A DNA stretch of 64,000 nt from an uncultured Flavobacteriales bacterium (GTDB taxonomy: Bacteria; Bacteroidota; Bacteroidia; Flavobacteriales_D; Crocinitomicaceae): assembly GCA_913054135.1 (NCBI GenBank), contig CAJXJK010000011.1, positions 62,001 through 126,000 of the forward strand, written 5' to 3'. Each line of letters starts with the position of its first letter. The first letter of the stretch is position 1. The translations under genes were made by a program, and so were the position numbers. This document shows, one piece after another, positions 1 through 64,000 of this stretch. A model generated the notes under the pieces. That model did not search any database. It saw only the letters and a list, made by a program, of their open reading frames with translations, and had not been told where the DNA came from.

Positions 1-7
1 CTTTAAG

Positions 8-388
8 ATGATGAAAAAAATCTTTCTTATTCTGCTATTAACTCCCTTTTTGTTTTTCGCTTGTCAAAAAAATGAATACAATTCATACATAGGTACTTAT
101 GAGTGCGAGGTTATCTATCACTGGGATAGCAGTGGTGTTAGCATTGACACTACCTACAATGAAATGGCTGAAATCATTGAGAAAGATGAAAAAAACATGC
201 AATTCAGAGATCTACCCATTCCTTATAAGTACATCTCAAAAGAAGGCTACTTTGCTGATGACAATTTTATACCGGGCTACATTTGGGGCAGACAAATTAC
301 TCTAAGAAATGACAGTCTGCTATATCTGCATCACGAAGCTGGAGCTGACCATAGCTGGTCACTTAGATACAAAGGGAAAAAACTTTAA
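8..388 (+). CDS. Hypothetical lipoprotein
   Basis: A 126-residue protein I do not recognise. It begins with a short basic segment and a hydrophobic stretch ending in F-F-A-C, a type II (lipoprotein) signal peptide with the lipidated Cys near residue 19, so it should be anchored in the envelope. The mature part is polar and rich in Tyr and Asp, with no familiar motif. Two ATG codons are adjacent (8 and 11); the second gives the more usual MKK start. Its stop TAA overlaps the stop of the opposing oxidase gene in a shared TTAA. A gene lost off the left edge may precede it. Confidence 0.7.
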   Translation: MMKKIFLILLLTPFLFFACQKNEYNSYIGTYECEVIYHWDSSGVSIDTTYNEMAEIIEKDEKNMQFRDLPIPYKYISKEGYFADDNFIPGYIWGRQITLRNDSLLYLHHEAGADHSWSLRYKGKKL

Positions 389-1620
389 GCTTCGGCAGTT
401 TTTAAATTGAATTTTTCTTCGGCCATTTCGGCAATGTATTCACCAATAGCTAAAGAGGCAGTTGCTGCCGGAGAAGGCGCATTCAAAACATGAATTGAAT
501 CATCAGTATGCTCAATTCTAAAATCGTCACGCGTATCTCCGTCTGCACCTAATAAAAGTGCTCTTACTCCTGCTCTACCCGGCTTAATATCATCCATGGT
601 TAGTGAAGGAACCATTGTTTGAAGCGTTTTCAAAAACAACTTCTTTGAAAAGGCTCTTCTGTATTCATTTATTCCAAACTTCATGTTACCAAAAAAGAGT
701 TTCCAAGTTCCGGCATACGACAATGCGTTCGCCGTGTCTTTAAAGTTAAAAGCTGTTTTTGTATAGCCTTCTCTTTTGAAAGTAAATACGGCATTAGGTC
801 CGCACTCAGTCTCTCCGTTTGTCATTCTTGTAAAGTGAACTCCTAAGAATGGAAAATCAGGATTTGGAACTGGGTAAATCAAATTCTTTACTTTATGCTT
901 TGCTTGCTCAGTAAGTTCATAGTAATCACCTCTAAAGCCAACCACCTTCTCTTTTAATTTTACACCATCTTTCTTAGCCATTCTATCAGCTTGAAGACCA
1001 GCGCAAAATATCATTTTCTTCGTTTTGATAATTTGCTTATCGGTTACAACATGGTGACATCCATCTCCATTTTCAATTCCAATAACGGCCTCTCCCAAAA
1101 TGGTTTTAGAATTAGAACTTGATCCTATAGCAACTTCTGCCATTTTTTTTGTTGCACCTACGAAATCAATTATTCCCGTACAAGGCACCCAAATTCCGCC
1201 AATGCTTTCTACAAAAGGTTCGTGTTCTTTTACTTGTTCACCAGATATTTTTTCGATTCCCTCCGTATTGTTAGCCAATCCATTTTCAAAGATCTTATCC
1301 ATAAATGGTAATTCAGATTCTTTGGTGGCAACAACTACCTTACCGCAAACATCATGATCAACATTATGTTCTTTGGCAAAGGCAACTAATTCATGTCTTC
1401 CTTGAACACAGTTTTTTGCTTTAAGCGAACCTGGTTTATAGTAAAGACCTGAATGAATTACACCAGAGTTGTGGCCGGTTTGATGAGCTGCCAATTCCTT
1501 TTCTTTTTCAATCAATGCGATTTTTAGATCAGGGTTTCTTTTTTGCAATTTGTACAAAGTAGCGGCACCAACGATACCTCCTCCAATAATTGCTACGTCA
1601 AAAATTTCTGAATTTTCCAA
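385..1620 (-). CDS. lhgO: L-2-hydroxyglutarate oxidase-like FAD enzyme (LhgO family)
   Basis: FAD-dependent oxidoreductase of the DAO fold. The N-terminus has the dinucleotide-binding motif (IIGGGIVGAAT), followed by H-Q-T-G-H-N-S-G-V-I-H-S-G-L-Y-Y, typical of the LhgO/L2HGDH family. Known members oxidise L-2-hydroxyglutarate to 2-oxoglutarate and pass electrons to the quinone pool. Near the C-terminus P-G-R-A-G-V-R matches the family. There is no ATG near the 5' end. The frame can extend to a TTG at 1641, but that TTG lies inside a -7 promoter box (1639-1646), so I prefer the TTG at 1620, giving 411 residues beginning M-E-N-S-E-I-F. Divergent from the acyltransferase gene. Substrate is inferred from family resemblance. 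Confidence 0.85.
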   Translation of the reverse strand: MENSEIFDVAIIGGGIVGAATLYKLQKRNPDLKIALIEKEKELAAHQTGHNSGVIHSGLYYKPGSLKAKNCVQGRHELVAFAKEHNVDHDVCGKVVVATKESELPFMDKIFENGLANNTEGIEKISGEQVKEHEPFVESIGGIWVPCTGIIDFVGATKKMAEVAIGSSSNSKTILGEAVIGIENGDGCHHVVTDKQIIKTKKMIFCAGLQADRMAKKDGVKLKEKVVGFRGDYYELTEQAKHKVKNLIYPVPNPDFPFLGVHFTRMTNGETECGPNAVFTFKREGYTKTAFNFKDTANALSYAGTWKLFFGNMKFGINEYRRAFSKKLFLKTLQTMVPSLTMDDIKPGRAGVRALLLGADGDTRDDFRIEHTDDSIHVLNAPSPAATASLAIGEYIAEMAEEKFNLKTAEA

Positions 1621-1626
1621 TTTGCT

Positions 1627-1634
1627 TACATTTG
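1627..1634 (+). promoter_or_regulatory. -7 box TACATTTG before acyltransferase gene
   Basis: Exact match to the Bacteroidota -7 consensus TAnnTTTG, 26 bases before the TTG start at 1661. It lies inside the 5' region of the opposing oxidase gene, so the two promoters interlock. No clear -33 TTG at ideal spacing. Confidence 0.45.
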
Positions 1635-1638
1635 GGTA

Positions 1639-1646
1639 CAAAATTA
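1639..1646 (-). promoter_or_regulatory. -7 box TAATTTTG before oxidase gene
   Basis: Exact TAnnTTTG on the minus strand. It would start transcription near 1632, just before the proposed TTG start at 1620, and argues against using the TTG at 1641. Confidence 0.45.
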
Positions 1647-1660
1647 ATGAAAGCTGAAGT

Positions 1661-2785
1661 TTGAACCCTCAAAGAGAGAAAAAAATACCACACCCATATT
1701 TTGAAAACTTAGATGCTCTTAGATTTTTAGCGGCTTTTTCAGTTTTTTTATTCCACTATTCGGCCGATATGAAAGCTGTTTATCCGATTCTTGAAACGAA
1801 ATGGATATCAAAATTTTTATTATCAGTTGCTGAAAAAGGAGCATTAGGAGTAAATTTCTTCTTTGTTTTATCTGGTTTTTTGATCACCTATCTGATTTTG
1901 AATGAGGTTAAAAGCACAGGCCAATTTTCTTTACGTAAGTTTTTAATTAGAAGAACGCTAAGAATTTGGCCACTCTACTTCATTATTGTTCTCATTGGTT
2001 TTGTGATCTTCCCAGCTATCTTTTCAGATTACGAAACTGTTCACAACCCCTGGATATACATAGCCTTTTTAGCCAATTTTGATGAGATAAGTGTCGGGCT
2101 CAATGACTCTATAAACTTCTTAACCAGCCCTTGGTCAGTGGCCGTTGAGGAGCAGTTTTACCTTTTTTGGGGACTACTCATGTTCACGCTTTACAGATTG
2201 AAGATGCTCAAATTGCCAATCGTTATTGCTATACTTTATCTTCTTACCTTCATTTTCAGATGGCAATATTGGAACTATGAACGTGACATCTATTATCACA
2301 CTTTTGCAGTTTCTCAAGATATCTTAACGGGATCATTCATTGCGTGGTCATTGTTTGAAGGCAAAAAGTGGCTCGATAAGATTCGAGATTTGAAAGTATT
2401 TTGGGTAATACTTATTTACGCAGCAGGTTTCTTACTTTGTATTACCAAGAACAAAGTATTTGCTGATGAAATGGTCATTTTTGAACGGTTCTTTCTTTCG
2501 CTCTTTTTTGGATTCATAATACTTGATCAAATTAGAGGAAAGCACTCCATCTACAAGATGGGCAAAATCAAGATTTTCAATTATTTAGGCAAGATTTCTT
2601 ATGGGTTGTACATGTATCATCTAGTGATCTTCTATGTTATTTTTAGATGGATGACTTCTTGGAATGAGCACGGCTATTGGTTGGCAGGACTCTATTTTGT
2701 AATGTGTTTGGTTCTAACAATCGCGGTATCTTCACTGAGTTATTATCTCATTGAAAAGCCTTTATTGAAGATGAAACCGAAATAA
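1661..2785 (+). CDS. Acyltransferase 3 family membrane protein (OafA/YrhL type)
   Basis: 374-residue polytopic protein of the acyltransferase 3 family, which O-acetylates or otherwise acylates envelope sugars and glycans in the inner membrane. The N-terminal L-D-A-L-R-F-L-A-A segment carries the family R-x10-H motif (Arg about residue 21, His ending F-L-F-H). About ten hydrophobic segments follow, and the conserved S-P-W-S-V-A-V-E-E-Q-F-Y signature sits in the middle. Length is normal for the family without the extra SGNH domain. The start is TTG; no in-frame ATG is close. It converges, six bases apart, on an LtaS-like gene, so both may modify surface polymers. The acyl acceptor is unknown. 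Confidence 0.88.
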   Translation: MNPQREKKIPHPYFENLDALRFLAAFSVFLFHYSADMKAVYPILETKWISKFLLSVAEKGALGVNFFFVLSGFLITYLILNEVKSTGQFSLRKFLIRRTLRIWPLYFIIVLIGFVIFPAIFSDYETVHNPWIYIAFLANFDEISVGLNDSINFLTSPWSVAVEEQFYLFWGLLMFTLYRLKMLKLPIVIAILYLLTFIFRWQYWNYERDIYYHTFAVSQDILTGSFIAWSLFEGKKWLDKIRDLKVFWVILIYAAGFLLCITKNKVFADEMVIFERFFLSLFFGFIILDQIRGKHSIYKMGKIKIFNYLGKISYGLYMYHLVIFYVIFRWMTSWNEHGYWLAGLYFVMCLVLTIAVSSLSYYLIEKPLLKMKPK

Positions 2786-2791
2786 TTGAGC

Positions 2792-5260
2792 CTAAAACTC
2801 TCTTAACTCAATTTGCAAATCGTCAATATAGAACTGGGCTTTGTTTAGCTTGTGCAAGTGTATACTCACAGATCTCAACTCATTATTTTTCGTGCCGTTT
2901 GCAAGCCAATGAGAAAATTCAAACTCTTGCCAATCATCTTTAGTTGTAGTTCTTAAAAAACCTTTGTCATTGCTCAAGTGGATTGGGGCAATGATGTCGT
3001 TTTCACCTTCTTTTGTTTCAGTCACATATAAGACAGGGAGATCTCCATCACTTGATTTGATTTTAAAAGTCATCTTAAGACGTACCCTTTCATTTGAAGA
3101 AAATAGTTCTTCTCTTATAATTGGTAAATAGGCCTCAGTGCCATTAGAAGCGGATGTTGAATCTGAAAAAGCTTCTTTTTGATTCATTGAATTTTGATAA
3201 ACAGCTGAAGCATGATTGCCAGTATAAGGTTGGTCCATTCCATCATCTATAAAAAATAAATATGAAAGCTCTGTCCATTGCTTTAACACTTCATTTGGCA
3301 CGAGCCTATTCTCATAACAGCTGATTTTAGAAAGCGCCTTGTACGACTTCAACAATTCTCTTAATTCATCCTTCTCATTTTCTTCAATGCTCGATTTCAA
3401 CAACTCCATTTTTTCATTCAACTCGTATATCTTCTCACCAACTATGAAACGGCCTTCATGATAAAAATTCTCTAGTCTCTTATCGGCATACATTAAAGCA
3501 AACGAAGAGTGAGATTCATCCAACAAATTATTGGATTGAGAAATCGAAAAATCAGGTAGATTAAGATTAAAATTATCCCTTAGTAAGGCCTGTAAAGCAG
3601 AAGGAATGTCTTTTTGACAAAGAACATTGCTAAACTTTTGGGGCTCTTTGAGTAAGGGAGAATATATCATGAGTGGAACATGATACTTTTCAATTCTTGA
3701 ATTGTCACTTAAGAACTTGGTTCCATGATCACCGACAATAATAAATATGGTGTTCTCAAAGTCTGAACGCTTTTTATAATTTTCTATGCATTGAGCTATT
3801 GAATAGTCCATATACATTAAGGCGGCAATAGTTCCTACTTCATCTAACAGGTCATCTTTTACTTCATTGTCAGATTTCTCAATTGCAGTTTTTGCTGTAC
3901 TCAAAAAGCTTTCTTGATTCTGATAGGCATATGGCTCATGAAAAGAAGTTGTCAAATAAAGATTAAAAAATGATTGTGTATCTGAATACATCATTTCCAT
4001 TGATTCTTTAAATACATGAAGATCTTCTGCTCCCCAATTAAAGTCTCTTTTATCCCCTTCTTTAAATTCAACTTCACCCATCACTTCGTTTCTCTTGAAA
4101 CTTCTCTCTCCGTAGATTTTATCGAATTTTTGGAACATCAAATACTCATCCATAAAGTCATATTCGGCTCTAGCTCCACAAAAGAAATTGGTTTGATAGT
4201 TTCCGTTTTCTTTCAACAACATTGGTAACGATAAATGATCTGGGTAAGATGAACGTAGATTCAAAAACCCCTGATCTCCTTCTGGTATACCAGCAATGAT
4301 ATTTGGAAGTGCACCAAATGTTCTTTCTGCATTTGCCAAACAATTCTCAAAGTATAAGGAGTGGTTCTGAAGAGAATCTAAGCAAGGTGTAAAACTCCCT
4401 AATCTTGCATTCGGACCCGAAAATACTTTACCTAACGATTCTGCAATAATCACTACAACATTGGGTGCCGTATCTGATTTTACAAAGTATCCTCCTAAAT
4501 GATTTACAGATTTTTCAGGATTAAAAAATGGATATTCAAAGTATTCTTCTTTCTCTATTTCCTGTATTTCATAATAACGCTCTAAGGTCTCTGACAACTC
4601 TCCGTCTGTGAGTTCAACGGAAGTCACGTCAAAATTAAAGTAGCTTTTTATAAATAATTGTGCCTTGTTCGCCTTGATGTCATATTCTAAATCTGAATCG
4701 AAATCGCCTTCTTGAATTGGCCAAAAAATATTTATGAACGAGCCGCATACAATTAATGATGCGGCTATAAATTCAATCAGTTTCTTTTCTTGCATCTTCT
4801 TAGACAAAGCAAGGATCAAATGCATTGCGTAAAACACTGGAACAATCAAAATAAAGTAATACCATGAAAAGCCATAAAGGGTCAAAAGATCATCTACTTG
4901 AGAACCACTCATTCCGTATAGATGCTCAGCTCTCAGGGCTGTACTTGAAACCGAAAAATAGATCACAAGTAATAACTGAAAGACTAAACCAACCGAGAGC
5001 CACAGAGCTAGAATTAAATCTGCCAGTTTTTTGAAATAACGAACTGTAAAAATGTAAATCGGTGAAATGAATATTAACCATGTACCAGCCGATATAACAT
5101 CTTGCCATAATCCAATTGAATTCCACTTAAAGCCCAAAGAAGATTGAGGACCAATCAGATACTCGGTAAGTCTCATTAAAGCAATTAAACCTAAAAAGAG
5201 TAGCCCCTTCAAAAAGAAAGATCCCATGTTCGATTTAAACTCTTTGTCTGCCGGCTTCAT
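2792..5260 (-). CDS. LTA synthase-like membrane sulfatase / phosphoglycerol transferase
   Basis: Alkaline-phosphatase-superfamily enzyme resembling LtaS/MdoB phosphoglycerol transferases: about five N-terminal membrane segments, then an extracytoplasmic catalytic domain. Visible metal and catalytic residues are the Glu of I-I-A-E-S-L-G, the Thr of A-E-R-T-F-G-A-L-P-N, and the Asp-His of I-I-V-G-D-H-G. A C-terminal region of roughly 150 residues looks beta-rich and has no family name I can give. The frame reads up to a TTG at 5302, but a -7 box at 5267-5274 makes the ATG at 5260 (822 residues) the best start; ATG 5227 is possible. Head group and acceptor (phosphoglycerol, phosphoethanolamine or other) cannot be told from sequence. 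Confidence 0.82.
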   Translation of the reverse strand: MKPADKEFKSNMGSFFLKGLLFLGLIALMRLTEYLIGPQSSLGFKWNSIGLWQDVISAGTWLIFISPIYIFTVRYFKKLADLILALWLSVGLVFQLLLVIYFSVSSTALRAEHLYGMSGSQVDDLLTLYGFSWYYFILIVPVFYAMHLILALSKKMQEKKLIEFIAASLIVCGSFINIFWPIQEGDFDSDLEYDIKANKAQLFIKSYFNFDVTSVELTDGELSETLERYYEIQEIEKEEYFEYPFFNPEKSVNHLGGYFVKSDTAPNVVVIIAESLGKVFSGPNARLGSFTPCLDSLQNHSLYFENCLANAERTFGALPNIIAGIPEGDQGFLNLRSSYPDHLSLPMLLKENGNYQTNFFCGARAEYDFMDEYLMFQKFDKIYGERSFKRNEVMGEVEFKEGDKRDFNWGAEDLHVFKESMEMMYSDTQSFFNLYLTTSFHEPYAYQNQESFLSTAKTAIEKSDNEVKDDLLDEVGTIAALMYMDYSIAQCIENYKKRSDFENTIFIIVGDHGTKFLSDNSRIEKYHVPLMIYSPLLKEPQKFSNVLCQKDIPSALQALLRDNFNLNLPDFSISQSNNLLDESHSSFALMYADKRLENFYHEGRFIVGEKIYELNEKMELLKSSIEENEKDELRELLKSYKALSKISCYENRLVPNEVLKQWTELSYLFFIDDGMDQPYTGNHASAVYQNSMNQKEAFSDSTSASNGTEAYLPIIREELFSSNERVRLKMTFKIKSSDGDLPVLYVTETKEGENDIIAPIHLSNDKGFLRTTTKDDWQEFEFSHWLANGTKNNELRSVSIHLHKLNKAQFYIDDLQIELREF

Positions 5261-5266
5261 TAATCT

Positions 5267-5274
5267 CAAAAATA
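5267..5274 (-). promoter_or_regulatory. -7 box TATTTTTG before LtaS-like gene
   Basis: Exact TAnnTTTG on the minus strand, ending seven bases before ATG 5260. Transcription would start at or next to the start codon, so the message may be leaderless. Confidence 0.4.
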
Positions 5275-5322
5275 ACTTAATTCTTATCTTTAGAATCAAC
5301 AATCGAATTAAACTTAAACTAA

Positions 5323-6078
5323 ATGATCACCAAGCACGGAATATGTCAAGTATCAATCGCACCAGTGAGAGCTTCTGCTTCGGATGAATCAGAAATTGTC
5401 ACACAACTTCTATTTGGAGATTATGTAGAAGTAATTGAAAGCGGACAACCTTGGATTAAAATCTACTTTCCGGCGGATGATTATGAGGGATGGATGGATT
5501 TTAAACAACTACTGTATATATCTGAAGAAGAATACTTAAGAGATACTAAAAAAACTCATCCCGTATTGACAGTAGGCAGTCTTCAAATTAATGGACCTAT
5601 TGGAGCTCAGCACATTATTTTTGGATCAAATTTGCCCAACCTAAATGAAAGCAAAATAAAGATGGGTGGAATTGATTACGAGATTGATCCGATAAACAAT
5701 TACAGGGCATCAATGGTTGAGACTTCAATGCTTTTTCTCAATACACCCTACTTATGGGGCGGAAAAGGAATTTTCGGTATTGATTGTTCAGGATTGACTC
5801 AAATAGTGGCAAAAATTCATGGTTTCAATCTACCCAGAGACGCCTCAAAACAAGTTCACACAGGACAATCTGTTGATTTCAAAGATGTTCAACTTGGAGA
5901 TTTCATGTATTTCATCAATTCAAAAAACATTGTTCACCACGTTGGCATTGTTACTGGTCCGAATAAAATAATTCACGCATCTGGACATGTTAGAATTGAC
6001 AAATTTGATGAAAAAGGTATTTGGCGAGAAGACCTAAATAAGTACACCCATAACTACCATTCAACCAAAAGATTGTGA
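5323..6078 (+). CDS. NlpC/P60 cell-wall peptidase with SH3-like N-terminus
   Basis: 251-residue C40-family peptidase. Residues 1-70 look like a bacterial SH3 domain (G-D-Y-V-E-V, W-I-K-I, G-W-M-D), a linker follows, and an NlpC/P60 domain covers about 125-240. The catalytic Cys is 155 in G-I-D-C-S-G-L-T; the His is 206 in H-H-V-G-I-V, with His218 as the third polar residue. Known relatives cut D-Glu-diaminopimelate bonds in peptidoglycan stem peptides. No signal peptide is visible, which suggests a cytoplasmic role in recycling murein peptides (as in YkfC), although export by another route cannot be excluded. Its TGA overlaps the GTG of the next gene by four bases, so the two are translationally coupled. 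Confidence 0.87.
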   Translation: MITKHGICQVSIAPVRASASDESEIVTQLLFGDYVEVIESGQPWIKIYFPADDYEGWMDFKQLLYISEEEYLRDTKKTHPVLTVGSLQINGPIGAQHIIFGSNLPNLNESKIKMGGIDYEIDPINNYRASMVETSMLFLNTPYLWGGKGIFGIDCSGLTQIVAKIHGFNLPRDASKQVHTGQSVDFKDVQLGDFMYFINSKNIVHHVGIVTGPNKIIHASGHVRIDKFDEKGIWREDLNKYTHNYHSTKRL

Positions 6079-6488
6079 ATCAGACTCAAATCAGACTCAA
6101 CCGCTATTCTAGAGGATTTCACATCATTACAAATGATATCCTAGATCAATTGGGAGAATTACCTGAAATAGGATTGCTCCATCTATTTATTAAACATACT
6201 TCTGCGGGCATTTGCATCAATGAAAATGCTGATCCTACCGTACTCTCTGACTTAAATCAATGGTTTAATGAAAACGTTAAGGAGAATGAGCCATATTTTC
6301 AACACACTTATGAAGGCCCAGATGACATGCCTGCACACATCAAATCAATCATTACCGGATGCGACATCACTATTCCGATAAGAAACCATCAGTTAGCACT
6401 TGGAACTTGGCAAGGAATTTATTTGGGAGAATTTCGAAATTCAGCTTCAGGGCGAGAACTCATTGCCACGGTCATTTCTGATAATTAA
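6075..6488 (+). CDS. YjbQ family protein (UPF0047)
   Basis: 137-residue single-domain protein of the YjbQ/UPF0047 family. Conserved signatures are H-T-S-A-G-I-C-I-N-E-N (residues 41-51), Y-E-G-P-D-D-M-P-A-H-I-K near 79-90, and L-G-T-W-Q-G-I-Y near 109-116. Several members have weak thiamine-phosphate synthase activity in complementation tests, and the fold binds a metal; the physiological role is not settled. The start is GTG at 6075, overlapping the preceding stop by four bases; no ATG is available there. It shares an operon with the NlpC/P60 peptidase, a pairing without an obvious functional link. Confidence 0.88.
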   Translation: MNQTQIRLNRYSRGFHIITNDILDQLGELPEIGLLHLFIKHTSAGICINENADPTVLSDLNQWFNENVKENEPYFQHTYEGPDDMPAHIKSIITGCDITIPIRNHQLALGTWQGIYLGEFRNSASGRELIATVISDN

Positions 6489-6597
6489 CGAAAAACTATT
6501 GAACTAGTACGTTTAGAAATTGACATTTAGCCATTAATAATTTCAAATTGACGAAAGAAACCCTTAGTTTAGAGGCTTTCTAATTGAAAATAGATTT

Positions 6598-8781
6598 ATG
6601 AAACGATTAATATCGTTAAGTATATTGCTCATTTTAACAATGATCACGCCTGCCCTCGCTCAGCAATCTGCTTCTAAACTTATATCTCAAGGAGATAAGT
6701 TAAAAGAGGCAAGCAACTTTCCGCCATCATTGAAGGCTTATAAATCAGCCTTAGCTCTTGAACCAAAAAATGAAAAGGCTCTTTCTCAAGTCGTTGATAT
6801 TTATTTATACAAATATGAGATATATGATTCTGCCGAAGTTTATATTGATAGGCAATTAAAGAATCAGAGTAAGGACACGAATTATCAAGTTTATTTAGAT
6901 CACGCAAACTGCCTTCGTCTTCAAGAGAAGCATACAAATGCTATTGAAACCTACAATTTTTTCCTAAAGCATGGTTTAAAAAAGATTAGAAAAGGTTCAG
7001 GAATAATAGAGCAAGTGAAGAACAATATTATATCCTCACAAAACGCCTTAAACAACCAAGAACTCATTTATGAACCGCTTGAAGTAGAGAACATGGATTT
7101 CTTCATCAACTCAGTTGACGCCGAATACACCCCAGTCTTTATTGAAGCTGAAAACTTGTTGCTTTATAACGCTCGATATAAAGACTACGCCAACGAACAC
7201 ATGGATGCTGATAATCAGTACTTCGAAAACATCTATTACTTCGACATTGAAGAATCTGTAGCTTCTACTTACAACCCTGGAATTGAACAGACCACTCACC
7301 AATGTGTTGTTGGGAAGGTTTGGAGCAGTGATTCAATCCTGGTATTCTATCAAAATAAAGTTTGGGTATCATCAATTGCAGATGATCGATTAAATAAGCT
7401 TGAACCTTTACCTGAAGAATTTGGTTCGTACTACTTTCAACCACATGGAGTGTTCTCTAAACAACAAGACAGATTCTTATTCTCAGCTAGAGGTGAATAT
7501 GGTAATCTAGATATCTTTGAGTCTATTAAGACTAATGGTGTATGGTCGGCACCTAAATCAATTAGTGTTCGTATTAATTCAACATTTGATGAAGACGCAC
7601 CATTCTTATCTGCAAATGGTAAAAAATTGTATTTCTCATCAAAAGGACATAATTCTTCAGGAGGTTATGACTTTTTTGTATCAGAGCTAAAAGAAGGGGA
7701 ATGGTCAACACCTATGAATATGGGTTACCCAATGAATTCAGCAGGAGACGATATTTATATTACTTGGAATGAAGATGAAAAAAGCGGATACTTCTCTTCA
7801 AACAGAACTGGAGGATTTGGCGGAATGGATATCTATACTTTCGGTACGGTAATGAAAACTGTTAGAGGTCAAGTCACTGATAAAAAAGGTAATCCAGTTG
7901 CAGACGCCGCAATTAAATTGGTTGATTTTGAATTAGGCGAAATTGAAACGGTTTATTCAGATGCAAATGGTGACTATTCATTTTTGGCAGAACCAGAGCG
8001 TAAATTTGAGCTAAAAGGAAGCAAAGATGGATACTTTAATGACGCGAATTCGCTTGACACCTATAGCGAAGAGGACATCATTATTTCAAATTTATCCCTT
8101 GAAAAAGATCCCGGAATTTCATTGTTTGTAGAAGTCAAAGATTCTGAAACTGGAACATTGTTGGATAGCGTAATGGTTACTATCCAAGATAATATGATTG
8201 ATCAACTTGACTCTGTGATGACAGATGAAACGGGAACTTTTATAAAACCTCTTGCTGATAAGAAATTACAGGATAGAGGAAGCTACAACATTAAGTTAGA
8301 GAAAAAAGGGTACCTAGTTATTTCAGAAACATACAATGTGTTATTTGACCGTGAAGGTCAATACAATGTTTTAGAGGATTTACAGATTAAGCTAGAAAAA
8401 ATTGAAATTGGCTTAGACCTCACCAAAGTAATTGATATTAAACCAATCTACTTTGATTTAGGCAAGTACAAAATTAGACCAGATGCTGCTACAGAGCTAG
8501 ACAAAATCGTAACTGTCATGAATGACAACCCTGATATGGTTATTGAGTTAGGTTCGCACACAGATGCAAGAGGAAGCTCAAAATCTAATCAAGCCTTATC
8601 AGACAAGAGAGCAAAGGCATCTGCTGAATACATTAGAACTAGAATCACAAAACCTGAACGTATTTCTGGAAAAGGGTATGGAGAAGAAAAACTTGTTAAT
8701 GGATGTGCAGACGGCGTTCAATGTACTGAAGATCAACATCAAGAAAACAGAAGAACTGAATTTATCATTCTTGAAATGTAA
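6598..8781 (+). CDS. PorE-like TPR / PD40 propeller / OmpA outer-membrane lipid-side protein
   Basis: 727-residue secreted protein with a signal peptide cut near A-L-A-Q (about 21). Domain order: TPR repeats (about 25-150), WD40/PD40 beta-propeller blades (about 180-430, repeated motifs such as S-A-N-G-K-K-L-Y-F-S-S and S-G-Y-F-S-S-N-R), one or two carboxypeptidase-regulatory-like folds (G-Q-V-T-D-K-K-G-N-P-V-A-D-A), and a C-terminal OmpA peptidoglycan-binding domain (I-Y-F-D-L-G-K-Y-K-I-R, N-Q-A-L-S-D-K-R-A). This is the arrangement of PorE, a T9SS accessory protein that tethers the machinery to murein. A second copy with the same order lies at 34065-36164, so which, if either, is the true PorE is open. 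Confidence 0.85.
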   Translation: MKRLISLSILLILTMITPALAQQSASKLISQGDKLKEASNFPPSLKAYKSALALEPKNEKALSQVVDIYLYKYEIYDSAEVYIDRQLKNQSKDTNYQVYLDHANCLRLQEKHTNAIETYNFFLKHGLKKIRKGSGIIEQVKNNIISSQNALNNQELIYEPLEVENMDFFINSVDAEYTPVFIEAENLLLYNARYKDYANEHMDADNQYFENIYYFDIEESVASTYNPGIEQTTHQCVVGKVWSSDSILVFYQNKVWVSSIADDRLNKLEPLPEEFGSYYFQPHGVFSKQQDRFLFSARGEYGNLDIFESIKTNGVWSAPKSISVRINSTFDEDAPFLSANGKKLYFSSKGHNSSGGYDFFVSELKEGEWSTPMNMGYPMNSAGDDIYITWNEDEKSGYFSSNRTGGFGGMDIYTFGTVMKTVRGQVTDKKGNPVADAAIKLVDFELGEIETVYSDANGDYSFLAEPERKFELKGSKDGYFNDANSLDTYSEEDIIISNLSLEKDPGISLFVEVKDSETGTLLDSVMVTIQDNMIDQLDSVMTDETGTFIKPLADKKLQDRGSYNIKLEKKGYLVISETYNVLFDREGQYNVLEDLQIKLEKIEIGLDLTKVIDIKPIYFDLGKYKIRPDAATELDKIVTVMNDNPDMVIELGSHTDARGSSKSNQALSDKRAKASAEYIRTRITKPERISGKGYGEEKLVNGCADGVQCTEDQHQENRRTEFIILEM

Positions 8782-8798
8782 TTCTCGTTTTCAGTTTG

Positions 8799-8806
8799 TA
8801 AATTTG
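8799..8806 (+). promoter_or_regulatory. -7 box TAAATTTG before DUF1015 gene
   Basis: Exact TAnnTTTG in the gap after the PorE-like gene, 20 bases before the TTG start at 8827. It gives the DUF1015-YggS pair its own promoter. Confidence 0.5.
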
Positions 8807-8826
8807 ATAGCACAAAATTCTAAGCA

Positions 8827-10062
8827 TTGACAAAAATCAAACCCTTTAAGGCTATTAGGCCAAGTCGTGACAAAGCCTATTTAGTTGCTACCAGGCCTTA
8901 TTACGCTTACAAAAAACACGTCTTAAAAGCCAAGCTAGAAAGTAATCCTTACACATACCTTCATGTAATTAACCCTGAGTTTCACGAAGATGATAGCACA
9001 GAACCAAATACAATTGAAAGGTATTTAAAATCAAGAGAGAAATTTGATGAATTTATTGAAGAAGGGGTTTTCATAAAAGACTCAACTGACTCATTGTATT
9101 TATATCGTCAAACTAAAAACGGACATGCTTTTTTAGGATTGATTGGAGGAGCCTCGGTAGATCAATACAACTCTGGGCACATTAAGAAGCACGAAGCTAC
9201 TATTACTTCGAGAGAAAAATTCTTCTCAGATTATTTAAGAACAGTTGAATGCAATGCTGAACCAGTATTGCTTTTTCATGAAGAAAAAAACGAACTCACT
9301 GAACTCTTAAATGAGTTGGCAAAGGCTCGCCCTGAATACGAGTTTTCAACTACTCAAAAAATCAAGCACGAAGTATGGCTCATTCAAGATCCCGAGCATT
9401 TGCAGAAGATCCAAGAAATCTATGCTTCTATTGAAGACGTTTACATAGCTGATGGACACCACAGATGTGCTTCTTCTGCTAGGTATTGTGCTGAAACAAA
9501 CTTAGACTCTGAAGAAATCAGAAGTCATTTCTTGGCTTATTTTATCTCAGAGACCAATATGGAAATCATGGATTACAACAGGTTAATTCATGACCTGCAT
9601 GGAATGACCAAAGATGAGTTCGTTCAGCAATTGAAATCCAAATTTAAAGTAACTGAAGTAGAAGATATTTCAACCTTTAAAAGAGAGCAGAACAACATTC
9701 TTCTTTACATCACAAAACATTGGTACAACATTGAGATTAGTGAAAACTTAATCGACAAGTCTGATGCAGTGAATAGTTTAGACACTGCCATACTTACCAA
9801 TAATATTCTCAGTCCCATCTTGAAAATTCAAGATTTAAAAACTGATAATCGAGTATCATTCATCAATGGTGTAAAAGGACTTGAAGGAATTGAGGAGAAA
9901 GTAAATCAAGGTTTTGCAATTTGTGGATTTGCTTTGAATCCGGTTTCAGTGAGTCAACTAAAAGCTGTTGCTGACAATAACCAAATCATGCCTCCGAAAT
10001 CTACTTGGATTGAACCTAAGCTTAGGTCCGGATTAACTATGTACCCTTTGAATAATGATTAA
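8827..10062 (+). CDS. DUF1015 family protein
   Basis: 411-residue protein of the DUF1015 family, widespread but without an established function. Recognisable features are the N-terminal P-F-K-A-I-R-P, the S-N-P-Y-T-Y-L-H-V-I-N-P-E segment, Y-R-Q-T-K-N-G-H, and I-A-D-G-H-H-R-C-A-S-S, the family's most conserved stretch, whose His and Asp residues suggest a catalytic or metal site. The start is TTG at 8827, supported by the -7 box upstream. Its last eight bases overlap the start of the YggS-like gene (ATGATTAA), so the two are coupled. In many genomes DUF1015 neighbours serine-biosynthesis genes; none is seen here. Confidence 0.85.
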   Translation: MTKIKPFKAIRPSRDKAYLVATRPYYAYKKHVLKAKLESNPYTYLHVINPEFHEDDSTEPNTIERYLKSREKFDEFIEEGVFIKDSTDSLYLYRQTKNGHAFLGLIGGASVDQYNSGHIKKHEATITSREKFFSDYLRTVECNAEPVLLFHEEKNELTELLNELAKARPEYEFSTTQKIKHEVWLIQDPEHLQKIQEIYASIEDVYIADGHHRCASSARYCAETNLDSEEIRSHFLAYFISETNMEIMDYNRLIHDLHGMTKDEFVQQLKSKFKVTEVEDISTFKREQNNILLYITKHWYNIEISENLIDKSDAVNSLDTAILTNNILSPILKIQDLKTDNRVSFINGVKGLEGIEEKVNQGFAICGFALNPVSVSQLKAVADNNQIMPPKSTWIEPKLRSGLTMYPLNND

Positions 10063-10711
10063 AGAGAATCTCGATTACATAAAATCATCTTTAAAGCCAG
10101 AGGTTACTTTAGTAGCGGTTTCAAAAACTAAGCCTATTCATATGCTTGAAGAAGCTTATGAGGCAGGACAAAGAGTTTTTGGTGAAAATAGAGTTCAAGA
10201 ATTGTGTGAAAAAGAAGCAGTTCTACCAAAGGACATTGAATGGCATATGATTGGACATCTTCAATCAAAGAAAGTCAAACAAATTGCAAGTTTTGTTTCT
10301 CTGATCCATGGAGTTGATTCTATCAAGCTTTTAATAGAGATTAACAAACAAGGTATTAAGAACAATCGCCGAATTCCAGTGCTATTACAATTTCACATTG
10401 CCGAAGAGACAAGCAAATTTGGATTTGTCATAGATGAAGACTGGGAAGAATTAAAGCGAATAAAAGTAGACGAATTAGAAGGTGTAGAACTCAAGGGAGT
10501 GATGGGCATGGCAACTTTTACTTCTGACCAAAGACAGGTGAGAGAAGAATTCAATGTGCTGAAGCAAATTCACACTAAGCTTCAGGCCGAAATGTTTGAT
10601 AATAGTTTTGATGTAATATCAATGGGAATGAGTGGAGACTATGAAGCCGCTATTTCAGCAGGAAGCACAATGATTAGAGTTGGTTCTTCAATCTTTGGAG
10701 CAAGAAACTAG
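10055..10711 (+). CDS. YggS/PLPBP family pyridoxal-phosphate homeostasis protein
   Basis: 218-residue PLP-binding protein of the YggS/PROSC family (single-domain alanine-racemase-like barrel). Lys24 in V-A-V-S-K-T-K-P is the Schiff-base lysine. Other family marks are F-G-E-N-R-V-Q-E, W-H-M-I-G-H-L-Q-S-K-K, and S-M-G-M-S-G-D-Y-E-A-A-I near the phosphate-binding end. Known members carry PLP and affect vitamin B6 and amino acid homeostasis without catalysing a clear reaction. It starts inside the end of the DUF1015 gene. Its TAG forms a shared CTAG with the stop of the opposing histidine kinase gene. Confidence 0.92.
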   Translation: MIKENLDYIKSSLKPEVTLVAVSKTKPIHMLEEAYEAGQRVFGENRVQELCEKEAVLPKDIEWHMIGHLQSKKVKQIASFVSLIHGVDSIKLLIEINKQGIKNNRRIPVLLQFHIAEETSKFGFVIDEDWEELKRIKVDELEGVELKGVMGMATFTSDQRQVREEFNVLKQIHTKLQAEMFDNSFDVISMGMSGDYEAAISAGSTMIRVGSSIFGARN

Positions 10712-12645
10712 GATTTAAATTCTATTGTAATAACAGCTCCTTCTTCATTCTTGAAATTTGCCTTACCACCAAGTTGTTCAGATAAAATATTTATCAACTC
10801 AACTCCTAAGGTCTCTTTATTGCCATTGATATATTCTTCAGGAATACCAGCTCCATTATCTCTAATAACCAATTGATACTCGTTCTCATTCTTTTGATCA
10901 AGAGAAATATCTATTTTCCCAATTTTTAGATCATTGAAGGCATATTTAACGGCATTCGTAATGGCTTCATTCAATATTAGCCCTAATGGAACCGCCACTT
11001 CAAGGTCAAATGAACAATTCGCATCTTTAACCGAGTATTCAATCATTGCATCCTCTTTAGTGAAAGACTTTATAATAGAATCTACTAACTCTCCAGCATA
11101 TTGGTCAAAGTCAATTTTCTTAACATCACTTTTACGATAAAGCATTTCATGAACTAAGGACATTGATTGAATCCTTCCCTGCGCATCAGTCAATACTTTT
11201 TTCCCACGCTCATCCTCTTCTATTCCGTGTTGCAGGTTTAATAAAGAAGATATAATTTGGAAGTTGTTTTTAACCCTGTGGTGAACCTCTTTAAATAAAA
11301 TTTTATTTTCATCAATCGACTCTGAGAGTTCAACGTTAGTTCTTTTGTTTCTTCTGTAAGCACTTGAGATAACTAAAATGACAAGTATTAGACAGACAAT
11401 TGAAACTAAGAAAAGCGTGTAAATCCAAATCTTCTTTTCGCTCTCTCCTTCAATTTGAAGTTCTAACTTTTCTTTTTCTTGAACGTTTCTTAAATTTTGA
11501 ATCTTGTGATTCAATTGATCCTCTTCTTTCTCGAAAAAATTAATGAATTCATTTACTATTTTTCTATCGTTTTTAACGTCAAGATCTTTCCTGTATTTCA
11601 ATGTTATTCTGAAATAATCATTTGCCAACTCAAAATCTCCTTTAAGTTGATAAGCATTTGCCAGCTGTTCATACAAATCAGCCTGATCTTTTTTAGGAAA
11701 GTCTTTCCTATAGGTTTCTTCTAAATTAGATAACAACTCAATTGCCTTATCAGCATTCTTAAGAGCTAAGTAACAGACAGCACGTTTAAAATTATTTCTA
11801 TCAATTTCAATTTGTGTGTCTAACACTTCAAACTTCTTATCAGACTCGTCAAGATATCTCAAGCATAATTTATATTTCCCTCTTCCGTAAGCTGCATCAG
11901 ATAATATCTGAAAGCTATAACCTAGAGTTCCATTTTGACCAAGACTTTTCTTAAGGTCCATACTTGCTATAGCCAAACTCTCAGTAGCGTCATAGTCTCC
12001 CAATCCAAAATAAGCTGCTCCCAAATTACCCAACACTACAGATCGAAGCATTTGAGCATCATACGTCTCTATTTTATCTGTAATCTTAAGAACTTTTTTG
12101 AAACTACGAATTGAACCACTGAAATCTTCTAAATTCAATAGAACCATTGCAATGCTTGCGTGACAGTATGCTCTATTCATTATCACTTGTTCACGATCAA
12201 CAGAAACATAAACATCAAAATGCTCATCAATTATTTTGGCTGCTTTTTTAAACTGAACCAATGCTTGAATATTATCTTCTCTATAGAGAAACATATTTCC
12301 TTGATTATACTCAGCAAAAAAGAATTCTAATGAATCGGGATATTCTTTTAAAATTTCAAGGGACTGATTTCCATATACAATTGAAGAATCGATTTCACCT
12401 TCGTAAAACTCACCTCTCGTTTTCAATTGAAGTGCTTTACCAAAATAATAGTGTGGCCGCATTTCTTTAGCTAATGCTAAACAAGAATCCATGTACAATC
12501 TTGAAGAATCAAGATTGGTACTCTGATATTTTACAGTGATGTCATGCAGCCGATTAAACTCCGCAATTTTTTGAGCAGAAGACTCTTGAGAATAGGAGTT
12601 GATTCCTATCAAGATGAAAATTGGTATGAAGACAAATTTTAGCAA
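10708..12645 (-). CDS. TPR-containing membrane sensor histidine kinase (HisKA_2 type)
   Basis: 645-residue kinase. A signal peptide (cut near S-Y-S-Q, residue 20) is followed by TPR repeats to about 350 placed outside the inner membrane, a coiled linker, one membrane helix (about 406-428), a HisKA_2 dimerisation domain with the phospho-acceptor in E-V-H-H-R-V-K-N-N (His455 or 456), and an ATPase domain with N-box (E-A-I-T-N-A-V-K-Y, about 560) and G1 box (D-N-G-A-G-I-P, about 597). The start is TTG at 12645, fixed by the signal peptide and a -7 box at 12681-12688. No response regulator is adjacent, so the partner is unknown. The TPR sensor probably binds a protein or peptide rather than a small ligand. 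Confidence 0.9.
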   Translation of the reverse strand: MLKFVFIPIFILIGINSYSQESSAQKIAEFNRLHDITVKYQSTNLDSSRLYMDSCLALAKEMRPHYYFGKALQLKTRGEFYEGEIDSSIVYGNQSLEILKEYPDSLEFFFAEYNQGNMFLYREDNIQALVQFKKAAKIIDEHFDVYVSVDREQVIMNRAYCHASIAMVLLNLEDFSGSIRSFKKVLKITDKIETYDAQMLRSVVLGNLGAAYFGLGDYDATESLAIASMDLKKSLGQNGTLGYSFQILSDAAYGRGKYKLCLRYLDESDKKFEVLDTQIEIDRNNFKRAVCYLALKNADKAIELLSNLEETYRKDFPKKDQADLYEQLANAYQLKGDFELANDYFRITLKYRKDLDVKNDRKIVNEFINFFEKEEDQLNHKIQNLRNVQEKEKLELQIEGESEKKIWIYTLFLVSIVCLILVILVISSAYRRNKRTNVELSESIDENKILFKEVHHRVKNNFQIISSLLNLQHGIEEDERGKKVLTDAQGRIQSMSLVHEMLYRKSDVKKIDFDQYAGELVDSIIKSFTKEDAMIEYSVKDANCSFDLEVAVPLGLILNEAITNAVKYAFNDLKIGKIDISLDQKNENEYQLVIRDNGAGIPEEYINGNKETLGVELINILSEQLGGKANFKNEEGAVITIEFKS

Positions 12646-12680
12646 ATGAATCTTTTACAAACTATACGACGATTTCTTAG

Positions 12681-12688
12681 CAAAGATA
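12681..12688 (-). promoter_or_regulatory. -7 box TATCTTTG before histidine kinase gene
   Basis: Exact TAnnTTTG on the minus strand, about 35 bases before the TTG start at 12645. It leaves a leader of roughly 30 bases and supports that start. Confidence 0.5.
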
Positions 12689-12761
12689 CGCGAATAGCAC
12701 CTTTTTTCAATTTATTTTAAAGCAAGAAGCCGTATTGCCTTTTTTTGAAGGTTCTATTACG

Positions 12762-12769
12762 TACTTTTG
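12762..12769 (+). promoter_or_regulatory. -7 box TACTTTTG before RlmI-like gene
   Basis: Exact TAnnTTTG. Its own last three bases are the TTG that would give the longest reading frame of the methyltransferase, showing that the longest frame is not the real protein. Confidence 0.5.
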
Positions 12770-12793
12770 GCAAACAATTCAAAAATTCGAAAA

Positions 12794-13975
12794 TTGAAAA
12801 CAGTTATCATCAAACCAGCCAAAGACAAGTCAATTGTAAGAAAACATCCATGGGTTTTTTCAGGAGCTATTAAAGCGACCGAAAGTAATCCGGTTGAAGG
12901 AGATTTGGTAACCGTAATTGCCAACAAAGGCCGCTTTTTAGGAATCGGTCATTACGCCGAAGGTTCAATTGCTGTTAGGATGCTGACCTTTGATGAGAAT
13001 GAAGAATTAGAAAACATTTATTTGAACCGCATTCAATCAGCCTATGATTTAAGAACTTCATTAGGTCTTACAAATAGTGAAGAAACTAATATTTTCAGAT
13101 TGGTGCATGCTGAAGGTGACAACCTTCCTGGTTTAATCATTGATCATTATGCAGGAAATTTAGTTGTTCAATGCCACAGTTTAGGGATGTTCAATGATGT
13201 TGAAAAAATCAAAGACGCTCTCTTAGCAGTTTTGGGAGACAAAGTGAACAGCATTTACATGAAGAGTGCTGCAACCTTACCTAAAGGAAATTCACTTTAT
13301 ACTGAAGATCAATATTTGCATGGCGAGGCAGAAATGCCTGTAGTTGCTTTAGAATACGGCAACAAATTCAATATTAATTGGATTACTGGTCAAAAGACTG
13401 GTTTCTTCATTGACCAAAGAGAGAATAGAGCATTGATCGGTAAATATTCGAAAGGAAAGAAGATGCTAAACACATTTTGTTATTCTGGCGGATTTTCAAT
13501 CTACGCGTTAAATCAAGGAGCTGAGGTCGTTCACTCGCTAGATTCTAGTGCAAAGGCTATAGAATTAGTTGATGACAATGTTAAACTTGGCGGATTTGAA
13601 GCTTCAAGACATGAATCATTTGTTGAGGATACAATGGACTACATCAAAGATTTAAAAGAAGATTACGATATCATCATTTTGGATCCTCCTGCTTTTGCTA
13701 AACATAGAAAAGCAAAACACAATGCCGTTCAAGGATACAAGCGATTAAATGCACATGCCATGAGACAAATTAAACCGGGAGGTTTAATTGTTACATTCAG
13801 TTGTTCTCAAGTGGTAGATAAAGTTCTTTTCACAAATACGATAATTGCAGCCGCTATTGCAGCTGAAAGAAAAGTCAGAATCATAGAACAGCTGCACCAA
13901 CCTGCTGATCACCCAATTAATGCTTATCATCCCGAGGGAGAATATTTAAAAGGACTGGTTGTTCATGTAGAATAA
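12794..13975 (+). CDS. Class I SAM-dependent rRNA methyltransferase (RlmI/RlmK-like)
   Basis: About 393 residues. The N-terminus is a PUA-type RNA-binding domain (K-H-P-W-V-F-S-G-A-I), followed by the EEHEE-like middle and a Rossmann methyltransferase with D-P-P-A-F-A (the 5-methylcytosine/RlmI-type DPP motif) and a late F-S-C-S-Q. Known relatives make m5C1962 in 23S rRNA. The reading frame extends to a TTG at 12767, but that codon is part of a -7 box, so the in-frame TTG at 12794 (M-K-T-V-I-I-K-P) is the likely start. The MATE gene begins two bases after its stop. Confidence 0.88.
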   Translation: MKTVIIKPAKDKSIVRKHPWVFSGAIKATESNPVEGDLVTVIANKGRFLGIGHYAEGSIAVRMLTFDENEELENIYLNRIQSAYDLRTSLGLTNSEETNIFRLVHAEGDNLPGLIIDHYAGNLVVQCHSLGMFNDVEKIKDALLAVLGDKVNSIYMKSAATLPKGNSLYTEDQYLHGEAEMPVVALEYGNKFNINWITGQKTGFFIDQRENRALIGKYSKGKKMLNTFCYSGGFSIYALNQGAEVVHSLDSSAKAIELVDDNVKLGGFEASRHESFVEDTMDYIKDLKEDYDIIILDPPAFAKHRKAKHNAVQGYKRLNAHAMRQIKPGGLIVTFSCSQVVDKVLFTNTIIAAAIAAERKVRIIEQLHQPADHPINAYHPEGEYLKGLVVHVE

Positions 13976-13976
13976 A

Positions 13977-15326
13977 ATGCTGAACCTATCCTATAAAAGT
14001 ATTCTTGCAATTGCTCTGCCTTTGATGTTCGGAACATTCGTTCAATCATTAATTGGTATCACAGATGGAGCCTTTGTAAGCGAATTGGGAAACACCTCAT
14101 ATAATGCTGTAGGTAACGGCAGTATTATTTATGTTGCTCTTTTCATGTTGGCGAGAGGAATATCAGACGGAACTCAAATCACAATTGCCAAAAAATTCGG
14201 AGAGAATAAAGAGAGTGAGATAGGTGAAGTATTATTTAACGCACAGTTTCTCCAACTAATTCTTTCTGGTCTCATATTTCTATCGTTCATCTTTCTTGGG
14301 GAGATATTTGTTCATGCCATTTGTGAATCCAAAGACTTAGCATTGGCCATGACCGATTTCCTGCAATATAGAAGTTGGGGGATTTTCTTTGCTGCCCTAT
14401 ATGTTACAATGTCTGCGTTTTACATAGGACTTGGAAAAACTCGAATTATCATAGCTGCTACACTCATTTTAGCACTGGTAAATATCTTTTTAGATTACTC
14501 CTTGATATTCGGGAATTTCGGTTTCCCCGAAATGGGAATGGTGGGCGCTCCATTAGCTTCTTCAATATCGGAAGCTGTTGCATTTACCTTCTTGTTTATG
14601 TATGCCCTTAAAGCTCCCAAATTCCAGAAATTCAACTACCATCTTAAACTCAAAGTTAAAAAGGCAATTAGAGTTCCTTTGTTTAAACTTTCAGGCCCAT
14701 TAATGCTCCAAGGCTTTGTTGCCTTATTTACCTGGTTAGTCTTTTTCAGCTTATTAGAACACCATGGTGCTGCTGACTTAGAAGTTGCTCATAATATTCG
14801 ATACATGTACTTCTTAGCCTTTGTTCCGATTTTTGGCTACGGAGCCGCCACTAAAACATTTGTGTCGAATTTGGTAGGAAGAAACGAACGTCATTTAATT
14901 CCTTTGATTCAAAGAAGAATTGCCCTCTTGTCAGGAATATCAATTCTTATCATATTTCATGGTGCCTTTCTGTACCCTGACTACCTAATAGGAATAGTAG
15001 AACATAATCCTGATATCACCCTAGAGATATTGCAAAATAGTGCAGATGCATTGCAGTTTGTCTCAGGCTCAATAATTCTTTATGCAATAATGGTGGTGCC
15101 TTTCAATTCAATTGCTGCTTTAGGTAAAACCAATCTGACTTTTGGAATTGAGGTGATGGCCATCATCCTCTACTTGATTGCGTGTTATTTCTTTATCGTT
15201 AAATGGAACTGGAACATTGTGAATGTTTGGTGGGTTGAATACATCTATTTTGGAACTATTGGTTTCGCCAGCATAGCTTATCTCTATATAAATCGAAAGA
15301 AATTAGGTCTTGAGCGCTCCAATTAA
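13977..15326 (+). CDS. MATE family efflux transporter
   Basis: 449 residues with twelve predicted membrane helices in two homologous halves; the first half opens A-L-P-L-M-F-G-T-F-V-Q-S and carries D-G-A-F-V and A-R-G-I-S-D-G-T-Q. This is the MATE branch of the MOP flippase superfamily, Na+- or H+-coupled exporters of organic cations and other compounds. The ATG follows the methyltransferase stop by one base, so the genes are probably co-transcribed. Substrate cannot be inferred. Confidence 0.88.
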   Translation: MLNLSYKSILAIALPLMFGTFVQSLIGITDGAFVSELGNTSYNAVGNGSIIYVALFMLARGISDGTQITIAKKFGENKESEIGEVLFNAQFLQLILSGLIFLSFIFLGEIFVHAICESKDLALAMTDFLQYRSWGIFFAALYVTMSAFYIGLGKTRIIIAATLILALVNIFLDYSLIFGNFGFPEMGMVGAPLASSISEAVAFTFLFMYALKAPKFQKFNYHLKLKVKKAIRVPLFKLSGPLMLQGFVALFTWLVFFSLLEHHGAADLEVAHNIRYMYFLAFVPIFGYGAATKTFVSNLVGRNERHLIPLIQRRIALLSGISILIIFHGAFLYPDYLIGIVEHNPDITLEILQNSADALQFVSGSIILYAIMVVPFNSIAALGKTNLTFGIEVMAIILYLIACYFFIVKWNWNIVNVWWVEYIYFGTIGFASIAYLYINRKKLGLERSN

Positions 15327-15348
15327 GAGCTTGATATTCAAATATTGA

Positions 15349-15356
15349 TATATTTG
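15349..15356 (+). promoter_or_regulatory. -7 box TATATTTG before universal stress protein gene
   Basis: Exact TAnnTTTG, 19 bases before ATG 15376. A TTG at 15331-15333 is present, but its spacing of 15 bases is short. Confidence 0.5.
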
Positions 15357-15375
15357 CCCTGCAAAACTATTTACC

Positions 15376-16206
15376 ATGTCTGACCAAAACGAAGATTTAT
15401 ACCTTGTTCCTTACGACTTTACTCATGTAACTGAAGAGGCATTACAATATGCTTTGAAACTTTCTCACATAGGAGGCGGAAAAGTTCTTTTAGGACATAT
15501 TGTTAAAAATGAGGATGACGTCTTAACGGCAGAATTAAAACTGGAAAAGGTTTTGAAAAATCTTAAAGATGCTGATCAAGAAAAAGTGTCCTACAAAGTA
15601 ATGGTCGGAAACATCTTTGAAGATTTAGACAAAATTGGCGACTTAACCGGAGCCTCCGTAATTGTTATGGGGACTCATGGCGTAACTGGTTTTCAAAAAC
15701 TATTTGGAAGCAATGCGCTCAAAGTAGTTTCTAGTTCTAGCATTCCATTCATTATTACTCAAGAAGATCAGAAAACTGACAAAATTGAGAACATAGTTCT
15801 TCCTTTCAGCTATGCGAAAGAAAGTGTACAGGTAACTCAGTTTGCGGCATCATTGGCTGAAAAGTATAACGCGGCTATTCATTTAGTTGGATACAGAGAT
15901 AAAGATGAATGGCTGTTAAGAGATATGAAAACCAATGAAGTGGTAATGAGAAAACATCTCACCCAACATAATGTTAAGCATGACATTATTAAATTGCCAG
16001 GAAAGGAATCATATGAAACTGAATTGATGAACTATGTAAAAGAATCTGGAGCCGATCTTATTGCTGCAGCTTATTTTTCACAAGGAATCAAATCGATTTT
16101 TCATTCTTTTTTAGAATCAATGATTACAAACGATCACAAAATTCCGGTTATAACAATCAATGCTCCTGACGTCATGTCTGTATCTGGATCATTCTTAACT
16201 GTATAA
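15376..16206 (+). CDS. Tandem universal stress protein
   Basis: 276 residues made of two UspA domains. The first (about 5-135) has D-F-T-H-V-T-E-E-A and the ATP-binding pattern G-T-H-G-V-T-G-F-Q-K-L-F-G-S. The second (about 140-265) keeps the fold outline but lacks the glycine-rich nucleotide loop (A-A-Y-F-S-Q-G-I-K-S-I-F-H-S instead), so probably only the first half binds ATP. Soluble and cytoplasmic; relatives help survival under stress. It has its own promoter and lies six bases upstream of fmt. Confidence 0.88.
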   Translation: MSDQNEDLYLVPYDFTHVTEEALQYALKLSHIGGGKVLLGHIVKNEDDVLTAELKLEKVLKNLKDADQEKVSYKVMVGNIFEDLDKIGDLTGASVIVMGTHGVTGFQKLFGSNALKVVSSSSIPFIITQEDQKTDKIENIVLPFSYAKESVQVTQFAASLAEKYNAAIHLVGYRDKDEWLLRDMKTNEVVMRKHLTQHNVKHDIIKLPGKESYETELMNYVKESGADLIAAAYFSQGIKSIFHSFLESMITNDHKIPVITINAPDVMSVSGSFLTV

Positions 16207-16212
16207 TTACTT

Positions 16213-17160
16213 ATGAATAAGAAAATTGTGTTCATGGGAACGCCCGACTTCGCGGTAGAATCCCTAAAAACAATTTTAGAAAGCGGCACTGAAGTAGCTG
16301 CTGTAATCACGGCACCCGATCGACCAGCAGGAAGAGGACAACAATTACGACAATCAGCCGTGAAAGAATTTGCTCTTACAAAAGGTATAAAGGTTCTTCA
16401 ACCTGAAAAATTAAAAGATCTTGACTTTATTGGCAAGCTTCGCAATATTGATGCAGAGCTATTTGTTGTAGTTGCTTTTAGAATGTTACCAGAAATAGTG
16501 TGGGATATGCCTAGAAAAGGTACAATCAACTTACACGGATCTTTACTTCCTAATTACCGAGGTGCTGCACCAATTAACTGGGCGGTAATGAATGGTGAGA
16601 AAAAAACAGGAGCGACCACCTTCTTTATTGAAAAAGAAATTGATACTGGTAAGATCATAGATAAAGTTATTATCCCGATTGCTGAAAATGAAACAGCTGG
16701 TGAAGTACATGACCGTTTGATGGTAGCAGGTGCAAAACTTCTTTCAAATACAGTTGAACAGATTCTAGAAGGTACGGTTGAAGCTACACCACAATCAGAC
16801 CTTATTAAAGGAGAGTTGAAAGAGGCTCCAAAGATTTTCAAAGCCGATTGTAAAATTGATTGGACAGATACTACCCAAAATATTCACAATAAGATCAGAG
16901 GCCTTTCTCCTTATCCAGCAGCCTGGACACAGATTCAAAAGGATGACAAAGTAAAATCAATCAAGCTATTTGAATGTTTGAAAGAAGTTACTGGTAAAAA
17001 TGAGAGTGGTAAAATTCAAATTGAGGAAGGAATTAAGTTCGGATGTTCTGATGGTTGGCTTATCATTAACACGCTTCAATTAGAAGGAAAGAAAAGAATG
17101 AAAGCAAAAGATTTTCTACAAGGAAATTCAAATAGCTTAATAGACGCGGTATTAGTTTAG
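16213..17160 (+). CDS. fmt: Methionyl-tRNA formyltransferase
   Basis: 315 residues, the usual length for Fmt. It transfers a formyl group from 10-formyl-tetrahydrofolate to Met-tRNA(fMet). The N-terminal formyltransferase domain shows V-F-M-G-T-P-D-F-A, the catalytic N-L-H-G-S-L-L-P-N-Y-R-G-A-A-P-I-N-W motif, and T-T-F-F-I-E-K-E-I-D-T-G with the conserved Asp. The C-terminal OB-like tRNA-binding domain runs from about 205 (G-L-S-P-Y-P-A-A-W-T). No def gene is beside it; upstream is a stress protein and downstream a small cupin. Confidence 0.97.
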   Translation: MNKKIVFMGTPDFAVESLKTILESGTEVAAVITAPDRPAGRGQQLRQSAVKEFALTKGIKVLQPEKLKDLDFIGKLRNIDAELFVVVAFRMLPEIVWDMPRKGTINLHGSLLPNYRGAAPINWAVMNGEKKTGATTFFIEKEIDTGKIIDKVIIPIAENETAGEVHDRLMVAGAKLLSNTVEQILEGTVEATPQSDLIKGELKEAPKIFKADCKIDWTDTTQNIHNKIRGLSPYPAAWTQIQKDDKVKSIKLFECLKEVTGKNESGKIQIEEGIKFGCSDGWLIINTLQLEGKKRMKAKDFLQGNSNSLIDAVLV

Positions 17161-17163
17161 CAG

Positions 17164-17568
17164 ATGAAAGCAGTATACCTAACAATTGTAGCCTTATCAT
17201 TCTCGGCAATTTCTTTTGCCCAGGACATCATCCATACCAAAAGTGAAACGCCTGATAAGGAATATCAAAACATATTGGTTCATACTTTAAGTGATGACGA
17301 AAACCAAACTTCGTTCATGATTTGGATTAAGAATGGAGTAAAGCTGCATAAGCACCTTGAACATACCGAAAACATCTATGTTTTAAAGGGAAAAGGTGAA
17401 ATGACAATCGGTGACGAAAAACTCGTCATTAAAAAAGGTGATTATTTCAGCATCAAAAAAAACACTCCACATGCTTTAAAAGTACTTTCGTCAAGTCCAA
17501 TGAAGGTTATATCGATACAATCTCCAAAGTTTATTGGCAAGGACAGAATATTCATAAATGAGGAATAA
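17164..17568 (+). CDS. Secreted cupin-domain protein
   Basis: 134 residues: signal peptide (S-A-I-S-F-A-Q, cut near 19) and one cupin 2 barrel. Cupin motif 1 appears as H-K-H-L-E-H-T-E-N-I-Y-V-L-K-G-K-G, motif 2 as K-G-D-Y-F-S-I-K-K-N-T-P-H-A. The His and Glu residues could hold a metal. The substrate is unknown; it may be a binding protein, an isomerase or a dioxygenase. The start is three bases after the fmt stop, so it is probably co-transcribed. Confidence 0.8.
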   Translation: MKAVYLTIVALSFSAISFAQDIIHTKSETPDKEYQNILVHTLSDDENQTSFMIWIKNGVKLHKHLEHTENIYVLKGKGEMTIGDEKLVIKKGDYFSIKKNTPHALKVLSSSPMKVISIQSPKFIGKDRIFINEE

Positions 17569-17663
17569 CCGCTAAAAACCTAGTAAAATCGCGGATTTCA
17601 GCCATGGTTATCAACATTTTGCCGAATTTATTAACAAAATGACCCCATTTTGCCCCGTATCCC

Positions 17664-17693
17664 TTGCGTGGTATGGATATTCAGATATATTTG
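17664..17693 (+). promoter_or_regulatory. HU gene promoter, TTG-N19-TATATTTG
   Basis: A -33 TTG (17664-17666) and an exact -7 TATATTTG (17686-17693) at 19-base spacing, a textbook Bacteroidota promoter. The leader would be about 40 bases and A-rich. Confidence 0.65.
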
Positions 17694-17736
17694 TCGTGTT
17701 ATTAAAAAATTGTTTAACCAAAAATTAAAATTGATT

Positions 17737-18009
17737 ATGAACAAATCAGAATTAGTAGATGCAATTGCATCAAAGTCAGGATTATCTAAAGCAGATTCAA
17801 AAAGAGCTTTAGAAGGATTTATCGCTTCAACAGAAGGAGCACTTAAAAAAGGAGACAAAATCTCTTTAGTTGGATTTGGATCTTTTTCTATCTCTAACAG
17901 AGCTGCTAGAACAGGAAGAAACCCACAAACTGGGAAAGAAATCAAAATTGCTGCTAAAAAAGTAGTTAAGTTCAAAGCAGGTGCTGATTTATCTAAAAAA
18001 GTAAACTAA
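17737..18009 (+). CDS. HU family DNA-binding protein
   Basis: 90 residues, the standard HU length. The start M-N-K-S-E-L-V-D-A-I-A, the G-F-G-S-F core (about residues 46-50), the arm motif R-N-P-Q-T-G-K-E-I-K-I, and the C-terminal F-K-A-G-A-D-L-S-K-K-V-N are all conserved. It bends DNA and compacts the nucleoid as a dimer. The frame stays open to 17650, but that extension crosses the promoter, so ATG 17737 is right. It is followed by a strong terminator. Confidence 0.95.
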   Translation: MNKSELVDAIASKSGLSKADSKRALEGFIASTEGALKKGDKISLVGFGSFSISNRAARTGRNPQTGKEIKIAAKKVVKFKAGADLSKKVN

Positions 18010-18029
18010 GAAACTTAGTTATAATTTTA

Positions 18030-18067
18030 AACCCTGTCTTGGTTCATCCGAGACAGGGTTTTTTATT
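18030..18067 (+). terminator. Terminator of HU gene
   Basis: Perfect 10-bp stem AACCCTGTCT / AGACAGGGTT around an 11-base loop, followed by TTTTATTTT. Confidence 0.9.
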
Positions 18068-18084
18068 TTCTATACATTCGTAAT

Positions 18085-18765
18085 ATGAATAAAGAAGATT
18101 GGATGTTATCTCAATTCTATGAGCACATCTCTGAAAACAAAAAAGAATTATTTGAATCTATTGTACTAGATAGAACTAGACATGTGACTGTGGTTTTAGA
18201 AAATCTATTTCAACCCCACAATGCAGCTGCTGTTGTTAGGTCGTGTGATTGTTTCGGAATTCAAGATCTTCACGTTATTGAAAATGAAAACATTTATGAG
18301 CCTAATAAAGAAATTGATATGGGCTCTTCAAAATGGGTGGATACCATTAAGTATAACTCAGAGGAAGAAAATACAGCAGCAGCAATTGAAGATTTAAAAT
18401 CAAAAGGATATCAGATTATTGCCACTACTCCTCATACAAATGATTGTAGCATTGAAGAATTAGATCTTTCAAAACCAACAGCATTGCTATTTGGAACTGA
18501 GTCAACAGGCTTAACTAAAACCGCTCTTGATAATTCAGATGGATACGTTAGGTTACCAATGTATGGATTTACAGAAAGCTATAATATTTCGGTATCAGTT
18601 GCACTAGCTTTGTTCAGTGTTACGCAAAGGTTGAGAGAAGATGAATCTATCAATTGGCAAATGTCTAAAGAAGAGCAAACGGCATTAAAGCTAGAATGGG
18701 CTAAAAAGGTGGTAAAAAGAAGTGACCTTGTAGAGAAAATACTGAACGAGCGCTTTGATCAATAG
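18085..18765 (+). CDS. trmH: TrmH-family tRNA (guanosine-2'-O)-methyltransferase
   Basis: 226-residue SpoU/SPOUT methyltransferase. Motif 1 is L-F-Q-P-H-N-A-A-A-V-V-R-S-C-D (Arg being the catalytic residue), motif 2 A-L-L-F-G-T-E-S-T-G-L-T, and motif 3 S-Y-N-I-S-V-S-V-A-L-A-L-F, which forms the trefoil knot and SAM site. The N- and C-terminal extensions match TrmH (Gm18 of tRNA) better than the rRNA enzyme RlmB. A near-consensus -7 box, TACATTCG (18073-18080), ends four bases before the ATG, so the mRNA may be leaderless. Confidence 0.87.
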   Translation: MNKEDWMLSQFYEHISENKKELFESIVLDRTRHVTVVLENLFQPHNAAAVVRSCDCFGIQDLHVIENENIYEPNKEIDMGSSKWVDTIKYNSEEENTAAAIEDLKSKGYQIIATTPHTNDCSIEELDLSKPTALLFGTESTGLTKTALDNSDGYVRLPMYGFTESYNISVSVALALFSVTQRLREDESINWQMSKEEQTALKLEWAKKVVKRSDLVEKILNERFDQ

Positions 18766-18800
18766 GCAGTATTCTAACTATATTGTAAATAAACTAAAGA

Positions 18801-19622
18801 ATGAAATGTAAGAATTGCCAGGTCTCCATTGAAGAATCAGCCAATTTTTGCCCAGCTTGTGGAGCCAAGAATGTTCGCTCTCGAATTACACTCAAATCAA
18901 TTGTCTCAGAGTTCGCCGATCGTGTATTAGGGTGGGACAATAAATATTTTGTAACAATCAAAGATATGATTGTGCGTCCTAAACTTATGTTTGACGGTTA
19001 TATTGGAGGCGTTAGAAAAAAGTATGTCAACCCAATTACGTTCTTCGCTTTAGGAATGACCATTTCTATCATCATCTTTAATTTCTTTCATAATGAATAC
19101 CTTGAACTGTCTTCAAGTGCAGGACCGGTATCCGTTACCAACACGCCAACAATGCCTGATGATTACATGATTGACATGGATCTCACTTTAGAAAAACGAC
19201 AAGAATTATTTCATAATGAAAATCAAACCATAGAGTATATGGTTAAGGTGCAAGAAACCATCTTGAAATATTTTCAAATTTACTCGTTCTTGTTGCTTCC
19301 ACTCTACGCCTTTTTCTCATTTCTGGTGTACCGAAAAAAGTATAATTACGGAGAGCATCTCGTGATAAATGCCTATTTGCAAGGCCTAATGTTTATTGTC
19401 ACTCCCCTATTCTTCATAGGCTCCCTTTACATATGGGCAGACCTATATACGATATCCTTTATTTTGGTGTTTTTAATTTATATGTATGTGTTCACGAAAT
19501 TATTCGAACATACATTTTTAAAATCTATCCTCTATCTTTTGAAGTTCATTGGAATAGGACTCGCCTTCATGATAATCCTGGTTTTACTTGGATTTCTTAT
19601 TGGAATGATGATAACATCTTAA
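18801..19622 (+). CDS. DUF3667-type zinc-ribbon membrane protein
   Basis: 273 residues. A zinc ribbon opens the protein: C-K-N-C at 3-6 and C-P-A-C at 17-20. An amphipathic region with the family signature (T-I-K-D-M-I-V-R-P, G-G-V-R-K-K-Y-V-N-P) follows, then a hydrophobic helix near 85-100 and a block of about four helices from 155 to the end. The family is common in Bacteroidota and has no known function. The TAA shares a TTAA with the stop of the opposing deiminase gene. Confidence 0.8.
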   Translation: MKCKNCQVSIEESANFCPACGAKNVRSRITLKSIVSEFADRVLGWDNKYFVTIKDMIVRPKLMFDGYIGGVRKKYVNPITFFALGMTISIIIFNFFHNEYLELSSSAGPVSVTNTPTMPDDYMIDMDLTLEKRQELFHNENQTIEYMVKVQETILKYFQIYSFLLLPLYAFFSFLVYRKKYNYGEHLVINAYLQGLMFIVTPLFFIGSLYIWADLYTISFILVFLIYMYVFTKLFEHTFLKSILYLLKFIGIGLAFMIILVLLGFLIGMMITS

Positions 19623-20989
19623 CGATTTTTCAATCGAACCATAGCTTCACTAAATTCTTTTCGAATCTGTTGTGATGCTTTGTGCTTACCATTTTCTACA
19701 ACAAGCTTTCCCTTTGAGATGGTGTGAGATTGCATACTAGCATCTGAACTATAAAGAATTGTATTCGCTAAGTTTTCTAATGAACAATTTTCAAGAAGTG
19801 GATGCTCTTGTGAAATTACAGCTACATCTAAATATTCACCAACTTTGAAATAGGTATCATTAAAATTATTCATTGCTTTTCGTCCTGCAGATGTCGCCTG
19901 TTGAATCGCATATAACGCACTGTTACCTTCAGTTACCGAATAATATATATTTCTTTTATGTGAAATCAATCTTTGACCGTAATCTAAAATCCTAAGCTCC
20001 TCAAGAGGGTTTAATCCTACATGTGAATCTGTACCAATACTCCATGCACCATTTTGATCTTGGTATTTTTTTAGTGGAAACAAACCGTCTCCTAAATTCC
20101 CCTCAGTTGATGGACATAACACCACATTAGCTCCTGAATTTGCAAGCCTTTCGGTTTCAGAATCAGTTAAATGTGTAGCATGAACTAGGTGAAACCTATC
20201 ATTCATTTCTATATTATCTAACATCCATTCTACAGGTCTTTTACCGAGATAAGCCATTGAATCTTCAATCTCTTTTAATTGCTCAGAAACATGAATATGA
20301 AAAGGGACATCTGGCAAATGATTCTTAGCCAATTCAGCAATCACTTTTGGTTCAACACCTCTCATAGAATGAATACCAACTGCTATGTTAGCATGCTCAT
20401 AAGAGTCACAGCTGTTTTTTGAAGCTTCAAATAATTTTAAATATTCATCTAAATCAGGAGAAACGAAACGTTTTTGGCCATCTGTCGGCTCCTTACCAAA
20501 GCCGCCCTTTTGATAGAAAATAGGGATTAATGTTATTCCAATACCCACCGACTTTGCTGCAGAAATCAAACGCATTCCCATCTCACTTAAATTCGGATAT
20601 TGATCTCCGTTCTTATCGTGATGAACGTAATGAAACTCAGCTACATCAGTATACCCATGTCTCAGCATCTCAGAGTATAACATCTTAGCAATCGCTTCAA
20701 GATCATCAGGAGAAATACTCAGGGCCAGAGAATACATTGCATCTCTCCAAGACCAAAAATCATCAGGTGTTTCTGAAGTGGAATGTTTTTCAGCTAATCC
20801 GGCCATAGCGTATTGAAACGCATGTGAGTGTGCATTTTGACATCCAGGCAAACCGAAATCTAATTCGATTCCTTCTAGACTAGAATTTTCATCAATATCA
20901 GTAATGAGTCCATCAGTATTCGTTCGAATTCTGACATTCTCTTTCCATCCTGAATTAGTTAAAAGTGCTTTGAAATGATAAGTCTCCAT
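19619..20989 (-). CDS. hutF: Formimidoylglutamate deiminase-like amidohydrolase
   Basis: 456-residue metal-dependent hydrolase of the amidohydrolase superfamily. The metal-binding H-x-H is in Q-N-A-H-S-H-A-F-Q; later ligands appear in F-H-I-H-V-S-E-Q, L-V-H-A-T-H-L and I-G-T-D-S-H-V-G-L-N. The stretch D-D-F-W-S-W-R-D-A-M-Y is typical of HutF, which converts N-formimino-L-glutamate to N-formyl-L-glutamate and ammonia in histidine breakdown. No other hut gene lies in the window, so the pathway is either scattered or this enzyme acts on a related substrate. Confidence 0.87.
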   Translation of the reverse strand: METYHFKALLTNSGWKENVRIRTNTDGLITDIDENSSLEGIELDFGLPGCQNAHSHAFQYAMAGLAEKHSTSETPDDFWSWRDAMYSLALSISPDDLEAIAKMLYSEMLRHGYTDVAEFHYVHHDKNGDQYPNLSEMGMRLISAAKSVGIGITLIPIFYQKGGFGKEPTDGQKRFVSPDLDEYLKLFEASKNSCDSYEHANIAVGIHSMRGVEPKVIAELAKNHLPDVPFHIHVSEQLKEIEDSMAYLGKRPVEWMLDNIEMNDRFHLVHATHLTDSETERLANSGANVVLCPSTEGNLGDGLFPLKKYQDQNGAWSIGTDSHVGLNPLEELRILDYGQRLISHKRNIYYSVTEGNSALYAIQQATSAGRKAMNNFNDTYFKVGEYLDVAVISQEHPLLENCSLENLANTILYSSDASMQSHTISKGKLVVENGKHKASQQIRKEFSEAMVRLKNR

Positions 20990-21020
20990 AGATTTCCTTG
21001 AAGACGCTAAAATAGAATTT

Positions 21021-21554
21021 CTATTCGATAATCTGCTTATAAACTGCCGAAGTAAATACCGGCACCATCAAAGTAATAGATCTCATACTTGGCGACATTG
21101 ACATCCAATCTCCACCAGAGAAGCTCCATTCTTCAAAATCATCCGTGACAACTGTAGATAATCCAGAAATTAAATCACCTGAATAAGCCCATGTGTTCCA
21201 GTTTGATGTGAACATGGTAATTGTTTTTCCTTCTCCAACAATAGTCCAAGAACCATAATTCCCAGCTGTAGTTTGAGTCACTGCGATATTTAAGTTGTCA
21301 ACTTTGAAGGAAGTAAAATCATTTGCAGACATTGTAGAGATTTGACCATCTTGTCCTAACATTGAAAAGTTCCAATGATTCCAATCATCAGCAGTGATGG
21401 TAGAAAATGAGTTTGGCCCAATGTTCCAACTATTCATATTTCCAGAACCATTTGTCTTGACTTTGGCTGCCATGAATAATTCGTGACCTGTTTGAGCGGT
21501 TGATGAAATACCAACTAAACAACACATTAACAATGCGAAAAATGAAATCTTCAT
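21021..21554 (-). CDS. Secreted protein of six aromatic ~20-residue repeats, unknown function
   Basis: 177 residues with a clear signal peptide (cut near S-T-A-Q, about 21). I do not recognise the family. The mature protein is built from six tandem units of about 19-22 residues, from about residue 38 to 160. Each opens with D or N, then an aromatic, two variable residues, W or F, and a hydrophobic strand (for example D-W-N-H-W-N-F, N-Y-G-S-W-T-I, N-W-N-T-W-A-Y, D-F-E-E-W-S-F), and most close with a Thr/Ser-rich strand such as I-S-T-M-S-A. This suggests a small beta-solenoid or propeller-like fold with stacked aromatics. It stands alone, 31 bases from hutF on the same strand. Confidence 0.72.
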   Translation of the reverse strand: MKISFFALLMCCLVGISSTAQTGHELFMAAKVKTNGSGNMNSWNIGPNSFSTITADDWNHWNFSMLGQDGQISTMSANDFTSFKVDNLNIAVTQTTAGNYGSWTIVGEGKTITMFTSNWNTWAYSGDLISGLSTVVTDDFEEWSFSGGDWMSMSPSMRSITLMVPVFTSAVYKQIIE

Positions 21555-21635
21555 GTCAATTTTTTTATTTAAATATAGTGAATCTGCAGTAAAGACGTAC
21601 TGAAAAGCGAAAGGGTTCCCTTTTTAAGCTTTTGA

Positions 21636-21643
21636 TATCTTTG
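21636..21643 (+). promoter_or_regulatory. -7 box TATCTTTG before Nif3-like gene
   Basis: Exact TAnnTTTG ending only four bases before ATG 21648. Transcription should begin at or within the start codon, predicting a leaderless mRNA. Confidence 0.5.
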
Positions 21644-21647
21644 TTTT

Positions 21648-22742
21648 ATGAAGATTAGCGAAATCACGAACTATCTTGAGACCCTTGCCCCATTATCAAG
21701 TCAAGAAGGATATGATAATTCAGGTCTTATCGTAGGAGATAAGAATACTCAAATTACCAAGGCTTTAATCAGTCTCGATTGCACAGAAATAATTGTTGAA
21801 GAAGCAATAGCTAAAGGCTGCAATCTTATCATTTCTCATCATCCCATTGTTTTCAAAGGCTTGAAATCATTCACCGGCAAAGATTATGTTGAGCGTACAG
21901 TAATTAAAGCGATAAAGAATGATATCGCAATTTATGCTATTCATACCAACCTTGATAATTTCAAAAACGGCGTTAACAAGAAGATTGGAGACCTTCTTGG
22001 CATAAAAAACACAGAGATTTTATCGCCATCCTCTGACACCTTAATCAAGCTAATAAGTTATGTTCCTGCTTTAAATACAGAACAAGTTAAAACAGCAATT
22101 TTCGAAGCAGGCGCAGGAGAAATTGGGAATTATTCTGAATGTTCATTCAGTTCAGATGGAACCGGAACCTTCAAGGGAAATGAGAATTCTAATCCTCAAG
22201 TTGGCAGTAAAGGCATTCGTGAATCTGTGAATGAAAAAAGAATTGAAGTTCTTGTATCTTCTCACAAAATGCATTCAGTTGTTAGTGCTTTGAAAAATGC
22301 GCACCCTTATGAAGAAGTTGCCTATGATTTGTTGCCGATTCTAAATATGAATCCATCCGAAGGAGCGGGCATGATTGGCGAACTTGAAGTTGGAATGGAT
22401 GCCAGTCAGTTTTTAACGCAGTTAAAGGAGAAATTTAATTGCGGAATCATTAGACATACTGAACTGATTAATAGACCGATAAAAAGAGTTGCTTGGTGTG
22501 GAGGTTCTGGAAGTTTTTTATTGAAAAAGGCAAAGTCCCAAAAGGCCGACATTTTTATTACGGGAGACTTCAAGTATCATGAATTTTTTGATGCTGAGAA
22601 TCAAATTGTTATAGCAGATATTGGACATTTTGAAAGTGAACAGTTCACAATTGAATTAATTGCCGACTTAATCTCACAAAAATTCCCTACATTTGCACCC
22701 TGCTTAACAGAAAATAATACCAATCCGGTAAAATACTTTTAA
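21648..22742 (+). CDS. Nif3-like dinuclear metal centre protein
   Basis: 364 residues, the long form of the Nif3/YbgI (DUF34) family. Metal-binding residues appear in I-S-H-H-P-I-V-F-K-G (early HH), H-T-N-L-D-N-F in the first half, and the C-terminal D-I-G-H-F-E-S-E. The middle (about 125-235) is the PII-like insertion domain of long Nif3 proteins, with H-P-Y-E-E-V-A-Y-D. The family forms hexameric rings; a GTP cyclohydrolase-like or metal-chaperone role has been proposed but not proven. It lies four bases upstream of the zinc-ribbon coiled-coil gene, a pairing conserved widely in bacteria. Confidence 0.92.
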   Translation: MKISEITNYLETLAPLSSQEGYDNSGLIVGDKNTQITKALISLDCTEIIVEEAIAKGCNLIISHHPIVFKGLKSFTGKDYVERTVIKAIKNDIAIYAIHTNLDNFKNGVNKKIGDLLGIKNTEILSPSSDTLIKLISYVPALNTEQVKTAIFEAGAGEIGNYSECSFSSDGTGTFKGNENSNPQVGSKGIRESVNEKRIEVLVSSHKMHSVVSALKNAHPYEEVAYDLLPILNMNPSEGAGMIGELEVGMDASQFLTQLKEKFNCGIIRHTELINRPIKRVAWCGGSGSFLLKKAKSQKADIFITGDFKYHEFFDAENQIVIADIGHFESEQFTIELIADLISQKFPTFAPCLTENNTNPVKYF

Positions 22743-22746
22743 GAAA

Positions 22747-23496
22747 ATGGCGAAAAAGAAAGCTGCTGAAAATACAATCGAAGAAAAGCTAAACGGCTTA
22801 TACAAACTTCAACAAATTGATTCTAAGATAGATAAGATCAGAACTATTAGAGGTGAATTACCTTTAGAAGTTCAAGATTTGGAAGATGAGATTGAAGGAT
22901 TAACAACTCGTTTAGACAAATTGAAAGAAGAGAATGCTGATTTAGAGCAATTGGTTTCTGATCGTAAGAACATGATCAAAGAATCTAAAGCGGCAATCAA
23001 GAAATATACTGAGCAACAAAAGAACGTTAGAAATAACAGAGAGTTTGATTCTATCTCTAAGGAGATTGAATTCCAAGAATTAGAAATGGAATTGTCTGAA
23101 AAGAAGATCAACGAAGCTAAAGCCAACATTGAGCATAAAGCTGAAGTTCTTGATGCTGCAAAAGAAAAACTTGACGAGAGACAAAAAGATCTTGACATCA
23201 AGAGAAATGAATTGAAAGAGATTTCTGCTGAAACTGAAAAGGATGAAGAGAAATTAATGAAAGATTCTGACAAGGCTAAGAAAGCTATTGAAGATAGATT
23301 AGTTGTTGCTTATGAAAGATTAAGAAACAATTCAAGAAACGGACTAGCTGTAGTGTCCATTGAAAGAAGTTCTTGCGGAGGTTGCTTCAACAAAATTCCG
23401 CCACAAAGACAAATCGATATTCAAGCAAGAAAGAAATTTATTGTTTGTGAGCACTGTGGAAGAATGTTAGTTGAGCCACCAGAAGGCAAAAAATAA
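22747..23496 (+). CDS. Coiled-coil C4 zinc-ribbon protein (CdsZ/zf-RING_7 family)
   Basis: 249 residues. A long charged coiled coil (about 15-200, rich in E, K, L) ends in a C4 zinc ribbon: C-G-G-C near 212 and C-E-H-C-G-R near 236. Family members are predicted nucleic acid-associated; recent naming as CdsZ ties some to a stationary-phase role, which I do not assume here. Co-transcribed with the Nif3-like gene; a terminator follows. Confidence 0.9.
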   Translation: MAKKKAAENTIEEKLNGLYKLQQIDSKIDKIRTIRGELPLEVQDLEDEIEGLTTRLDKLKEENADLEQLVSDRKNMIKESKAAIKKYTEQQKNVRNNREFDSISKEIEFQELEMELSEKKINEAKANIEHKAEVLDAAKEKLDERQKDLDIKRNELKEISAETEKDEEKLMKDSDKAKKAIEDRLVVAYERLRNNSRNGLAVVSIERSSCGGCFNKIPPQRQIDIQARKKFIVCEHCGRMLVEPPEGKK

Positions 23497-23520
23497 TACC
23501 CATTTATCAAATTATATTAA

Positions 23521-23552
23521 AAGCCGATTCTTGAAAGAGTCGGCTTTTTTGT
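23521..23552 (+). terminator. Terminator after zinc-ribbon gene
   Basis: Stem AAGCCGATTC / GAGTCGGCTT (one G-U pair), six-base loop, then TTTTTTGTT. Confidence 0.88.
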
Positions 23553-23635
23553 TGCCCAACCATTTTTAAATTGTTTTATCTTTATCGCACTAAATCAAAG
23601 AATAGTCTCGTCATGTCGGGACACAAAATTATATT

Positions 23636-24382
23636 ATGGGATTATTAGACGGAAAAGTTGCCATTATTACTGGAGCCTCAAGAGGAATCGGAAAATCTAT
23701 TGCTGAAACTTTTATCAAAGAAGGCGCAAAGGTGGCATTCACATATTTATCTTCAGAAGAAAAAGCAAAGGCGCTTGAATCTGAATTATCTGCCATGGGT
23801 GGAACTGCTAAAGGATTTAAATCTAATGCTTCTGAATTTGAAGCAGCTCAAAAATTAGCAGATGCTGTCATGGAAGAGTTCGGTCAAATTGACATTCTTG
23901 TAAACAATGCAGGGATAACGAAGGATAATTTATTAATGAGAATGGGAGAGCAAGATTGGGATGACGTAATCAACATCAACTTAAAGTCTGCCTTCAACTT
24001 AACAAAAGCTGTATTAAGACCAATGCTTAAGGCTAGAATTGGATCAATAATCAATATGAGTTCAGTTGTTGGAGTTTCAGGAAACCCAGGACAAGCCAAT
24101 TATGCGGCTTCTAAAGCTGGAATGATCGGTTTCTCTAAGTCAGTTGCACAAGAGTTGGGATCTAGAAACATTAGATGTAACGCAATTGCTCCTGGATTCA
24201 TTGAGACTGAAATGACAGAATCTTTAGATGAGAATGTAGTTCAAGGTTGGAGAGATGCAATCCCTATGAAAAGAGGAGGAACTCCTGAAGACGTGGCTAA
24301 AGTAACCGTTTTCTTAGCTTCTGATCTTTCATCATATGTAACCGGACAAACAATCAATGTTTGTGGTGGAATGAATACATAA
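23636..24382 (+). CDS. fabG: 3-oxoacyl-[acyl-carrier-protein] reductase
   Basis: 248-residue short-chain dehydrogenase, the normal FabG length. NADPH site T-G-A-S-R-G-I-G, N-N-A-G motif, catalytic Ser in M-S-S-V-V-G, and Y-A-A-S-K with Tyr and Lys. The late A-P-G-F-I-E-T-E-M-T and the C-terminal G-Q-T-I-N-V-C-G-G-M are typical of FabG. It reduces 3-oxoacyl-ACP in fatty acid elongation. A near-consensus -7 box (TATCTTTA, 23577-23584) with a TTG 22 bases upstream lies in the gap, so it is monocistronic between two terminators. Confidence 0.95.
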   Translation: MGLLDGKVAIITGASRGIGKSIAETFIKEGAKVAFTYLSSEEKAKALESELSAMGGTAKGFKSNASEFEAAQKLADAVMEEFGQIDILVNNAGITKDNLLMRMGEQDWDDVININLKSAFNLTKAVLRPMLKARIGSIINMSSVVGVSGNPGQANYAASKAGMIGFSKSVAQELGSRNIRCNAIAPGFIETEMTESLDENVVQGWRDAIPMKRGGTPEDVAKVTVFLASDLSSYVTGQTINVCGGMNT

Positions 24383-24401
24383 ATAGAGCTTTAAATACTG
24401 C

Positions 24402-24435
24402 AGCCGCTATCAGTTATTGGTAGCGGCTTTTTTTA
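24402..24435 (+). terminator. Terminator of fabG
   Basis: Stem AGCCGCTA / TAGCGGCT with an 11-base loop, followed by TTTTTTTATG. Confidence 0.88.
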
Positions 24436-24568
24436 TGTCTTTACCTCTCTAATCTACCAAAAGAATAGACTAACTGAATAGCTAATTATCTGACAAGTAG
24501 CAATTTGTAAGTAATCGGATAAAATCCGTCCATTCATCAATTTACTATGCACGCATATCTTATTTTGA

Positions 24569-24599
24569 TTGACAAGGCATCTCTTCTGACTTACATTTG
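24569..24599 (+). promoter_or_regulatory. Promoter TTG-N20-TACATTTG of STAS-like gene
   Basis: A -33 TTG at 24569-24571 and an exact -7 TACATTTG at 24592-24599, spaced 20 bases, 24 bases before ATG 24624. The rest of the gap (from 24436) shows no other element beyond a small hairpin around CGGATAAAATCCG. Confidence 0.6.
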
Positions 24600-24623
24600 G
24601 AGTATAATTCTTAATCATTAGTT

Positions 24624-25022
24624 ATGAAAACTGTTAAATGTAGAATATCGGAGGTATCGTTAAAAAACAATGAAACCTTATTGATCAATATTGAAGCTGA
24701 AAAAGAATTTAATGTTGAAGACTTCATTGAACTAACCAATGCAGCCGAAGAACTTGGAAATGGCAGAAGGTTTTATAACCTCATTAATGTAGGTGCCTTA
24801 ACTTTGCCAAACAAGGAAGCAAGAGAACTATCATGTAGTCTTGAAGGCTCAGCTTACAAAAAAGCTGATGCTTTTGTAATAAACTCTCTCCCACAAAAAA
24901 TTATGGCTAACGTGATGCTCAAGATCAATAGACCAACCGTTCCTACTAAGTTTTTTAGTCAGATTGATGAAGCAGAGAAATGGCTTCAATCTTTAAGAAT
25001 AAATGAGCACTTCGCAGTATAA
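24624..25022 (+). CDS. STAS/SpoIIAA-like small protein (DUF7793-like)
   Basis: 132 residues with alternating strands and helices, no signal peptide and no membrane segment. It resembles a group of small Bacteroidota proteins of STAS-like fold; the C-terminal part K-A-D-A-F-V-I-N, P-T-V-P-T-K-F-F and E-A-E-K-W-L-Q is the recognisable piece. A second member is encoded at 46950-47324 (K-A-E-A-F-V-V-L-N, E-A-I-E-W-L-N-Q). Such folds often bind anti-sigma factors or lipids, but that is only an inference. It is monocistronic, with a strong promoter and terminator of its own. Confidence 0.6.
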   Translation: MKTVKCRISEVSLKNNETLLINIEAEKEFNVEDFIELTNAAEELGNGRRFYNLINVGALTLPNKEARELSCSLEGSAYKKADAFVINSLPQKIMANVMLKINRPTVPTKFFSQIDEAEKWLQSLRINEHFAV

Positions 25023-25040
25023 GCGACAAGTCTTCAAAAA

Positions 25041-25078
25041 ATGGGTTTCATCTTTTCTGAAACCCATTTTTTTTTTCA
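25041..25078 (+). terminator. Terminator of STAS-like gene
   Basis: Perfect stem AATGGGTTT / AAACCCATT with an 11-base loop, then an uninterrupted run of T. Confidence 0.9.
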
Positions 25079-25132
25079 TTCTGCAACATTTTGAAGCGCA
25101 TCATTGTATACTATAATGTAAACCCTCTCAAA

Positions 25133-25468
25133 ATGAAAAACTTTCTTCTCTTTATCGCCTTTTTTTCAATGCTTGCTTCTTGCACTCCAGCAGAAGACAC
25201 ATCTAATAGCCAAGCCAAATATACTTACGGAATTGATAGCTGGGAGAACCTAGGAAAACAAACCTTTGTAAGCATACATGTCAGTAATCCACCCAAAATG
25301 ATGCAAGACATCTCTATAAAAGTAGAGGCTACTAACAAATCACAAGAATCCTTTACCAAAGACACTATGGTTCATTTTGACAAAGACGAATCTGACAAAA
25401 CTTTTCAGTTAATTGTTGATACTGAAGGTGAGATTGAAGACGTTAAACTCATAGCTGCAGAAGCTTAA
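25133..25468 (+). CDS. Small hypothetical lipoprotein
   Basis: 111 residues. The signal peptide ends M-L-A-S-C, a clear lipobox, so I start at ATG 25133 rather than an upstream TTG at 25091. The mature part is short, acidic and beta-predicted (V-S-I-H-V-S-N-P-P); no family recognised. Its TAA shares a TTAA with the stop of the symporter gene on the other strand. Confidence 0.68.
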   Translation: MKNFLLFIAFFSMLASCTPAEDTSNSQAKYTYGIDSWENLGKQTFVSIHVSNPPKMMQDISIKVEATNKSQESFTKDTMVHFDKDESDKTFQLIVDTEGEIEDVKLIAAEA

Positions 25469-26886
25469 ACCTGCTCTTTCAATTCGTTTTCAGATGCTGC
25501 AATAATTGTTGTGACCGAAGCATCACCTGTCACGTTAACCACAGTTCTGCACATATCCAATATTCGATCAACAGGAATTATAATTGCAATCCATGCAGGA
25601 TTCAAGCCAACAGAAGTTAACACCATCATTAGCATTACGAGTCCTGCACTTGGAACAGCAGCTGAGCCAATAGACGCTAAAGTCGCGGTCATCACAATAA
25701 TCAATTGCTCTGTAAGTGAAAGATCAATCATATGCAACTGAGCTAGAAAAATCACGGCCACGGCTTGATATAAAGAAGTACCATCCATATTTACAGTAGC
25801 GCCAATTGGTAAAACAAAGCTTGAAATTTCTTTTTTCACTCCTACTCCATCTTCTACGCACTCCATAGTAACTGGTAAGGTAGCAGCTGAAGAACTTGTT
25901 GAAAATGCTGTTAATTGAGCTGGAGTAATCTTCTTCCAAAAGTCTCTGTATTTAATACGTTTCACGAATAATGAAACTAATAACGGATAGAAAGCTATCA
26001 ATAATAAAAGTCCTGCGATAACTACCGCAGAATAAGTTCCTAAGGAGGCTAACAGAATTGCGAGTTCATCAGTTGAATTCGCCATACTAGAGAGTTTTGC
26101 TGCCATTAAAGCAAACACAAAAAACGGTGCTCCCTTCATTACAATGTCCACCATCTTCAAGAACACTTCGTTGATTCCATCAAAGAGTTTAATAACTGGA
26201 CCATTCTTTTCTTCAGGTATAAAAAGTAGACATACCCCAAAAAATATGGCAAATACAATGACTTGCAACATTAATTTGGGATTACCTAGTGAGAGAATAA
26301 TATTTTCTGGGACCATATCAACCAATGCTGCTAATGGACCGGCCTCTTGATTTTCATCTGCCTTTGATTGAACAGCAGCTACCTTGTCGTTAACTACCAC
26401 TTCCATGCCAGCAATCTCTGATGTTATGGCAGCATATTTTGGATCTTCTGAAAGTCGAATATCATCTTTAAAATCAATTTCAGCCTCTGATTTCACCCAC
26501 AGTTCATACTCTATTCGATTATGGATTTTTTGGTCCTCTGAAATTGCATCACCTGGCCGAACCAGGTTAACGAAGATTAATCCAATGGACACTGCCAGAA
26601 CTGTGGTAACAAGGTAAACGCTCAATGTCTTTAAACCTACCCTTCCAAGTTTATTGATATCCTTCAGAGATGAAATGCCCACAATAATAGAGAACATCAC
26701 TAAAGGAATGGCAATGAATTTAAGTGCTCTAATAAAGATGGTTCCAAAAGGTGCTATCCAGTCATCTGTGAAATCATTCCAACCATTAGCAATTGACAAA
26801 TAGGCCCAAACTATACCTAACACCATTCCGATAATAATCTTCCAGTGTAATGCCAAGCCCTTTTTCTTTTGAGGTTCATTTTCCAT
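25465..26886 (-). CDS. Dicarboxylate/amino acid:cation symporter (DAACS family)
   Basis: 473-residue GltP/DctA-type transporter. Eight membrane helices and two re-entrant hairpins; the signature serine-rich loop T-S-S-S-A-A-T-L-P-V-T and the N-M-D-G-T motif are intact, as is the late D-R-I-L-D-M-C-R-T-V-V-N-V-T-G-D. Relatives import glutamate, aspartate or C4-dicarboxylates with Na+ or H+. About 80 polar residues (roughly 110-195) form a large loop between early helices, longer than in E. coli GltP but seen in other Bacteroidota. Confidence 0.93.
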   Translation of the reverse strand: MENEPQKKKGLALHWKIIIGMVLGIVWAYLSIANGWNDFTDDWIAPFGTIFIRALKFIAIPLVMFSIIVGISSLKDINKLGRVGLKTLSVYLVTTVLAVSIGLIFVNLVRPGDAISEDQKIHNRIEYELWVKSEAEIDFKDDIRLSEDPKYAAITSEIAGMEVVVNDKVAAVQSKADENQEAGPLAALVDMVPENIILSLGNPKLMLQVIVFAIFFGVCLLFIPEEKNGPVIKLFDGINEVFLKMVDIVMKGAPFFVFALMAAKLSSMANSTDELAILLASLGTYSAVVIAGLLLLIAFYPLLVSLFVKRIKYRDFWKKITPAQLTAFSTSSSAATLPVTMECVEDGVGVKKEISSFVLPIGATVNMDGTSLYQAVAVIFLAQLHMIDLSLTEQLIIVMTATLASIGSAAVPSAGLVMLMMVLTSVGLNPAWIAIIIPVDRILDMCRTVVNVTGDASVTTIIAASENELKEQV

Positions 26887-26984
26887 AAGTCTAAAAATAG
26901 GCAGATTTCTTTAAAAGATGCTACTTAGTACAAGTGAAAACTGATGTTCACGGAATTCTGACAGAAAAACTCATTATTCAGAAA

Positions 26985-27020
26985 TAAAAAAAGGCGCTCT
27001 TGGTAAACCAAGAACGCCTT
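26985..27020 (-). terminator. Terminator of S1 gene
   Basis: On the minus strand a long stem AAGGCGTTCTTGGTT / ACCAAGAGCGCCTT (one G-U pair) is followed by TTTTTTA, about 25 bases after the S1 stop. Confidence 0.9.
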
Positions 27021-27043
27021 CAGTACTTATAGATTGAAAGAGA

Positions 27044-29143
27044 TTACTCTCCTTTTCCTTCCATTTCTGATTTCAATGCAGATAATGCATCTAAATCTCC
27101 TAAAGTAGATTTCTCGTTAGAGCTATTTACTTGAGCAACAGCTTTAGAACCTCCACCTGATGATTTCTTACCACCTGATGACTTCTTAGTTGTTGGCTTG
27201 TCTTCTCCTTCTTCAAACATTCTAGTATGAGAAACAACAATTTTCTTAGCGTCCTTGTTGAACTCAATAACTTTGAATTCTAACTTCTCTTCAACTTGCG
27301 CATCAGATCCGTCTTCTTTTCTCATATGTTTCTTAGGGCAGATAGCCTCAACTCCGTGAGGAAGAGCAACAACTGCTGCTTTATCTTTCTTATCTTCAAT
27401 GATTGTTCCTTCATGAACAGATCCTTCAGAGAATACACCTTCAAACTCATCCCATGGATTAGTCTCCAATTGTTTGTGTCCTAATGCGATTCTTCTGTTA
27501 TCTCTATCAAGTTCAAGAACAACAACATCCATATTGTCTCCTACTTTGCAGAATTCAGATGGGTGCTTGATTTTCTTTTGCCAAGAAAGGTCAGAAATGT
27601 GAATCAATCCGTCAACTCCTTCTTCAAGCTCTACGAATACACCAAAGTTCGTGAAGTTTCTCACGATAGCTGTATGCTTAGATTCAACAGGGTATTTTTG
27701 ATCGATATCAGCCCAAGGATCAGGCATATTCTGCTTGATACCTAATGACATTTTTCTTTCTTCTCTATCTAACGTTAAGATAACCGCTTCAACTTCATCA
27801 CCTACAGTCATGAAATCTTGTGCTGATCTTAAGTGTTGAGACCAAGACATTTCAGAAACGTGGATTAATCCTTCAACTCCTGGTGCAATTTCAATAAACG
27901 CTCCGTAATCTGCGATTACAACAACTTTACCTTTTAATTTATCACCAACGTTAAGTTTGTCATCCAACGCATCCCAAGGATGAGATTGTAATTGTTTTAA
28001 ACCTAAAGCAATTCTTTTCTTGTTATCATCAAAGTCAAGGATTACAACATTGATTTTCTCATCTAATGTTACGATCTCCTCTGGGTGATTAACTCTACCC
28101 CAAGAAAGGTCAGTAATATGGATAAGACCATCAACACCTCCAAGGTCAATGAATACACCATAAGAAGTAATATTCTTAACAGTACCTTCAAGAACTTGTC
28201 CTTTTTCAAGACCGCCGATAATTTGTTTTTTCTGTTCTTCAAGCTCAGCTTCAATAAGTGCTTTGTGAGAAACAACAACATTTCTAAATTCGTGGTTGAT
28301 TTTCACAACTTTGAATTCCATGTTTTTACCAACAAACTGATCGTAATCTCTAATTGGCTTAACGTCAATTTGAGAACCAGGTAAGAATGCTTCGATTCCG
28401 AATACATCTACAATCAAACCACCTTTAGTTCTACATTTAACAAATCCAGTAATAACTTCACCAGTTTTAAGAACTTCATTCACTTTTTGCCAAGCTCTGT
28501 GTGTTCTAGCTGTTCTGTGAGATAATACTAGTTGTCCGTATTTATCTTCTAACTGCTCAACGAATACTTCAACACCATCACCAACCTTAAGGTCAGGATT
28601 GTATCTGAATTCGTTAATAGCGATAACACCTTCAGACTTATAGTTAATGTTAACTACAACTTCTTTTTGTGTTAATGCGATTACAGTTCCGTCAATAACT
28701 TCTTTTTCTTGAATTGAAGTAAGAGAAGAATCATATACGCTATTCAGTTTTTCAACCTCAGCAGCCGTGTGACCTTCGTTTTCGTAAGCGAACCAATCGA
28801 ATTCTTCTCTTGGAGCAACTTCTACTTCTTTAATTTCTTTTTTTCCAGCAGGTGCAGCTTCAGCAACTTCAACCTTTGTCTCTTCAACCGCTTCAACAGC
28901 AACTTCAGCAACTGCTTCAGCAGCTTCTTCTTTTACTTCTTCTTTTTTAGTGGTTTTCTTAGCTGCAGGTTTCTTTGCAGTTGTTTTAGATGCAGCTTTT
29001 GCAGCTGGCTTTTTTGCAGCTGGCTTTTTAGCGGCTGGCTTCTTTGTTTCAGCTTTTGCAGCTGGCTTTTTAGCAGCAGCTTTCTTAGCTGGTGCTTTTT
29101 TTGCAGCTTTTTCAGCAGCTGCGTCTTTTTTTTCGTCTGCCAT
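27044..29143 (-). CDS. rpsA: 30S ribosomal protein S1 with long Lys/Ala-rich N-terminus
   Basis: 699 residues. Six S1 (OB-fold) repeats from about 145 on, the third to fifth being the most canonical (G-V-F-I-D-L-G-G-V-D-G-L-I-H-I-T-D-L-S-W and copies). S1 binds mRNA leaders on the 30S subunit and helps initiation. The first ~75 residues are Lys/Ala/Pro repeats (K-K-P-A-A-K and variants, histone H1-like) and the next ~40 are strongly acidic, neither being part of E. coli S1. The frame is open 50 residues further, but that crosses the promoter; ATG 29143 is the start. C-terminal tail has two K-K-S-S-G-G-type repeats. Confidence 0.95.
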   Translation of the reverse strand: MADEKKDAAAEKAAKKAPAKKAAAKKPAAKAETKKPAAKKPAAKKPAAKAASKTTAKKPAAKKTTKKEEVKEEAAEAVAEVAVEAVEETKVEVAEAAPAGKKEIKEVEVAPREEFDWFAYENEGHTAAEVEKLNSVYDSSLTSIQEKEVIDGTVIALTQKEVVVNINYKSEGVIAINEFRYNPDLKVGDGVEVFVEQLEDKYGQLVLSHRTARTHRAWQKVNEVLKTGEVITGFVKCRTKGGLIVDVFGIEAFLPGSQIDVKPIRDYDQFVGKNMEFKVVKINHEFRNVVVSHKALIEAELEEQKKQIIGGLEKGQVLEGTVKNITSYGVFIDLGGVDGLIHITDLSWGRVNHPEEIVTLDEKINVVILDFDDNKKRIALGLKQLQSHPWDALDDKLNVGDKLKGKVVVIADYGAFIEIAPGVEGLIHVSEMSWSQHLRSAQDFMTVGDEVEAVILTLDREERKMSLGIKQNMPDPWADIDQKYPVESKHTAIVRNFTNFGVFVELEEGVDGLIHISDLSWQKKIKHPSEFCKVGDNMDVVVLELDRDNRRIALGHKQLETNPWDEFEGVFSEGSVHEGTIIEDKKDKAAVVALPHGVEAICPKKHMRKEDGSDAQVEEKLEFKVIEFNKDAKKIVVSHTRMFEEGEDKPTTKKSSGGKKSSGGGSKAVAQVNSSNEKSTLGDLDALSALKSEMEGKGE

Positions 29144-29241
29144 GATAAGGCTTAACTTTGTATCCTGCTTTCCAGTGTTTGCAAGAGATGTTATATAAAT
29201 TCGATTCTGGAAAATCGACCGTTCCAACTGGAATCGGACGG

Positions 29242-29273
29242 CAAAGATAGTGTTTCCTTCAGATTCAAGCAAA
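29242..29273 (-). promoter_or_regulatory. S1 promoter, TTTG-N20-TATCTTTG
   Basis: Minus-strand -33 TTTG (29270-29273), 20-base spacer, exact -7 TATCTTTG (29242-29249). It leaves a leader of about 90 bases before ATG 29143, long for this window and room for autoregulation by S1. Confidence 0.65.
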
Positions 29274-29428
29274 TTTCTGCCCTTTTTTATCACTTAAAAA
29301 AATGACACCTCAATTCACCTCCAAAAAGATGATAATCAACAAGTTTCGAAAAATAGATTTCCTTCCCAATCAACTGTAATTTTTTCATTAATTTTACGAC
29401 TCAATTTTTAGATTAAAATTCAAAATAA

Positions 29429-30604
29429 ATGAAAGACGTATATATAGTATCAGCTGTCAGAACTCCAATAGGAAGCTTTGGTGGTGTTTTATCATCTGTT
29501 TCAGCAACTAAACTTGGTGCGGCAGCAATTACAGGTGCCTTATCAAAAGCCGGAATGTCTGCTGATATCGTGGATGAAGTATTCATGGGAAATGTTCTTC
29601 AAGCTGGTTTAGGACAAGCACCTGCAAGACAAGCAGCAATGTTTGCCGGAATCTCAAATGCAGTTCCTGCGACAACAGTAAATAAAGTTTGTGCTTCAGG
29701 AATGAAGTCAATTTCATTAGGAGCCCAGTCAATTATTGCTGGTGACAACGATATAGTTGTTGTTGGCGGAATGGAAAACATGTCTTCGGTACCTCATTAT
29801 ATGAATGCGAGAAACGCAACAAAATTAGGTGACGTTAAAATGAAAGACGGAATGGTCTTAGACGGATTAACTGATGTTTATAATAAAGTTCACATGGGAG
29901 TTTGTGCTGAAAAGTGCGCTACTGAAAAAGGATTCTCTCGTGAAGAGCAAGATGCCTTTGCAATTGAATCATACAATAGAGCTGCCGCGGCTTGGGCTGC
30001 CGGTAAATTCTCAGATGAAATCGTTCCTGTTGAAGTTCCTCAAAGAAGAGGTGATGCAATTATTGTTACTGAAGACGAAGAATACAAGAACGTAAAAATG
30101 GAAAAGATTCCACAATTGCGTCCTGTGTTTGACAAAGAAGGAACAGTAACTGCTGCGAATGCCTCAACTTTAAATGATGGAGCATCTGCTTTAATCATTG
30201 CTTCTGCTGAAGCAGTTGAAAAGCATGGATTGAAACCAATTGCAAAAGTGATTGGTTATGGAGATGCAGCACGTGAGCCAGAATGGTTTACAATGGCACC
30301 CTCAAAAGCAGTTCCAGTTGCCTTGAAGAAAGCCGGAAAAGAAATTTCGGACATTGATTTTTGGGAATTAAACCAAGCTTTCTCTGTAGTTGGATTAGCT
30401 AACACAAAAGAATTAGGTTTAGATCCGTCAAAAGTAGATGTTAATGGAGGAGCCGTATCACTTGGACACCCTCTTGGAAATTCTGGATCAAGAATCATAG
30501 TTACTTTAATAAATGTTCTGAAGCAAAACGGCGGTAAGCTAGGTGCAGCAGGAATTTGTAATGGAGGCGGTGGCGCTTCTGCTATGGTGATTGAAAACAT
30601 TTAA
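29429..30604 (+). CDS. Acetyl-CoA C-acetyltransferase (thiolase)
   Basis: 391-residue type II thiolase, normal length. The nucleophilic Cys lies in N-K-V-C-A-S-G-M-K-S (about 88); the second active site has G-H-P-L-G-N-S-G-S-R with His, and C-N-G-G-G-G-A-S-A with the acid/base Cys. It condenses or cleaves acetoacetyl-CoA (ketogenesis, isoprenoid or amino acid breakdown); the chain-length preference is not readable. Monocistronic: a weak -7 box (TAATTTTA, 29389-29396) upstream and a terminator behind. Confidence 0.94.
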   Translation: MKDVYIVSAVRTPIGSFGGVLSSVSATKLGAAAITGALSKAGMSADIVDEVFMGNVLQAGLGQAPARQAAMFAGISNAVPATTVNKVCASGMKSISLGAQSIIAGDNDIVVVGGMENMSSVPHYMNARNATKLGDVKMKDGMVLDGLTDVYNKVHMGVCAEKCATEKGFSREEQDAFAIESYNRAAAAWAAGKFSDEIVPVEVPQRRGDAIIVTEDEEYKNVKMEKIPQLRPVFDKEGTVTAANASTLNDGASALIIASAEAVEKHGLKPIAKVIGYGDAAREPEWFTMAPSKAVPVALKKAGKEISDIDFWELNQAFSVVGLANTKELGLDPSKVDVNGGAVSLGHPLGNSGSRIIVTLINVLKQNGGKLGAAGICNGGGGASAMVIENI

Positions 30605-30630
30605 TCCCTTTTTACCTTTATAAAATTTGA

Positions 30631-30661
30631 AAGCCAATCTCTGTTGAGATTGGCTTTTTTA
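30631..30661 (+). terminator. Terminator of thiolase gene
   Basis: Perfect 10-bp stem AAGCCAATCT / AGATTGGCTT with a six-base loop and a run of T. Confidence 0.9.
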
Positions 30662-30717
30662 TCGATAAAATATTAGTTTCTAGATGACAAACCCAACCTT
30701 ATCAAAGACGAAAACGT

Positions 30718-30725
30718 TATATTTG
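30718..30725 (+). promoter_or_regulatory. -7 box TATATTTG before T9SS cargo gene
   Basis: Exact TAnnTTTG, 22 bases before ATG 30748. No TTG at the ideal -33 spacing. Confidence 0.5.
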
Positions 30726-30747
30726 TATATCTAAAAAACCTAACCAC

Positions 30748-33174
30748 ATGTTGAAAAAACTATTTTTCCTTTCCTCTCTATTCATAGGAGGAATTTCTTT
30801 TAGTCAAAATGTACCTACAATGGTATCATTTTCCGTAGACACATTATGTCAAGGCGAAATAGACAAAACATTCTTAACACTCGTTGTAGAAGATCTTGAT
30901 GGCGATAGCACTTCTTTAAGTGGTGTAATCATTTCAATTAATTCTTTCTTAGATGATAATGCTGGATACACAGTTATAAATCCACCATACGTTCCTTTAG
31001 CCACGACAAGAGAGTTTCAAATCGTTGGGAATACTAATTGGGGCTTACCAACAGGAGTAAACTTGGATGAATTAGGTATTGATTTAATCGGAAATGTCAC
31101 AAATGACGGTGGCGCCGGATATTGCCAACCCTCTGGAATTCCGATTTATGGTGAGGTATCTGCAGACCTAACTTCAACTGATTTAACTTTTTGTTCTACA
31201 GGCCTGCCTTTAGACTTAGCTATTTACGAAACGAATACTGGCGGTTCTTTTATCTGGACCGATTCAAATTTCAATTCAATCTACTCTAACTCTTTTAATC
31301 CAGTAGATGCTTATGTGACCTATACTGCAAATGGTGGTGAATATTTCATAAATTATGAATACTCTAACTCGGCAGGCTGTATAGGGTCTAACAGTGTTGC
31401 AGTGAGTTACAATGTTGCACCGGACGTTACAACAAACACCAATGGTTCTACTTGTGGAAGCGCAGATGGCTCAATTGATGCCAATGTTATGAACGGATTA
31501 GCGCCTTATGATGTCTATTGGACAACAGGATTTGCTGAGCAAATAAGCTCTATTAGTACAGTTTCTAATTTATCTTCAGGTGTTTACTACATAAATGTTG
31601 AAGACGCCAACGGCTGCAAGAGAACAGCAAAAGCAGATGTGTTTGACACAGATGTAATGGTTTCACCAACAGTCACTCCGCAATTTTGTGCAGGACAAAC
31701 TGGTAATGTTGATTTAGCAGTTTCGGCTCCTGGAACGGTTACACAAGTATATTGGTCAAATGGTCAAACCACGACATCTATGGACGCTCCAGCAGGAGAG
31801 TACTCGGTTCAAATTCATACAGATAACAATTGTAATTTCTTTGGCACGTATACAATCCCTGATTCTGCATTAAAAGTTAAGCTTGATTCTTACGGAGACA
31901 ATATGGATTGTATTTCAACTCCAAGTGGATATGTGAACATTACTACTTCAGGAGGTGATGGCACATATACTTGGGATTGGCAAAAAAATTCAACTCAAGT
32001 TTCTACAATGGAAAATCTTACCAATGTAGATGGAGGATTATATTCGTGTACCGTAGCAGACGGAAGTGGTTGTTCTTTAACTTGGGATAAAACAGTCGGA
32101 AACTATTCAAATGTATTCTTATGGGCTGATGAAGTTGTAAAATCAACTTGCGGAAACCTAGATGGAGAAATTGACATTTTCATTGATACTTTTGGAGATG
32201 TACCGGCAACTTATGAATGGAGTACCGGATCTACCGCAGAAGATTTAACAGGTATTGGGTCAGGAACATATACCTTAACGTATACTGACCAGGCTGGTTG
32301 TGAGAATTACCTAACAGTTGATATCATTGATGAACTGCCTTACCAGCCTACCATCTGTCTTTTAACAGTAGATTCATCTTACACATACAACCAGGTGGTT
32401 TGGGAAAAAGTACCTGGTGAACCAATTGATGCATTTAATATTTACAGAGAAACTTCAAACTTTGGTGAATTCGAATTAGTTGAATCAAGAGACTATGCTT
32501 TAGAATCTTTCTTTATGGATAATTCTGCTTCTCCTGTTGATAGATCTTGGAGATATGCAATTACAACAGTTGATGCTTGTGGTAACGAAAGTAACCAGTC
32601 ATTCATCCACAAAACTATTCATACTGTATCAAACACTTCAAACGGAACAGACTACACTATTTCGTGGGATGACTATGAAGGTATTTCTTATTCTGACATA
32701 GATTTATGGAGACATGATAACACTAATGGATGGACTAATATTGGAACTTACGGAATCGGAACCAATTCAGCCCCAGATGTTCCACCTGTAATTGATGGCC
32801 TAGATTATTATGTTCAGTTTAACTTAACTGACGGTTGTCAATCTACAAAAGCAACTGATTACAATTCTTCTAGATCAAACAAAGCTGATTCAGCTTATAA
32901 CCCTGGTGAGTCTACAACCTCAATTGAAGATGAAGAATACGGAATCATTAACATCTACCCTAACCCAACATCATCAATTGTTAATTTATACATTGAGCAA
33001 TATGATATGTATGAAAGAATTGAGTTGAGAGATATGAATGGTAGAATTCTAAATCAAAAGAACATTTCAAATCAAAACGAGATTATTGATCTTTCTGAAT
33101 TTGCGAATGGTGTTTACTTTATCTCAATTATTTCAGGAGATGAGTCACACCAACAAAAGATTATTAAAAGATAA
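30748..33174 (+). CDS. Large secreted T9SS cargo with SprB-like repeats
   Basis: 808 residues. Signal peptide (cut near S-F-S-Q, about 20), an N-terminal beta domain, then about four SprB-type repeats (about 225-530), each with the pattern G-x-V/I-D-[VI] ... Y-W-S-N/T-G ... L-x-x-G-x-Y-x-[VL] ... D-x-x-G-C. A fibronectin III-like segment follows (about 540-690), and a type A T9SS sorting domain ends the protein (Y-P-N-P-T-S, L-R-D-M-N-G-R, F-A-N-G-V-Y-F-I, K-I-I-K-R). It is therefore exported across the outer membrane and anchored or released. SprB-like repeats are known from gliding adhesins, but this protein is small for that role. Confidence 0.9.
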   Translation: MLKKLFFLSSLFIGGISFSQNVPTMVSFSVDTLCQGEIDKTFLTLVVEDLDGDSTSLSGVIISINSFLDDNAGYTVINPPYVPLATTREFQIVGNTNWGLPTGVNLDELGIDLIGNVTNDGGAGYCQPSGIPIYGEVSADLTSTDLTFCSTGLPLDLAIYETNTGGSFIWTDSNFNSIYSNSFNPVDAYVTYTANGGEYFINYEYSNSAGCIGSNSVAVSYNVAPDVTTNTNGSTCGSADGSIDANVMNGLAPYDVYWTTGFAEQISSISTVSNLSSGVYYINVEDANGCKRTAKADVFDTDVMVSPTVTPQFCAGQTGNVDLAVSAPGTVTQVYWSNGQTTTSMDAPAGEYSVQIHTDNNCNFFGTYTIPDSALKVKLDSYGDNMDCISTPSGYVNITTSGGDGTYTWDWQKNSTQVSTMENLTNVDGGLYSCTVADGSGCSLTWDKTVGNYSNVFLWADEVVKSTCGNLDGEIDIFIDTFGDVPATYEWSTGSTAEDLTGIGSGTYTLTYTDQAGCENYLTVDIIDELPYQPTICLLTVDSSYTYNQVVWEKVPGEPIDAFNIYRETSNFGEFELVESRDYALESFFMDNSASPVDRSWRYAITTVDACGNESNQSFIHKTIHTVSNTSNGTDYTISWDDYEGISYSDIDLWRHDNTNGWTNIGTYGIGTNSAPDVPPVIDGLDYYVQFNLTDGCQSTKATDYNSSRSNKADSAYNPGESTTSIEDEEYGIINIYPNPTSSIVNLYIEQYDMYERIELRDMNGRILNQKNISNQNEIIDLSEFANGVYFISIISGDESHQQKIIKR

Positions 33175-33195
33175 GTCTTAACCGACATCATAATT

Positions 33196-33230
33196 AAGGC
33201 CTTCAATTTTATTGAGGGCCTTTTATTTTT
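33196..33230 (+). terminator. Terminator of T9SS cargo gene
   Basis: Stem AAGGCCTTCAAT / ATTGAGGGCCTT (one G-U pair) followed by TTATTTTT. The T tract overlaps the last codons of prmC on the opposite strand. Confidence 0.85.
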
Positions 33231-34065
33231 GGGCAGAAACAATTCTGTCTTTTCCCTGTAAATCTTGATAAAGCTTAATATTCTGAAAGCCCATTTCTTT
33301 AAGCATTTGAATGGCTTCTTGACCAAACGACTCATGAATTTCGAAATACAAATATCCGCTATCTTGTAAAGAGTTTATCGCCAGAGAAGCAATTCGTTCA
33401 TAAAACATTAGTGCCTTATCATCAGGAACAAACAAAGCTAAGTCAGGTTCGAAATCAAGAACGCTTTCTTGCATATCCTTCTTGTCACTCTCAAGTACGT
33501 AAGGAGGATTACTGATGATAATATCATACCTATCAATCAAATTATCTTTAAGAATGTCAGATTGAATAAAATTGATCTCAGCTCCAGACTCAGAAGCATT
33601 ACTGCTTGCAATTCCTAGTGCATCTTCTGATATATCAATTGCCCAAACATCAAAGGCATCATTCTCTTTTTTCAATGTAATAGGAATACATCCAGAGCCT
33701 GTACCAATATCTAACAATTTACCTCCTTTGTGATTTTCAAGCACCAAAGCAACCAACTCTTCAGTTTCTGGCCTTGGAATCAAGACATCTTTATTCACCT
33801 TAAAATCGTAGCCATAAAAATGGGCAACTCCCAAAATGTGTTGAATAGGCTCTTTTTTGATGAGTCGTTTAGAAACAGCTCTTATCTGAAGCAATTCAGA
33901 TTCTGAAAACTTTCTGGTGTTAAGAATGAGGTCAGTCTTTGAAAGATCAAAGAGTGCATCCAAAATCATTTCTGAAAATATTTGAATCTCTCGAACTGAG
34001 TATATCTTCTCTAGCTTCTGCTGTAAGTAAGATTGAACTGCTTTAATTGAGTTATCGGCAAACAT
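33223..34065 (-). CDS. prmC: Release factor glutamine methyltransferase
   Basis: 280 residues. N-terminal helical domain (about 1-85), then a Rossmann methyltransferase with the SAM motif D-I-G-T-G-S-G-C-I-P and the diagnostic I-S-N-P-P-Y-V that binds the substrate glutamine. PrmC N5-methylates the glutamine of the GGQ loop of RF1 and RF2. Usually next to prfA; here it follows a PorE-like gene, its ATG overlapping that gene's TAA by one base (TAATG), so it is translated from the same transcript. Confidence 0.94.
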   Translation of the reverse strand: MFADNSIKAVQSYLQQKLEKIYSVREIQIFSEMILDALFDLSKTDLILNTRKFSESELLQIRAVSKRLIKKEPIQHILGVAHFYGYDFKVNKDVLIPRPETEELVALVLENHKGGKLLDIGTGSGCIPITLKKENDAFDVWAIDISEDALGIASSNASESGAEINFIQSDILKDNLIDRYDIIISNPPYVLESDKKDMQESVLDFEPDLALFVPDDKALMFYERIASLAINSLQDSGYLYFEIHESFGQEAIQMLKEMGFQNIKLYQDLQGKDRIVSAQK

Positions 34066-36164
34066 TACATCTCTAAGATCTGGATATCTGTACGTCTGTT
34101 TAAAGCTCTATTTGCATCAGAATTGTTAGGAACCTTTGGTTTATCCTGACCAAATCCTTCTGACTTCAATCTTTCTTTGTCAATCCCTTTCGAAACAATG
34201 TAATCTAACACACCCTTTGCTCTATTTTTACTTAAAGTCTTGTTCTCACTTGGAACACCTTTATTATCGGTATGACCTTGAATACTCACTTTAATTGTAG
34301 GATTTGACTTCAAAAACTTCACAAATTGATCAAGAACAAATTTACCATCAGAATCTAAGGCGTAAGATTTTGTATCATAAAGAATATTATCCATTGTAAA
34401 TGATTCACCCACTTTGATTTCTTCGATTTCCATTTCAACCCCTTCAATGTAAGTTTCCTCAGCCTCAACTGACTTTTTGATCTCCTCTGCCTTAATCAGC
34501 TTAGTGTCAAATGAAGCGCCTTCTTTTTTCATCACAATCATTACATCTTCTTCTTCTTCCTCTTTCAGTTTAACAATTGCAGCAAACTTTCCGTCATCTC
34601 CGTTCACATCTACTTCAAAACTTTTTCCTGAATCTTTATAAGCGATTTCAACTTTAGCGTCTTTTACAGGATCACCATTGTCATCTTTCACTTCTCCTTT
34701 CACGAACAAAACTTTTTGAGGTCTTGCTTCTTCATACAATTCAAAGTTCCAAATATCAAAGGTTCCACCTTTTGCGGCTGTCGTAAAGTATGCTTTATGT
34801 CCATCTGTTGAAACTACCATCCCTACTTCATTCCCTTCTGTATTAATAGGGAATCCTAAATTTTTTGGGTCTTGCCATTTGCCGTCATCACCTTTTCTTG
34901 TGTAAAAAACATCTGTACCTCCTGCTCCCATTCTCTCTGGGCTACAATCTGATACGAAATACATGGTTTCACTGTCTTGATGAATGAAAGGAGCTTTGTC
35001 GTGACCGTCAGAGTTGATGGGACCTGGAACTGGTTTTGCTTGCGACCATTTTCCATCCTTACCTCTGGTAGAATAATAAATATCAGTTAACTGAGATCCA
35101 TCTCTCCAAGTAGCAAAATATAAAGTATTACCATCTGCAGATAAGGCAGGTTGGGCCTCCCAACCATCTTTAGTATTTACTTCAGGCCCCAATTTTTTCA
35201 ATTTTGACCACTTAAACTTTTCTCTACTTTGTTCACCTTCAGGAACCTTTTCAAATTTCGTAACGAAAATGTCGCAATTAGCGTGCTGTTGATAATCTAC
35301 ATCTTGACAAGCACAGATATACATTTCTTTATTATCAAGTGACATAGACACTCCACCGTAGTTCTTGTATTGAGGCGTGTTAAAAGGCGCTCTCAAAGCT
35401 AGCCCACCATCAAATGGTGATTTGGTGTTCTTTCTTGTACTCATGGTAAACTCTTCAACAACAGCAGATCTTACTCCGCCATCTGCAACTTTTCCTTTTC
35501 TCGTATAAAAAATCAAATCATTATCTGGCGATATCATTGGTAAGTACTCTTGCTTATCAGTTGTTGATACGTTATTAACTTTCACTGGCTCATACGGTAC
35601 CTTATTCTTATAAAAAGCTTCAAAAAATTCTATTTCAGGCAGCAGTTCTTCAATGTCTTTCTTGTTTTTAGAATAATCACTTCCGTAGGCGTTAGGGTCA
35701 TCTGATTTAAAAGCCAGGAACTTATTCCAATAATCCATTGATTGTTCTTTGTCTCCCAACAAACGGTAGATGTATCCGATTTTGAAATAGCTGTCAGAAT
35801 GAAACTCAGGACAAAACCCTATTGATTTCTTATAGGCGTTTGCCGCAGCCATGTATGCATTTGAAAGAGCTTTGAAGTTGGTTCGACCTTCATCAAATTT
35901 ATATTGAACCTCTTCTGCTAGTTTATAATTGTAATTGGCGTAAGAAAAATAGATGTAAGCATTATCCGGCACAGCTTTCACAGCATCAGTGTAAGCCATT
36001 ATTCTATCCATTTTAGGCGTCTTAGGATTCTCTGCTGTCTTTAGCAGTTTCATTGTTTTCTTGTCAGGTTCAACACAAGACTCATCATCTTCTTGTGCGA
36101 ATGCAGCAGCTGTGAATAGCAGAGAAGAAAATCCTGCTAATGTCAAGAGTAAAATTTTATTCAT
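34065..36164 (-). CDS. PorE-like TPR / PD40 / OmpA protein (second copy)
   Basis: 699 residues, same domain order as the protein at 6598-8781: signal peptide (cut near A-A-F-A-Q, about 23), TPR region (about 30-170), PD40 propeller (about 190-470, with N-D-L-I-F-Y-T-R, D-G-N-T-L-Y-F-A, H-K-A-Y-F-T-T), one carboxypeptidase-regulatory-like fold (K-G-E-V-K-D-D-N-G-D-P-V), an acidic stretch, and a C-terminal OmpA domain (V-S-I-Q-G-H-T-D-N-K-G, L-S-K-N-R-A). It should sit in the periplasm bound to peptidoglycan. The start codon is preceded by a 12-copy CAA repeat (36170-36205). Coupled to prmC downstream. Confidence 0.87.
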   Translation of the reverse strand: MNKILLLTLAGFSSLLFTAAAFAQEDDESCVEPDKKTMKLLKTAENPKTPKMDRIMAYTDAVKAVPDNAYIYFSYANYNYKLAEEVQYKFDEGRTNFKALSNAYMAAANAYKKSIGFCPEFHSDSYFKIGYIYRLLGDKEQSMDYWNKFLAFKSDDPNAYGSDYSKNKKDIEELLPEIEFFEAFYKNKVPYEPVKVNNVSTTDKQEYLPMISPDNDLIFYTRKGKVADGGVRSAVVEEFTMSTRKNTKSPFDGGLALRAPFNTPQYKNYGGVSMSLDNKEMYICACQDVDYQQHANCDIFVTKFEKVPEGEQSREKFKWSKLKKLGPEVNTKDGWEAQPALSADGNTLYFATWRDGSQLTDIYYSTRGKDGKWSQAKPVPGPINSDGHDKAPFIHQDSETMYFVSDCSPERMGAGGTDVFYTRKGDDGKWQDPKNLGFPINTEGNEVGMVVSTDGHKAYFTTAAKGGTFDIWNFELYEEARPQKVLFVKGEVKDDNGDPVKDAKVEIAYKDSGKSFEVDVNGDDGKFAAIVKLKEEEEEDVMIVMKKEGASFDTKLIKAEEIKKSVEAEETYIEGVEMEIEEIKVGESFTMDNILYDTKSYALDSDGKFVLDQFVKFLKSNPTIKVSIQGHTDNKGVPSENKTLSKNRAKGVLDYIVSKGIDKERLKSEGFGQDKPKVPNNSDANRALNRRTDIQILEM

Positions 36165-36169
36165 GCGGT

Positions 36170-36206
<37 letters not shown>

Positions 36207-36286
36207 CGAAATTGTATCTGCATCATTAAAGGCAAAAACTATTCCTAAATTACATTACTTAAAAAAGTCATTTTGGTTACAGCTTT

Positions 36287-36898
36287 TTATGAATTAAAAA
36301 GAAAGAATTTCAGCATCAAATCAAAGCTCACTACTTTACTTGTGCCTGCTGCTCCTTGAGGAGATCCTGCCGCCCAAAGGTTAATGAAATGATATCGCGC
36401 CATTGCTCCTAATTCAAACAATCCTTTATCTCTTTCAATTAATGTACTCACTCCTAAAGCCACATAAGGCTGAATTTTGTTCACAGATGGTCCTATATCC
36501 ACTGAAAATCCTGACCAAGATTTGTTCATGAATTGATATTTGAATCCCGCTCCTGCATGAGTATACCAATTACCTGAAACTTGATAAAGAATCGTTAGCG
36601 GAAAATTCACCGAACCAAACCTGTTAGAAAATTGTAAAGCATTATTAACCCTCACATCAAATGCCATATATTCAAACGAAACTCCTGATTCAATTCCCAT
36701 GTATTCATTGAAGAAGTATTTTATTGGCACTCCGGCGTTAAAGCCGTACCCACTCTCTGAAGATCTCAATCCTGTTGTTGTATTTCTGTGAGTATTCAGC
36801 ATCCAAGATGGAGAAACCTCAACACCTAAATGAAACCCTTCTTGAGCGAAACTCAAAGAAGAGAGAAATAAAAGCATTGTAAAAAGTATATTTTTCAT
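36287..36898 (-). CDS. Outer-membrane beta-barrel protein (PorT/OmpW-like)
   Basis: 203 residues: signal peptide (L-S-F-A-Q, cut near 18) and a barrel of about eight amphipathic strands with regular aromatic girdle residues, e.g. G-V-S-F-E-Y-M-A-F-D-V-R and Y-V-A-L-G-V-S-T-L-I. Of the PorT-like/outer-membrane beta-barrel domain class common in Bacteroidota; no specific function. I start at ATG 36898 to match the signal peptide; the longer frame is not needed. It follows the HD-domain gene by ten bases and is probably co-transcribed with it. Confidence 0.72.
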   Translation of the reverse strand: MKNILFTMLLFLSSLSFAQEGFHLGVEVSPSWMLNTHRNTTTGLRSSESGYGFNAGVPIKYFFNEYMGIESGVSFEYMAFDVRVNNALQFSNRFGSVNFPLTILYQVSGNWYTHAGAGFKYQFMNKSWSGFSVDIGPSVNKIQPYVALGVSTLIERDKGLFELGAMARYHFINLWAAGSPQGAAGTSKVVSFDLMLKFFLFNS

Positions 36899-36908
36899 AT
36901 CGTATAAT

Positions 36909-37562
36909 TTATAGTCTTCCCTCCCATTCACCATAAAACTGATCAAGAAAACCTTGCATAAAGTCATGTCTTTGTGTTGCCAAGGCTTTACCAGATTTTG
37001 TATTCATCTTATCTTTTAGCAAAAGAAGTTTTTCATAGAAGTGATTAATGGTGTGAGTTCTACTATCTCTATAATGTTGTTCAGACTTAAAATCAGTTGG
37101 CTTCACTTCTGGATTATAAATCTCATTGCCAAACTTACCACCATAAGCAAAAGTTCTAGCTACCCCAATCGCCCCAATGGCATCCAACCTATCCGCATCT
37201 TGAACAATCAAGCCTTCAATGCTCTTCATTTTATTCTCTCCAATACCTCCTTTAAACGAACAATTATCAATAATATGCAAAACAGCTTGAATGATCTGTT
37301 CATCTACCTCTAATGGCTCTAAAACAGCCCTAGTCCTTTTCTCTGCCTCGTTTTCGTAGTCATCCACAAACTTGTGATCTGCAATATCGTGAAAGAGCGC
37401 ACCTAATTCCACTACAAAAATATCACAATCCTCGCTCTCAGCAATCAGTTTGGCGTTATTCCACACCCTTTCAATGTGAAACCAGTCATGGCCAGTAGAC
37501 TCCCCGTCAAATTGTGATTTAATTTGATTAATTATTGATTGGATGATGAACTCTTTATTCAT
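36909..37562 (-). CDS. HD-domain metal-dependent phosphohydrolase
   Basis: 217 residues of the YedJ/PF01966 HD group. First His in H-D-W-F-H-I-E-R-V, the H-D pair in L-F-H-D-I-A-D-H-K-F, and a later Asp in V-Q-D-A-D-R-L-D-A-I-G-A-I-G. The motif set is that of small HD proteins thought to act on nucleotides or other phosphate esters; the substrate is unknown. Upstream partner of the beta-barrel gene. Confidence 0.88.
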   Translation of the reverse strand: MNKEFIIQSIINQIKSQFDGESTGHDWFHIERVWNNAKLIAESEDCDIFVVELGALFHDIADHKFVDDYENEAEKRTRAVLEPLEVDEQIIQAVLHIIDNCSFKGGIGENKMKSIEGLIVQDADRLDAIGAIGVARTFAYGGKFGNEIYNPEVKPTDFKSEQHYRDSRTHTINHFYEKLLLLKDKMNTKSGKALATQRHDFMQGFLDQFYGEWEGRL

Positions 37563-37573
37563 GACCGAAAATT

Positions 37574-37609
37574 AAATAAAAAAGGCCATTCCTAAAAAGG
37601 AATGGCCTC
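37574..37609 (-). terminator. Terminator of second T9SS cargo gene
   Basis: Minus strand: stem AGGCCATTCC / GGAATGGCCT, five- to six-base loop, then TTTTTTTATTT. Lies between the cargo gene stop (37631) and the HD gene start. Confidence 0.88.
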
Positions 37610-37630
37610 AAATTTTCTAGATTGTTTCTA

Positions 37631-38449
37631 TTACTTAGATACAACAAACTTAGATGTTTTAACAACATCTTGTCCTTGAATCATTTGGTAGAAATAAACT
37701 CCGTTTTGGTAGCTATCTAAGTTTAAAGTCTCAGTTGAAGCATTAATGTTAATTACGTCAACAGTTCTTCCTGCGATATCAATAATCTTAATTTGATCTA
37801 AATCATTTTCTCCTAAGTAGAAGTTAATGATATCATTAGCTGGATTAGGGAAAGCCTTAATTTGAGCTAACTTATCTTCAGCAAGACCTGCACCTGTTCC
37901 TGGTTCAAATATTTGAACATCATCAACTATGATGAAAGAACCTGCGTTATCAGGAGACTTAGATGAGTAAAAAGAAACTGAAATTCCATCAAAAGCTGGA
38001 ATACCACCACCTGTCAAGTCATAAGTCAATGAATAAACAGAACCTGGAACAGAATTCGTAGCGTGTAATTCAGTAACCAAAGATCCTAAGTAAGAAGCCC
38101 CCATAAAAAGGTCAACATTAACCTGACAAGTATCTGTACCCAACATTACTGGTGCACATGCAATTTTTACAGAATCAGGAACAACTGTCATTGCTTGAAA
38201 CACGTAAGAACCTCCTAATGAATCAGACATTGTTACATCTTGAAATTGTGTATTTGCAACTAGCATAGAGTAGCTACCATTAATTGCAGCAACACCTGAA
38301 GTTTGAGAAACTGAATCCTCAGCAGAGAATGGAGTCCAAGAATCAGCCAATAAAGGTGTTCCAGACCAAGTTTCGAAATCTAAATTTGCTTGAGCTGAAG
38401 CACCAAAGGCTAAAACAGCAGCAAATAAACTTAAGTAAATTTTCTTCAT
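37631..38449 (-). CDS. Secreted T9SS cargo protein
   Basis: 272 residues. Signal peptide (G-A-S-A-Q-A, about 20), a beta-sandwich, carbohydrate-binding-like body (L-D-F-E-T-W-S-G ... W-T-P-F) and a type A T9SS sorting domain from about 200 (F-P-N-P-A-N-D, I-I-D-I-A-G-R, Y-Q-N-G-V-Y-F-Y, F-V-V-S-K). It is exported to the cell surface. Target unknown. Its start region follows a -7 box at 38478-38485. Confidence 0.87.
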   Translation of the reverse strand: MKKIYLSLFAAVLAFGASAQANLDFETWSGTPLLADSWTPFSAEDSVSQTSGVAAINGSYSMLVANTQFQDVTMSDSLGGSYVFQAMTVVPDSVKIACAPVMLGTDTCQVNVDLFMGASYLGSLVTELHATNSVPGSVYSLTYDLTGGGIPAFDGISVSFYSSKSPDNAGSFIIVDDVQIFEPGTGAGLAEDKLAQIKAFPNPANDIINFYLGENDLDQIKIIDIAGRTVDVININASTETLNLDSYQNGVYFYQMIQGQDVVKTSKFVVSK

Positions 38450-38477
38450 ATTATTTATTTTAATGATTAATAACTCT

Positions 38478-38485
38478 CAAAGATA
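38478..38485 (-). promoter_or_regulatory. -7 box TATCTTTG of T9SS cargo gene
   Basis: Exact TAnnTTTG on the minus strand, 28 bases before ATG 38449. The rest of this 186-base gap holds the promoter of the divergent acetyltransferase. Confidence 0.5.
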
Positions 38486-38621
38486 AGGAAAAAATATACC
38501 AAAACGATAGATTTTATGTACAGCACATTGTTAATTGCTGATGGACGGTTAAATTATTATCTCTCATTACAAAACCTCTAATAATGCTGCTCTGTAAAAA
38601 GTATTGATTTTAGAATTCGAT

Positions 38622-38629
38622 TATCTTTG
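38622..38629 (+). promoter_or_regulatory. -7 box TATCTTTG before ElaA-like gene
   Basis: Exact TAnnTTTG ending six bases before ATG 38636; predicts a leaderless or nearly leaderless mRNA. Confidence 0.5.
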
Positions 38630-38635
38630 GATTAA

Positions 38636-39091
38636 ATGCAGCTGTTCATTAAACATTATTCAGAAGTTGACAAAGACACTTTTCATGATCTCATAGCCTT
38701 GAGAATCTCGGTTTTTGTGATAGAGCAAAACTGTCCTTATCAAGAACTTGACGGGCTAGATAAAGACGCTTATCATTTAATCATCAGAGAAGAAGATGAG
38801 ATAATAGGTACCCTGAGAGTGCTGAAACCAGGTACATCATATGAAAATGAATATGGAATTGGACGAGTTGTAAGTCACCCAGACCATAGAGGCAAAAAAT
38901 TAGGTCATTTAATGATGACCAAGTGTATGGATTTTCTGGTAAACGAATTAAAAGTCTCAAACATTCGCCTTTCAGGACAATCCCATCTCACGGCTTTCTA
39001 CGAGCGCTATAATTTCAAATCTACTGGGAAAGAATATTTAGAAGACGGAATACCACATACTGATATGCTGTACAATTCTGAATCTCTTTAA
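38636..39091 (+). CDS. ElaA-like GNAT acetyltransferase
   Basis: 151 residues, single GNAT domain. Start region R-I-S-V-F-V-I-E-Q-N-C-P-Y-Q-E-L-D-G-L-D matches ElaA (R-x-x-V-F-V-V-E-Q-x-C-P-Y), and the acetyl-CoA loop is V-V-S-H-P-D-H-R-G-K-K-L-G. ElaA proteins acetylate an unidentified acceptor. Monocistronic or first gene before the ABC pair, 57 bases away. Confidence 0.9.
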   Translation: MQLFIKHYSEVDKDTFHDLIALRISVFVIEQNCPYQELDGLDKDAYHLIIREEDEIIGTLRVLKPGTSYENEYGIGRVVSHPDHRGKKLGHLMMTKCMDFLVNELKVSNIRLSGQSHLTAFYERYNFKSTGKEYLEDGIPHTDMLYNSESL

Positions 39092-39148
39092 ATCAACGTT
39101 TTAGGAGTATGGCAAAGAATTTGTTTTATATCTACTAAATAACCACAA

Positions 39149-39790
39149 ATGACAATAGAATTTAATAACGTACTTCCTTTCCCTTTGCAGGAATATCCTC
39201 ACGGACCTGAGAGCGTATGGAAGAATACTTTTAAAATCGATTTCCCCAAAAAGGTGGTGTTGAATGCGAGTAGTGGAAAAGGGAAATCGACTTTTGTAAA
39301 CACGATATACGGTATCAGACAAGATTTTGAAGGAACGGTAAAGATTGATAATGCTGACGTCTCAGATTTCACTTTAGATCAATGGATAGAATTGAGAAGA
39401 ACAAAACTTTCAATAATTTTCCAAGATCTTCAATTGTTTCCTGAACTCACCGTAATGCAAAACCTGCAGCTTAAGAACGAACTTACCAATCATAGAGAAG
39501 AAGGCAGGCTAATTGAAATGTTAGAACTCTTGGGAATCGGAGACAAACAAAACCAATTATGCAAAAACCTTTCTTTAGGTCAGCAGCAAAGAGTAGCCAT
39601 CATTAGAGCGTTACTTCAACCATTTGAGTTATTGTTAATGGATGAACCTTTTAGTCATCTTGATGAGAATAACGCAAAAATTGCATTAGATCTGATCTCA
39701 GAAGAAACAGATTTAAACAAGGGAGGCTTTATTCTAACGACCCTAGGCAGCTATCACGGATTTGATTATGAACAAGAATTAAATCTTTAA
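39149..39790 (+). CDS. ABC transporter ATP-binding protein (LolD/MacB type)
   Basis: 213 residues. Walker A S-S-G-K-G-K-S-T, Q-loop F-Q-D-L, signature L-S-L-G-Q-Q-Q-R, Walker B L-L-L-M-D-E-P, D-loop S-H-L-D. It lacks the usual H-loop histidine in context: the end reads F-I-L-T-T-L-G-S-Y-H-G, so the switch His may be shifted. Belongs with the FtsX-like permease four bases downstream; such pairs extract lipoproteins or drive envelope work rather than transport across the membrane. Confidence 0.9.
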   Translation: MTIEFNNVLPFPLQEYPHGPESVWKNTFKIDFPKKVVLNASSGKGKSTFVNTIYGIRQDFEGTVKIDNADVSDFTLDQWIELRRTKLSIIFQDLQLFPELTVMQNLQLKNELTNHREEGRLIEMLELLGIGDKQNQLCKNLSLGQQQRVAIIRALLQPFELLLMDEPFSHLDENNAKIALDLISEETDLNKGGFILTTLGSYHGFDYEQELNL

Positions 39791-39793
39791 GCT

Positions 39794-40981
39794 ATGTTGA
39801 AAGAGATATTATTTAGAAATAAAACCAACTTTCAATTTGTCTTTGCTACAATTGGAGCTTTGATTGGACTTACTGCATTATGCTTAAGCTTTCAATTGAT
39901 GTTAGATGTTCAAAGCTTTCACAGTGGTGAAGAAGATTTATTCGGACCTAATTCAGTTGTGATTCAAAAGAAAGTGACCAAACTAAGTTCATTAGGTATG
40001 AATAGTACCGACTTTAGCGATAAAGAAGTTGAGGAGCTTAGAAACAAAGAATTCATAACAGATGTAGCTCCCTTTGAATCGGCAGATTTTAGAGTAGCAA
40101 TCTCTGAAGTTGAGGGTGATGGTTTACCACCATTCTATGCCGACATGTTCTTTCAATCAATTCCTGATAGATTTTTAGATCTAGATGTTGATTGGGATTG
40201 GAACGAAGAGAGTGAATACATTCCTATTGTACTTCCTAGAGATTTTATAATGATAATCAATTACGGAATTGCGCAAAGTCAAGGATTTAACCAGATTTCA
40301 GAAGAACTAATGTTAGCTGCCCGACTCACCATCCATATTAAAGGTAAAGATGGCAATACTAAAATGATAGGTAGAGTTGTTGGTTTCTCGCAAAAAATCA
40401 GTTCAATTTTAGTACCTAAATCATTTTTAGATCACGCCAATGAAAAATACGGTTCGGGCAACAAGATTCAACCCAATAGAATATTCATAACTACAGTTGA
40501 TGACAGTTACGGAGAACTTGAAGAGTTAATGGAAGACATGAACTTGGACATAGCAAAATCAGCTATTGATGTAGCTAAAATCAAAACTATTATTGGTGTA
40601 GTCATTGGAATTTTCGGGATTGCGGCTGTTTTAATTATGTTGCTTTCTTTGATGGGATTCGTTCAGTATTCTCAACTGGTCTTATCAAAAGCATCTTATG
40701 AAATTCAGACCTTATTGAGATTAGGATATTCTATCAAGATGATTGTCAAAACATTCATAAAACAAATGGCAATTACGTTCGGTATAATTACCGTTTCGGC
40801 TATCAGCATCATGATATTGATTAAACTATTAATTGTAGATGTTTGGTTAGATGAAAACGGTATCCAACTAGAATCTTCTAGCTTAATACCAGCAATTTTA
40901 CTTGCGCTTATTTGCTTTGGAATTTTTGTCGGAGCTAACTTTTTAAATGTGAAAAAGACAGTGAGAAACCTAGGAGAGTAA
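39794..40981 (+). CDS. FtsX-like ABC permease
   Basis: 395 residues: one N-terminal membrane helix, a periplasmic domain of about 230 residues, then three C-terminal helices (about 265-385). This is the type VII/MacB-FtsX topology. Partner of the ATPase gene just upstream. Candidates are lipoprotein release (Lol-like), division (FtsEX-like) or mechanotransmission; nothing in the sequence decides. No tripartite adaptor or outer-membrane channel is nearby. Confidence 0.87.
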   Translation: MLKEILFRNKTNFQFVFATIGALIGLTALCLSFQLMLDVQSFHSGEEDLFGPNSVVIQKKVTKLSSLGMNSTDFSDKEVEELRNKEFITDVAPFESADFRVAISEVEGDGLPPFYADMFFQSIPDRFLDLDVDWDWNEESEYIPIVLPRDFIMIINYGIAQSQGFNQISEELMLAARLTIHIKGKDGNTKMIGRVVGFSQKISSILVPKSFLDHANEKYGSGNKIQPNRIFITTVDDSYGELEELMEDMNLDIAKSAIDVAKIKTIIGVVIGIFGIAAVLIMLLSLMGFVQYSQLVLSKASYEIQTLLRLGYSIKMIVKTFIKQMAITFGIITVSAISIMILIKLLIVDVWLDENGIQLESSSLIPAILLALICFGIFVGANFLNVKKTVRNLGE

Positions 40982-41094
40982 CAAGATTCGTTAAGAAAAT
41001 GTTAAACTATTGACCAAAGAAACTTTATCTTCGTCTATGTGTTAAAACCTATTAGATTTACAAATAGAAATCTGTAAAACAAACAAATTAACAA

Positions 41095-42651
41095 ATGAGA
41101 AAATTCATTCTATTATTCATTATTCTTATTGCAGCAGGAAGTTCAAGTGCTCAAAAACTACATTTTAATGTTAAAGGACTTTCAGACACAACAATTTTCT
41201 TAGCGAAGTATTTAGGACCTAAGCTTTATTACGCAGATACTGTACTATCAAAAAATGGTTCGCTTGAATTTGATGGATCTAAACATCCTAGAGGACTATA
41301 TGCTGTTGTAATTCCAGGAGTAAAGTATTTTGAATTTGTTCATGACAACGAAGATGTTGATATGACTGTTGGTGATGTTAACGATATGGTTGGATCAATG
41401 AAAGTTGATAAATCTAAAAACAACAAATCGTTCTATGAATACATTCTTTTCATGACAGAGATGAAAAAGAAAAGTCAAAAAATGAACCAAGAGTACACAA
41501 AGCTTTCAGGTGATGCTAAAGACAAAAAACTAGAAGAAATTAGAGCGGTAGGTAAAGAGATAATGAGCGGTCAAATGGAAATCTACAAGGCCAACAAAGA
41601 TCTTTTTATTGGCACTATGGTGAGAATGTCAATGGATGTTGATTTACCAGAGCCTCCAAAAGACAAAGACGGAAACATCACTGACTCTAACTTTGTTTAC
41701 AACTACTACATTGAGCACTTCTGGGATGATATTCCATTAAAGGATGATGCAATTGTGCGCACACCAGTATATCACAACAAACTTGATAAATTTTTCTCTC
41801 AACAAGGATTAATTCAAATTCCTGACACCATTACTAAGTATGCTAAAAAATTAGTTGATCAAATGGATTATGGAAATGAAGACAACCAGGTCTTCCAATA
41901 CACTGTTCACCATATTACTCAAAAATATGAGTCTTCAAAAATTATGGGAATGGATAGAGTCTTTGTTTTCATGGCCGATAACTGGTATTGTGGAGATAAC
42001 AATCACGCATGGTGGATGAGTGAAGAGAACTCAACAAAGCTTTGCGAAAGAGCTGATAAAATCAGAAATACAATGATTGGTGAATATTCGCCAATGTTAA
42101 TTTTACCCGATTCAACTGAAGAGAAGTGGATTAACTCTTATAAAGTAGAAGCCGATTACACGGTACTTTACTTCTGGGATCCAAACTGTGGACACTGTAA
42201 AAAGACAACTCCAAAGCTTCAAGTACTTTATGACAAGAAGTTTAAAGAAAGAAATATTGAAATTTTCTCAGTAGGAAAAGCTACGGGTTCTGATTTTGAG
42301 GATTGGAAAAAATACATCAAAGAGAATGAGTTAACTTTCATTAATGTAGGATTAACGCAGTCTGTTTATAATCAAGCAATGGAAGATCCGAGACCATTAC
42401 TTCAAAAAACGACATTGCAAAGTCTGAATTACACAGATACTTATGACATCTACTCTACTCCGAGAATATTCATCTTAGATAAAGACAAAAAGATAAAATT
42501 CAAACAGTTGTCAATTGGACAATTAGAGGAAATTTTAGATGACCTTACTGGCCATCATGATGATGTTAAACTTTATCCGAAAGAAGATCCTGAGAATGGT
42601 GCCACTGATCCTGATGACGATCATGGAGACCATGACGGTCACGACCACTAA
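41095..42651 (+). CDS. TlpA-like thioredoxin-fold protein with His/Asp tail
   Basis: 518 residues. Signal peptide (S-S-A-Q, about 20), an N-terminal DUF4369-like beta domain, a helical DUF5106-like middle (about 110-330), and a thioredoxin domain (about 345-485) with C-G-H-C in D-P-N-C-G-H-C-K-K. Periplasmic oxidoreductase, probably reducing or isomerising disulfides or serving cytochrome c assembly. The last ~16 residues are almost only Asp, His and Gly, likely a metal-binding tail. A partial -7 box (TATCTTCG, 41026-41033) precedes it. Confidence 0.88.
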   Translation: MRKFILLFIILIAAGSSSAQKLHFNVKGLSDTTIFLAKYLGPKLYYADTVLSKNGSLEFDGSKHPRGLYAVVIPGVKYFEFVHDNEDVDMTVGDVNDMVGSMKVDKSKNNKSFYEYILFMTEMKKKSQKMNQEYTKLSGDAKDKKLEEIRAVGKEIMSGQMEIYKANKDLFIGTMVRMSMDVDLPEPPKDKDGNITDSNFVYNYYIEHFWDDIPLKDDAIVRTPVYHNKLDKFFSQQGLIQIPDTITKYAKKLVDQMDYGNEDNQVFQYTVHHITQKYESSKIMGMDRVFVFMADNWYCGDNNHAWWMSEENSTKLCERADKIRNTMIGEYSPMLILPDSTEEKWINSYKVEADYTVLYFWDPNCGHCKKTTPKLQVLYDKKFKERNIEIFSVGKATGSDFEDWKKYIKENELTFINVGLTQSVYNQAMEDPRPLLQKTTLQSLNYTDTYDIYSTPRIFILDKDKKIKFKQLSIGQLEEILDDLTGHHDDVKLYPKEDPENGATDPDDDHGDHDGHDH

Positions 42652-42658
42652 AAACATT

Positions 42659-42690
42659 AAGCCTTCTATTAGTAGAGGGCTTTTTTTTGC
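42659..42690 (+). terminator. Terminator of TlpA-like gene
   Basis: Stem AAGCCTTCTA / TAGAGGGCTT (one G-U pair), four-base loop, followed by TTTTTT. Confidence 0.87.
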
Positions 42691-42719
42691 TGTAATAAAT
42701 AGATTTTTCTCAAAGTGTT

Positions 42720-42900
42720 GAACTTAATTTAAAGTTCACTGTTATAGACTAAAGGACGAATTGTAATGAAATTATAATTCCTTCGACTAAAAGAAACTAA
42801 AGAATTTGAGCGGGTGTTCAATTGATCGTAGAATATTACTTTTTCATAAGTTTTGGGTTAAATGAAAAGCTCTACAAGTCAATCCACTCGCTCATTTTTT
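42720..42900 (+). ncRNA. Candidate structured RNA: rod-like hairpin ending in a T run
   Basis: Between the TlpA terminator and the GH25 gene. A perfect 10-bp hairpin with a GAA loop sits at 42758-42780. Then 42808-42893 folds as one rod of four stems: 42808-42816 with 42885-42893 (9 bp, one G-U), 42821-42825 with 42879-42883, 42828-42832 with 42871-42875, and 42839-42847 with 42862-42869 (8 bp, one bulge). The rod is followed by ATTTTTT, an intrinsic-terminator tail on the + strand. No exact -7 box precedes it and the right arm overlaps the GH25 stop. Could be a small RNA, a second terminator, or 3' structure of the GH25 transcript. It is not SRP RNA: the conserved loop sequence is missing. 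Confidence 0.3.
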
Positions 42901-43644
42901 AAGCCTAACCTTTTCAAGAAAACCTTCTTTAGCAATATTCAAATCAACATTCTCGTTGATCCCGCTTACTGTACCCGATTCTGAAAATTGCCAAGCCAAA
43001 ACATTATCTAAATTCATTAAAGGGCAGTCAACATTGTATTGGGCTATCCAAAACAACTCTTCAGAAGCTAAAGCAGAAGACTCAAAATGAGATTTATAAA
43101 AATTAGAATAGGTATAGATCAATGGGCGCTCGTCAATTCTTTCTTCAATTCGATTCATATAAATTGTAATAGAGTCAAGTAATCGCTTAGAACTGAAACC
43201 TTCATCCACCTCAATATCGATAACGGGCTTCAAATTATAATTGAATTTATAAGCTTGGTCTATGAAAAAATCAGCTTGCTTAGTTGCAGATTCTGTCGGA
43301 ATGAAATAATGATAAAAGCCGGCGTCAACTCCATTTTCTCTAGCCTGCTGCACATTGTATTCAGCTTTATCGTCTTTTACTGAAATACCTTCGGTAGCCT
43401 TTATGTAAACAAATTGAATACTATCATTCTTTACATTCATATCACTTACTTGCTCCCAATTTACATCCCCCTGATAGTGAGAAACGTCAATTCCCAAAAT
43501 AGGATAAGACTGGGGAATTTCGGATCCATAAGAATAAAAGAGCTTATTGTTGGGTGCTTCTTTCGAGTTCAAAAGAAGAAAGCCTAAGTAGCTCACCAAG
43601 AATAGAGATACAATAATTGCTAGTTTCGCTTTCCACCTCATCAA
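42892..43644 (-). CDS. GH25 lysozyme-like muramidase
   Basis: 250 residues. One N-terminal membrane anchor (about 7-26), then a GH25 barrel: G-I-D-V-S-H-Y-Q-G-D-V-N-W, F-V-Y-I-K-A-T-E-G, G-F-Y-H-Y-F-I-P, and P-V-I-D-I-E-V-D-E with the catalytic acid pair. It cuts the N-acetylmuramyl-N-acetylglucosamine bond of peptidoglycan. Its GTG/ATG region overlaps the upstream gene's stop by four bases. Last gene of a compact leftward operon. Confidence 0.93.
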   Translation of the reverse strand: MMRWKAKLAIIVSLFLVSYLGFLLLNSKEAPNNKLFYSYGSEIPQSYPILGIDVSHYQGDVNWEQVSDMNVKNDSIQFVYIKATEGISVKDDKAEYNVQQARENGVDAGFYHYFIPTESATKQADFFIDQAYKFNYNLKPVIDIEVDEGFSSKRLLDSITIYMNRIEERIDERPLIYTYSNFYKSHFESSALASEELFWIAQYNVDCPLMNLDNVLAWQFSESGTVSGINENVDLNIAKEGFLEKVRLKK

Positions 43645-44411
43645 AAGTCAATTTTTAAGCCATCAAATGCTATTTCAACATTCTCAGGTAATTCTGCTGA
43701 AACAGTATCGTGTTTACCCATGAGATGTGAGATATGCGTTAGATAAGCCTTTTTGGGGTTCATTTCTTTTATGAACGCTAAGGCTTGCTCTAGGGTAAAA
43801 TGTGAAATGTGCTCAGTTTTCCTTAGAGCATTAATCACAATTATGTCCGATCCCTTAATTTTTTCTTTCTCAACTTCTGAAATATAATTCGCATCAGTGA
43901 TGTAGGTTAAACCTCCTACCCTAAATGCCTTCACCGGCAACTTATAATGAAGCACATTGATGGGAATAATTTCCATCTTTCCAATTTTTATGTGCTCGTC
44001 TGTAATATTATTCAAATTGACTTTAGGAATGCCTGGATATTTGAATCCTGAGAAAACATAGGCAAACTCTCTCTTCAATGCCTCCTGAACGTTATCAGTA
44101 GCATAGACCTCCATATCCTTATCAGCCTTAAAATTGAATGCTCTTATGTCATCCATTCCGGCCACATGGTCTTTGTGTTCATGAGTAAAGAGAACAGCAT
44201 CAACCATTTTCACTTTGTTTGAAAGCATTTGTTGCCTAAAATCTGGACCTGTGTCAATCACCACATTTGTGTCTCCATCAGAGAACATAAATGAAGTCCT
44301 AAGCCTTTTATCTTTGATATTTGAGGATGTACAAACTTCGCATTCACAGCAGATAACCGGGACTCCTTGAGAAGTTCCAGTTCCTAAAAAAGTTGCAGAA
44401 AATTTCGCCAT
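43641..44411 (-). CDS. PhnP-like metallo-beta-lactamase-fold phosphodiesterase
   Basis: 256 residues. Metal ligands in T-H-E-H-K-D-H-V-A-G-M-D-D, with later His in L-T-H-I-S-H-L-M-G and Asp in Y-I-T-D-A-N-Y. Starts F-L-G-T-G-T-S-Q-G-V-P, and C-C-E-C-x-x-C near residue 20-27, the PhnP/MBL-fold arrangement. Relatives hydrolyse cyclic phosphates or phosphodiesters. Twelve bases downstream of the lipoprotein gene, overlapping the GH25 gene by four. Confidence 0.9.
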   Translation of the reverse strand: MAKFSATFLGTGTSQGVPVICCECEVCTSSNIKDKRLRTSFMFSDGDTNVVIDTGPDFRQQMLSNKVKMVDAVLFTHEHKDHVAGMDDIRAFNFKADKDMEVYATDNVQEALKREFAYVFSGFKYPGIPKVNLNNITDEHIKIGKMEIIPINVLHYKLPVKAFRVGGLTYITDANYISEVEKEKIKGSDIIVINALRKTEHISHFTLEQALAFIKEMNPKKAYLTHISHLMGKHDTVSAELPENVEIAFDGLKIDF

Positions 44412-44423
44412 TAAAGAATGGAG

Positions 44424-45056
44424 TTATTGTTGCAGCACCCAATTGGTACCGTTATTCTGGTCCATCTTGATAATACCGTAAGTGGTATTGTAATAGATTT
44501 TTTCAAAGTTGGTTGGCCCATCTTTGGCAGGATCAGTAGAAAGCAATTCATCTACCTCAAAAACATTATACCATTCAACGCTATTGAAAACGATTGTATC
44601 ATGAAATTCAATTAAATCTTTGAAGAACCCTTGTTCTAAACCGACTGGAGTAATTGGCATTTCAAATAAATTGTGCCTTTGAGTTCCGCCATTATCTCTA
44701 TAAGGCATGTAAACCGCTAAAGTTTTTTGTGACTCATCTTCTGTTTGCAGGTATCTCAACCTAAACTCGAATTCATGTGAAGGGGAAACATTTAAAGTAA
44801 AATAAGTTTGATCCCAAGCAAAATACTCTTCTGACCTAACTCTTTCTTGAAAGTTCAAGATCCAAGTTGAATCTAAAGCAGGCATCTTTTTAAATACCAA
44901 ATCACCTGAAGTATACGGTACGAACTGAATATCACTTTCAGTATAAGGAGTAGCACCCTCAGGCAAATTGTTAGTATTATCAGTAGGATCAACCTTATTA
45001 CAAGAGGCTAATGCTAAGAGCATTGAGCAAAATACTATGAGTGAAAGTCGTTTCAT
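44424..45056 (-). CDS. Hypothetical lipoprotein
   Basis: 210 residues with signal peptide ending L-A-L-A-S-C (lipidated Cys about 18), so membrane-anchored. The mature part is a beta-rich domain of about 160 residues with no family I know. I start at ATG 45056, which places the signal peptide correctly. Follows a beta-barrel gene by 44 bases, suggesting a barrel-lipoprotein pair. Confidence 0.7.
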   Translation of the reverse strand: MKRLSLIVFCSMLLALASCNKVDPTDNTNNLPEGATPYTESDIQFVPYTSGDLVFKKMPALDSTWILNFQERVRSEEYFAWDQTYFTLNVSPSHEFEFRLRYLQTEDESQKTLAVYMPYRDNGGTQRHNLFEMPITPVGLEQGFFKDLIEFHDTIVFNSVEWYNVFEVDELLSTDPAKDGPTNFEKIYYNTTYGIIKMDQNNGTNWVLQQ

Positions 45057-45100
45057 TACTTTAATTACGTAAATGTAAATCAAATTGTTGCCTGATGCAA

Positions 45101-45763
45101 CTATTTTCTGCCAAGGTAATACCTGTAGCCGAAGCCAATTGATAGAAATCTGGTAATTCCTTGATAGTCTTCTTCGAAGAGATTAGGGATTTTATCAATG
45201 CATAAATACTGTGGACCAAACTCTGAAAACACCATATTATAGCCCAAGACAAAACTAAATCCATCTCCTGAATTCTTATCCGTCAATAAAAGCAGTTCTA
45301 ATTGAGGCTCGACGAAAAAGCTTGATTCCTGATAAGGTTTACCCAACTCAGCTCTGCATGAGTCATTTGAAGAAATAATGTGAGTATATCCCATTCTGAC
45401 ACTAGTGGAAATCGAAAAACGATCAGTTATGAACTTTTCGAAACCAACTTTACCATAAGCTGAAGGCATATGTAATCCTCCACCCCAATTTGCATTGTTT
45501 AAGGCAAATGAATTTATAATCATAAATGAATACTTGGCTCCTACTCCTAGTGTTAGCCCCTTATATACATTGTATTGATAATTGAATCCTCCATTAAACA
45601 AACCATTCATGACTCTTTTAAAAGATTCATTTCTTCCTTGTCCGGGTATACCAATATCAACGCTAAAACTACCTTCAGGTTGAAACACCTTTACTTGAGC
45701 ATTACTATTCACACCCGAAATTAGGAGAATGATGAATAGTGTATTTCTTATAAGTTTGACCAC
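45101..45763 (-). CDS. Outer-membrane beta-barrel protein
   Basis: 220 residues: signal peptide (S-N-A-Q, about 23) and about eight to ten amphipathic strands (L-G-V-G-A-K-Y-S-F-M, F-V-L-G-Y-N-M-V-F), ending in F-G-Y-R-Y-Y-L-G-R-K. No specific family. The start is GTG; no ATG fits. Part of the leftward operon. Confidence 0.7.
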   Translation of the reverse strand: MVKLIRNTLFIILLISGVNSNAQVKVFQPEGSFSVDIGIPGQGRNESFKRVMNGLFNGGFNYQYNVYKGLTLGVGAKYSFMIINSFALNNANWGGGLHMPSAYGKVGFEKFITDRFSISTSVRMGYTHIISSNDSCRAELGKPYQESSFFVEPQLELLLLTDKNSGDGFSFVLGYNMVFSEFGPQYLCIDKIPNLFEEDYQGITRFLSIGFGYRYYLGRK

Positions 45764-45778
45764 TATGGCTTAACGGTT

Positions 45779-46171
45779 TTACGCTCTCAAAATTGTTATT
45801 CCTCTCAAAATTTTAGCGTTATCTGAAGTTAAATATAGGTAATATTTACCCGTTGGATATTCATTGGGGTCGAAATCAAATGGATACTCGAGATTTGAAA
45901 CTACAGTATCAACAAGGCATTCTACTAACTTCTCATTTTCATCTAGTAACTCAACCTTCACTCCTACTGGATCAGGAGATTCAATTAAGAACTTTGTCTT
46001 AGTTGAAAAGTTATTGTACTGAGATGTAATCAAAGAAACTGAATTCATTGCTTGCAACTTAGCCCTTTTGAATCTTTTCAAATAAAGCATATAAGCCGCA
46101 ATCGAAAGAAAGATTGCTGCTGACAGATATAAAATCCCTAAAATGATGTCAAATGACGATAACTTTCCCAT
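45779..46171 (-). CDS. Small membrane-anchored protein with C-terminal beta domain
   Basis: 130 residues. One membrane helix (about 9-30), then R-F-K-R and a domain of about 90 residues, beta-predicted, with Y-P-T-G-K-Y-Y-L-Y-L similar to FlgD/T9SS-type Ig strands. No function known. Its ATG overlaps the DUF493 stop by one base. Confidence 0.62.
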   Translation of the reverse strand: MGKLSSFDIILGILYLSAAIFLSIAAYMLYLKRFKRAKLQAMNSVSLITSQYNNFSTKTKFLIESPDPVGVKVELLDENEKLVECLVDTVVSNLEYPFDFDPNEYPTGKYYLYLTSDNAKILRGITILRA

Positions 46172-46434
46172 TACAATGATATTACTCCTTCAATCCCTTC
46201 CATCTGCTCATACTTGGCAATAATCTCTTCACTACTCAGCATCATTTGCTTAATTGTAATGGAAGAATAATTTCCTTTTTTCGATTTCCTCAACTGGTAT
46301 TCAGCCGTCTCATCAAAAATCCGTTTTATTTGAACTAACTTTTCAGGATCTTCTTTAATGATAAATTTAAAAGGATACTGTAACGGAAACTTCTGTTCTG
46401 CTAATAGTTCTTTCAATTTATCGTACTTGCTCAT
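46171..46434 (-). CDS. DUF493 (YbeD-like) protein
   Basis: 87 residues, starting M-S-K-Y-D-K-L-K-E-L. The pattern F-P-L-Q-Y-P-F-K-F-I-I-K and S-K-K-G-N-Y-S-S-I-T-I-K fits the DUF493/YbeD family of small ACT-like alpha/beta proteins. Function is not established. It overlaps the upstream gene by 17 bases and the downstream one by one base. Confidence 0.8.
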   Translation of the reverse strand: MSKYDKLKELLAEQKFPLQYPFKFIIKEDPEKLVQIKRIFDETAEYQLRKSKKGNYSSITIKQMMLSSEEIIAKYEQMEGIEGVISL

Positions 46435-46948
46435 AATCAATTATTTTCTTAGCTCTGACAACTGCCTCAGTCAATATAGAAAGGGGCTCAGAATCTAGCT
46501 TTTCAAAAGCAACACAAAGATAATCGTTTATTTCTGATTCAGAGATATCAGAAGACTTCAAGTATTTCAGAATTTTGTAGGGATCTAAAGGTTCAGACAT
46601 TTTTACAGCATCAAATTTTTCATGTTTGATGCCAATATCATAATCTGCAATTCTCTTAATGAGTTTTGTTTGAACTTTCCACAACTCTAATAGGGATTGA
46701 CTCAGCTCTCTCGCATCTGGTGAATTTGATACTTTGAGCTTGACAGACATTAGTTCTGATATAGTCGCTTCAAGGAATTCTTCTAGCTTATCATCTAATG
46801 CCTCTGTCTGAGTTTCGAACACTAAATCAAACTTAATTGATGACGCCAGTCGTTCGGCATTTTTTCTAATAATAGTTGGATGGGGAATTTCGCGTAAAAA
46901 CTTTTGTTTTACGTCAAATAAAAGTTGTTCGTCTTTGTTTGAATTCAA
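46418..46948 (-). CDS. Small all-helical protein of unknown function
   Basis: 176 residues, no signal or membrane segment, rich in Glu, Lys, Leu and predicted helical throughout. No motif I recognise. The start is TTG, one base after the STAS-like gene's stop; an intact overlap with the downstream DUF493 gene supports it as real and co-translated. Confidence 0.62.
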   Translation of the reverse strand: MNSNKDEQLLFDVKQKFLREIPHPTIIRKNAERLASSIKFDLVFETQTEALDDKLEEFLEATISELMSVKLKVSNSPDARELSQSLLELWKVQTKLIKRIADYDIGIKHEKFDAVKMSEPLDPYKILKYLKSSDISESEINDYLCVAFEKLDSEPLSILTEAVVRAKKIIDYEQVR

Positions 46949-46949
46949 T

Positions 46950-47324
46950 TTATTGAATTTGGTTGAGCCACTCTATCGCCTCTTCTTCTTTTTCAAAAAG
47001 TTTTGCTTCGTAAGAATGAGGAATGACTTGTACTCCAATTTTAAAAAACATTCTTGAGGCCGGGTTCAAAACTACGAAAGCTTCTGCTTTTTTAAAGTCT
47101 GTTCGATAATCTTTTTTGAAAAATCTTAGATACTTGTTCTCCATCTTAAACCCTTCTTGAACAATAACCAAAAACTTCATCTCATCATCTTTACCCAAAA
47201 GCTGCTTATAATGATCATATAGGCTTTTATACTCAACAGTAGTCAAGAAGGCGTTGGGTTTGAACACAATTTTTACTGTATCCTTATCCAACTTAGAAAG
47301 ATATGCAGACGTAGTCTCAATCAT
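46950..47324 (-). CDS. STAS-like small protein (paralogue of 24624-25022)
   Basis: 124 residues with the same strand/helix order as the protein at 24624 and the shared pieces K-A-E-A-F-V-V-L-N and E-A-I-E-W-L-N-Q-I. First gene of the eight-gene leftward operon that ends with the GH25 lysozyme. Probably a binding or switch protein, but there is no direct evidence. Divergent from the Nudix gene 37 bases away. Confidence 0.65.
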   Translation of the reverse strand: MIETTSAYLSKLDKDTVKIVFKPNAFLTTVEYKSLYDHYKQLLGKDDEMKFLVIVQEGFKMENKYLRFFKKDYRTDFKKAEAFVVLNPASRMFFKIGVQVIPHSYEAKLFEKEEEAIEWLNQIQ

Positions 47325-47329
47325 TTTCC

Positions 47330-47337
47330 TAAATTTG
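47330..47337 (+). promoter_or_regulatory. -7 box TAAATTTG of Nudix gene
   Basis: Exact TAnnTTTG in the 37-base divergent gap, 24 bases before ATG 47362. Confidence 0.5.
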
Positions 47338-47361
47338 ATAACCGCCTATTTAGAGTTTTTC

Positions 47362-47988
47362 ATGCAGCAGTTCCCTTCAATTTACAAAAAAATTCAATAC
47401 GCCTTAAACGATTTACCTGCGGATTTGGCGCATAAGGAGATGTATCCATCAAGAAAGACAATTCAAGAGGTCGATTTAACCAAGGTCTCTTATAAAACTT
47501 CTTCGGTTCTCGTCCTCTTCTTTGAGGTGGCTGGTCAGTTGCAGCTAATCTTAACGCAACGCAATGAATATAAAGGAAAGCACAGTGGTCAAATAAGCTT
47601 CCCTGGAGGTAAAAAAGAAGACACTGATAAATCGATTGAGTTCACGGCTTTGAGAGAAACTGAAGAGGAGATTGGCTTGAGCACAAAAAATATTGACATT
47701 ATTGGAAAGCTGTCTGACGTATACATTCCTGTAAGCAACTTTTTAGTACATCCGTTCATAGCATTTCATCAAGGACAGCCTGACTTTAAGGCCAATTATG
47801 AGGTGAAAGAAGTTATCACTTTTAATATCGAACTGCTATTAAAAACCGAAACCTTAAGCTCAAGAGATATTAAGGTTGCCGAAGGGCATACTTTAAAAAA
47901 CATTCCATGCTTTGTTATTGAAGGCAAAATTGTTTGGGGTGCTACAGCAATTATTTTGAATGAAGTGAGACACATCCTCATGAAATAA
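47362..47988 (+). CDS. CoA pyrophosphatase, Nudix family (NudL-like)
   Basis: 208 residues. The Nudix box reads F-P-G-G-K-K-E-D then R-E-T-E-E-E-I-G-L, preceded by the UPF0035 signature L-T-Q-R-N-E-Y-K-G-K-H-S-G-Q-I-S, diagnostic of the CoA/NADH-hydrolysing branch. It splits CoA into 3',5'-ADP and phosphopantetheine. I start at ATG 47362; upstream frame crosses the promoter. Confidence 0.9.
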   Translation: MQQFPSIYKKIQYALNDLPADLAHKEMYPSRKTIQEVDLTKVSYKTSSVLVLFFEVAGQLQLILTQRNEYKGKHSGQISFPGGKKEDTDKSIEFTALRETEEEIGLSTKNIDIIGKLSDVYIPVSNFLVHPFIAFHQGQPDFKANYEVKEVITFNIELLLKTETLSSRDIKVAEGHTLKNIPCFVIEGKIVWGATAIILNEVRHILMK

Positions 47989-48020
47989 AAACGCCCTCTT
48001 TCATCAGAAAGAAGGCGTTC
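47985..48020 (-). terminator. Terminator between convergent Nudix and DUF5723 genes
   Basis: Stem AACGCC-CTCTTTC / GAAAGAAGGCGTT. The minus strand has the T run (GCGTTTTTTA), so it mainly ends the DUF5723 transcript; the + strand tail is weaker. Confidence 0.75.
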
Positions 48021-48040
48021 AATGTTTTATATGATCGACT

Positions 48041-49531
48041 CTAGAATCTTACTCTAGCAAATCCAAATGCTGCCGAAATAGTAGGTGAATTCTGAGAAAA
48101 GAATGTTACCGCATCTCTAGATGCAATTCCTACCTCATAAGCTCCACCACCTAACACAAAGTTAACTCCTAGTGGAACTTGAACGTCATAACCTCCACCT
48201 CCTGTTACACCAAGCATAATGAATATTTGACTATTTCCTGCTGGAATCACAATGTCTCCACCTGCTCCCCAAGCAAAACCATTAATTGAGCCTGGTAACG
48301 TTCTATCAAAGGGCGAAACCAAATCGATTCCGAAATGAGCAATTTTCCCTAACTCTAATGAAGCTCCGAATCTAATTGTACCTGGAAGTTTAATTTTAGT
48401 TTCTTCTAAGCCTCTCAGCTTGAACAAACCTGATTCTTCTAACAATTCAGGAACTGAATTGGCGATATTCATATCTTCTAATCCTTCATTGGTGTAGCTT
48501 ACAACCAAAGTATCAACACCTTCATACACATTACCTGTGTAGGTCATTGAGCCAATATTAGTTACCGAAGCCGCTAAATGAAGACTGTTAAACAAAGTAG
48601 CGTGAACTCCAAAATCTAAACCGAAACCTTGTCCGACAGAAGATCTCCAAAAATTCTGAGCTTGTCCAGCAATAGCAGATGGATTTCCTGAAGCCACGGC
48701 TCCATAATCTAAATCAAATCCTGGAGAGAGTGCTGAAATCATTGTATATGTCGATCCATCACTAGTCATGTCCATCATTGCGATTCCCTGAATGTATTTA
48801 GCACCAACACCAGCATATAATGAGAAAGTACTGTCTGCTCCAAACAATTTTCGACCGTAACCGATATGATACTCTCTGTTTAAGCTGAATCTCATATAAC
48901 TATCACCTACAATTTGAGAAATAGGGTTCGGAAATGAAGCCGTTCCACCAATTACATTTGCAGCAGAATCAGGACGCATATTTTGATAATTCTCAATGTT
49001 TGAAGTATCAATTCCTGTATCATACTGAAGGGTATCAAAGTATTCAGAGAACTTACCTTGAAACAACATTTCTGTAAATGATTCGTCAAAATTCGAATTC
49101 CATGAAGCTCTAGATCTCAATGAAAATGCTATGCCTCCGAATTTCTCATTTTGATAAGAAATACCAAACATATTATAATCCCAATTGAAAGCGAAATCTG
49201 ATGCGAACCCTTGTGCAGCTGCAATCTTATCTTCATAAGAAAGGGTATCTAAATTTCCACTTTTTAGTACACCCCAAATATTATCTCTCAAATCTTGCTT
49301 GGCCAAAGACTCAGAATAAATAGACATCCCGAATTCAGAGGTTCCCATAGTCACACTCTTTTCTTCATAGGCCTTGATACCCAAATTGGCAGGATTGATT
49401 CCCAAACAATGGTAATCAGTTACGAATGTTGAAGAAACTCCTTTTCCTGTTGCAGGATAGGCTATAAATTCATTTTGTGCCTGTGAAACAAAAGCCATTC
49501 CCAGTGCAATTAGAGTAAATATTTTTTTCAT
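48041..49531 (-). CDS. DUF5723 outer-membrane protein
   Basis: 496 residues: signal peptide (V-S-Q-A-Q, about 19), then a long beta-barrel of the DUF5723 group, a Bacteroidota FadL/PorV-like outer-membrane family. Early Y-H-C-L-G-I-N-P-A-N-L-G is typical. Many short amphipathic strands ending in F-G-F-A-R-V-R-F. The cargo is unknown. Monocistronic. Confidence 0.8.
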   Translation of the reverse strand: MKKIFTLIALGMAFVSQAQNEFIAYPATGKGVSSTFVTDYHCLGINPANLGIKAYEEKSVTMGTSEFGMSIYSESLAKQDLRDNIWGVLKSGNLDTLSYEDKIAAAQGFASDFAFNWDYNMFGISYQNEKFGGIAFSLRSRASWNSNFDESFTEMLFQGKFSEYFDTLQYDTGIDTSNIENYQNMRPDSAANVIGGTASFPNPISQIVGDSYMRFSLNREYHIGYGRKLFGADSTFSLYAGVGAKYIQGIAMMDMTSDGSTYTMISALSPGFDLDYGAVASGNPSAIAGQAQNFWRSSVGQGFGLDFGVHATLFNSLHLAASVTNIGSMTYTGNVYEGVDTLVVSYTNEGLEDMNIANSVPELLEESGLFKLRGLEETKIKLPGTIRFGASLELGKIAHFGIDLVSPFDRTLPGSINGFAWGAGGDIVIPAGNSQIFIMLGVTGGGGYDVQVPLGVNFVLGGGAYEVGIASRDAVTFFSQNSPTISAAFGFARVRF

Positions 49532-49545
49532 AATTTGTTTTTGGT

Positions 49546-49584
49546 AATAAAAAACCCTGATTTGGATTGACCAAGTCAGGGTTT
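49546..49584 (-). terminator. Terminator of fabI
   Basis: Minus strand: stem AAACCCTGACTTGG / CCAAATCAGGGTTT (two mismatched or wobble pairs) followed by TTTATTACC, just past the fabI stop. Confidence 0.85.
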
Positions 49585-49603
49585 CAATTTAGATATTATT
49601 CAA

Positions 49604-50416
49604 CTAATCGGCAAATTTTTCTATTACTTCCTGAGTTACCCCAGTGTTAGAAAAGCCTCCGTCATGAAATAAATTTTGCATAGTCACATATCTCGTCAAA
49701 TCAGAGAATAGAGACACACAGTAATTTGCACAGTCATCAGCTGTAGCGTTTCCAAGAGGTGACATCTTTTCAGAGTAGCTAATGAATTCGTTAAAACCTT
49801 TGACTCCACTTCCTGCAGTTGTCATAGTAGGAGATTGAGAAATTGTGTTCACACGTACTTTAGATTTAACTCCGTAGTGATATCCAAAACTCCTTGCAAT
49901 TGATTCAAGGTAAGATTTGTTATCAGCCATGTCATTATAATCCGGAAAAACTCTCTGAGCAGCAATGTAAGACAATGCTAAAACAGATCCCCAATCGTTT
50001 ATTGCTTCTTTTTTATAAGCTGTTTGTAAAACTTTATGAAACGATAATGCCGAAACATCTAATCCTTTCATAGTCCAATCATATTTCTCATCTGTGTAAT
50101 GTCTTCCTTTTCTGACATTTACTGACATCCCGATTGAATGTAAGATAAAATCAATTTTACCCCCAAGAATCTTCATTGATTGATCAATTAAGTTCTCTAT
50201 ATCTTCAACAGATGTTGCGTCAGCTGGAATTACAGTTGAACCAGTTTTTTCAGCAAGATTATTAATCTCACCCATTCTCATTGCGATTGGTGCATTTGTT
50301 AAAACAAATTCAGCACCTTCTTCATGAGCTTTCTCAGCTACTTTCCAAGCAATAGATTGATCATTTAATGCTCCGAAAATAATTCCTTTTTTTCCTTTTA
50401 ATAGTCCTGTAGACAT
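49604..50416 (-). CDS. fabI: Enoyl-[acyl-carrier-protein] reductase (NADH)
   Basis: 270 residues. Start G-K-K-G-I-I-F-G-A-L-N-D-Q-S-I-A-W (NAD site), H-S-I-G-M, then Tyr in L-S-Y-I-A-A-Q-R and Y-N-D-M-A-D-N-K (catalytic Tyr x6 Lys). It is the last step of each elongation cycle and the triclosan target. The A-D-N-K-S-Y-L-E-S stretch is characteristic of flavobacterial FabI. Own promoter TAAATTTG (50442-50449). Confidence 0.96.
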   Translation of the reverse strand: MSTGLLKGKKGIIFGALNDQSIAWKVAEKAHEEGAEFVLTNAPIAMRMGEINNLAEKTGSTVIPADATSVEDIENLIDQSMKILGGKIDFILHSIGMSVNVRKGRHYTDEKYDWTMKGLDVSALSFHKVLQTAYKKEAINDWGSVLALSYIAAQRVFPDYNDMADNKSYLESIARSFGYHYGVKSKVRVNTISQSPTMTTAGSGVKGFNEFISYSEKMSPLGNATADDCANYCVSLFSDLTRYVTMQNLFHDGGFSNTGVTQEVIEKFAD

Positions 50417-50435
50417 AATTGTTTGTTTGGTTTGA

Positions 50436-50449
50436 TGCGCGCAAATTTA
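50436..50449 (-). promoter_or_regulatory. fabI -7 box TAAATTTG with GCGCGC start region
   Basis: Minus strand TAAATTTGCGCGCA. The same 14 bases occur before gcvT (54352-54365). Confidence 0.5.
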
Positions 50450-50462
50450 TGAATTTCTTTGA

Positions 50463-51287
50463 CTAAAATACGCTCATCATTTTTAATAATCCAACAACTG
50501 CCAAAGCACCACCAAGACCAAAGCAAACAAAGGCTCCAATTTTGTATCCTTTAATTGCAGACCCAAGTCCAGCTTGTAACTCATCTTCAGATTTTGTTGA
50601 AACGATAAAAGGATATTTTTTGTCTGTTGGTTTAGACATGATAAGAGAACCGTCTCTATCGTTCGCATCACCAAGAACATATAAATTTTGACCTAGCTTA
50701 ATCCCAATTTCTTTATACTCATAACCAATTGTTCTGTGGTTTGAGTTTCCTCCTCCACCTAATCCTATTGATACTCCACCTAATTTGATATTCAAACCTG
50801 ATTGATTAGGCTCTCCTTTTTCAAATTTAGAGTGTAACTGCATAGTATCAAGTTTAGATTTCTTAGGATTGATCGCAATAAATCCTGTTGCATCCTTAAC
50901 TCCAAATCCATCAGCCCATACTTCGTTTTCAGAAACGGTATCAGTTTTCTTCACCCATTTCTTTTGCATGTTTCCTTGAGAATCTTTCTTGTTCTCTAAA
51001 CGCTCATACTTATGAATAACTTCGGACTTATAATAAACCACAGATTCATTTGATTGCTCTGCCGTTAGAGGTTGATCAGAATGTGCCTGACCTTTTAATT
51101 CACAAAAGTGAGTAAAGTTACCAGACCCCATAGATCCGCTAATGCTGTCATAGTTTTCTTTTACTTCAGAAACTGTTGAAGTGTCAGTAAGATCAAGATG
51201 TGCAGATTGTCCCGCTTTCTTTCCCATTACCATCCATAAAATTACGCCGACTATGGCTACCACGGCTCCTCCGATTAAAAATCCCAT
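50463..51287 (-). CDS. GIDE/BAM-domain membrane protein
   Basis: 274 residues. One N-terminal helix (about 3-20), a middle domain of about 220 residues in the periplasm or cytoplasm, and a C-terminal helix (about 250-270). The middle matches the GIDE/BAM domain of the MUL1/Mulan family: F-C-E-L-K-G-Q-A, S-V-V-Y-Y-K-S-E-V, D-A-T-G-F-I-A-I, G-Y-E-Y-K-E-I-G-I-K-L-G-Q-N-L-Y-V-L-G. No RING domain follows, so it is not a ubiquitin ligase. Bacterial relatives have no known role. Lone gene with no operon partner. Confidence 0.75.
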   Translation of the reverse strand: MGFLIGGAVVAIVGVILWMVMGKKAGQSAHLDLTDTSTVSEVKENYDSISGSMGSGNFTHFCELKGQAHSDQPLTAEQSNESVVYYKSEVIHKYERLENKKDSQGNMQKKWVKKTDTVSENEVWADGFGVKDATGFIAINPKKSKLDTMQLHSKFEKGEPNQSGLNIKLGGVSIGLGGGGNSNHRTIGYEYKEIGIKLGQNLYVLGDANDRDGSLIMSKPTDKKYPFIVSTKSEDELQAGLGSAIKGYKIGAFVCFGLGGALAVVGLLKMMSVF

Positions 51288-51415
51288 ATTAGTTTTTGAT
51301 TTAAATTTTTATGAATATATAAATTATTTTGATTCATATTTAATACGGTAAGCCATCAAATTAACAACTGACTATAATCATTCAATAAGTGAACTTTTGA
51401 TTACTCACTTTGTTC

Positions 51416-51423
51416 TATATTTG
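51416..51423 (+). promoter_or_regulatory. -7 box TATATTTG at the DUF2452 start
   Basis: Exact TAnnTTTG ending one base before ATG 51425, so close that transcription would start inside the annotated coding region; GTG 51431 could be the real start. Confidence 0.45.
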
Positions 51424-51424
51424 T

Positions 51425-51919
51425 ATGCAAGTGAGAGAAGAAGAGAAAAAAAAATCAAAATTTATAAATCCTATCGACCCTGATAAGATTACTGAAAACC
51501 CACATTCTCTTGAATATGGCCATCATGTAGGTTCAGCTGTTATTAAAGCGGAAGATATTGGCAAGCAGAAAGGACGCGCTCTTTCTGCTATGGAGCATCA
51601 AACGGATCAACAATTAGGTCAAATTTATGAGCAAATGAAATTGCTTGCTGAACAAGCAAAAAAAATCAACAAGCGTAAAGAAATCTCTGAGAGTATTTAT
51701 CAAGCGAATTTCAGATTCGAGCCTATCATCAATCATACCTACCACTTGTATGAGGATGAGAATACAGAGAATGTGCTCTCTATCATTGCCCCAAACCAAT
51801 GGGGTCGATCTAGAAAAAACAAATACCTTTGGGTAGCGACAATTAAATTGCTTGCCGACCATACTTGGGAAATTTTAGAAACAGCTGACGAAGAAGACGA
51901 TTCTATTACAGAAGATTAG
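51425..51919 (+). CDS. DUF2452 family protein
   Basis: 164 residues. Known family members share the N-terminal F-I-N-P-I-D-P-D-K-I-T-E-N-P-H-S-L-E-Y-G-H-H-V-G-S-A and a C-terminal W-V-A-T-I-K-L-L-A-D-H-T-W-E. Soluble, no signal. Function not known. The -7 box touches the ATG; GTG 51431 is an alternative start. Confidence 0.8.
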   Translation: MQVREEEKKKSKFINPIDPDKITENPHSLEYGHHVGSAVIKAEDIGKQKGRALSAMEHQTDQQLGQIYEQMKLLAEQAKKINKRKEISESIYQANFRFEPIINHTYHLYEDENTENVLSIIAPNQWGRSRKNKYLWVATIKLLADHTWEILETADEEDDSITED

Positions 51920-51970
51920 AATCTTTGGATTTAAGCGTCTAATTCCTATCTTTAAAAAAACAACTTGCAC

Positions 51971-52426
51971 ATGAGAATTGAAGCTGAAAATCTAGACGAT
52001 TATATCACAAAATGCCCTGAAGAGAGGCAAGAACCTATGAAGAAATTGGCTGTAGCCATTCGGTCAAACATAGATCCAAATTTTTCAGAAGGGATGAGTT
52101 ATGGAATGCCGGGCTGGGTAGTAAGCCATGACTTGTATCCAGATGGATATCACTGTAAACCATCAGAGCCACTGCCGTTTATTAGTGTGGCTTCTCAGAA
52201 AAACTTTATAGCAGTTTATCATATGGGAGTTTATGCCAACGAAGAGCTCATGAAATGGTTTTTAGAGGAGTACCCAAAGCACTCTTCAAAAAAATTAGAC
52301 ATGGGAAAAAGTTGCATTCGTTTCAAAAAAATGGACGACATTCCATATGACTTATTAGGACAATTGGCAGGCAAAATGAAAGCAGCACAATGGATTGACC
52401 TTTACGAAGCAAATATCAAAAAATAA
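51971..52426 (+). CDS. DUF1801 family protein
   Basis: 151 residues. Recognised by Y-G-M-P-G-W, S-V-A-S-Q-K-N-F-I-A-V-Y-H-M-G-V-Y and D-M-G-K-S-C-I-R-F-K-K-M-D-D-I-P. Small alpha/beta protein of the DUF1801/YdhG class; function unproven. Starts at ATG 51971. Confidence 0.83.
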   Translation: MRIEAENLDDYITKCPEERQEPMKKLAVAIRSNIDPNFSEGMSYGMPGWVVSHDLYPDGYHCKPSEPLPFISVASQKNFIAVYHMGVYANEELMKWFLEEYPKHSSKKLDMGKSCIRFKKMDDIPYDLLGQLAGKMKAAQWIDLYEANIKK

Positions 52427-52504
52427 AAAAGCCGTTTTTTAAATGCTAGATCAATGTTTCGCTTTTGTAAGCTCAATGAAACCCCAGCTAACTAAGAAAA
52501 AGAA

Positions 52505-54289
52505 ATGAATCGTCTAGTTCTTTGTATTTTCATTTTAACTTCTTTTGCTGGAATTTCTCAAATCTCAACTTTTGAGAAAAAAGGAAAGTTTGGACTCAAA
52601 TATGGTGATGAAATAATTCTCAAACCTAAGTACGACTCTATATTACTTGCAGACCCAGAAGTGAGTTCAGCCTTTAAAAAGAAAAAACTCTTCTTCATCA
52701 ATAATTCCACAAGCGAAACAGTTTTTAAAGGAAAGTCTGAATATCTTGAAGTCTTCCAACACGGCTCTGCCATCATCACAACAAAGAGTAAAAAAACGGG
52801 GGCTATTAACCAGAACGGAGACTACTTCATTGAACCTTCAAAATTCAATCAATTGACTTATCAGTTGGGATTACTTCATCTGATTGATACTAGCTATTAT
52901 GCAAAGTACAAACTATACGCAGGCAGTCAATTGATATCAGAGAATGCAAAGAAAATTGAAATTTTAAATGATTGGATAATTATTCATAGAACCGAGACAG
53001 AATCTCATACCCATACTCCTACCAAGGGGATTTTCAGAAAAAGAAGGACTACAATCACGACTACGAGCAGACATTGGATGGAGATTTATGACGGCTATTC
53101 TGGATTTGCGATTGATAAAAATGTGGATGAAATCATCTCTTATGATGATATGGTTGGATTAAAGGGAGCAACAGATTTTGATTTATATATGAATGGAAAC
53201 AAAGTCTTAGAGAGGGTAACATTTATGGATTCTAGAAATGATTCACTTTATGAAGGGTCCATTCAAAAAAGTATTTTAGAGAGAAAAGAAGGTGAAGCTG
53301 AAGACCGATTTTTACTCAATAAGAAAACAAAACAAGTTCTCGTTCATGGTCCTCACATCAAGTTTGACATCAATGAGAACACTATTTACGGTCATGGCGA
53401 CAATGACAATTTCAAGAATATTTACATCTATGATCTAAAGGGTAAACTCATTCGAAATGATTTGAAAGGCGGATGGAAAATTGATGAATCAAGGTTTATA
53501 TTTTCTGATAGTTTAGGAGAGTTCATAGCAAATGAAAATGGAGAACAATTGAGTAAACATTATTCTTCAATCTCTGATGCCAGTGAAGGAATTAGAAAGG
53601 TATTTTATGATTACAGTTATGGCTACATCAATGACTCTACCTGCGAAGAACTAGCCATTAACTGGCCAGTTGTAGGGGAAAGAATTTCATACGCTGGCGG
53701 CGGAGGACGAAGAAGAGGTCTGTTCAGAGGACTAGGAAGAGATTTAGGAAATTTTGGACGAAGATTAATTGGAAAACCAACGAAAGGAAGATCATCAGGC
53801 TATTCTCCAAAAGGAAGATCAGGTTCTGATATTATCATTTTAGATGATGGCCACGACTTCTATGAAGAGATGGCGATAGTTTGTCTAAACGGTCTGAGAA
53901 GAGATGCTAAATATGACAGTATTTATTCTTTTTACAGAAGTGATGCTATCTACAACTACATCTCTACTTCAGGAAAATTGATGAGTACAAAAAAATACAG
54001 CCACTGCTTACCGTTTAAAAATGGTTTGGCTTGGGTCAAGTTTGGCCGCTATTACTCGCGCATAAACAAAAATGGGAAAACGGTTAAAACAACTAAATAC
54101 ACTGAGATTGAAGAAGATGAACTTGGATTTTATAAGGTGAAGAAAGCTGGCAAATGGGGTGTGATTGACAGTGATGGAAAGTCAATGTTAGCATGCGAAC
54201 ATGCTATCTTGGATTATAAAGAAGGGGGCTACTACTCTAAGTATGAAGGAGTTGAAAAATTAGAATTAAATCTTCGTAAAGAAGAATGA
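52505..54289 (+). CDS. Secreted WG-repeat-like protein with Gly/Arg-rich insert
   Basis: 594 residues. Signal peptide (F-A-G-I-S-Q, about 20) and degenerate WG repeats: early G-K-F-G-L-K-Y-G-D and late G-K-W-G-V-I-D-S-D-G-K. A low-complexity Gly/Arg segment near 400-435 (R-R-R-G-L-F-R-G-L-G-R) and a Thr/Arg-rich one near 170-195 interrupt the beta-propeller-like fold. Function unknown. Confidence 0.72.
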   Translation: MNRLVLCIFILTSFAGISQISTFEKKGKFGLKYGDEIILKPKYDSILLADPEVSSAFKKKKLFFINNSTSETVFKGKSEYLEVFQHGSAIITTKSKKTGAINQNGDYFIEPSKFNQLTYQLGLLHLIDTSYYAKYKLYAGSQLISENAKKIEILNDWIIIHRTETESHTHTPTKGIFRKRRTTITTTSRHWMEIYDGYSGFAIDKNVDEIISYDDMVGLKGATDFDLYMNGNKVLERVTFMDSRNDSLYEGSIQKSILERKEGEAEDRFLLNKKTKQVLVHGPHIKFDINENTIYGHGDNDNFKNIYIYDLKGKLIRNDLKGGWKIDESRFIFSDSLGEFIANENGEQLSKHYSSISDASEGIRKVFYDYSYGYINDSTCEELAINWPVVGERISYAGGGGRRRGLFRGLGRDLGNFGRRLIGKPTKGRSSGYSPKGRSGSDIIILDDGHDFYEEMAIVCLNGLRRDAKYDSIYSFYRSDAIYNYISTSGKLMSTKKYSHCLPFKNGLAWVKFGRYYSRINKNGKTVKTTKYTEIEEDELGFYKVKKAGKWGVIDSDGKSMLACEHAILDYKEGGYYSKYEGVEKLELNLRKEE

Positions 54290-54351
54290 AACAATTATCA
54301 ATCAACAAAGTGAAAATTTAAACGCAGTAGATTTAGAGGAAATATATTTTC

Positions 54352-54365
54352 TAAATTTGCGCGCA
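54352..54365 (+). promoter_or_regulatory. gcvT -7 box TAAATTTG with GCGCGC start region
   Basis: TAAATTTGCGCGCA, identical in 14 bases to the fabI promoter; 14 bases before ATG 54380. Confidence 0.55.
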
Positions 54366-54379
54366 CAAAAAATTATAAA

Positions 54380-55462
54380 ATGAAGGATACTGCATTATCA
54401 AAAATACATGAGAGTTTAGGAGCAAAGATGGTTCCGTTTGCAGGCTATAACATGCCAGTACAATATGAAGGTGTGAAAGCCGAACACGAAGTGGTAAGAA
54501 CTGGAGTTGGTGTTTTTGACGTTTCTCACATGGGAGAATTCATGCTGAAAGGTGAAAGAGCATTAGACCTTATTCAATTGGTATCTTCTAATGATGCTTC
54601 TAAAATGGTAGACAATCAAGCACAGTATTCTTGTATGCCAAATAATGATGGAGGTATCGTTGATGATTTGATCATTTATAAAAAGAACGATAACGAATAT
54701 TTCTTGGTTGTAAACGCATCAAACATTGAGAAAGATTGGAATTGGATTTCTTCTCATAATGACATGGGTGTAGAAATGACAAACCTATCTGAAGAGTATT
54801 CTTTATTAGCCGTTCAGGGGCCAAAAGCTGCTGAGGCAATGCAAAGTCTTACACACTTAGACTTAGCGAATATCAAGTACTATACTTTTGATGAAGGAAC
54901 CTTTGCAGGAATCGATAACGTAATTGTTTCGGCAACGGGCTACACTGGTTCTGGTGGATTTGAGTTATACATCAAAAATGAAGATGCTGAAAAAGTTTGG
55001 AATGCTATTTTTGAAGCTGGAGCTGATTGGGGAATTAAACCAATTGGATTAGCAGCAAGGGATACATTAAGATTAGAAATGGGTTATTGCCTTTATGGTA
55101 ATGATATTAACGATTCAACTTCTCCATTAGAAGCTGGCTTAGGTTGGGTAACAAAATTCACAAAAAAGTTTATCAACTCTGAAGCACTGGCCGCTCAAAA
55201 AGAAGCTGGAATAACAAGAAAGTTAGTTGGATTTGAATTGGTTGAGAGAGGAATTCCTCGTCACGACTACCCTATCGTAGATGCTGACGGAAATGAAATA
55301 GGAATAGTAACTTCAGGAACTATGTCTCCTTCAACTGGAAAAGCAATTGGATTAGGATATGTGCCTAAAGATTTAAGCTCACCAGGATCCGAAATATTCA
55401 TTCAGGTTAGAAACAAAAACATCAAAGCTGTGGTAGTTAAGCCACCATTTTACAAAGCTTAA
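54380..55462 (+). CDS. gcvT: Aminomethyltransferase (glycine cleavage T protein)
   Basis: 360 residues, normal length. Start [36 protein letters not shown] (catalytic Asp), G-Y-T-G-S-G-G-F-E and R-D-T-L-R-L-E-M-G. It transfers the methylene group to tetrahydrofolate and releases ammonia. gcvH and gcvP are not nearby. Confidence 0.96.
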
Positions 55463-55482
55463 AAGAGAATATAATAAAAACA

Positions 55483-55517
55483 AAATCCCGTCCCGGTTGA
55501 ACCGAGATGGGATTTTT
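55483..55517 (+). terminator. Terminator of gcvT
   Basis: Stem AAATCCC-TC-CGGT / ACCG-GA-GGGATTT with a TGA loop, followed by TTTTTATG. Confidence 0.85.
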
Positions 55518-55534
55518 TATGTCTTTAATTTCGT

Positions 55535-58500
55535 TTATGCGATTTCAGGGTCTGCCATCTTCGGCTTCTCTTCTTTACCACTTTGATTCAGTTTCTTCAA
55601 TCTCTTCCATCCAAAGAAAGAAACTATACAAAGCAATAAAAATCCACCCACTGTAATTGGCACCCAAATAGGAATCGGAAGTGGATCTCCTTTAGCATAA
55701 GAATGTAATCCTGCTAAATAATAGTTCACACCAAAGAATGTCATAATAATTGAACCGTACGCCCAAAATGACCAGAAGCTAAATGCAAACTGACTTTTCA
55801 TTTTAGGGATAAATCGGATATGGAGAACAATAGCATAAACTAACACTGAAGCAAGCGCCCAGGTTTCTTTAGCATCCCAACCCCAGTATCTACCCCAACT
55901 TTCATTTGCCCAAACACCTCCTAAGAACGTTCCAATAGTAAGCATGAAAAGACCAATCATAATCGTCATTTCAGCCACATTTGAAACCTCTTTCGTCACT
56001 AAAGTCAATGTTTTTCTGTTCTTGTTATTTGCAAATATGTAAGTACACAAGTTGATTAAGCTCATCACCGAGCCAAGGCCCAAGAATCCATAACTACCAG
56101 TAATTATGGCAACATGAATCATCAACCAATAGGATTGTAGTACCGGAACCAAATCAGTAATAACCGGATCCATGTGATTCATATGAGCTACAAACAACAT
56201 CAACCAAGCAAGAATTCCAACAGCACCAATTACAACTTTCGATTTTAGGTAAAACAGAAGTCCAGCCCCAACAGTGACCCATGAAATAAATACTACTGCC
56301 TCATAACCATTACTCCAAGGAGCGTGACCTGATAAATACCATCTCAATCCTAATCCAAATCCATGATAGAGAAATAAACCACCAAAAATAAGGGCAGTAA
56401 TTCTTATTGGCCATTTCAAGTTCCAGCCCGGAATAAACATTTGCAGAAAAACTAAAATCAACGAGAATAAACCAAGAAGTAAATAAGAGAACTGAACCTT
56501 TTGAAAAATGTCAGCCTCATTGTACCAAATCTCTAAACCTAAAACAGTGTCTGACATTAATACTGCAGGATCAGCCGCTTTTTGCTGGTAAACATCAATG
56601 AGGTCAACTGCCTGATCAGCCTCTGACCAATCACCTGATTCATATCCCTTCAAAATTCCGTTGAAATATAATTTCATGGCCCCTTGAACGAAAGTTGAAT
56701 CCTCTTCACTAAACTCACCGTTCAATTCTAAATAGCTGTAAAAAGCACTTTTATCCTCGGCAGGATTAGGAAAGATTTTTAAGTATGAATAGTTGAATAA
56801 ACCAAACATGATGTTAACACGTTCATCCGTCTTCAAAATGTTCTTATCGTATTGAGATCTATTTGCAGGCTTCTTGATTCGCGCATCTTCAGCTTCTTCG
56901 GCCAATAAGTAGGTAATGCCAGTCTCGGTGAAAAACAAGAAATCAGACAAAGCACCATACTTTCCTACAATATTATATTCCTCTCTTACACCTGTCCCTG
57001 ATATATAAATGAATGGTTCTTGAAACCAAGCAGGATTAGTATGAATACCCAAAAACACTTGCATTGGGTTCATCTCTTTATACTCTGTTCCTCTATGAAT
57101 TTTTCTTACCAATTCATCCGCCACTGTATGCACAGGTGAAAATCTACCCGTATAACTCTGAATCATTAATTCAGAAAACTTCGCAGCATGTGCTTCATCT
57201 ACAATTTGAAGCTCTGTAGTCTCTTGAGCTGATGAATTGAAGCCACCCAAAGTCATCAAAAACAATAGAACCGCAATTCCTTCTCTCTTCGCTCTAACTT
57301 CAGTTGTCTTTCTTGAAAGCTTTCTAAACCTTCCTTCTCTTGCCATCAGATTGATAATGAAGCCAATTGCTAAAAACAGATATCCTAAATAAGTAAGTAT
57401 TGTTCCTGGATTATCGTGATTCACACTTAATATAGTTCCGAGCTCATCTTTATCATATGAAGATTGGAAGAAACGATATCCTTCATAATCTAAAACTGTA
57501 TTCATGAAAATTCTATGCTCCTCTTCTACCCCCTTCTCTAAGTCAATCAAGGTCACTTCACTTGCAAATGAAGCCGGATTCATTGTTCCTGGATAGTTGT
57601 CTAATTGAAAGTCTCTTAACTCAATCATGAACGGAATCTCAATATCTTTTGAACCATAACCAATTTCAAAATTTAAGCCATCTTGCTCAAAAAGAAAGGT
57701 TTGAGCTTCAATTCCTTTTCCACCTTTGATAATGTGATTCTGCTCTTCTCCGCCATCAACTGATACCGCTAAATCAATACCCATTAATCCCATTAAATCT
57801 TGGTCGCTCTCAAATGTCTCAAGCTTTGCTCCTAAATAATAGTTTTTGAAAACGAATTGCTCATTACCGACAGTATATAAGCGTTTAGGTATAAATTCTT
57901 GAATACTATCTCTCTTAATTGAACCTTGAGATTGATCTGACATTTGAAAGTATCCCAGATCAAAAGGCGATAAGACATAAATCCCTGAATCTGTTTCAAA
58001 AATATTGATGGCATCTGTATACACATCATTATTGAAAGCCACCTTTATTCCACTATCAAACACCTTAATCTCACCTTCTCTCAAATAGTTTGATTGCATG
58101 CCATTGGTAACTAAATCAATGTATGCATCTCCGCCCGCAGTCGGAATCAAAGAATCTTTTGGGTTTTTAAAAACGTCAGCCGTTTTAATCTCAACGTTTT
58201 TTCCTTTGAATTCAAAATTATATTCTAAGTAATTATTGTGATTAAACAGAAAGCTAAATGGATGATTCCAAACAATTGATTCACTTGTATAAGCTTCGGC
58301 ATTTGTATCAATAACGAACTTCACTTCATCAGTCCACTGATCAACATTATCGTGAACTTTTACTTGTAAATAGCTTTCAGCAGAGATGATTGTACTTGAA
58401 GCTTCGCCTTCACGAATCATCATAACACCTTCAAAACCAAACAATCTAGTAACCAGCGCTCCTAATACAATCACTAAAAATGCTGCATGAAAAAGAAGAC

Positions 58501-58732
58501 TACTGATCTTCTTCCATCTCAATAGTTTAAATCTAAAGATGTTATAAATGAGAGAAATAGAGAGGTAAAATAAAATAAATCCGAACCAATTAGCTGCGTA
58601 AACCCATTTGTAAGCGATTAATCTTCCGAAATCATTTTCAACAAATGTTGCCCATCCTATCGCGAGAAAAAATAGCAGTAAAAACAACACCATCAGAGGC
58701 ATTGAAAAGATTTTATTGAATGTTTTTGTCAT
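55535..58732 (-). CDS. Fused cytochrome c biogenesis protein CcsB-CcsA
   Basis: 1065 residues. The N-terminal ResB/CcsB part (about 1-460) has three helices, then a large periplasmic loop and a fourth helix. A hydrophilic segment of about 260 residues follows, starting after F-N-S-S-A-Q, which looks like a signal-peptide cut site. The C-terminal CcsA part (about 745-1045) has eight helices and the haem motif W-G-R-Y-W-G-W-D-A-K-E-T-W-A-L. The fusion is the system II haem exporter and cytochrome c synthetase. Own -7 box at 58766-58773. Confidence 0.92.
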   Translation of the reverse strand: MTKTFNKIFSMPLMVLFLLLFFLAIGWATFVENDFGRLIAYKWVYAANWFGFILFYLSISLIYNIFRFKLLRWKKISSLLFHAAFLVIVLGALVTRLFGFEGVMMIREGEASSTIISAESYLQVKVHDNVDQWTDEVKFVIDTNAEAYTSESIVWNHPFSFLFNHNNYLEYNFEFKGKNVEIKTADVFKNPKDSLIPTAGGDAYIDLVTNGMQSNYLREGEIKVFDSGIKVAFNNDVYTDAINIFETDSGIYVLSPFDLGYFQMSDQSQGSIKRDSIQEFIPKRLYTVGNEQFVFKNYYLGAKLETFESDQDLMGLMGIDLAVSVDGGEEQNHIIKGGKGIEAQTFLFEQDGLNFEIGYGSKDIEIPFMIELRDFQLDNYPGTMNPASFASEVTLIDLEKGVEEEHRIFMNTVLDYEGYRFFQSSYDKDELGTILSVNHDNPGTILTYLGYLFLAIGFIINLMAREGRFRKLSRKTTEVRAKREGIAVLLFLMTLGGFNSSAQETTELQIVDEAHAAKFSELMIQSYTGRFSPVHTVADELVRKIHRGTEYKEMNPMQVFLGIHTNPAWFQEPFIYISGTGVREEYNIVGKYGALSDFLFFTETGITYLLAEEAEDARIKKPANRSQYDKNILKTDERVNIMFGLFNYSYLKIFPNPAEDKSAFYSYLELNGEFSEEDSTFVQGAMKLYFNGILKGYESGDWSEADQAVDLIDVYQQKAADPAVLMSDTVLGLEIWYNEADIFQKVQFSYLLLGLFSLILVFLQMFIPGWNLKWPIRITALIFGGLFLYHGFGLGLRWYLSGHAPWSNGYEAVVFISWVTVGAGLLFYLKSKVVIGAVGILAWLMLFVAHMNHMDPVITDLVPVLQSYWLMIHVAIITGSYGFLGLGSVMSLINLCTYIFANNKNRKTLTLVTKEVSNVAEMTIMIGLFMLTIGTFLGGVWANESWGRYWGWDAKETWALASVLVYAIVLHIRFIPKMKSQFAFSFWSFWAYGSIIMTFFGVNYYLAGLHSYAKGDPLPIPIWVPITVGGFLLLCIVSFFGWKRLKKLNQSGKEEKPKMADPEIA

Positions 58733-58765
58733 CTAAGCTGTATACTTTTGGCAATTCAGGGTATA

Positions 58766-58800
58766 CAAAGTTAATCCTAATTTTTTATTCAGATTTCAAA
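58766..58800 (-). promoter_or_regulatory. ccsBA promoter, TTTG-N23-TAACTTTG
   Basis: Minus strand -33 TTTG (58797-58800) and exact -7 TAACTTTG (58766-58773). The 310-base gap 58733-59042 holds only this and the secDF promoter; I see no other gene in it. Confidence 0.5.
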
Positions 58801-58985
58801 TCAACAATTATTCAATGAGTACTGCAAAATTCTCAATTTATCGTCAGGATATGGGAGCGGAATTTCAATTCGTAATGAGAATTCTGTTTGCTTTTTTTTA
58901 CGCCCATTTCAATCGACCTGAAACCTAGATATTTAGGACGTTTTCTTAAAGAATTCTAATATTTCTTTAATAAGGTGTCAATTCA

Positions 58986-59016
58986 TTGGTTTATTCTAAT
59001 TGAAGTTCTATATTTG
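58986..59016 (+). promoter_or_regulatory. secDF promoter, TTG-N20-TATATTTG
   Basis: -33 TTG at 58986-58988 and exact -7 TATATTTG at 59009-59016, spaced 20 bases, 26 bases before ATG 59043. Confidence 0.65.
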
Positions 59017-59042
59017 CACCCGTTAAAAAGTACATATACAAA

Positions 59043-62000
59043 ATGAGAAACAAAGGATTTTTTTGGTCAATCACGATAGCGTTAGCATTAGCGTGTGTAT
59101 ACCAACTTTCTTTTACTTGGGCGACAAGCGGAGTAGAGGCAGATGCAGATGATTATGCACAAGAGAAATTAGACTCTCTTCTTAATCCAGCATTCAATGT
59201 CGACTACGTAGTGCTTGACAGAGACACATTAGTGCCTTCTGACAGCAAAGACTCTGGAATCATCATCAACTTTTACGTAGATGAGTATTTAAGAGATGTA
59301 GCCAATGAGAAAGTTTACATGGGTTACACATATGCCGAATGTCAAAAGAACGAGATCAATTTAGGATTAGACCTGCAGGGAGGAATGAGTGTAACACTCG
59401 AAATTTCTATCCCTGAATTGGTAAGTAAGTTAGCTGGAGACACTAGAAACCCAGCATTTAGAGCAGCAATGACAGCAGCCGGAACCAGAACAGATGCTGG
59501 TGAAGGAGCATTTATTGAGATGTTTGTTGAAGAATGGGAAAGCGCTAATAAGGACACACCTTTAGCTAAGATCTTCTACATTAGAAATCAAGATAACTTA
59601 AAGTCAGATGCAACAAATGCTGAAGTAGCGTCATTCTTAAACGAACAAGCAAACGGAGCCTTAGATGGTGTTGAAGTAATTATTGAGAAAAGGGTAAACA
59701 CATTTGGTGTTGCTCAACCAACAATTCAAAAACTACCTGGAACAAACAGAATTTTCGTTGAGCTTCCTGGTGTTAAGGATAGAGCCTCTGTAAGACGTAA
59801 GTTGCAACAAACTGCCAACCTAGAGTTTTATGAAGTTTACGATCCAAGTACATCTAACATTGGTGAATTAGTATTCTCAGCAAATTTTGAAAACACTTTA
59901 AAGAAAGCTCTTTATGGTGACGAAGAAATTGAAGAGGTAAAAGACACTACTGTTTCAGATTCAACTTCACTAATAAATGAATTATTAGGTGATGAAGATG
60001 GAATTGATGCAATGTTAGGAGATGAGAATCCTGAGACTGCTGAAGTTTCTGAAGATGAAGTTCTAGATTCTGCAACTATCGCAAACATGTCGATAGCTGA
60101 GAAAAAGAAAGAGTTCCCAATTCAAATGGTTCTTTTCCCGAATATCAGAATGAACCCTGAAACTCAACAGCAAATGTGGGGTACAGGTGCATTAGGATAC
60201 TCTGCAGTGAAAGATACTTCTGAAGTTATGTCTAAACTGAATCACCCTTCAGTTCAAGATCAATTACCTGAAGATGTTCGTTTCATGTGGGATGCTAAAG
60301 AAGCTGAAGACCAAGAAACTGGAATTCCAATCGGAATCATCTACCTATACGCAATTAAAGTTCCTTCAACAGGCGCAAAGGTTGATGGAAATGACATTGA
60401 TGATTCTTATCACAGAGCATCTCAAAAAATGAACGGTTCATATGAGGTTATCCTTAATATGACAACTACAGGAGCTGAGAAATGGGAAGAAATGACTACT
60501 GCTAATATCGGACGTCCGGTTGCAGTGACTATGGACGACTATGTATTTACCGCTCCAACTATTAACGAAGCACTTTCAACTACTTGTGTAATTACTGGTG
60601 ACTTCGATTTATATGAGTCAAGAGATTTATCTGGATTATTAAATGCTGGTGCACTTCCTGCTCCGGTAAACATTGTTGATGAAACAGTAGTTGGACCATC
60701 ATTAGGTGCATCTAACGTTACTTCAGGATTGTGGTCATTCGTATTTGCTTTATGTCTTGTACTATGTTACATGGTATTCTATTACAGCAAAGCTGGTTTG
60801 ATTGCAGATTTAGCCTTAGTAATAAACGTATTCTTCTTGATTGGTGCACTGGCATCAATGAAAGCAATTTTAACCTTACCTGGTATAGCCGGGATTGTAC
60901 TGACAATTGGTATGTCGGTGGATGCCAACGTACTGATCTTTGAGCGTATTCGTGAGGAGCTGAGACATGGTAAAGGAACTAAAGCTGCCGTTAAAGATGG
61001 TTATCAAAAAGCATTGGCGGCAATTTTGGATGCAAACATCACTACTTTATTAACAGGTATCGTACTTGCTACATTCGGAACAGGACCTATTAAAGGATTC
61101 GCAACTACGTTAATCATTGGTATTTTCACTTCGTTCTTCGCAGCTGTAATTATCACAAGATTAATTGTTTCTTCATTCTTAGACAAAGACAAGAACGTTT
61201 CGTTCTCAACTAAGATGACTGAAAACTGGTTTACTAAAACGGCCGTTCCTTTCGTAAGAAAGAGAAAGTTATTCTATGTAATCTCTGGTGCTATTGTTCT
61301 TTTAGGAATTGGATCATTGATGACAAGATCACTTGATTTTGGTGTTGACTTTACTGGTGGACGTCAGTTCGTAGTAAACTTTAAAGATGCTCCGGCTGAT
61401 AACGACAAGATTAGAGAAAACCTAACAGTAGTATTTGAAGGACAAGCGCCTACCGTGAAAATGGTTGAGGATACTTACACTTCAATGATTACAACTAAGT
61501 ATAACGTGAATTCAAGTGGTGAAGACGCAAATACATTAGTTGAAACTAAACTTCAAGAAGGATTAGTTGAGTTTGGTGAAAATGAAATCATATCTACAAA
61601 TATGATTGCGCCTACAATCTCAAAAGATTTGAAAACTAATTCATTGTACGCAATCGGATTCTCGTTATTGATCATCTTCTTATACATCTTATTTAGATTT
61701 AGAAAATGGCAATTCGGATTGGGAGCACTTATAGCAATGGCACATGATGTTATCGTTGTACTTGCACTGTTCTCATTGTTCTGGGGGATCTTACCATTCT
61801 CAATGGAGATTGACCAAGCCTTTATAGCGGCCATACTGACCGTAGTAGGTTACTCGATAAATGATACGGTTGTTGTATTTGATAGAATTAGAGAATATTT
61901 AAAAATCCATACTAAGAAAGACCAGAAAGAGGTGATTAACATGGCGCTTAACTCAACATTGAGTAGAACCGTGAATACATCTGTATCTACCTTCATAGTA

Positions 62001-62156
62001 TTGTTGATCATCTTCATCTTTGGAGGAGACGCAATTAAAGGATTTACATTCGCATTAATGATTGGTGTTGTAGTAGGAACGTACTCTTCACTATTTATTG
62101 CTACTCCAGCAGTGATTGACTTTTCAAAAAAAGCAGGACCTAAAGAAGTAGAATAA
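59043..62156 (+). CDS. secDF: Protein translocase subunit SecDF (fused)
   Basis: 1037 residues. SecD half: first helix, large periplasmic domain with N-L-G-L-D-L-Q-G-G-M, R-V-N-T-F-G-V-A-Q-P and L-P-G, then five helices with D-A-N-V-L-I-F-E-R-I-R-E-E. SecF half: starts about residue 740, D-F-G-V-D-F-T-G-G-R and S-I-N-D-T-V-V-V-F-D-R-I-R-E. It uses the proton-motive force to pull Sec substrates outward. An acidic insert (about 300-350, rich in Asp and Glu) in the periplasmic domain is absent from E. coli SecD. Confidence 0.96.
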   Translation: MRNKGFFWSITIALALACVYQLSFTWATSGVEADADDYAQEKLDSLLNPAFNVDYVVLDRDTLVPSDSKDSGIIINFYVDEYLRDVANEKVYMGYTYAECQKNEINLGLDLQGGMSVTLEISIPELVSKLAGDTRNPAFRAAMTAAGTRTDAGEGAFIEMFVEEWESANKDTPLAKIFYIRNQDNLKSDATNAEVASFLNEQANGALDGVEVIIEKRVNTFGVAQPTIQKLPGTNRIFVELPGVKDRASVRRKLQQTANLEFYEVYDPSTSNIGELVFSANFENTLKKALYGDEEIEEVKDTTVSDSTSLINELLGDEDGIDAMLGDENPETAEVSEDEVLDSATIANMSIAEKKKEFPIQMVLFPNIRMNPETQQQMWGTGALGYSAVKDTSEVMSKLNHPSVQDQLPEDVRFMWDAKEAEDQETGIPIGIIYLYAIKVPSTGAKVDGNDIDDSYHRASQKMNGSYEVILNMTTTGAEKWEEMTTANIGRPVAVTMDDYVFTAPTINEALSTTCVITGDFDLYESRDLSGLLNAGALPAPVNIVDETVVGPSLGASNVTSGLWSFVFALCLVLCYMVFYYSKAGLIADLALVINVFFLIGALASMKAILTLPGIAGIVLTIGMSVDANVLIFERIREELRHGKGTKAAVKDGYQKALAAILDANITTLLTGIVLATFGTGPIKGFATTLIIGIFTSFFAAVIITRLIVSSFLDKDKNVSFSTKMTENWFTKTAVPFVRKRKLFYVISGAIVLLGIGSLMTRSLDFGVDFTGGRQFVVNFKDAPADNDKIRENLTVVFEGQAPTVKMVEDTYTSMITTKYNVNSSGEDANTLVETKLQEGLVEFGENEIISTNMIAPTISKDLKTNSLYAIGFSLLIIFLYILFRFRKWQFGLGALIAMAHDVIVVLALFSLFWGILPFSMEIDQAFIAAILTVVGYSINDTVVVFDRIREYLKIHTKKDQKEVINMALNSTLSRTVNTSVSTFIVLLIIFIFGGDAIKGFTFALMIGVVVGTYSSLFIATPAVIDFSKKAGPKEVE

Positions 62157-62178
62157 ACCAAAGAAAATTGGTAATTTT

Positions 62179-62219
62179 AGCCCTGACTTCCGATTTCGGA
62201 CCGTCAGGGCTTTTTTTTT
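62179..62219 (+). terminator. Terminator of secDF
   Basis: Stem AGCCCTGAC / GTCAGGGCT with an inner TCCGA / TCGGA stem, followed by a run of nine T. Confidence 0.92.
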
Positions 62220-62231
62220 GCATATAATTAA

Positions 62232-62636
62232 ATGGTATTACTCTTTTTAAATAGTTTGGGAACTTGGGAGGTTGTGTTAATCATGGCTGTCGTTCTTATG
62301 TTGTTTGGATCAAAGGGATTACCGGGCATTGCAAAAAATTTAGGAAAAGGGATGCGTGAAATCAGAACGGCATCAAATGAAATCAAAAGAGATATTCAAA
62401 ACTCTGCGCTAGACATGCGTAAAGACATGGGTGTAGAAAATCCTCTTGATGAACTGCCCAAGCTAAATAAGATCTTTGACGAAGATTCAGAAAGTTCGGT
62501 TCAGGTTGACTCGAATAAGGTTTCTATTGAAGAGGCAGAAGGAACCGTGAAGGTGGATGACATTGCTCAAACAAATGATTCTGCATCAGAGCAAGTTGAA
62601 GACGAGAGCACCAATAAGGCCGAAGAAGAAGCATGA
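62232..62636 (+). CDS. tatA: Twin-arginine translocase subunit TatA/TatE
   Basis: 134 residues. Short N-terminus, one membrane helix (about 10-27) reading W-E-V-V-L-I-M-A-V-V-L-M-L-F-G, hinge G-S-K-G-L-P-G, amphipathic helix and an acidic tail longer than usual. Forms the pore of the Tat pathway for folded proteins. ATG 13 bases after the secDF terminator; overlaps the next gene by four bases. Confidence 0.88.
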   Translation: MVLLFLNSLGTWEVVLIMAVVLMLFGSKGLPGIAKNLGKGMREIRTASNEIKRDIQNSALDMRKDMGVENPLDELPKLNKIFDEDSESSVQVDSNKVSIEEAEGTVKVDDIAQTNDSASEQVEDESTNKAEEEA

Positions 62637-63589
62637 ATTATATCTTACTCATCTTAGGATTAGCCGTCTTAGTTGTCGGCGGAGAACTTTTAGTGAGAGG
62701 AGCAGTTGGCATTGCTAAAAAAGCCCAGCTTTCAACTCTCGTTATTGGTATGACTGTCATTTCGTTTGGTACTTCAGCGCCTGAGTTATTCGTAAGTATT
62801 GATTCGGCAATGGCGGGTAATCCTGATATTGCCATGGGTAATGTGGTTGGATCAAACATAGCTAACATTGCACTAGTACTCGGTTTAACTGTTCTTATTC
62901 TACCAATTGCTGTAGATAGAAATTCTAAAGTCATTGATTGGCCAGTAATGTTTGGGGCCACTCTCCTATTTGTTTTGTTCTCTTACGACCTTGTTATTCA
63001 ATGGTGGGAAGGCGCAATTCTATTTGGGATTTTGTTAGTATTCACCTATCTGCTAATTCGAAACTCAAGAAGAACTAGCAAGAAAGCAGCCGCGGCTGAA
63101 TCAAGTGATGATGATGAAGTAGCTAGTGTAAAAGACAAATTTGGCTTGTCAATTCTTTTCACATTATTAGGTTTAGTGAGCCTTTATTTCGGAGCGGGAT
63201 GGCTGATTGACGGAGCGGTAGGAATCGCCGAATCATTCGGAATGGAAGAAAGAGTGATCGCCGTAACGGTGGTTGCTTTTGGAACTTCAGTTCCTGAATT
63301 GGTGACATCTGGAGTTGCTGCCTTCAAAGGAGAAACAGATATTTCAGTAGGAAACCTAATCGGATCAAACATCTTTAATATAATGGCTGTAATTGGTGTT
63401 ACAGCAATGGTAAAACCAATTAGTGTTGACGCTCAAATTCTAAACTCTGATATGATATGGATGATCGCAATATCTCTGGCAGTATTACCAATGATGTTAA
63501 TCGGTAAAAAGATCGGAAGATTAAAAGGAGCACTACTATTAAGCACCTACATCATTTATATTTCACTACTTGTAATGAGTATTAAATAA
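62633..63589 (+). CDS. Calcium/sodium antiporter, CaCA family (YrbG-like)
   Basis: 318 residues with ten helices in two inverted halves. Alpha-repeat motifs S-F-G-T-S-A-P-E-L and A-F-G-T-S-V-P-E-L, and G-N-V-V-G-S-N-I-A-N-I / G-N-L-I-G-S-N-I-F-N-I, are intact. It exchanges Na+ or H+ for Ca2+. A Ser/Asp-rich loop sits between the halves (about 150-165). Overlaps tatA by four bases. Confidence 0.92.
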   Translation: MNYILLILGLAVLVVGGELLVRGAVGIAKKAQLSTLVIGMTVISFGTSAPELFVSIDSAMAGNPDIAMGNVVGSNIANIALVLGLTVLILPIAVDRNSKVIDWPVMFGATLLFVLFSYDLVIQWWEGAILFGILLVFTYLLIRNSRRTSKKAAAAESSDDDEVASVKDKFGLSILFTLLGLVSLYFGAGWLIDGAVGIAESFGMEERVIAVTVVAFGTSVPELVTSGVAAFKGETDISVGNLIGSNIFNIMAVIGVTAMVKPISVDAQILNSDMIWMIAISLAVLPMMLIGKKIGRLKGALLLSTYIIYISLLVMSIK

Positions 63590-64000
63590 TGACACAGAAG
63601 AGAACATATCTTCTAATTACCTTCATCTATCTTTCATTGTCATCTTATTCCCAAAATTGGGGCGACTATTTCAAATGGACTGAAGTGGATTCCATTCACG
63701 TATGTCCTTCTAATATTGAGAAAGGGAAAGAAATCAACAGCAATCTTATTGCGAACACAGGTCTTGACACGCTTTATCCTTATTCTACATTTTATGGCAA
63801 TCAATCTTTTAAATGGGGAGATTCATTATTTGCTTTTATTGTGAGACTAGAGGCTGACGAAATTGACCAGCCCATAATTCTATTGGTGTTAGCCAATAAG
63901 AAATCAGAGATCAAGCATCATTTTGAAATCGCCTCTTATGCTACGATTCCAGGCACAATGGAAGAAACTAGAAACGCATGGATCTATGATCTTTATAAGG
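63589..64000 (+). CDS. Secreted protein of unknown function, cut by the window edge
   Basis: ATG at 63589 overlaps the antiporter stop by one base (TAATG) and the frame runs open to the end (137 codons). Signal peptide (L-S-S-Y-S-Q, about 22) and a beta-rich start (N-W-G-D-Y-F-K-W-T-E-V-D, F-K-W-G-D-S-L-F-A-F). No family recognised from this fragment. Confidence 0.6.
   Translation, partial: MTQKRTYLLITFIYLSLSSYSQNWGDYFKWTEVDSIHVCPSNIEKGKEINSNLIANTGLDTLYPYSTFYGNQSFKWGDSLFAFIVRLEADEIDQPIILLVLANKKSEIKHHFEIASYATIPGTMEETRNAWIYDLYK

Follow-up and report, generated by a model that had tools for sequence, protein, structure and literature searches.

Introduction

At positions 21,021–21,554 of the window (the whole stretch of DNA analysed here, 64,000 nt long) lies a gene for a small protein with recurring aromatic residues. 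The locus raises three questions: whether these repeats belong to a family, how they fold, and what such a protein might do at the cell envelope.

An exported protein of six aromatic units

The gene and the parts of its product are as follows. The hairpin units were placed from the AlphaFold2 model together with the alignment.

21021..21554, minus strand: gene for the putative barrel protein, 177 aa, with ATG at 21554 and stop at 21021 (stop codon included), from the ORF list
21492..21554, minus strand: Sec-type signal peptide, residues 1–21, MKISFFALLMCCLVGISSTAQ, read by eye
21420..21464, minus strand: predicted hairpin unit 1, strands 31–34 and 42–45, W43
21360..21413, minus strand: predicted hairpin unit 2, strands 48–52 and 60–65, W61
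21300..21353, minus strand: predicted hairpin unit 3, strands 68–76 and 79–85, F83 (W in the 36 aligned relatives)
21234..21284, minus strand: predicted hairpin unit 4, strands 91–96 and 99–107, W103
21177..21227, minus strand: predicted hairpin unit 5, strands 110–116 and 121–126, W122
21117..21167, minus strand: predicted hairpin unit 6, strands 130–134 and 142–146, W143
21027..21092, minus strand: C-terminal hydrophobic helix, residues 155–176, predicted by AlphaFold2; the segment is conserved in the family alignments

The pattern [DN]-[WFYM]-x-x-[WF] occurs at residues 39, 57, 79, 99, 118 and 139. Five copies fit the stricter form [DN][WFY]xx[WF], and in unit 1 Met replaces the first aromatic. 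Neither five strict nor six relaxed matches were reached in any of 20,000 shuffles of the mature window sequence, so the six aromatic units noted in a preliminary description of this DNA are real. The unit spacing given there, 19–22 residues, was nearly correct: the second aromatics are 18, 22, 20, 19 and 21 residues apart. The same description had nearly the whole mature protein made of repeats; this applies to the six units but not to the C-terminal part, a non-repeat hydrophobic segment that is conserved across the family alignments and predicted to be helical. Secretion, which it also proposed, agrees with the Sec-type signal peptide and with the Sec or lipoprotein signals found at the same place in relatives. 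By eye, about 21 of the 37 named relatives appear to be lipoproteins, and most of the others appear to be Sec-secreted (L038 is without its start). A lipobox pattern picked out 19 of 37, with some signals misread. Export to the envelope is thus hardly in doubt.

A sequence family mainly in Bacteroidota

Pfam gave no confident match to a named sequence family: no model scored above its cut-off for the window protein or four typical relatives. NCBIfam likewise had no match for these five proteins, apart from two hits in one relative that were far below their cut-offs and were discarded. Other candidates were rejected as well: DUF2911 (E 0.005, 17.1 bits against a cut-off of 27), FAD_binding_9, Clostridium_P47 and others below their cut-offs, PDB sequence hits at E 0.4–1.3, and three PHROG hits at E 0.0007–0.005, the last two sets as weak. 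Searches of the open-access literature with the motif strings found no paper.

Relatives were nevertheless found. A six-frame search of the protein's own genome (4.05 Mb, 24 contigs) revealed two paralogues with units much more regular than those of the window copy, RTYTSEDWDYWE in L002 and TSFSEDWDNWD in L003. Across 59 genomes, the own genome included, there were 23 matches, of which 13 were real members; the other ten (L013–L020, L022 and L023, E 0.001–0.1) were unrelated proteins on reading and were dropped. The real members are 24–32% identical to the window copy, and the 58 other genomes contained no close orthologue of it. A scan of named genomes then gave 37 loci of the family, mainly in Bacteroidota: Crocinitomicaceae (including Crocinitomix, Fluviicola and Taishania), Saprospiraceae (including Aureispira), Bacteroidales, hosts named only to Bacteroidota groups, and two loci in a Polyangia-labelled bin of 63% G+C. 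These last two, L030 and L038, encode two different members on 63% G+C contigs of one Myxococcota-labelled bin, the sole such label among the 37 loci.

In profile searches, 48 of 240 genomes from the window's taxonomic family had matches, as did 4 of 395 genomes drawn evenly across the phylum (own genome included), a count made with an earlier 13-row profile. No relative was found in plasmids and phages by tblastn with the Taishania protein, or in viral contigs by a pattern scan. On sequence grounds, the window protein is almost certainly built of six units and an odd, divergent member of a clear family. The statement in the preliminary description that no described family fits was therefore half right: no Pfam or NCBIfam sequence family was matched, but the fold predicted below, sixfold beta-flower or Tubby-like, already has a name. 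The libraries searched contain no model for this sequence family, which is clear enough to be named; the fold itself is recently described, not new.

Predicted fold

Before modelling, six hairpins followed by a hydrophobic C-terminal segment had suggested a Tubby-like barrel. AlphaFold2, run with an alignment of 37 sequences, modelled both the window protein (helix 155–176; pLDDT 79.8, pTM 0.73) and the Taishania pollutisoli relative (helix 154–173; pLDDT 88.6, pTM 0.83) as twelve strands followed by a helix. Both models consist of hairpins in which a longer loop alternates with a short turn.

Neither model had a PDB match at E ≤ 0.001 with Foldseek alone. With VIA-align 2, the window model matched Tubby first (1c8z, Z 8.6, rmsd 3.8, 144 residues aligned; 2fim, 8.5), next the designed protein 9lx4 (7.4), and then other proteins at Z 4.9 and below. 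For the Taishania model, the LURP-one protein At5g01750 came first (1zxu, Z 9.3, rmsd 3.4, 130 residues aligned), followed by five Tubby structures at 8.6–9.2, 9lx4 at 7.8, and then a drop to 5.0. LURP-one was absent among the matches listed for the window model and topped the list of the relative, to which we give no weight either way. Z values of 8–9 are close to 7–8, which VIA-align states as the typical best Z for models without a clear match, and the register of an AlphaFold2 model can be misled by repeats. We accept the Tubby-like fold because of the gap in Z to the next rows, because of the coverage, and because it had been predicted in advance. The alignments to Tubby and LURP-one extend to model residues 166–176. 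A barrel with a central helix is, on these models, highly likely.

The preliminary description had offered a small solenoid or a six-bladed ring. An open right-handed beta-solenoid with a Trp ladder and one unit per coil, resembling choline-binding repeats or ice-binding proteins, would indeed suit units that are some 21 residues long and in which Thr and Trp line up. Both models, however, show twelve strands in hairpins, followed by a C-terminal helix; none of the 36 aligned relatives departs from six units, a constancy that an open solenoid would not call for; and neither choline-binding or cell-wall-binding repeats nor MORN repeats gave a Pfam match at E ≤ 10 for the window protein and four relatives. 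We regard the solenoid as very improbable and retain the closed sixfold ring, which by prediction is a twelve-stranded barrel on the sixfold beta-flower plan.

Conserved loops and charge

Alignment A3 contained 36 relatives, one near-duplicate of the 37 having been omitted. A typical unit reads KIRTYTSEDWDYWEISG. In the 216 units of these relatives, Trp occupies the reference position in 216; Thr is found at −9 in 98%, Asp at −4 in 96%, Asp or Glu at −2 in 96%, and Trp at −3 in 76%. Mapped on the Taishania model, the Thr marks the end of strand A, YTSEDWD forms the loop, and strand B begins just before the invariant Trp. The conserved loop thus comprises seven residues, Y/x-T/F-S-E-D-W-D.

The loops are strongly acidic. 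Positions −6 to −1 contain 9–19 acidic residues per protein, and 12–19 in 35 of the 36 relatives. Of the 27 relatives that do not belong to the Fluviicola group, 26 have no basic loop residue and L039 has one; each of the nine relatives in the Fluviicola group carries 1–5. In the window protein the loops have 7 acidic and no basic residues, and the positions held by Asp in relatives are mostly Asn, Thr or Gly. The domain of the window protein carries a net charge of −7, and the median for the 36 relatives is −15.5; for domains cut crudely at fixed lengths, the medians are +1.5 in 12 Bflower_2 proteins and −6 in 19 Bflower_3 proteins, so that the latter are acidic too. An acidic-face model accordingly fits the family but not the window copy, since only 7 acidic loop residues are left there.

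Proposed role of the barrel

Our best explanation, which we consider probable as a whole, is a secreted or lipid-anchored Tubby-like barrel of six hairpins that serves as a binding scaffold in the envelope, with the window copy as a divergent paralogue. Six beta-hairpins (twelve strands) would close into a small barrel, whose bore would be filled by the hydrophobic C-terminal segment as a helix. By analogy with the aromatic network published for this fold, the invariant Trp found where each second strand starts would most likely pack on this central helix. In an up-and-down barrel the conserved loops would share one face and present six similar tips that bear Trp and acidic residues, and this sixfold face could hold a repeated partner that is cationic or bridged by Ca2+, such as a glycan, a lipid head group or a transporter loop. 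In our own reading, the conserved residues include no catalytic-looking site; a non-enzymatic, multivalent binding scaffold is therefore the most likely role, and we moderately favor a scaffold over an enzyme. That the face of Trp and acidic loops is the binding face is more tentative, with slightly less than even weight. The Fluviicola group fits this scheme less well, because its loops also contain 1–5 basic residues and units within a protein resemble each other far less.

A more specific possibility is that the acidic, Trp-rich loops form the face of a Ca2+-dependent lectin, or one for head groups, and that the protein is an envelope lectin. The D-W-D-x-W tips occur six times over, and 26 of the 27 non-Fluviicola relatives combine 13–19 acidic loop residues with no basic one. 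No lectin family, however, scored above its cut-off, and none was among the structural matches listed; the window copy has N, T or G in place of most loop acids; and we know of no Ca2+ loop of the form D-W-D-x-W. We therefore consider a lectin unlikely, though not negligible, and keep the more general binding scaffold.

Evolution of the units

When subgroups are compared, units that share a position resemble each other hardly more than units that do not, and likeness differs by −0.01 to 0.06 across 15 subgroup pairs; for the Y and F groups the values are 0.492 at the same position and 0.483 at other positions. Within the Y group, likeness is 0.785 among the units of one protein and 0.795 among same-position units across members. 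The near equality of these values indicates that one variant fills all six units. This pattern is weaker in the F group (0.591 within a protein against 0.652 at the same position across members) and absent from the Fluviicola group (0.432 against 0.638), in which each position has its own character. Proteins of one variant also occur in single genomes, with TSYAENWDDW in L021, TTYSNSYDNW in L157 and L158, and TVFSGDDAWKDW in L166. Two further proteins mix two variants (L034:3168-3809 and L037:4605-5255), that of L034 having four TNFS-type units and then two of TYTSEDWDYW, and L164 and L165 encode strongly divergent six-unit proteins.

Equal residues in different units share their codons at a frequency of 0.51 against 0.46 expected (mean of 37 genes). 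Because this is barely above expectation, the likeness of the units appears to be held mostly by selection at the protein level and not by recent copying. Recent duplication or conversion of units was thus rejected as the main cause, with some past exchange possible in certain genes; codon sharing is clearly above expectation in L048 (0.64 against 0.44), L038 (0.57 against 0.43) and L030 (0.53 against 0.39).

A tree of 44 rows placed the window protein beside the RTYTSEDWDYW group with support of 90/87, below the tool's mark for a sure fork. Its branch has 2.5 changes per column (median 0.21) and its composition is odd, and for both reasons its place is unsure. The long branch, the 7 acidic loop residues against 9–19 in relatives, and the lack of a close orthologue in the 58 other genomes are all compatible with a decaying or relaxed paralogue that has no function of its own. 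On the other hand, the ORF is intact and has a signal peptide, an aromatic residue stands at all six reference positions, the C-terminal helix is kept, and the barrel model is fair. Loss of function is thus a minority reading, to which we give about the same low weight as to the lectin. The window copy has kept the predicted barrel and lost most of the acidic ring, and it probably either binds something else or is under relaxed constraint.

Gene neighborhoods

On the same strand, the barrel gene of the window is followed by:

19619..20989, minus strand: HutF-like amidohydrolase, the next gene, 31 bases downstream of the barrel gene

Co-transcription of the two genes is possible. A gene on the opposite strand starts at 21,648, 93 bases upstream of the barrel gene. 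We do not claim that the window and Taishania genes are positional orthologues, because their loci have just one other gene in common, an HU-like one at a distance of a few kb. Comparison of the loci revealed no neighbor common to the whole family.

One clade differs in this respect. At all ten named Fluviicola-like loci, an ABC-2 permease gene lies directly upstream on the same strand, with a gap of −1 to 40 bases, and in nine of them it is preceded by an ATPase gene; L056 ends too soon to show it. The Pfam identity of these exporter genes was taken from L058 and L060, and the pair is presumably of the NatAB type. In genus g18, from whose 27 genomes with a match 23 loci were fetched, both genes were upstream in 22; these loci and the named Fluviicola-like ones overlap, some being from the same genomes. 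Neither exporter gene was seen at L152; at L151 the third gene was missed by the pattern scan and is known there from the profile search. Elsewhere, L025 has the ABC-2 permease and ATPase genes adjoining the family gene on the opposite strand, and in L033, L036 and L039 an ABC ATPase gene is two genes away on the opposite strand, behind a gene for a membrane protein that had no match in Pfam (checked in L033).

The family protein could thus be an accessory periplasmic subunit of a NatAB-type ABC-2 exporter, of which the other members would be free-standing versions. The genes upstream at the named Fluviicola-like and g18 loci argue for this, as does the pair at L025, though on the other strand. 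Conserved gene order is, however, confined to one clade, in which L152 shows neither gene, and apart from L025 no adjoining pair occurs at the window locus or in other subgroups. We find an exporter subunit unlikely, and the envelope binding scaffold remains our preferred reading.

Two other neighbors recur in a few loci. A cysteine dioxygenase-like gene is upstream of, and on the same strand as, lipoprotein-type members, with gaps of 1 base in L003, 3 bases in L032 and 290 bases in L028:

L003:516-1998: cysteine dioxygenase-like neighbor, assigned by eye
L028:4760-6621: cysteine dioxygenase-like neighbor, CDO_I just below cut-off
L032, around 2155: cysteine dioxygenase-like neighbor, assigned by eye

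A small secreted Trp-rich repeat protein with DNSIWWFAPGSEWKKSS units is encoded near the family gene in three Crocinitomix loci:

L033:1987-2460: Trp-rich DNSIWWFAPGSEWKKSS repeat protein
L035:5317-5790: Trp-rich DNSIWWFAPGSEWKKSS repeat protein
L036:4865-5338: Trp-rich DNSIWWFAPGSEWKKSS repeat protein

Comparison with known systems

The best structural matches were Tubby (1c8z, 2fim, 1s31, 3c5n and 1i7e) and At5g01750 (1zxu), with Z values of 8.5–9.3. Identity in these alignments is 5–11%, and Tubby and LURP-one proteins are eukaryotic. Tubby binds phosphoinositides through basic residues, whereas the present family is acidic and exported. Phosphoinositide binding by a Tubby-like basic site is unlikely here, given the domain net charge of −7 in the window protein and the median of −15.5 in relatives. 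The de novo designed protein ZZ4 (9lx4) also resembles the models (Z 7.4 for the window protein and 7.8 for the relative), but it is artificial.

Bacterial proteins of this plan have been described as beta-flowers. According to Durairaj et al. (2023; PMC10584680), these barrels are shallow and have 8, 10 or 12 strands, the petals being four-, five- or sixfold. Those of sixfold form are similar to Tubby, whose twelve-stranded barrel surrounds a hydrophobic helix and which binds phosphoinositides, and they are filed as PF21784–PF21786 in clan CL0395. The paper also describes a C-terminal hydrophobic helix in many sixfold members, some lipoproteins, a first strand permuted relative to Tubby, a semiconserved hairpin-tip motif [DNEQ]xxG, and an example with basic loops and Phe at the tips (PMC10584680).

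In sequence, the present family could not be joined to these models. PF21784, PF21785 and PF21786 gave no match over the curated cut-off for the window protein or four typical relatives; searches with them in 99 genomes gave none at the sites of any of 13 members; and none of the three was among the matches listed (25 families) when Pfam was run over the 37 members. Profile comparison, which covered Bflower_2 and Bflower_3 proteins from related genomes (the 12 strongest of 20 loci and 19 of 20, L129 omitted, respectively), aligned signal peptides and little beyond, not the units: hhalign probabilities were 26.5 for Bflower_2 and 3.8 for Bflower_3. Bflower_2 against Bflower_3 gave 29.1, likewise from signal peptides, and six reversed-side controls gave 0.1–0.7. 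In the present family, the [DNEQ]xxG motif occurs in 78 of the 180 turns between units and in 2 of the 216 loops; 6 of the 12 Bflower_2 proteins have at most one copy of it and 14 of the 19 Bflower_3 proteins have none, and hence it does not discriminate.

Pfam beta-flowers also occur in the genomes studied. The sole PF21786 match in the own genome (G000:C2:8260-8613, L115) is another gene, for a Bflower_3 protein, which brings the flower-like proteins of this genome to four or more, from two sequence families. At L027 (the contig G006:C164 of the Bflower_3 search), a divergently oriented Bflower_3 (PF21786) gene at 5365–5832, minus strand, is 177 bases from a family member at 6010–6588. Many Pfam beta-flowers of related genomes (L086–L097 and L112–L131) have six units alike within a protein, for example NSTSYSKCLYTIDNNK in L127, and whole-protein switching of motifs in this fold may be wider than the present family.

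A bolder synthesis, which we think improbable, would make the family a charge-inverted class of beta-flowers. In several lineages, all six petals would be under selection together, whole proteins would switch among tip motifs such as TYTSEDWDYW, TWTSEDWDFW, TSYAENWDDW, TTYSNSYDNW and TVFSGDDAWKDW, and the barrels would be sixfold receptors for a symmetric or polymeric envelope ligand, the receptor of one clade, whose units have grown unlike one another, having become the periplasmic third component of a NatAB-type ABC exporter.

We found no functional study of bacterial beta-flowers in the open-access literature searched, and an acidic, Trp-tipped face together with an exporter operon in one clade offers a concrete handle on their function. 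Members whose units are alike despite diverged codons are useful for the study of repeat evolution and for barrel design. The interest is for specialists and lies in the acidic Trp face, the change of motif in all units at once in several lineages, and the exporter operon of one clade.

Like the published sixfold beta-flowers, many of which end in a C-terminal hydrophobic helix (PMC10584680), the members of the present family are small, bacterial, exported proteins with six similar hairpins and a C-terminal helix, both by prediction, and some are lipoproteins; the Bflower_2 and Bflower_3 proteins of related genomes likewise have six similar units and a hydrophobic end. The present domain has a median of 157.5 residues with the helix, and the PF21784, PF21785 and PF21786 models have 116, 112 and 125 positions. 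The family differs from the sixfold beta-flowers in its acidic DWDxW loops, where the published example has basic loops with Phe tips (PMC10584680), and in the Trp that is invariant in every unit of its 36 aligned relatives.
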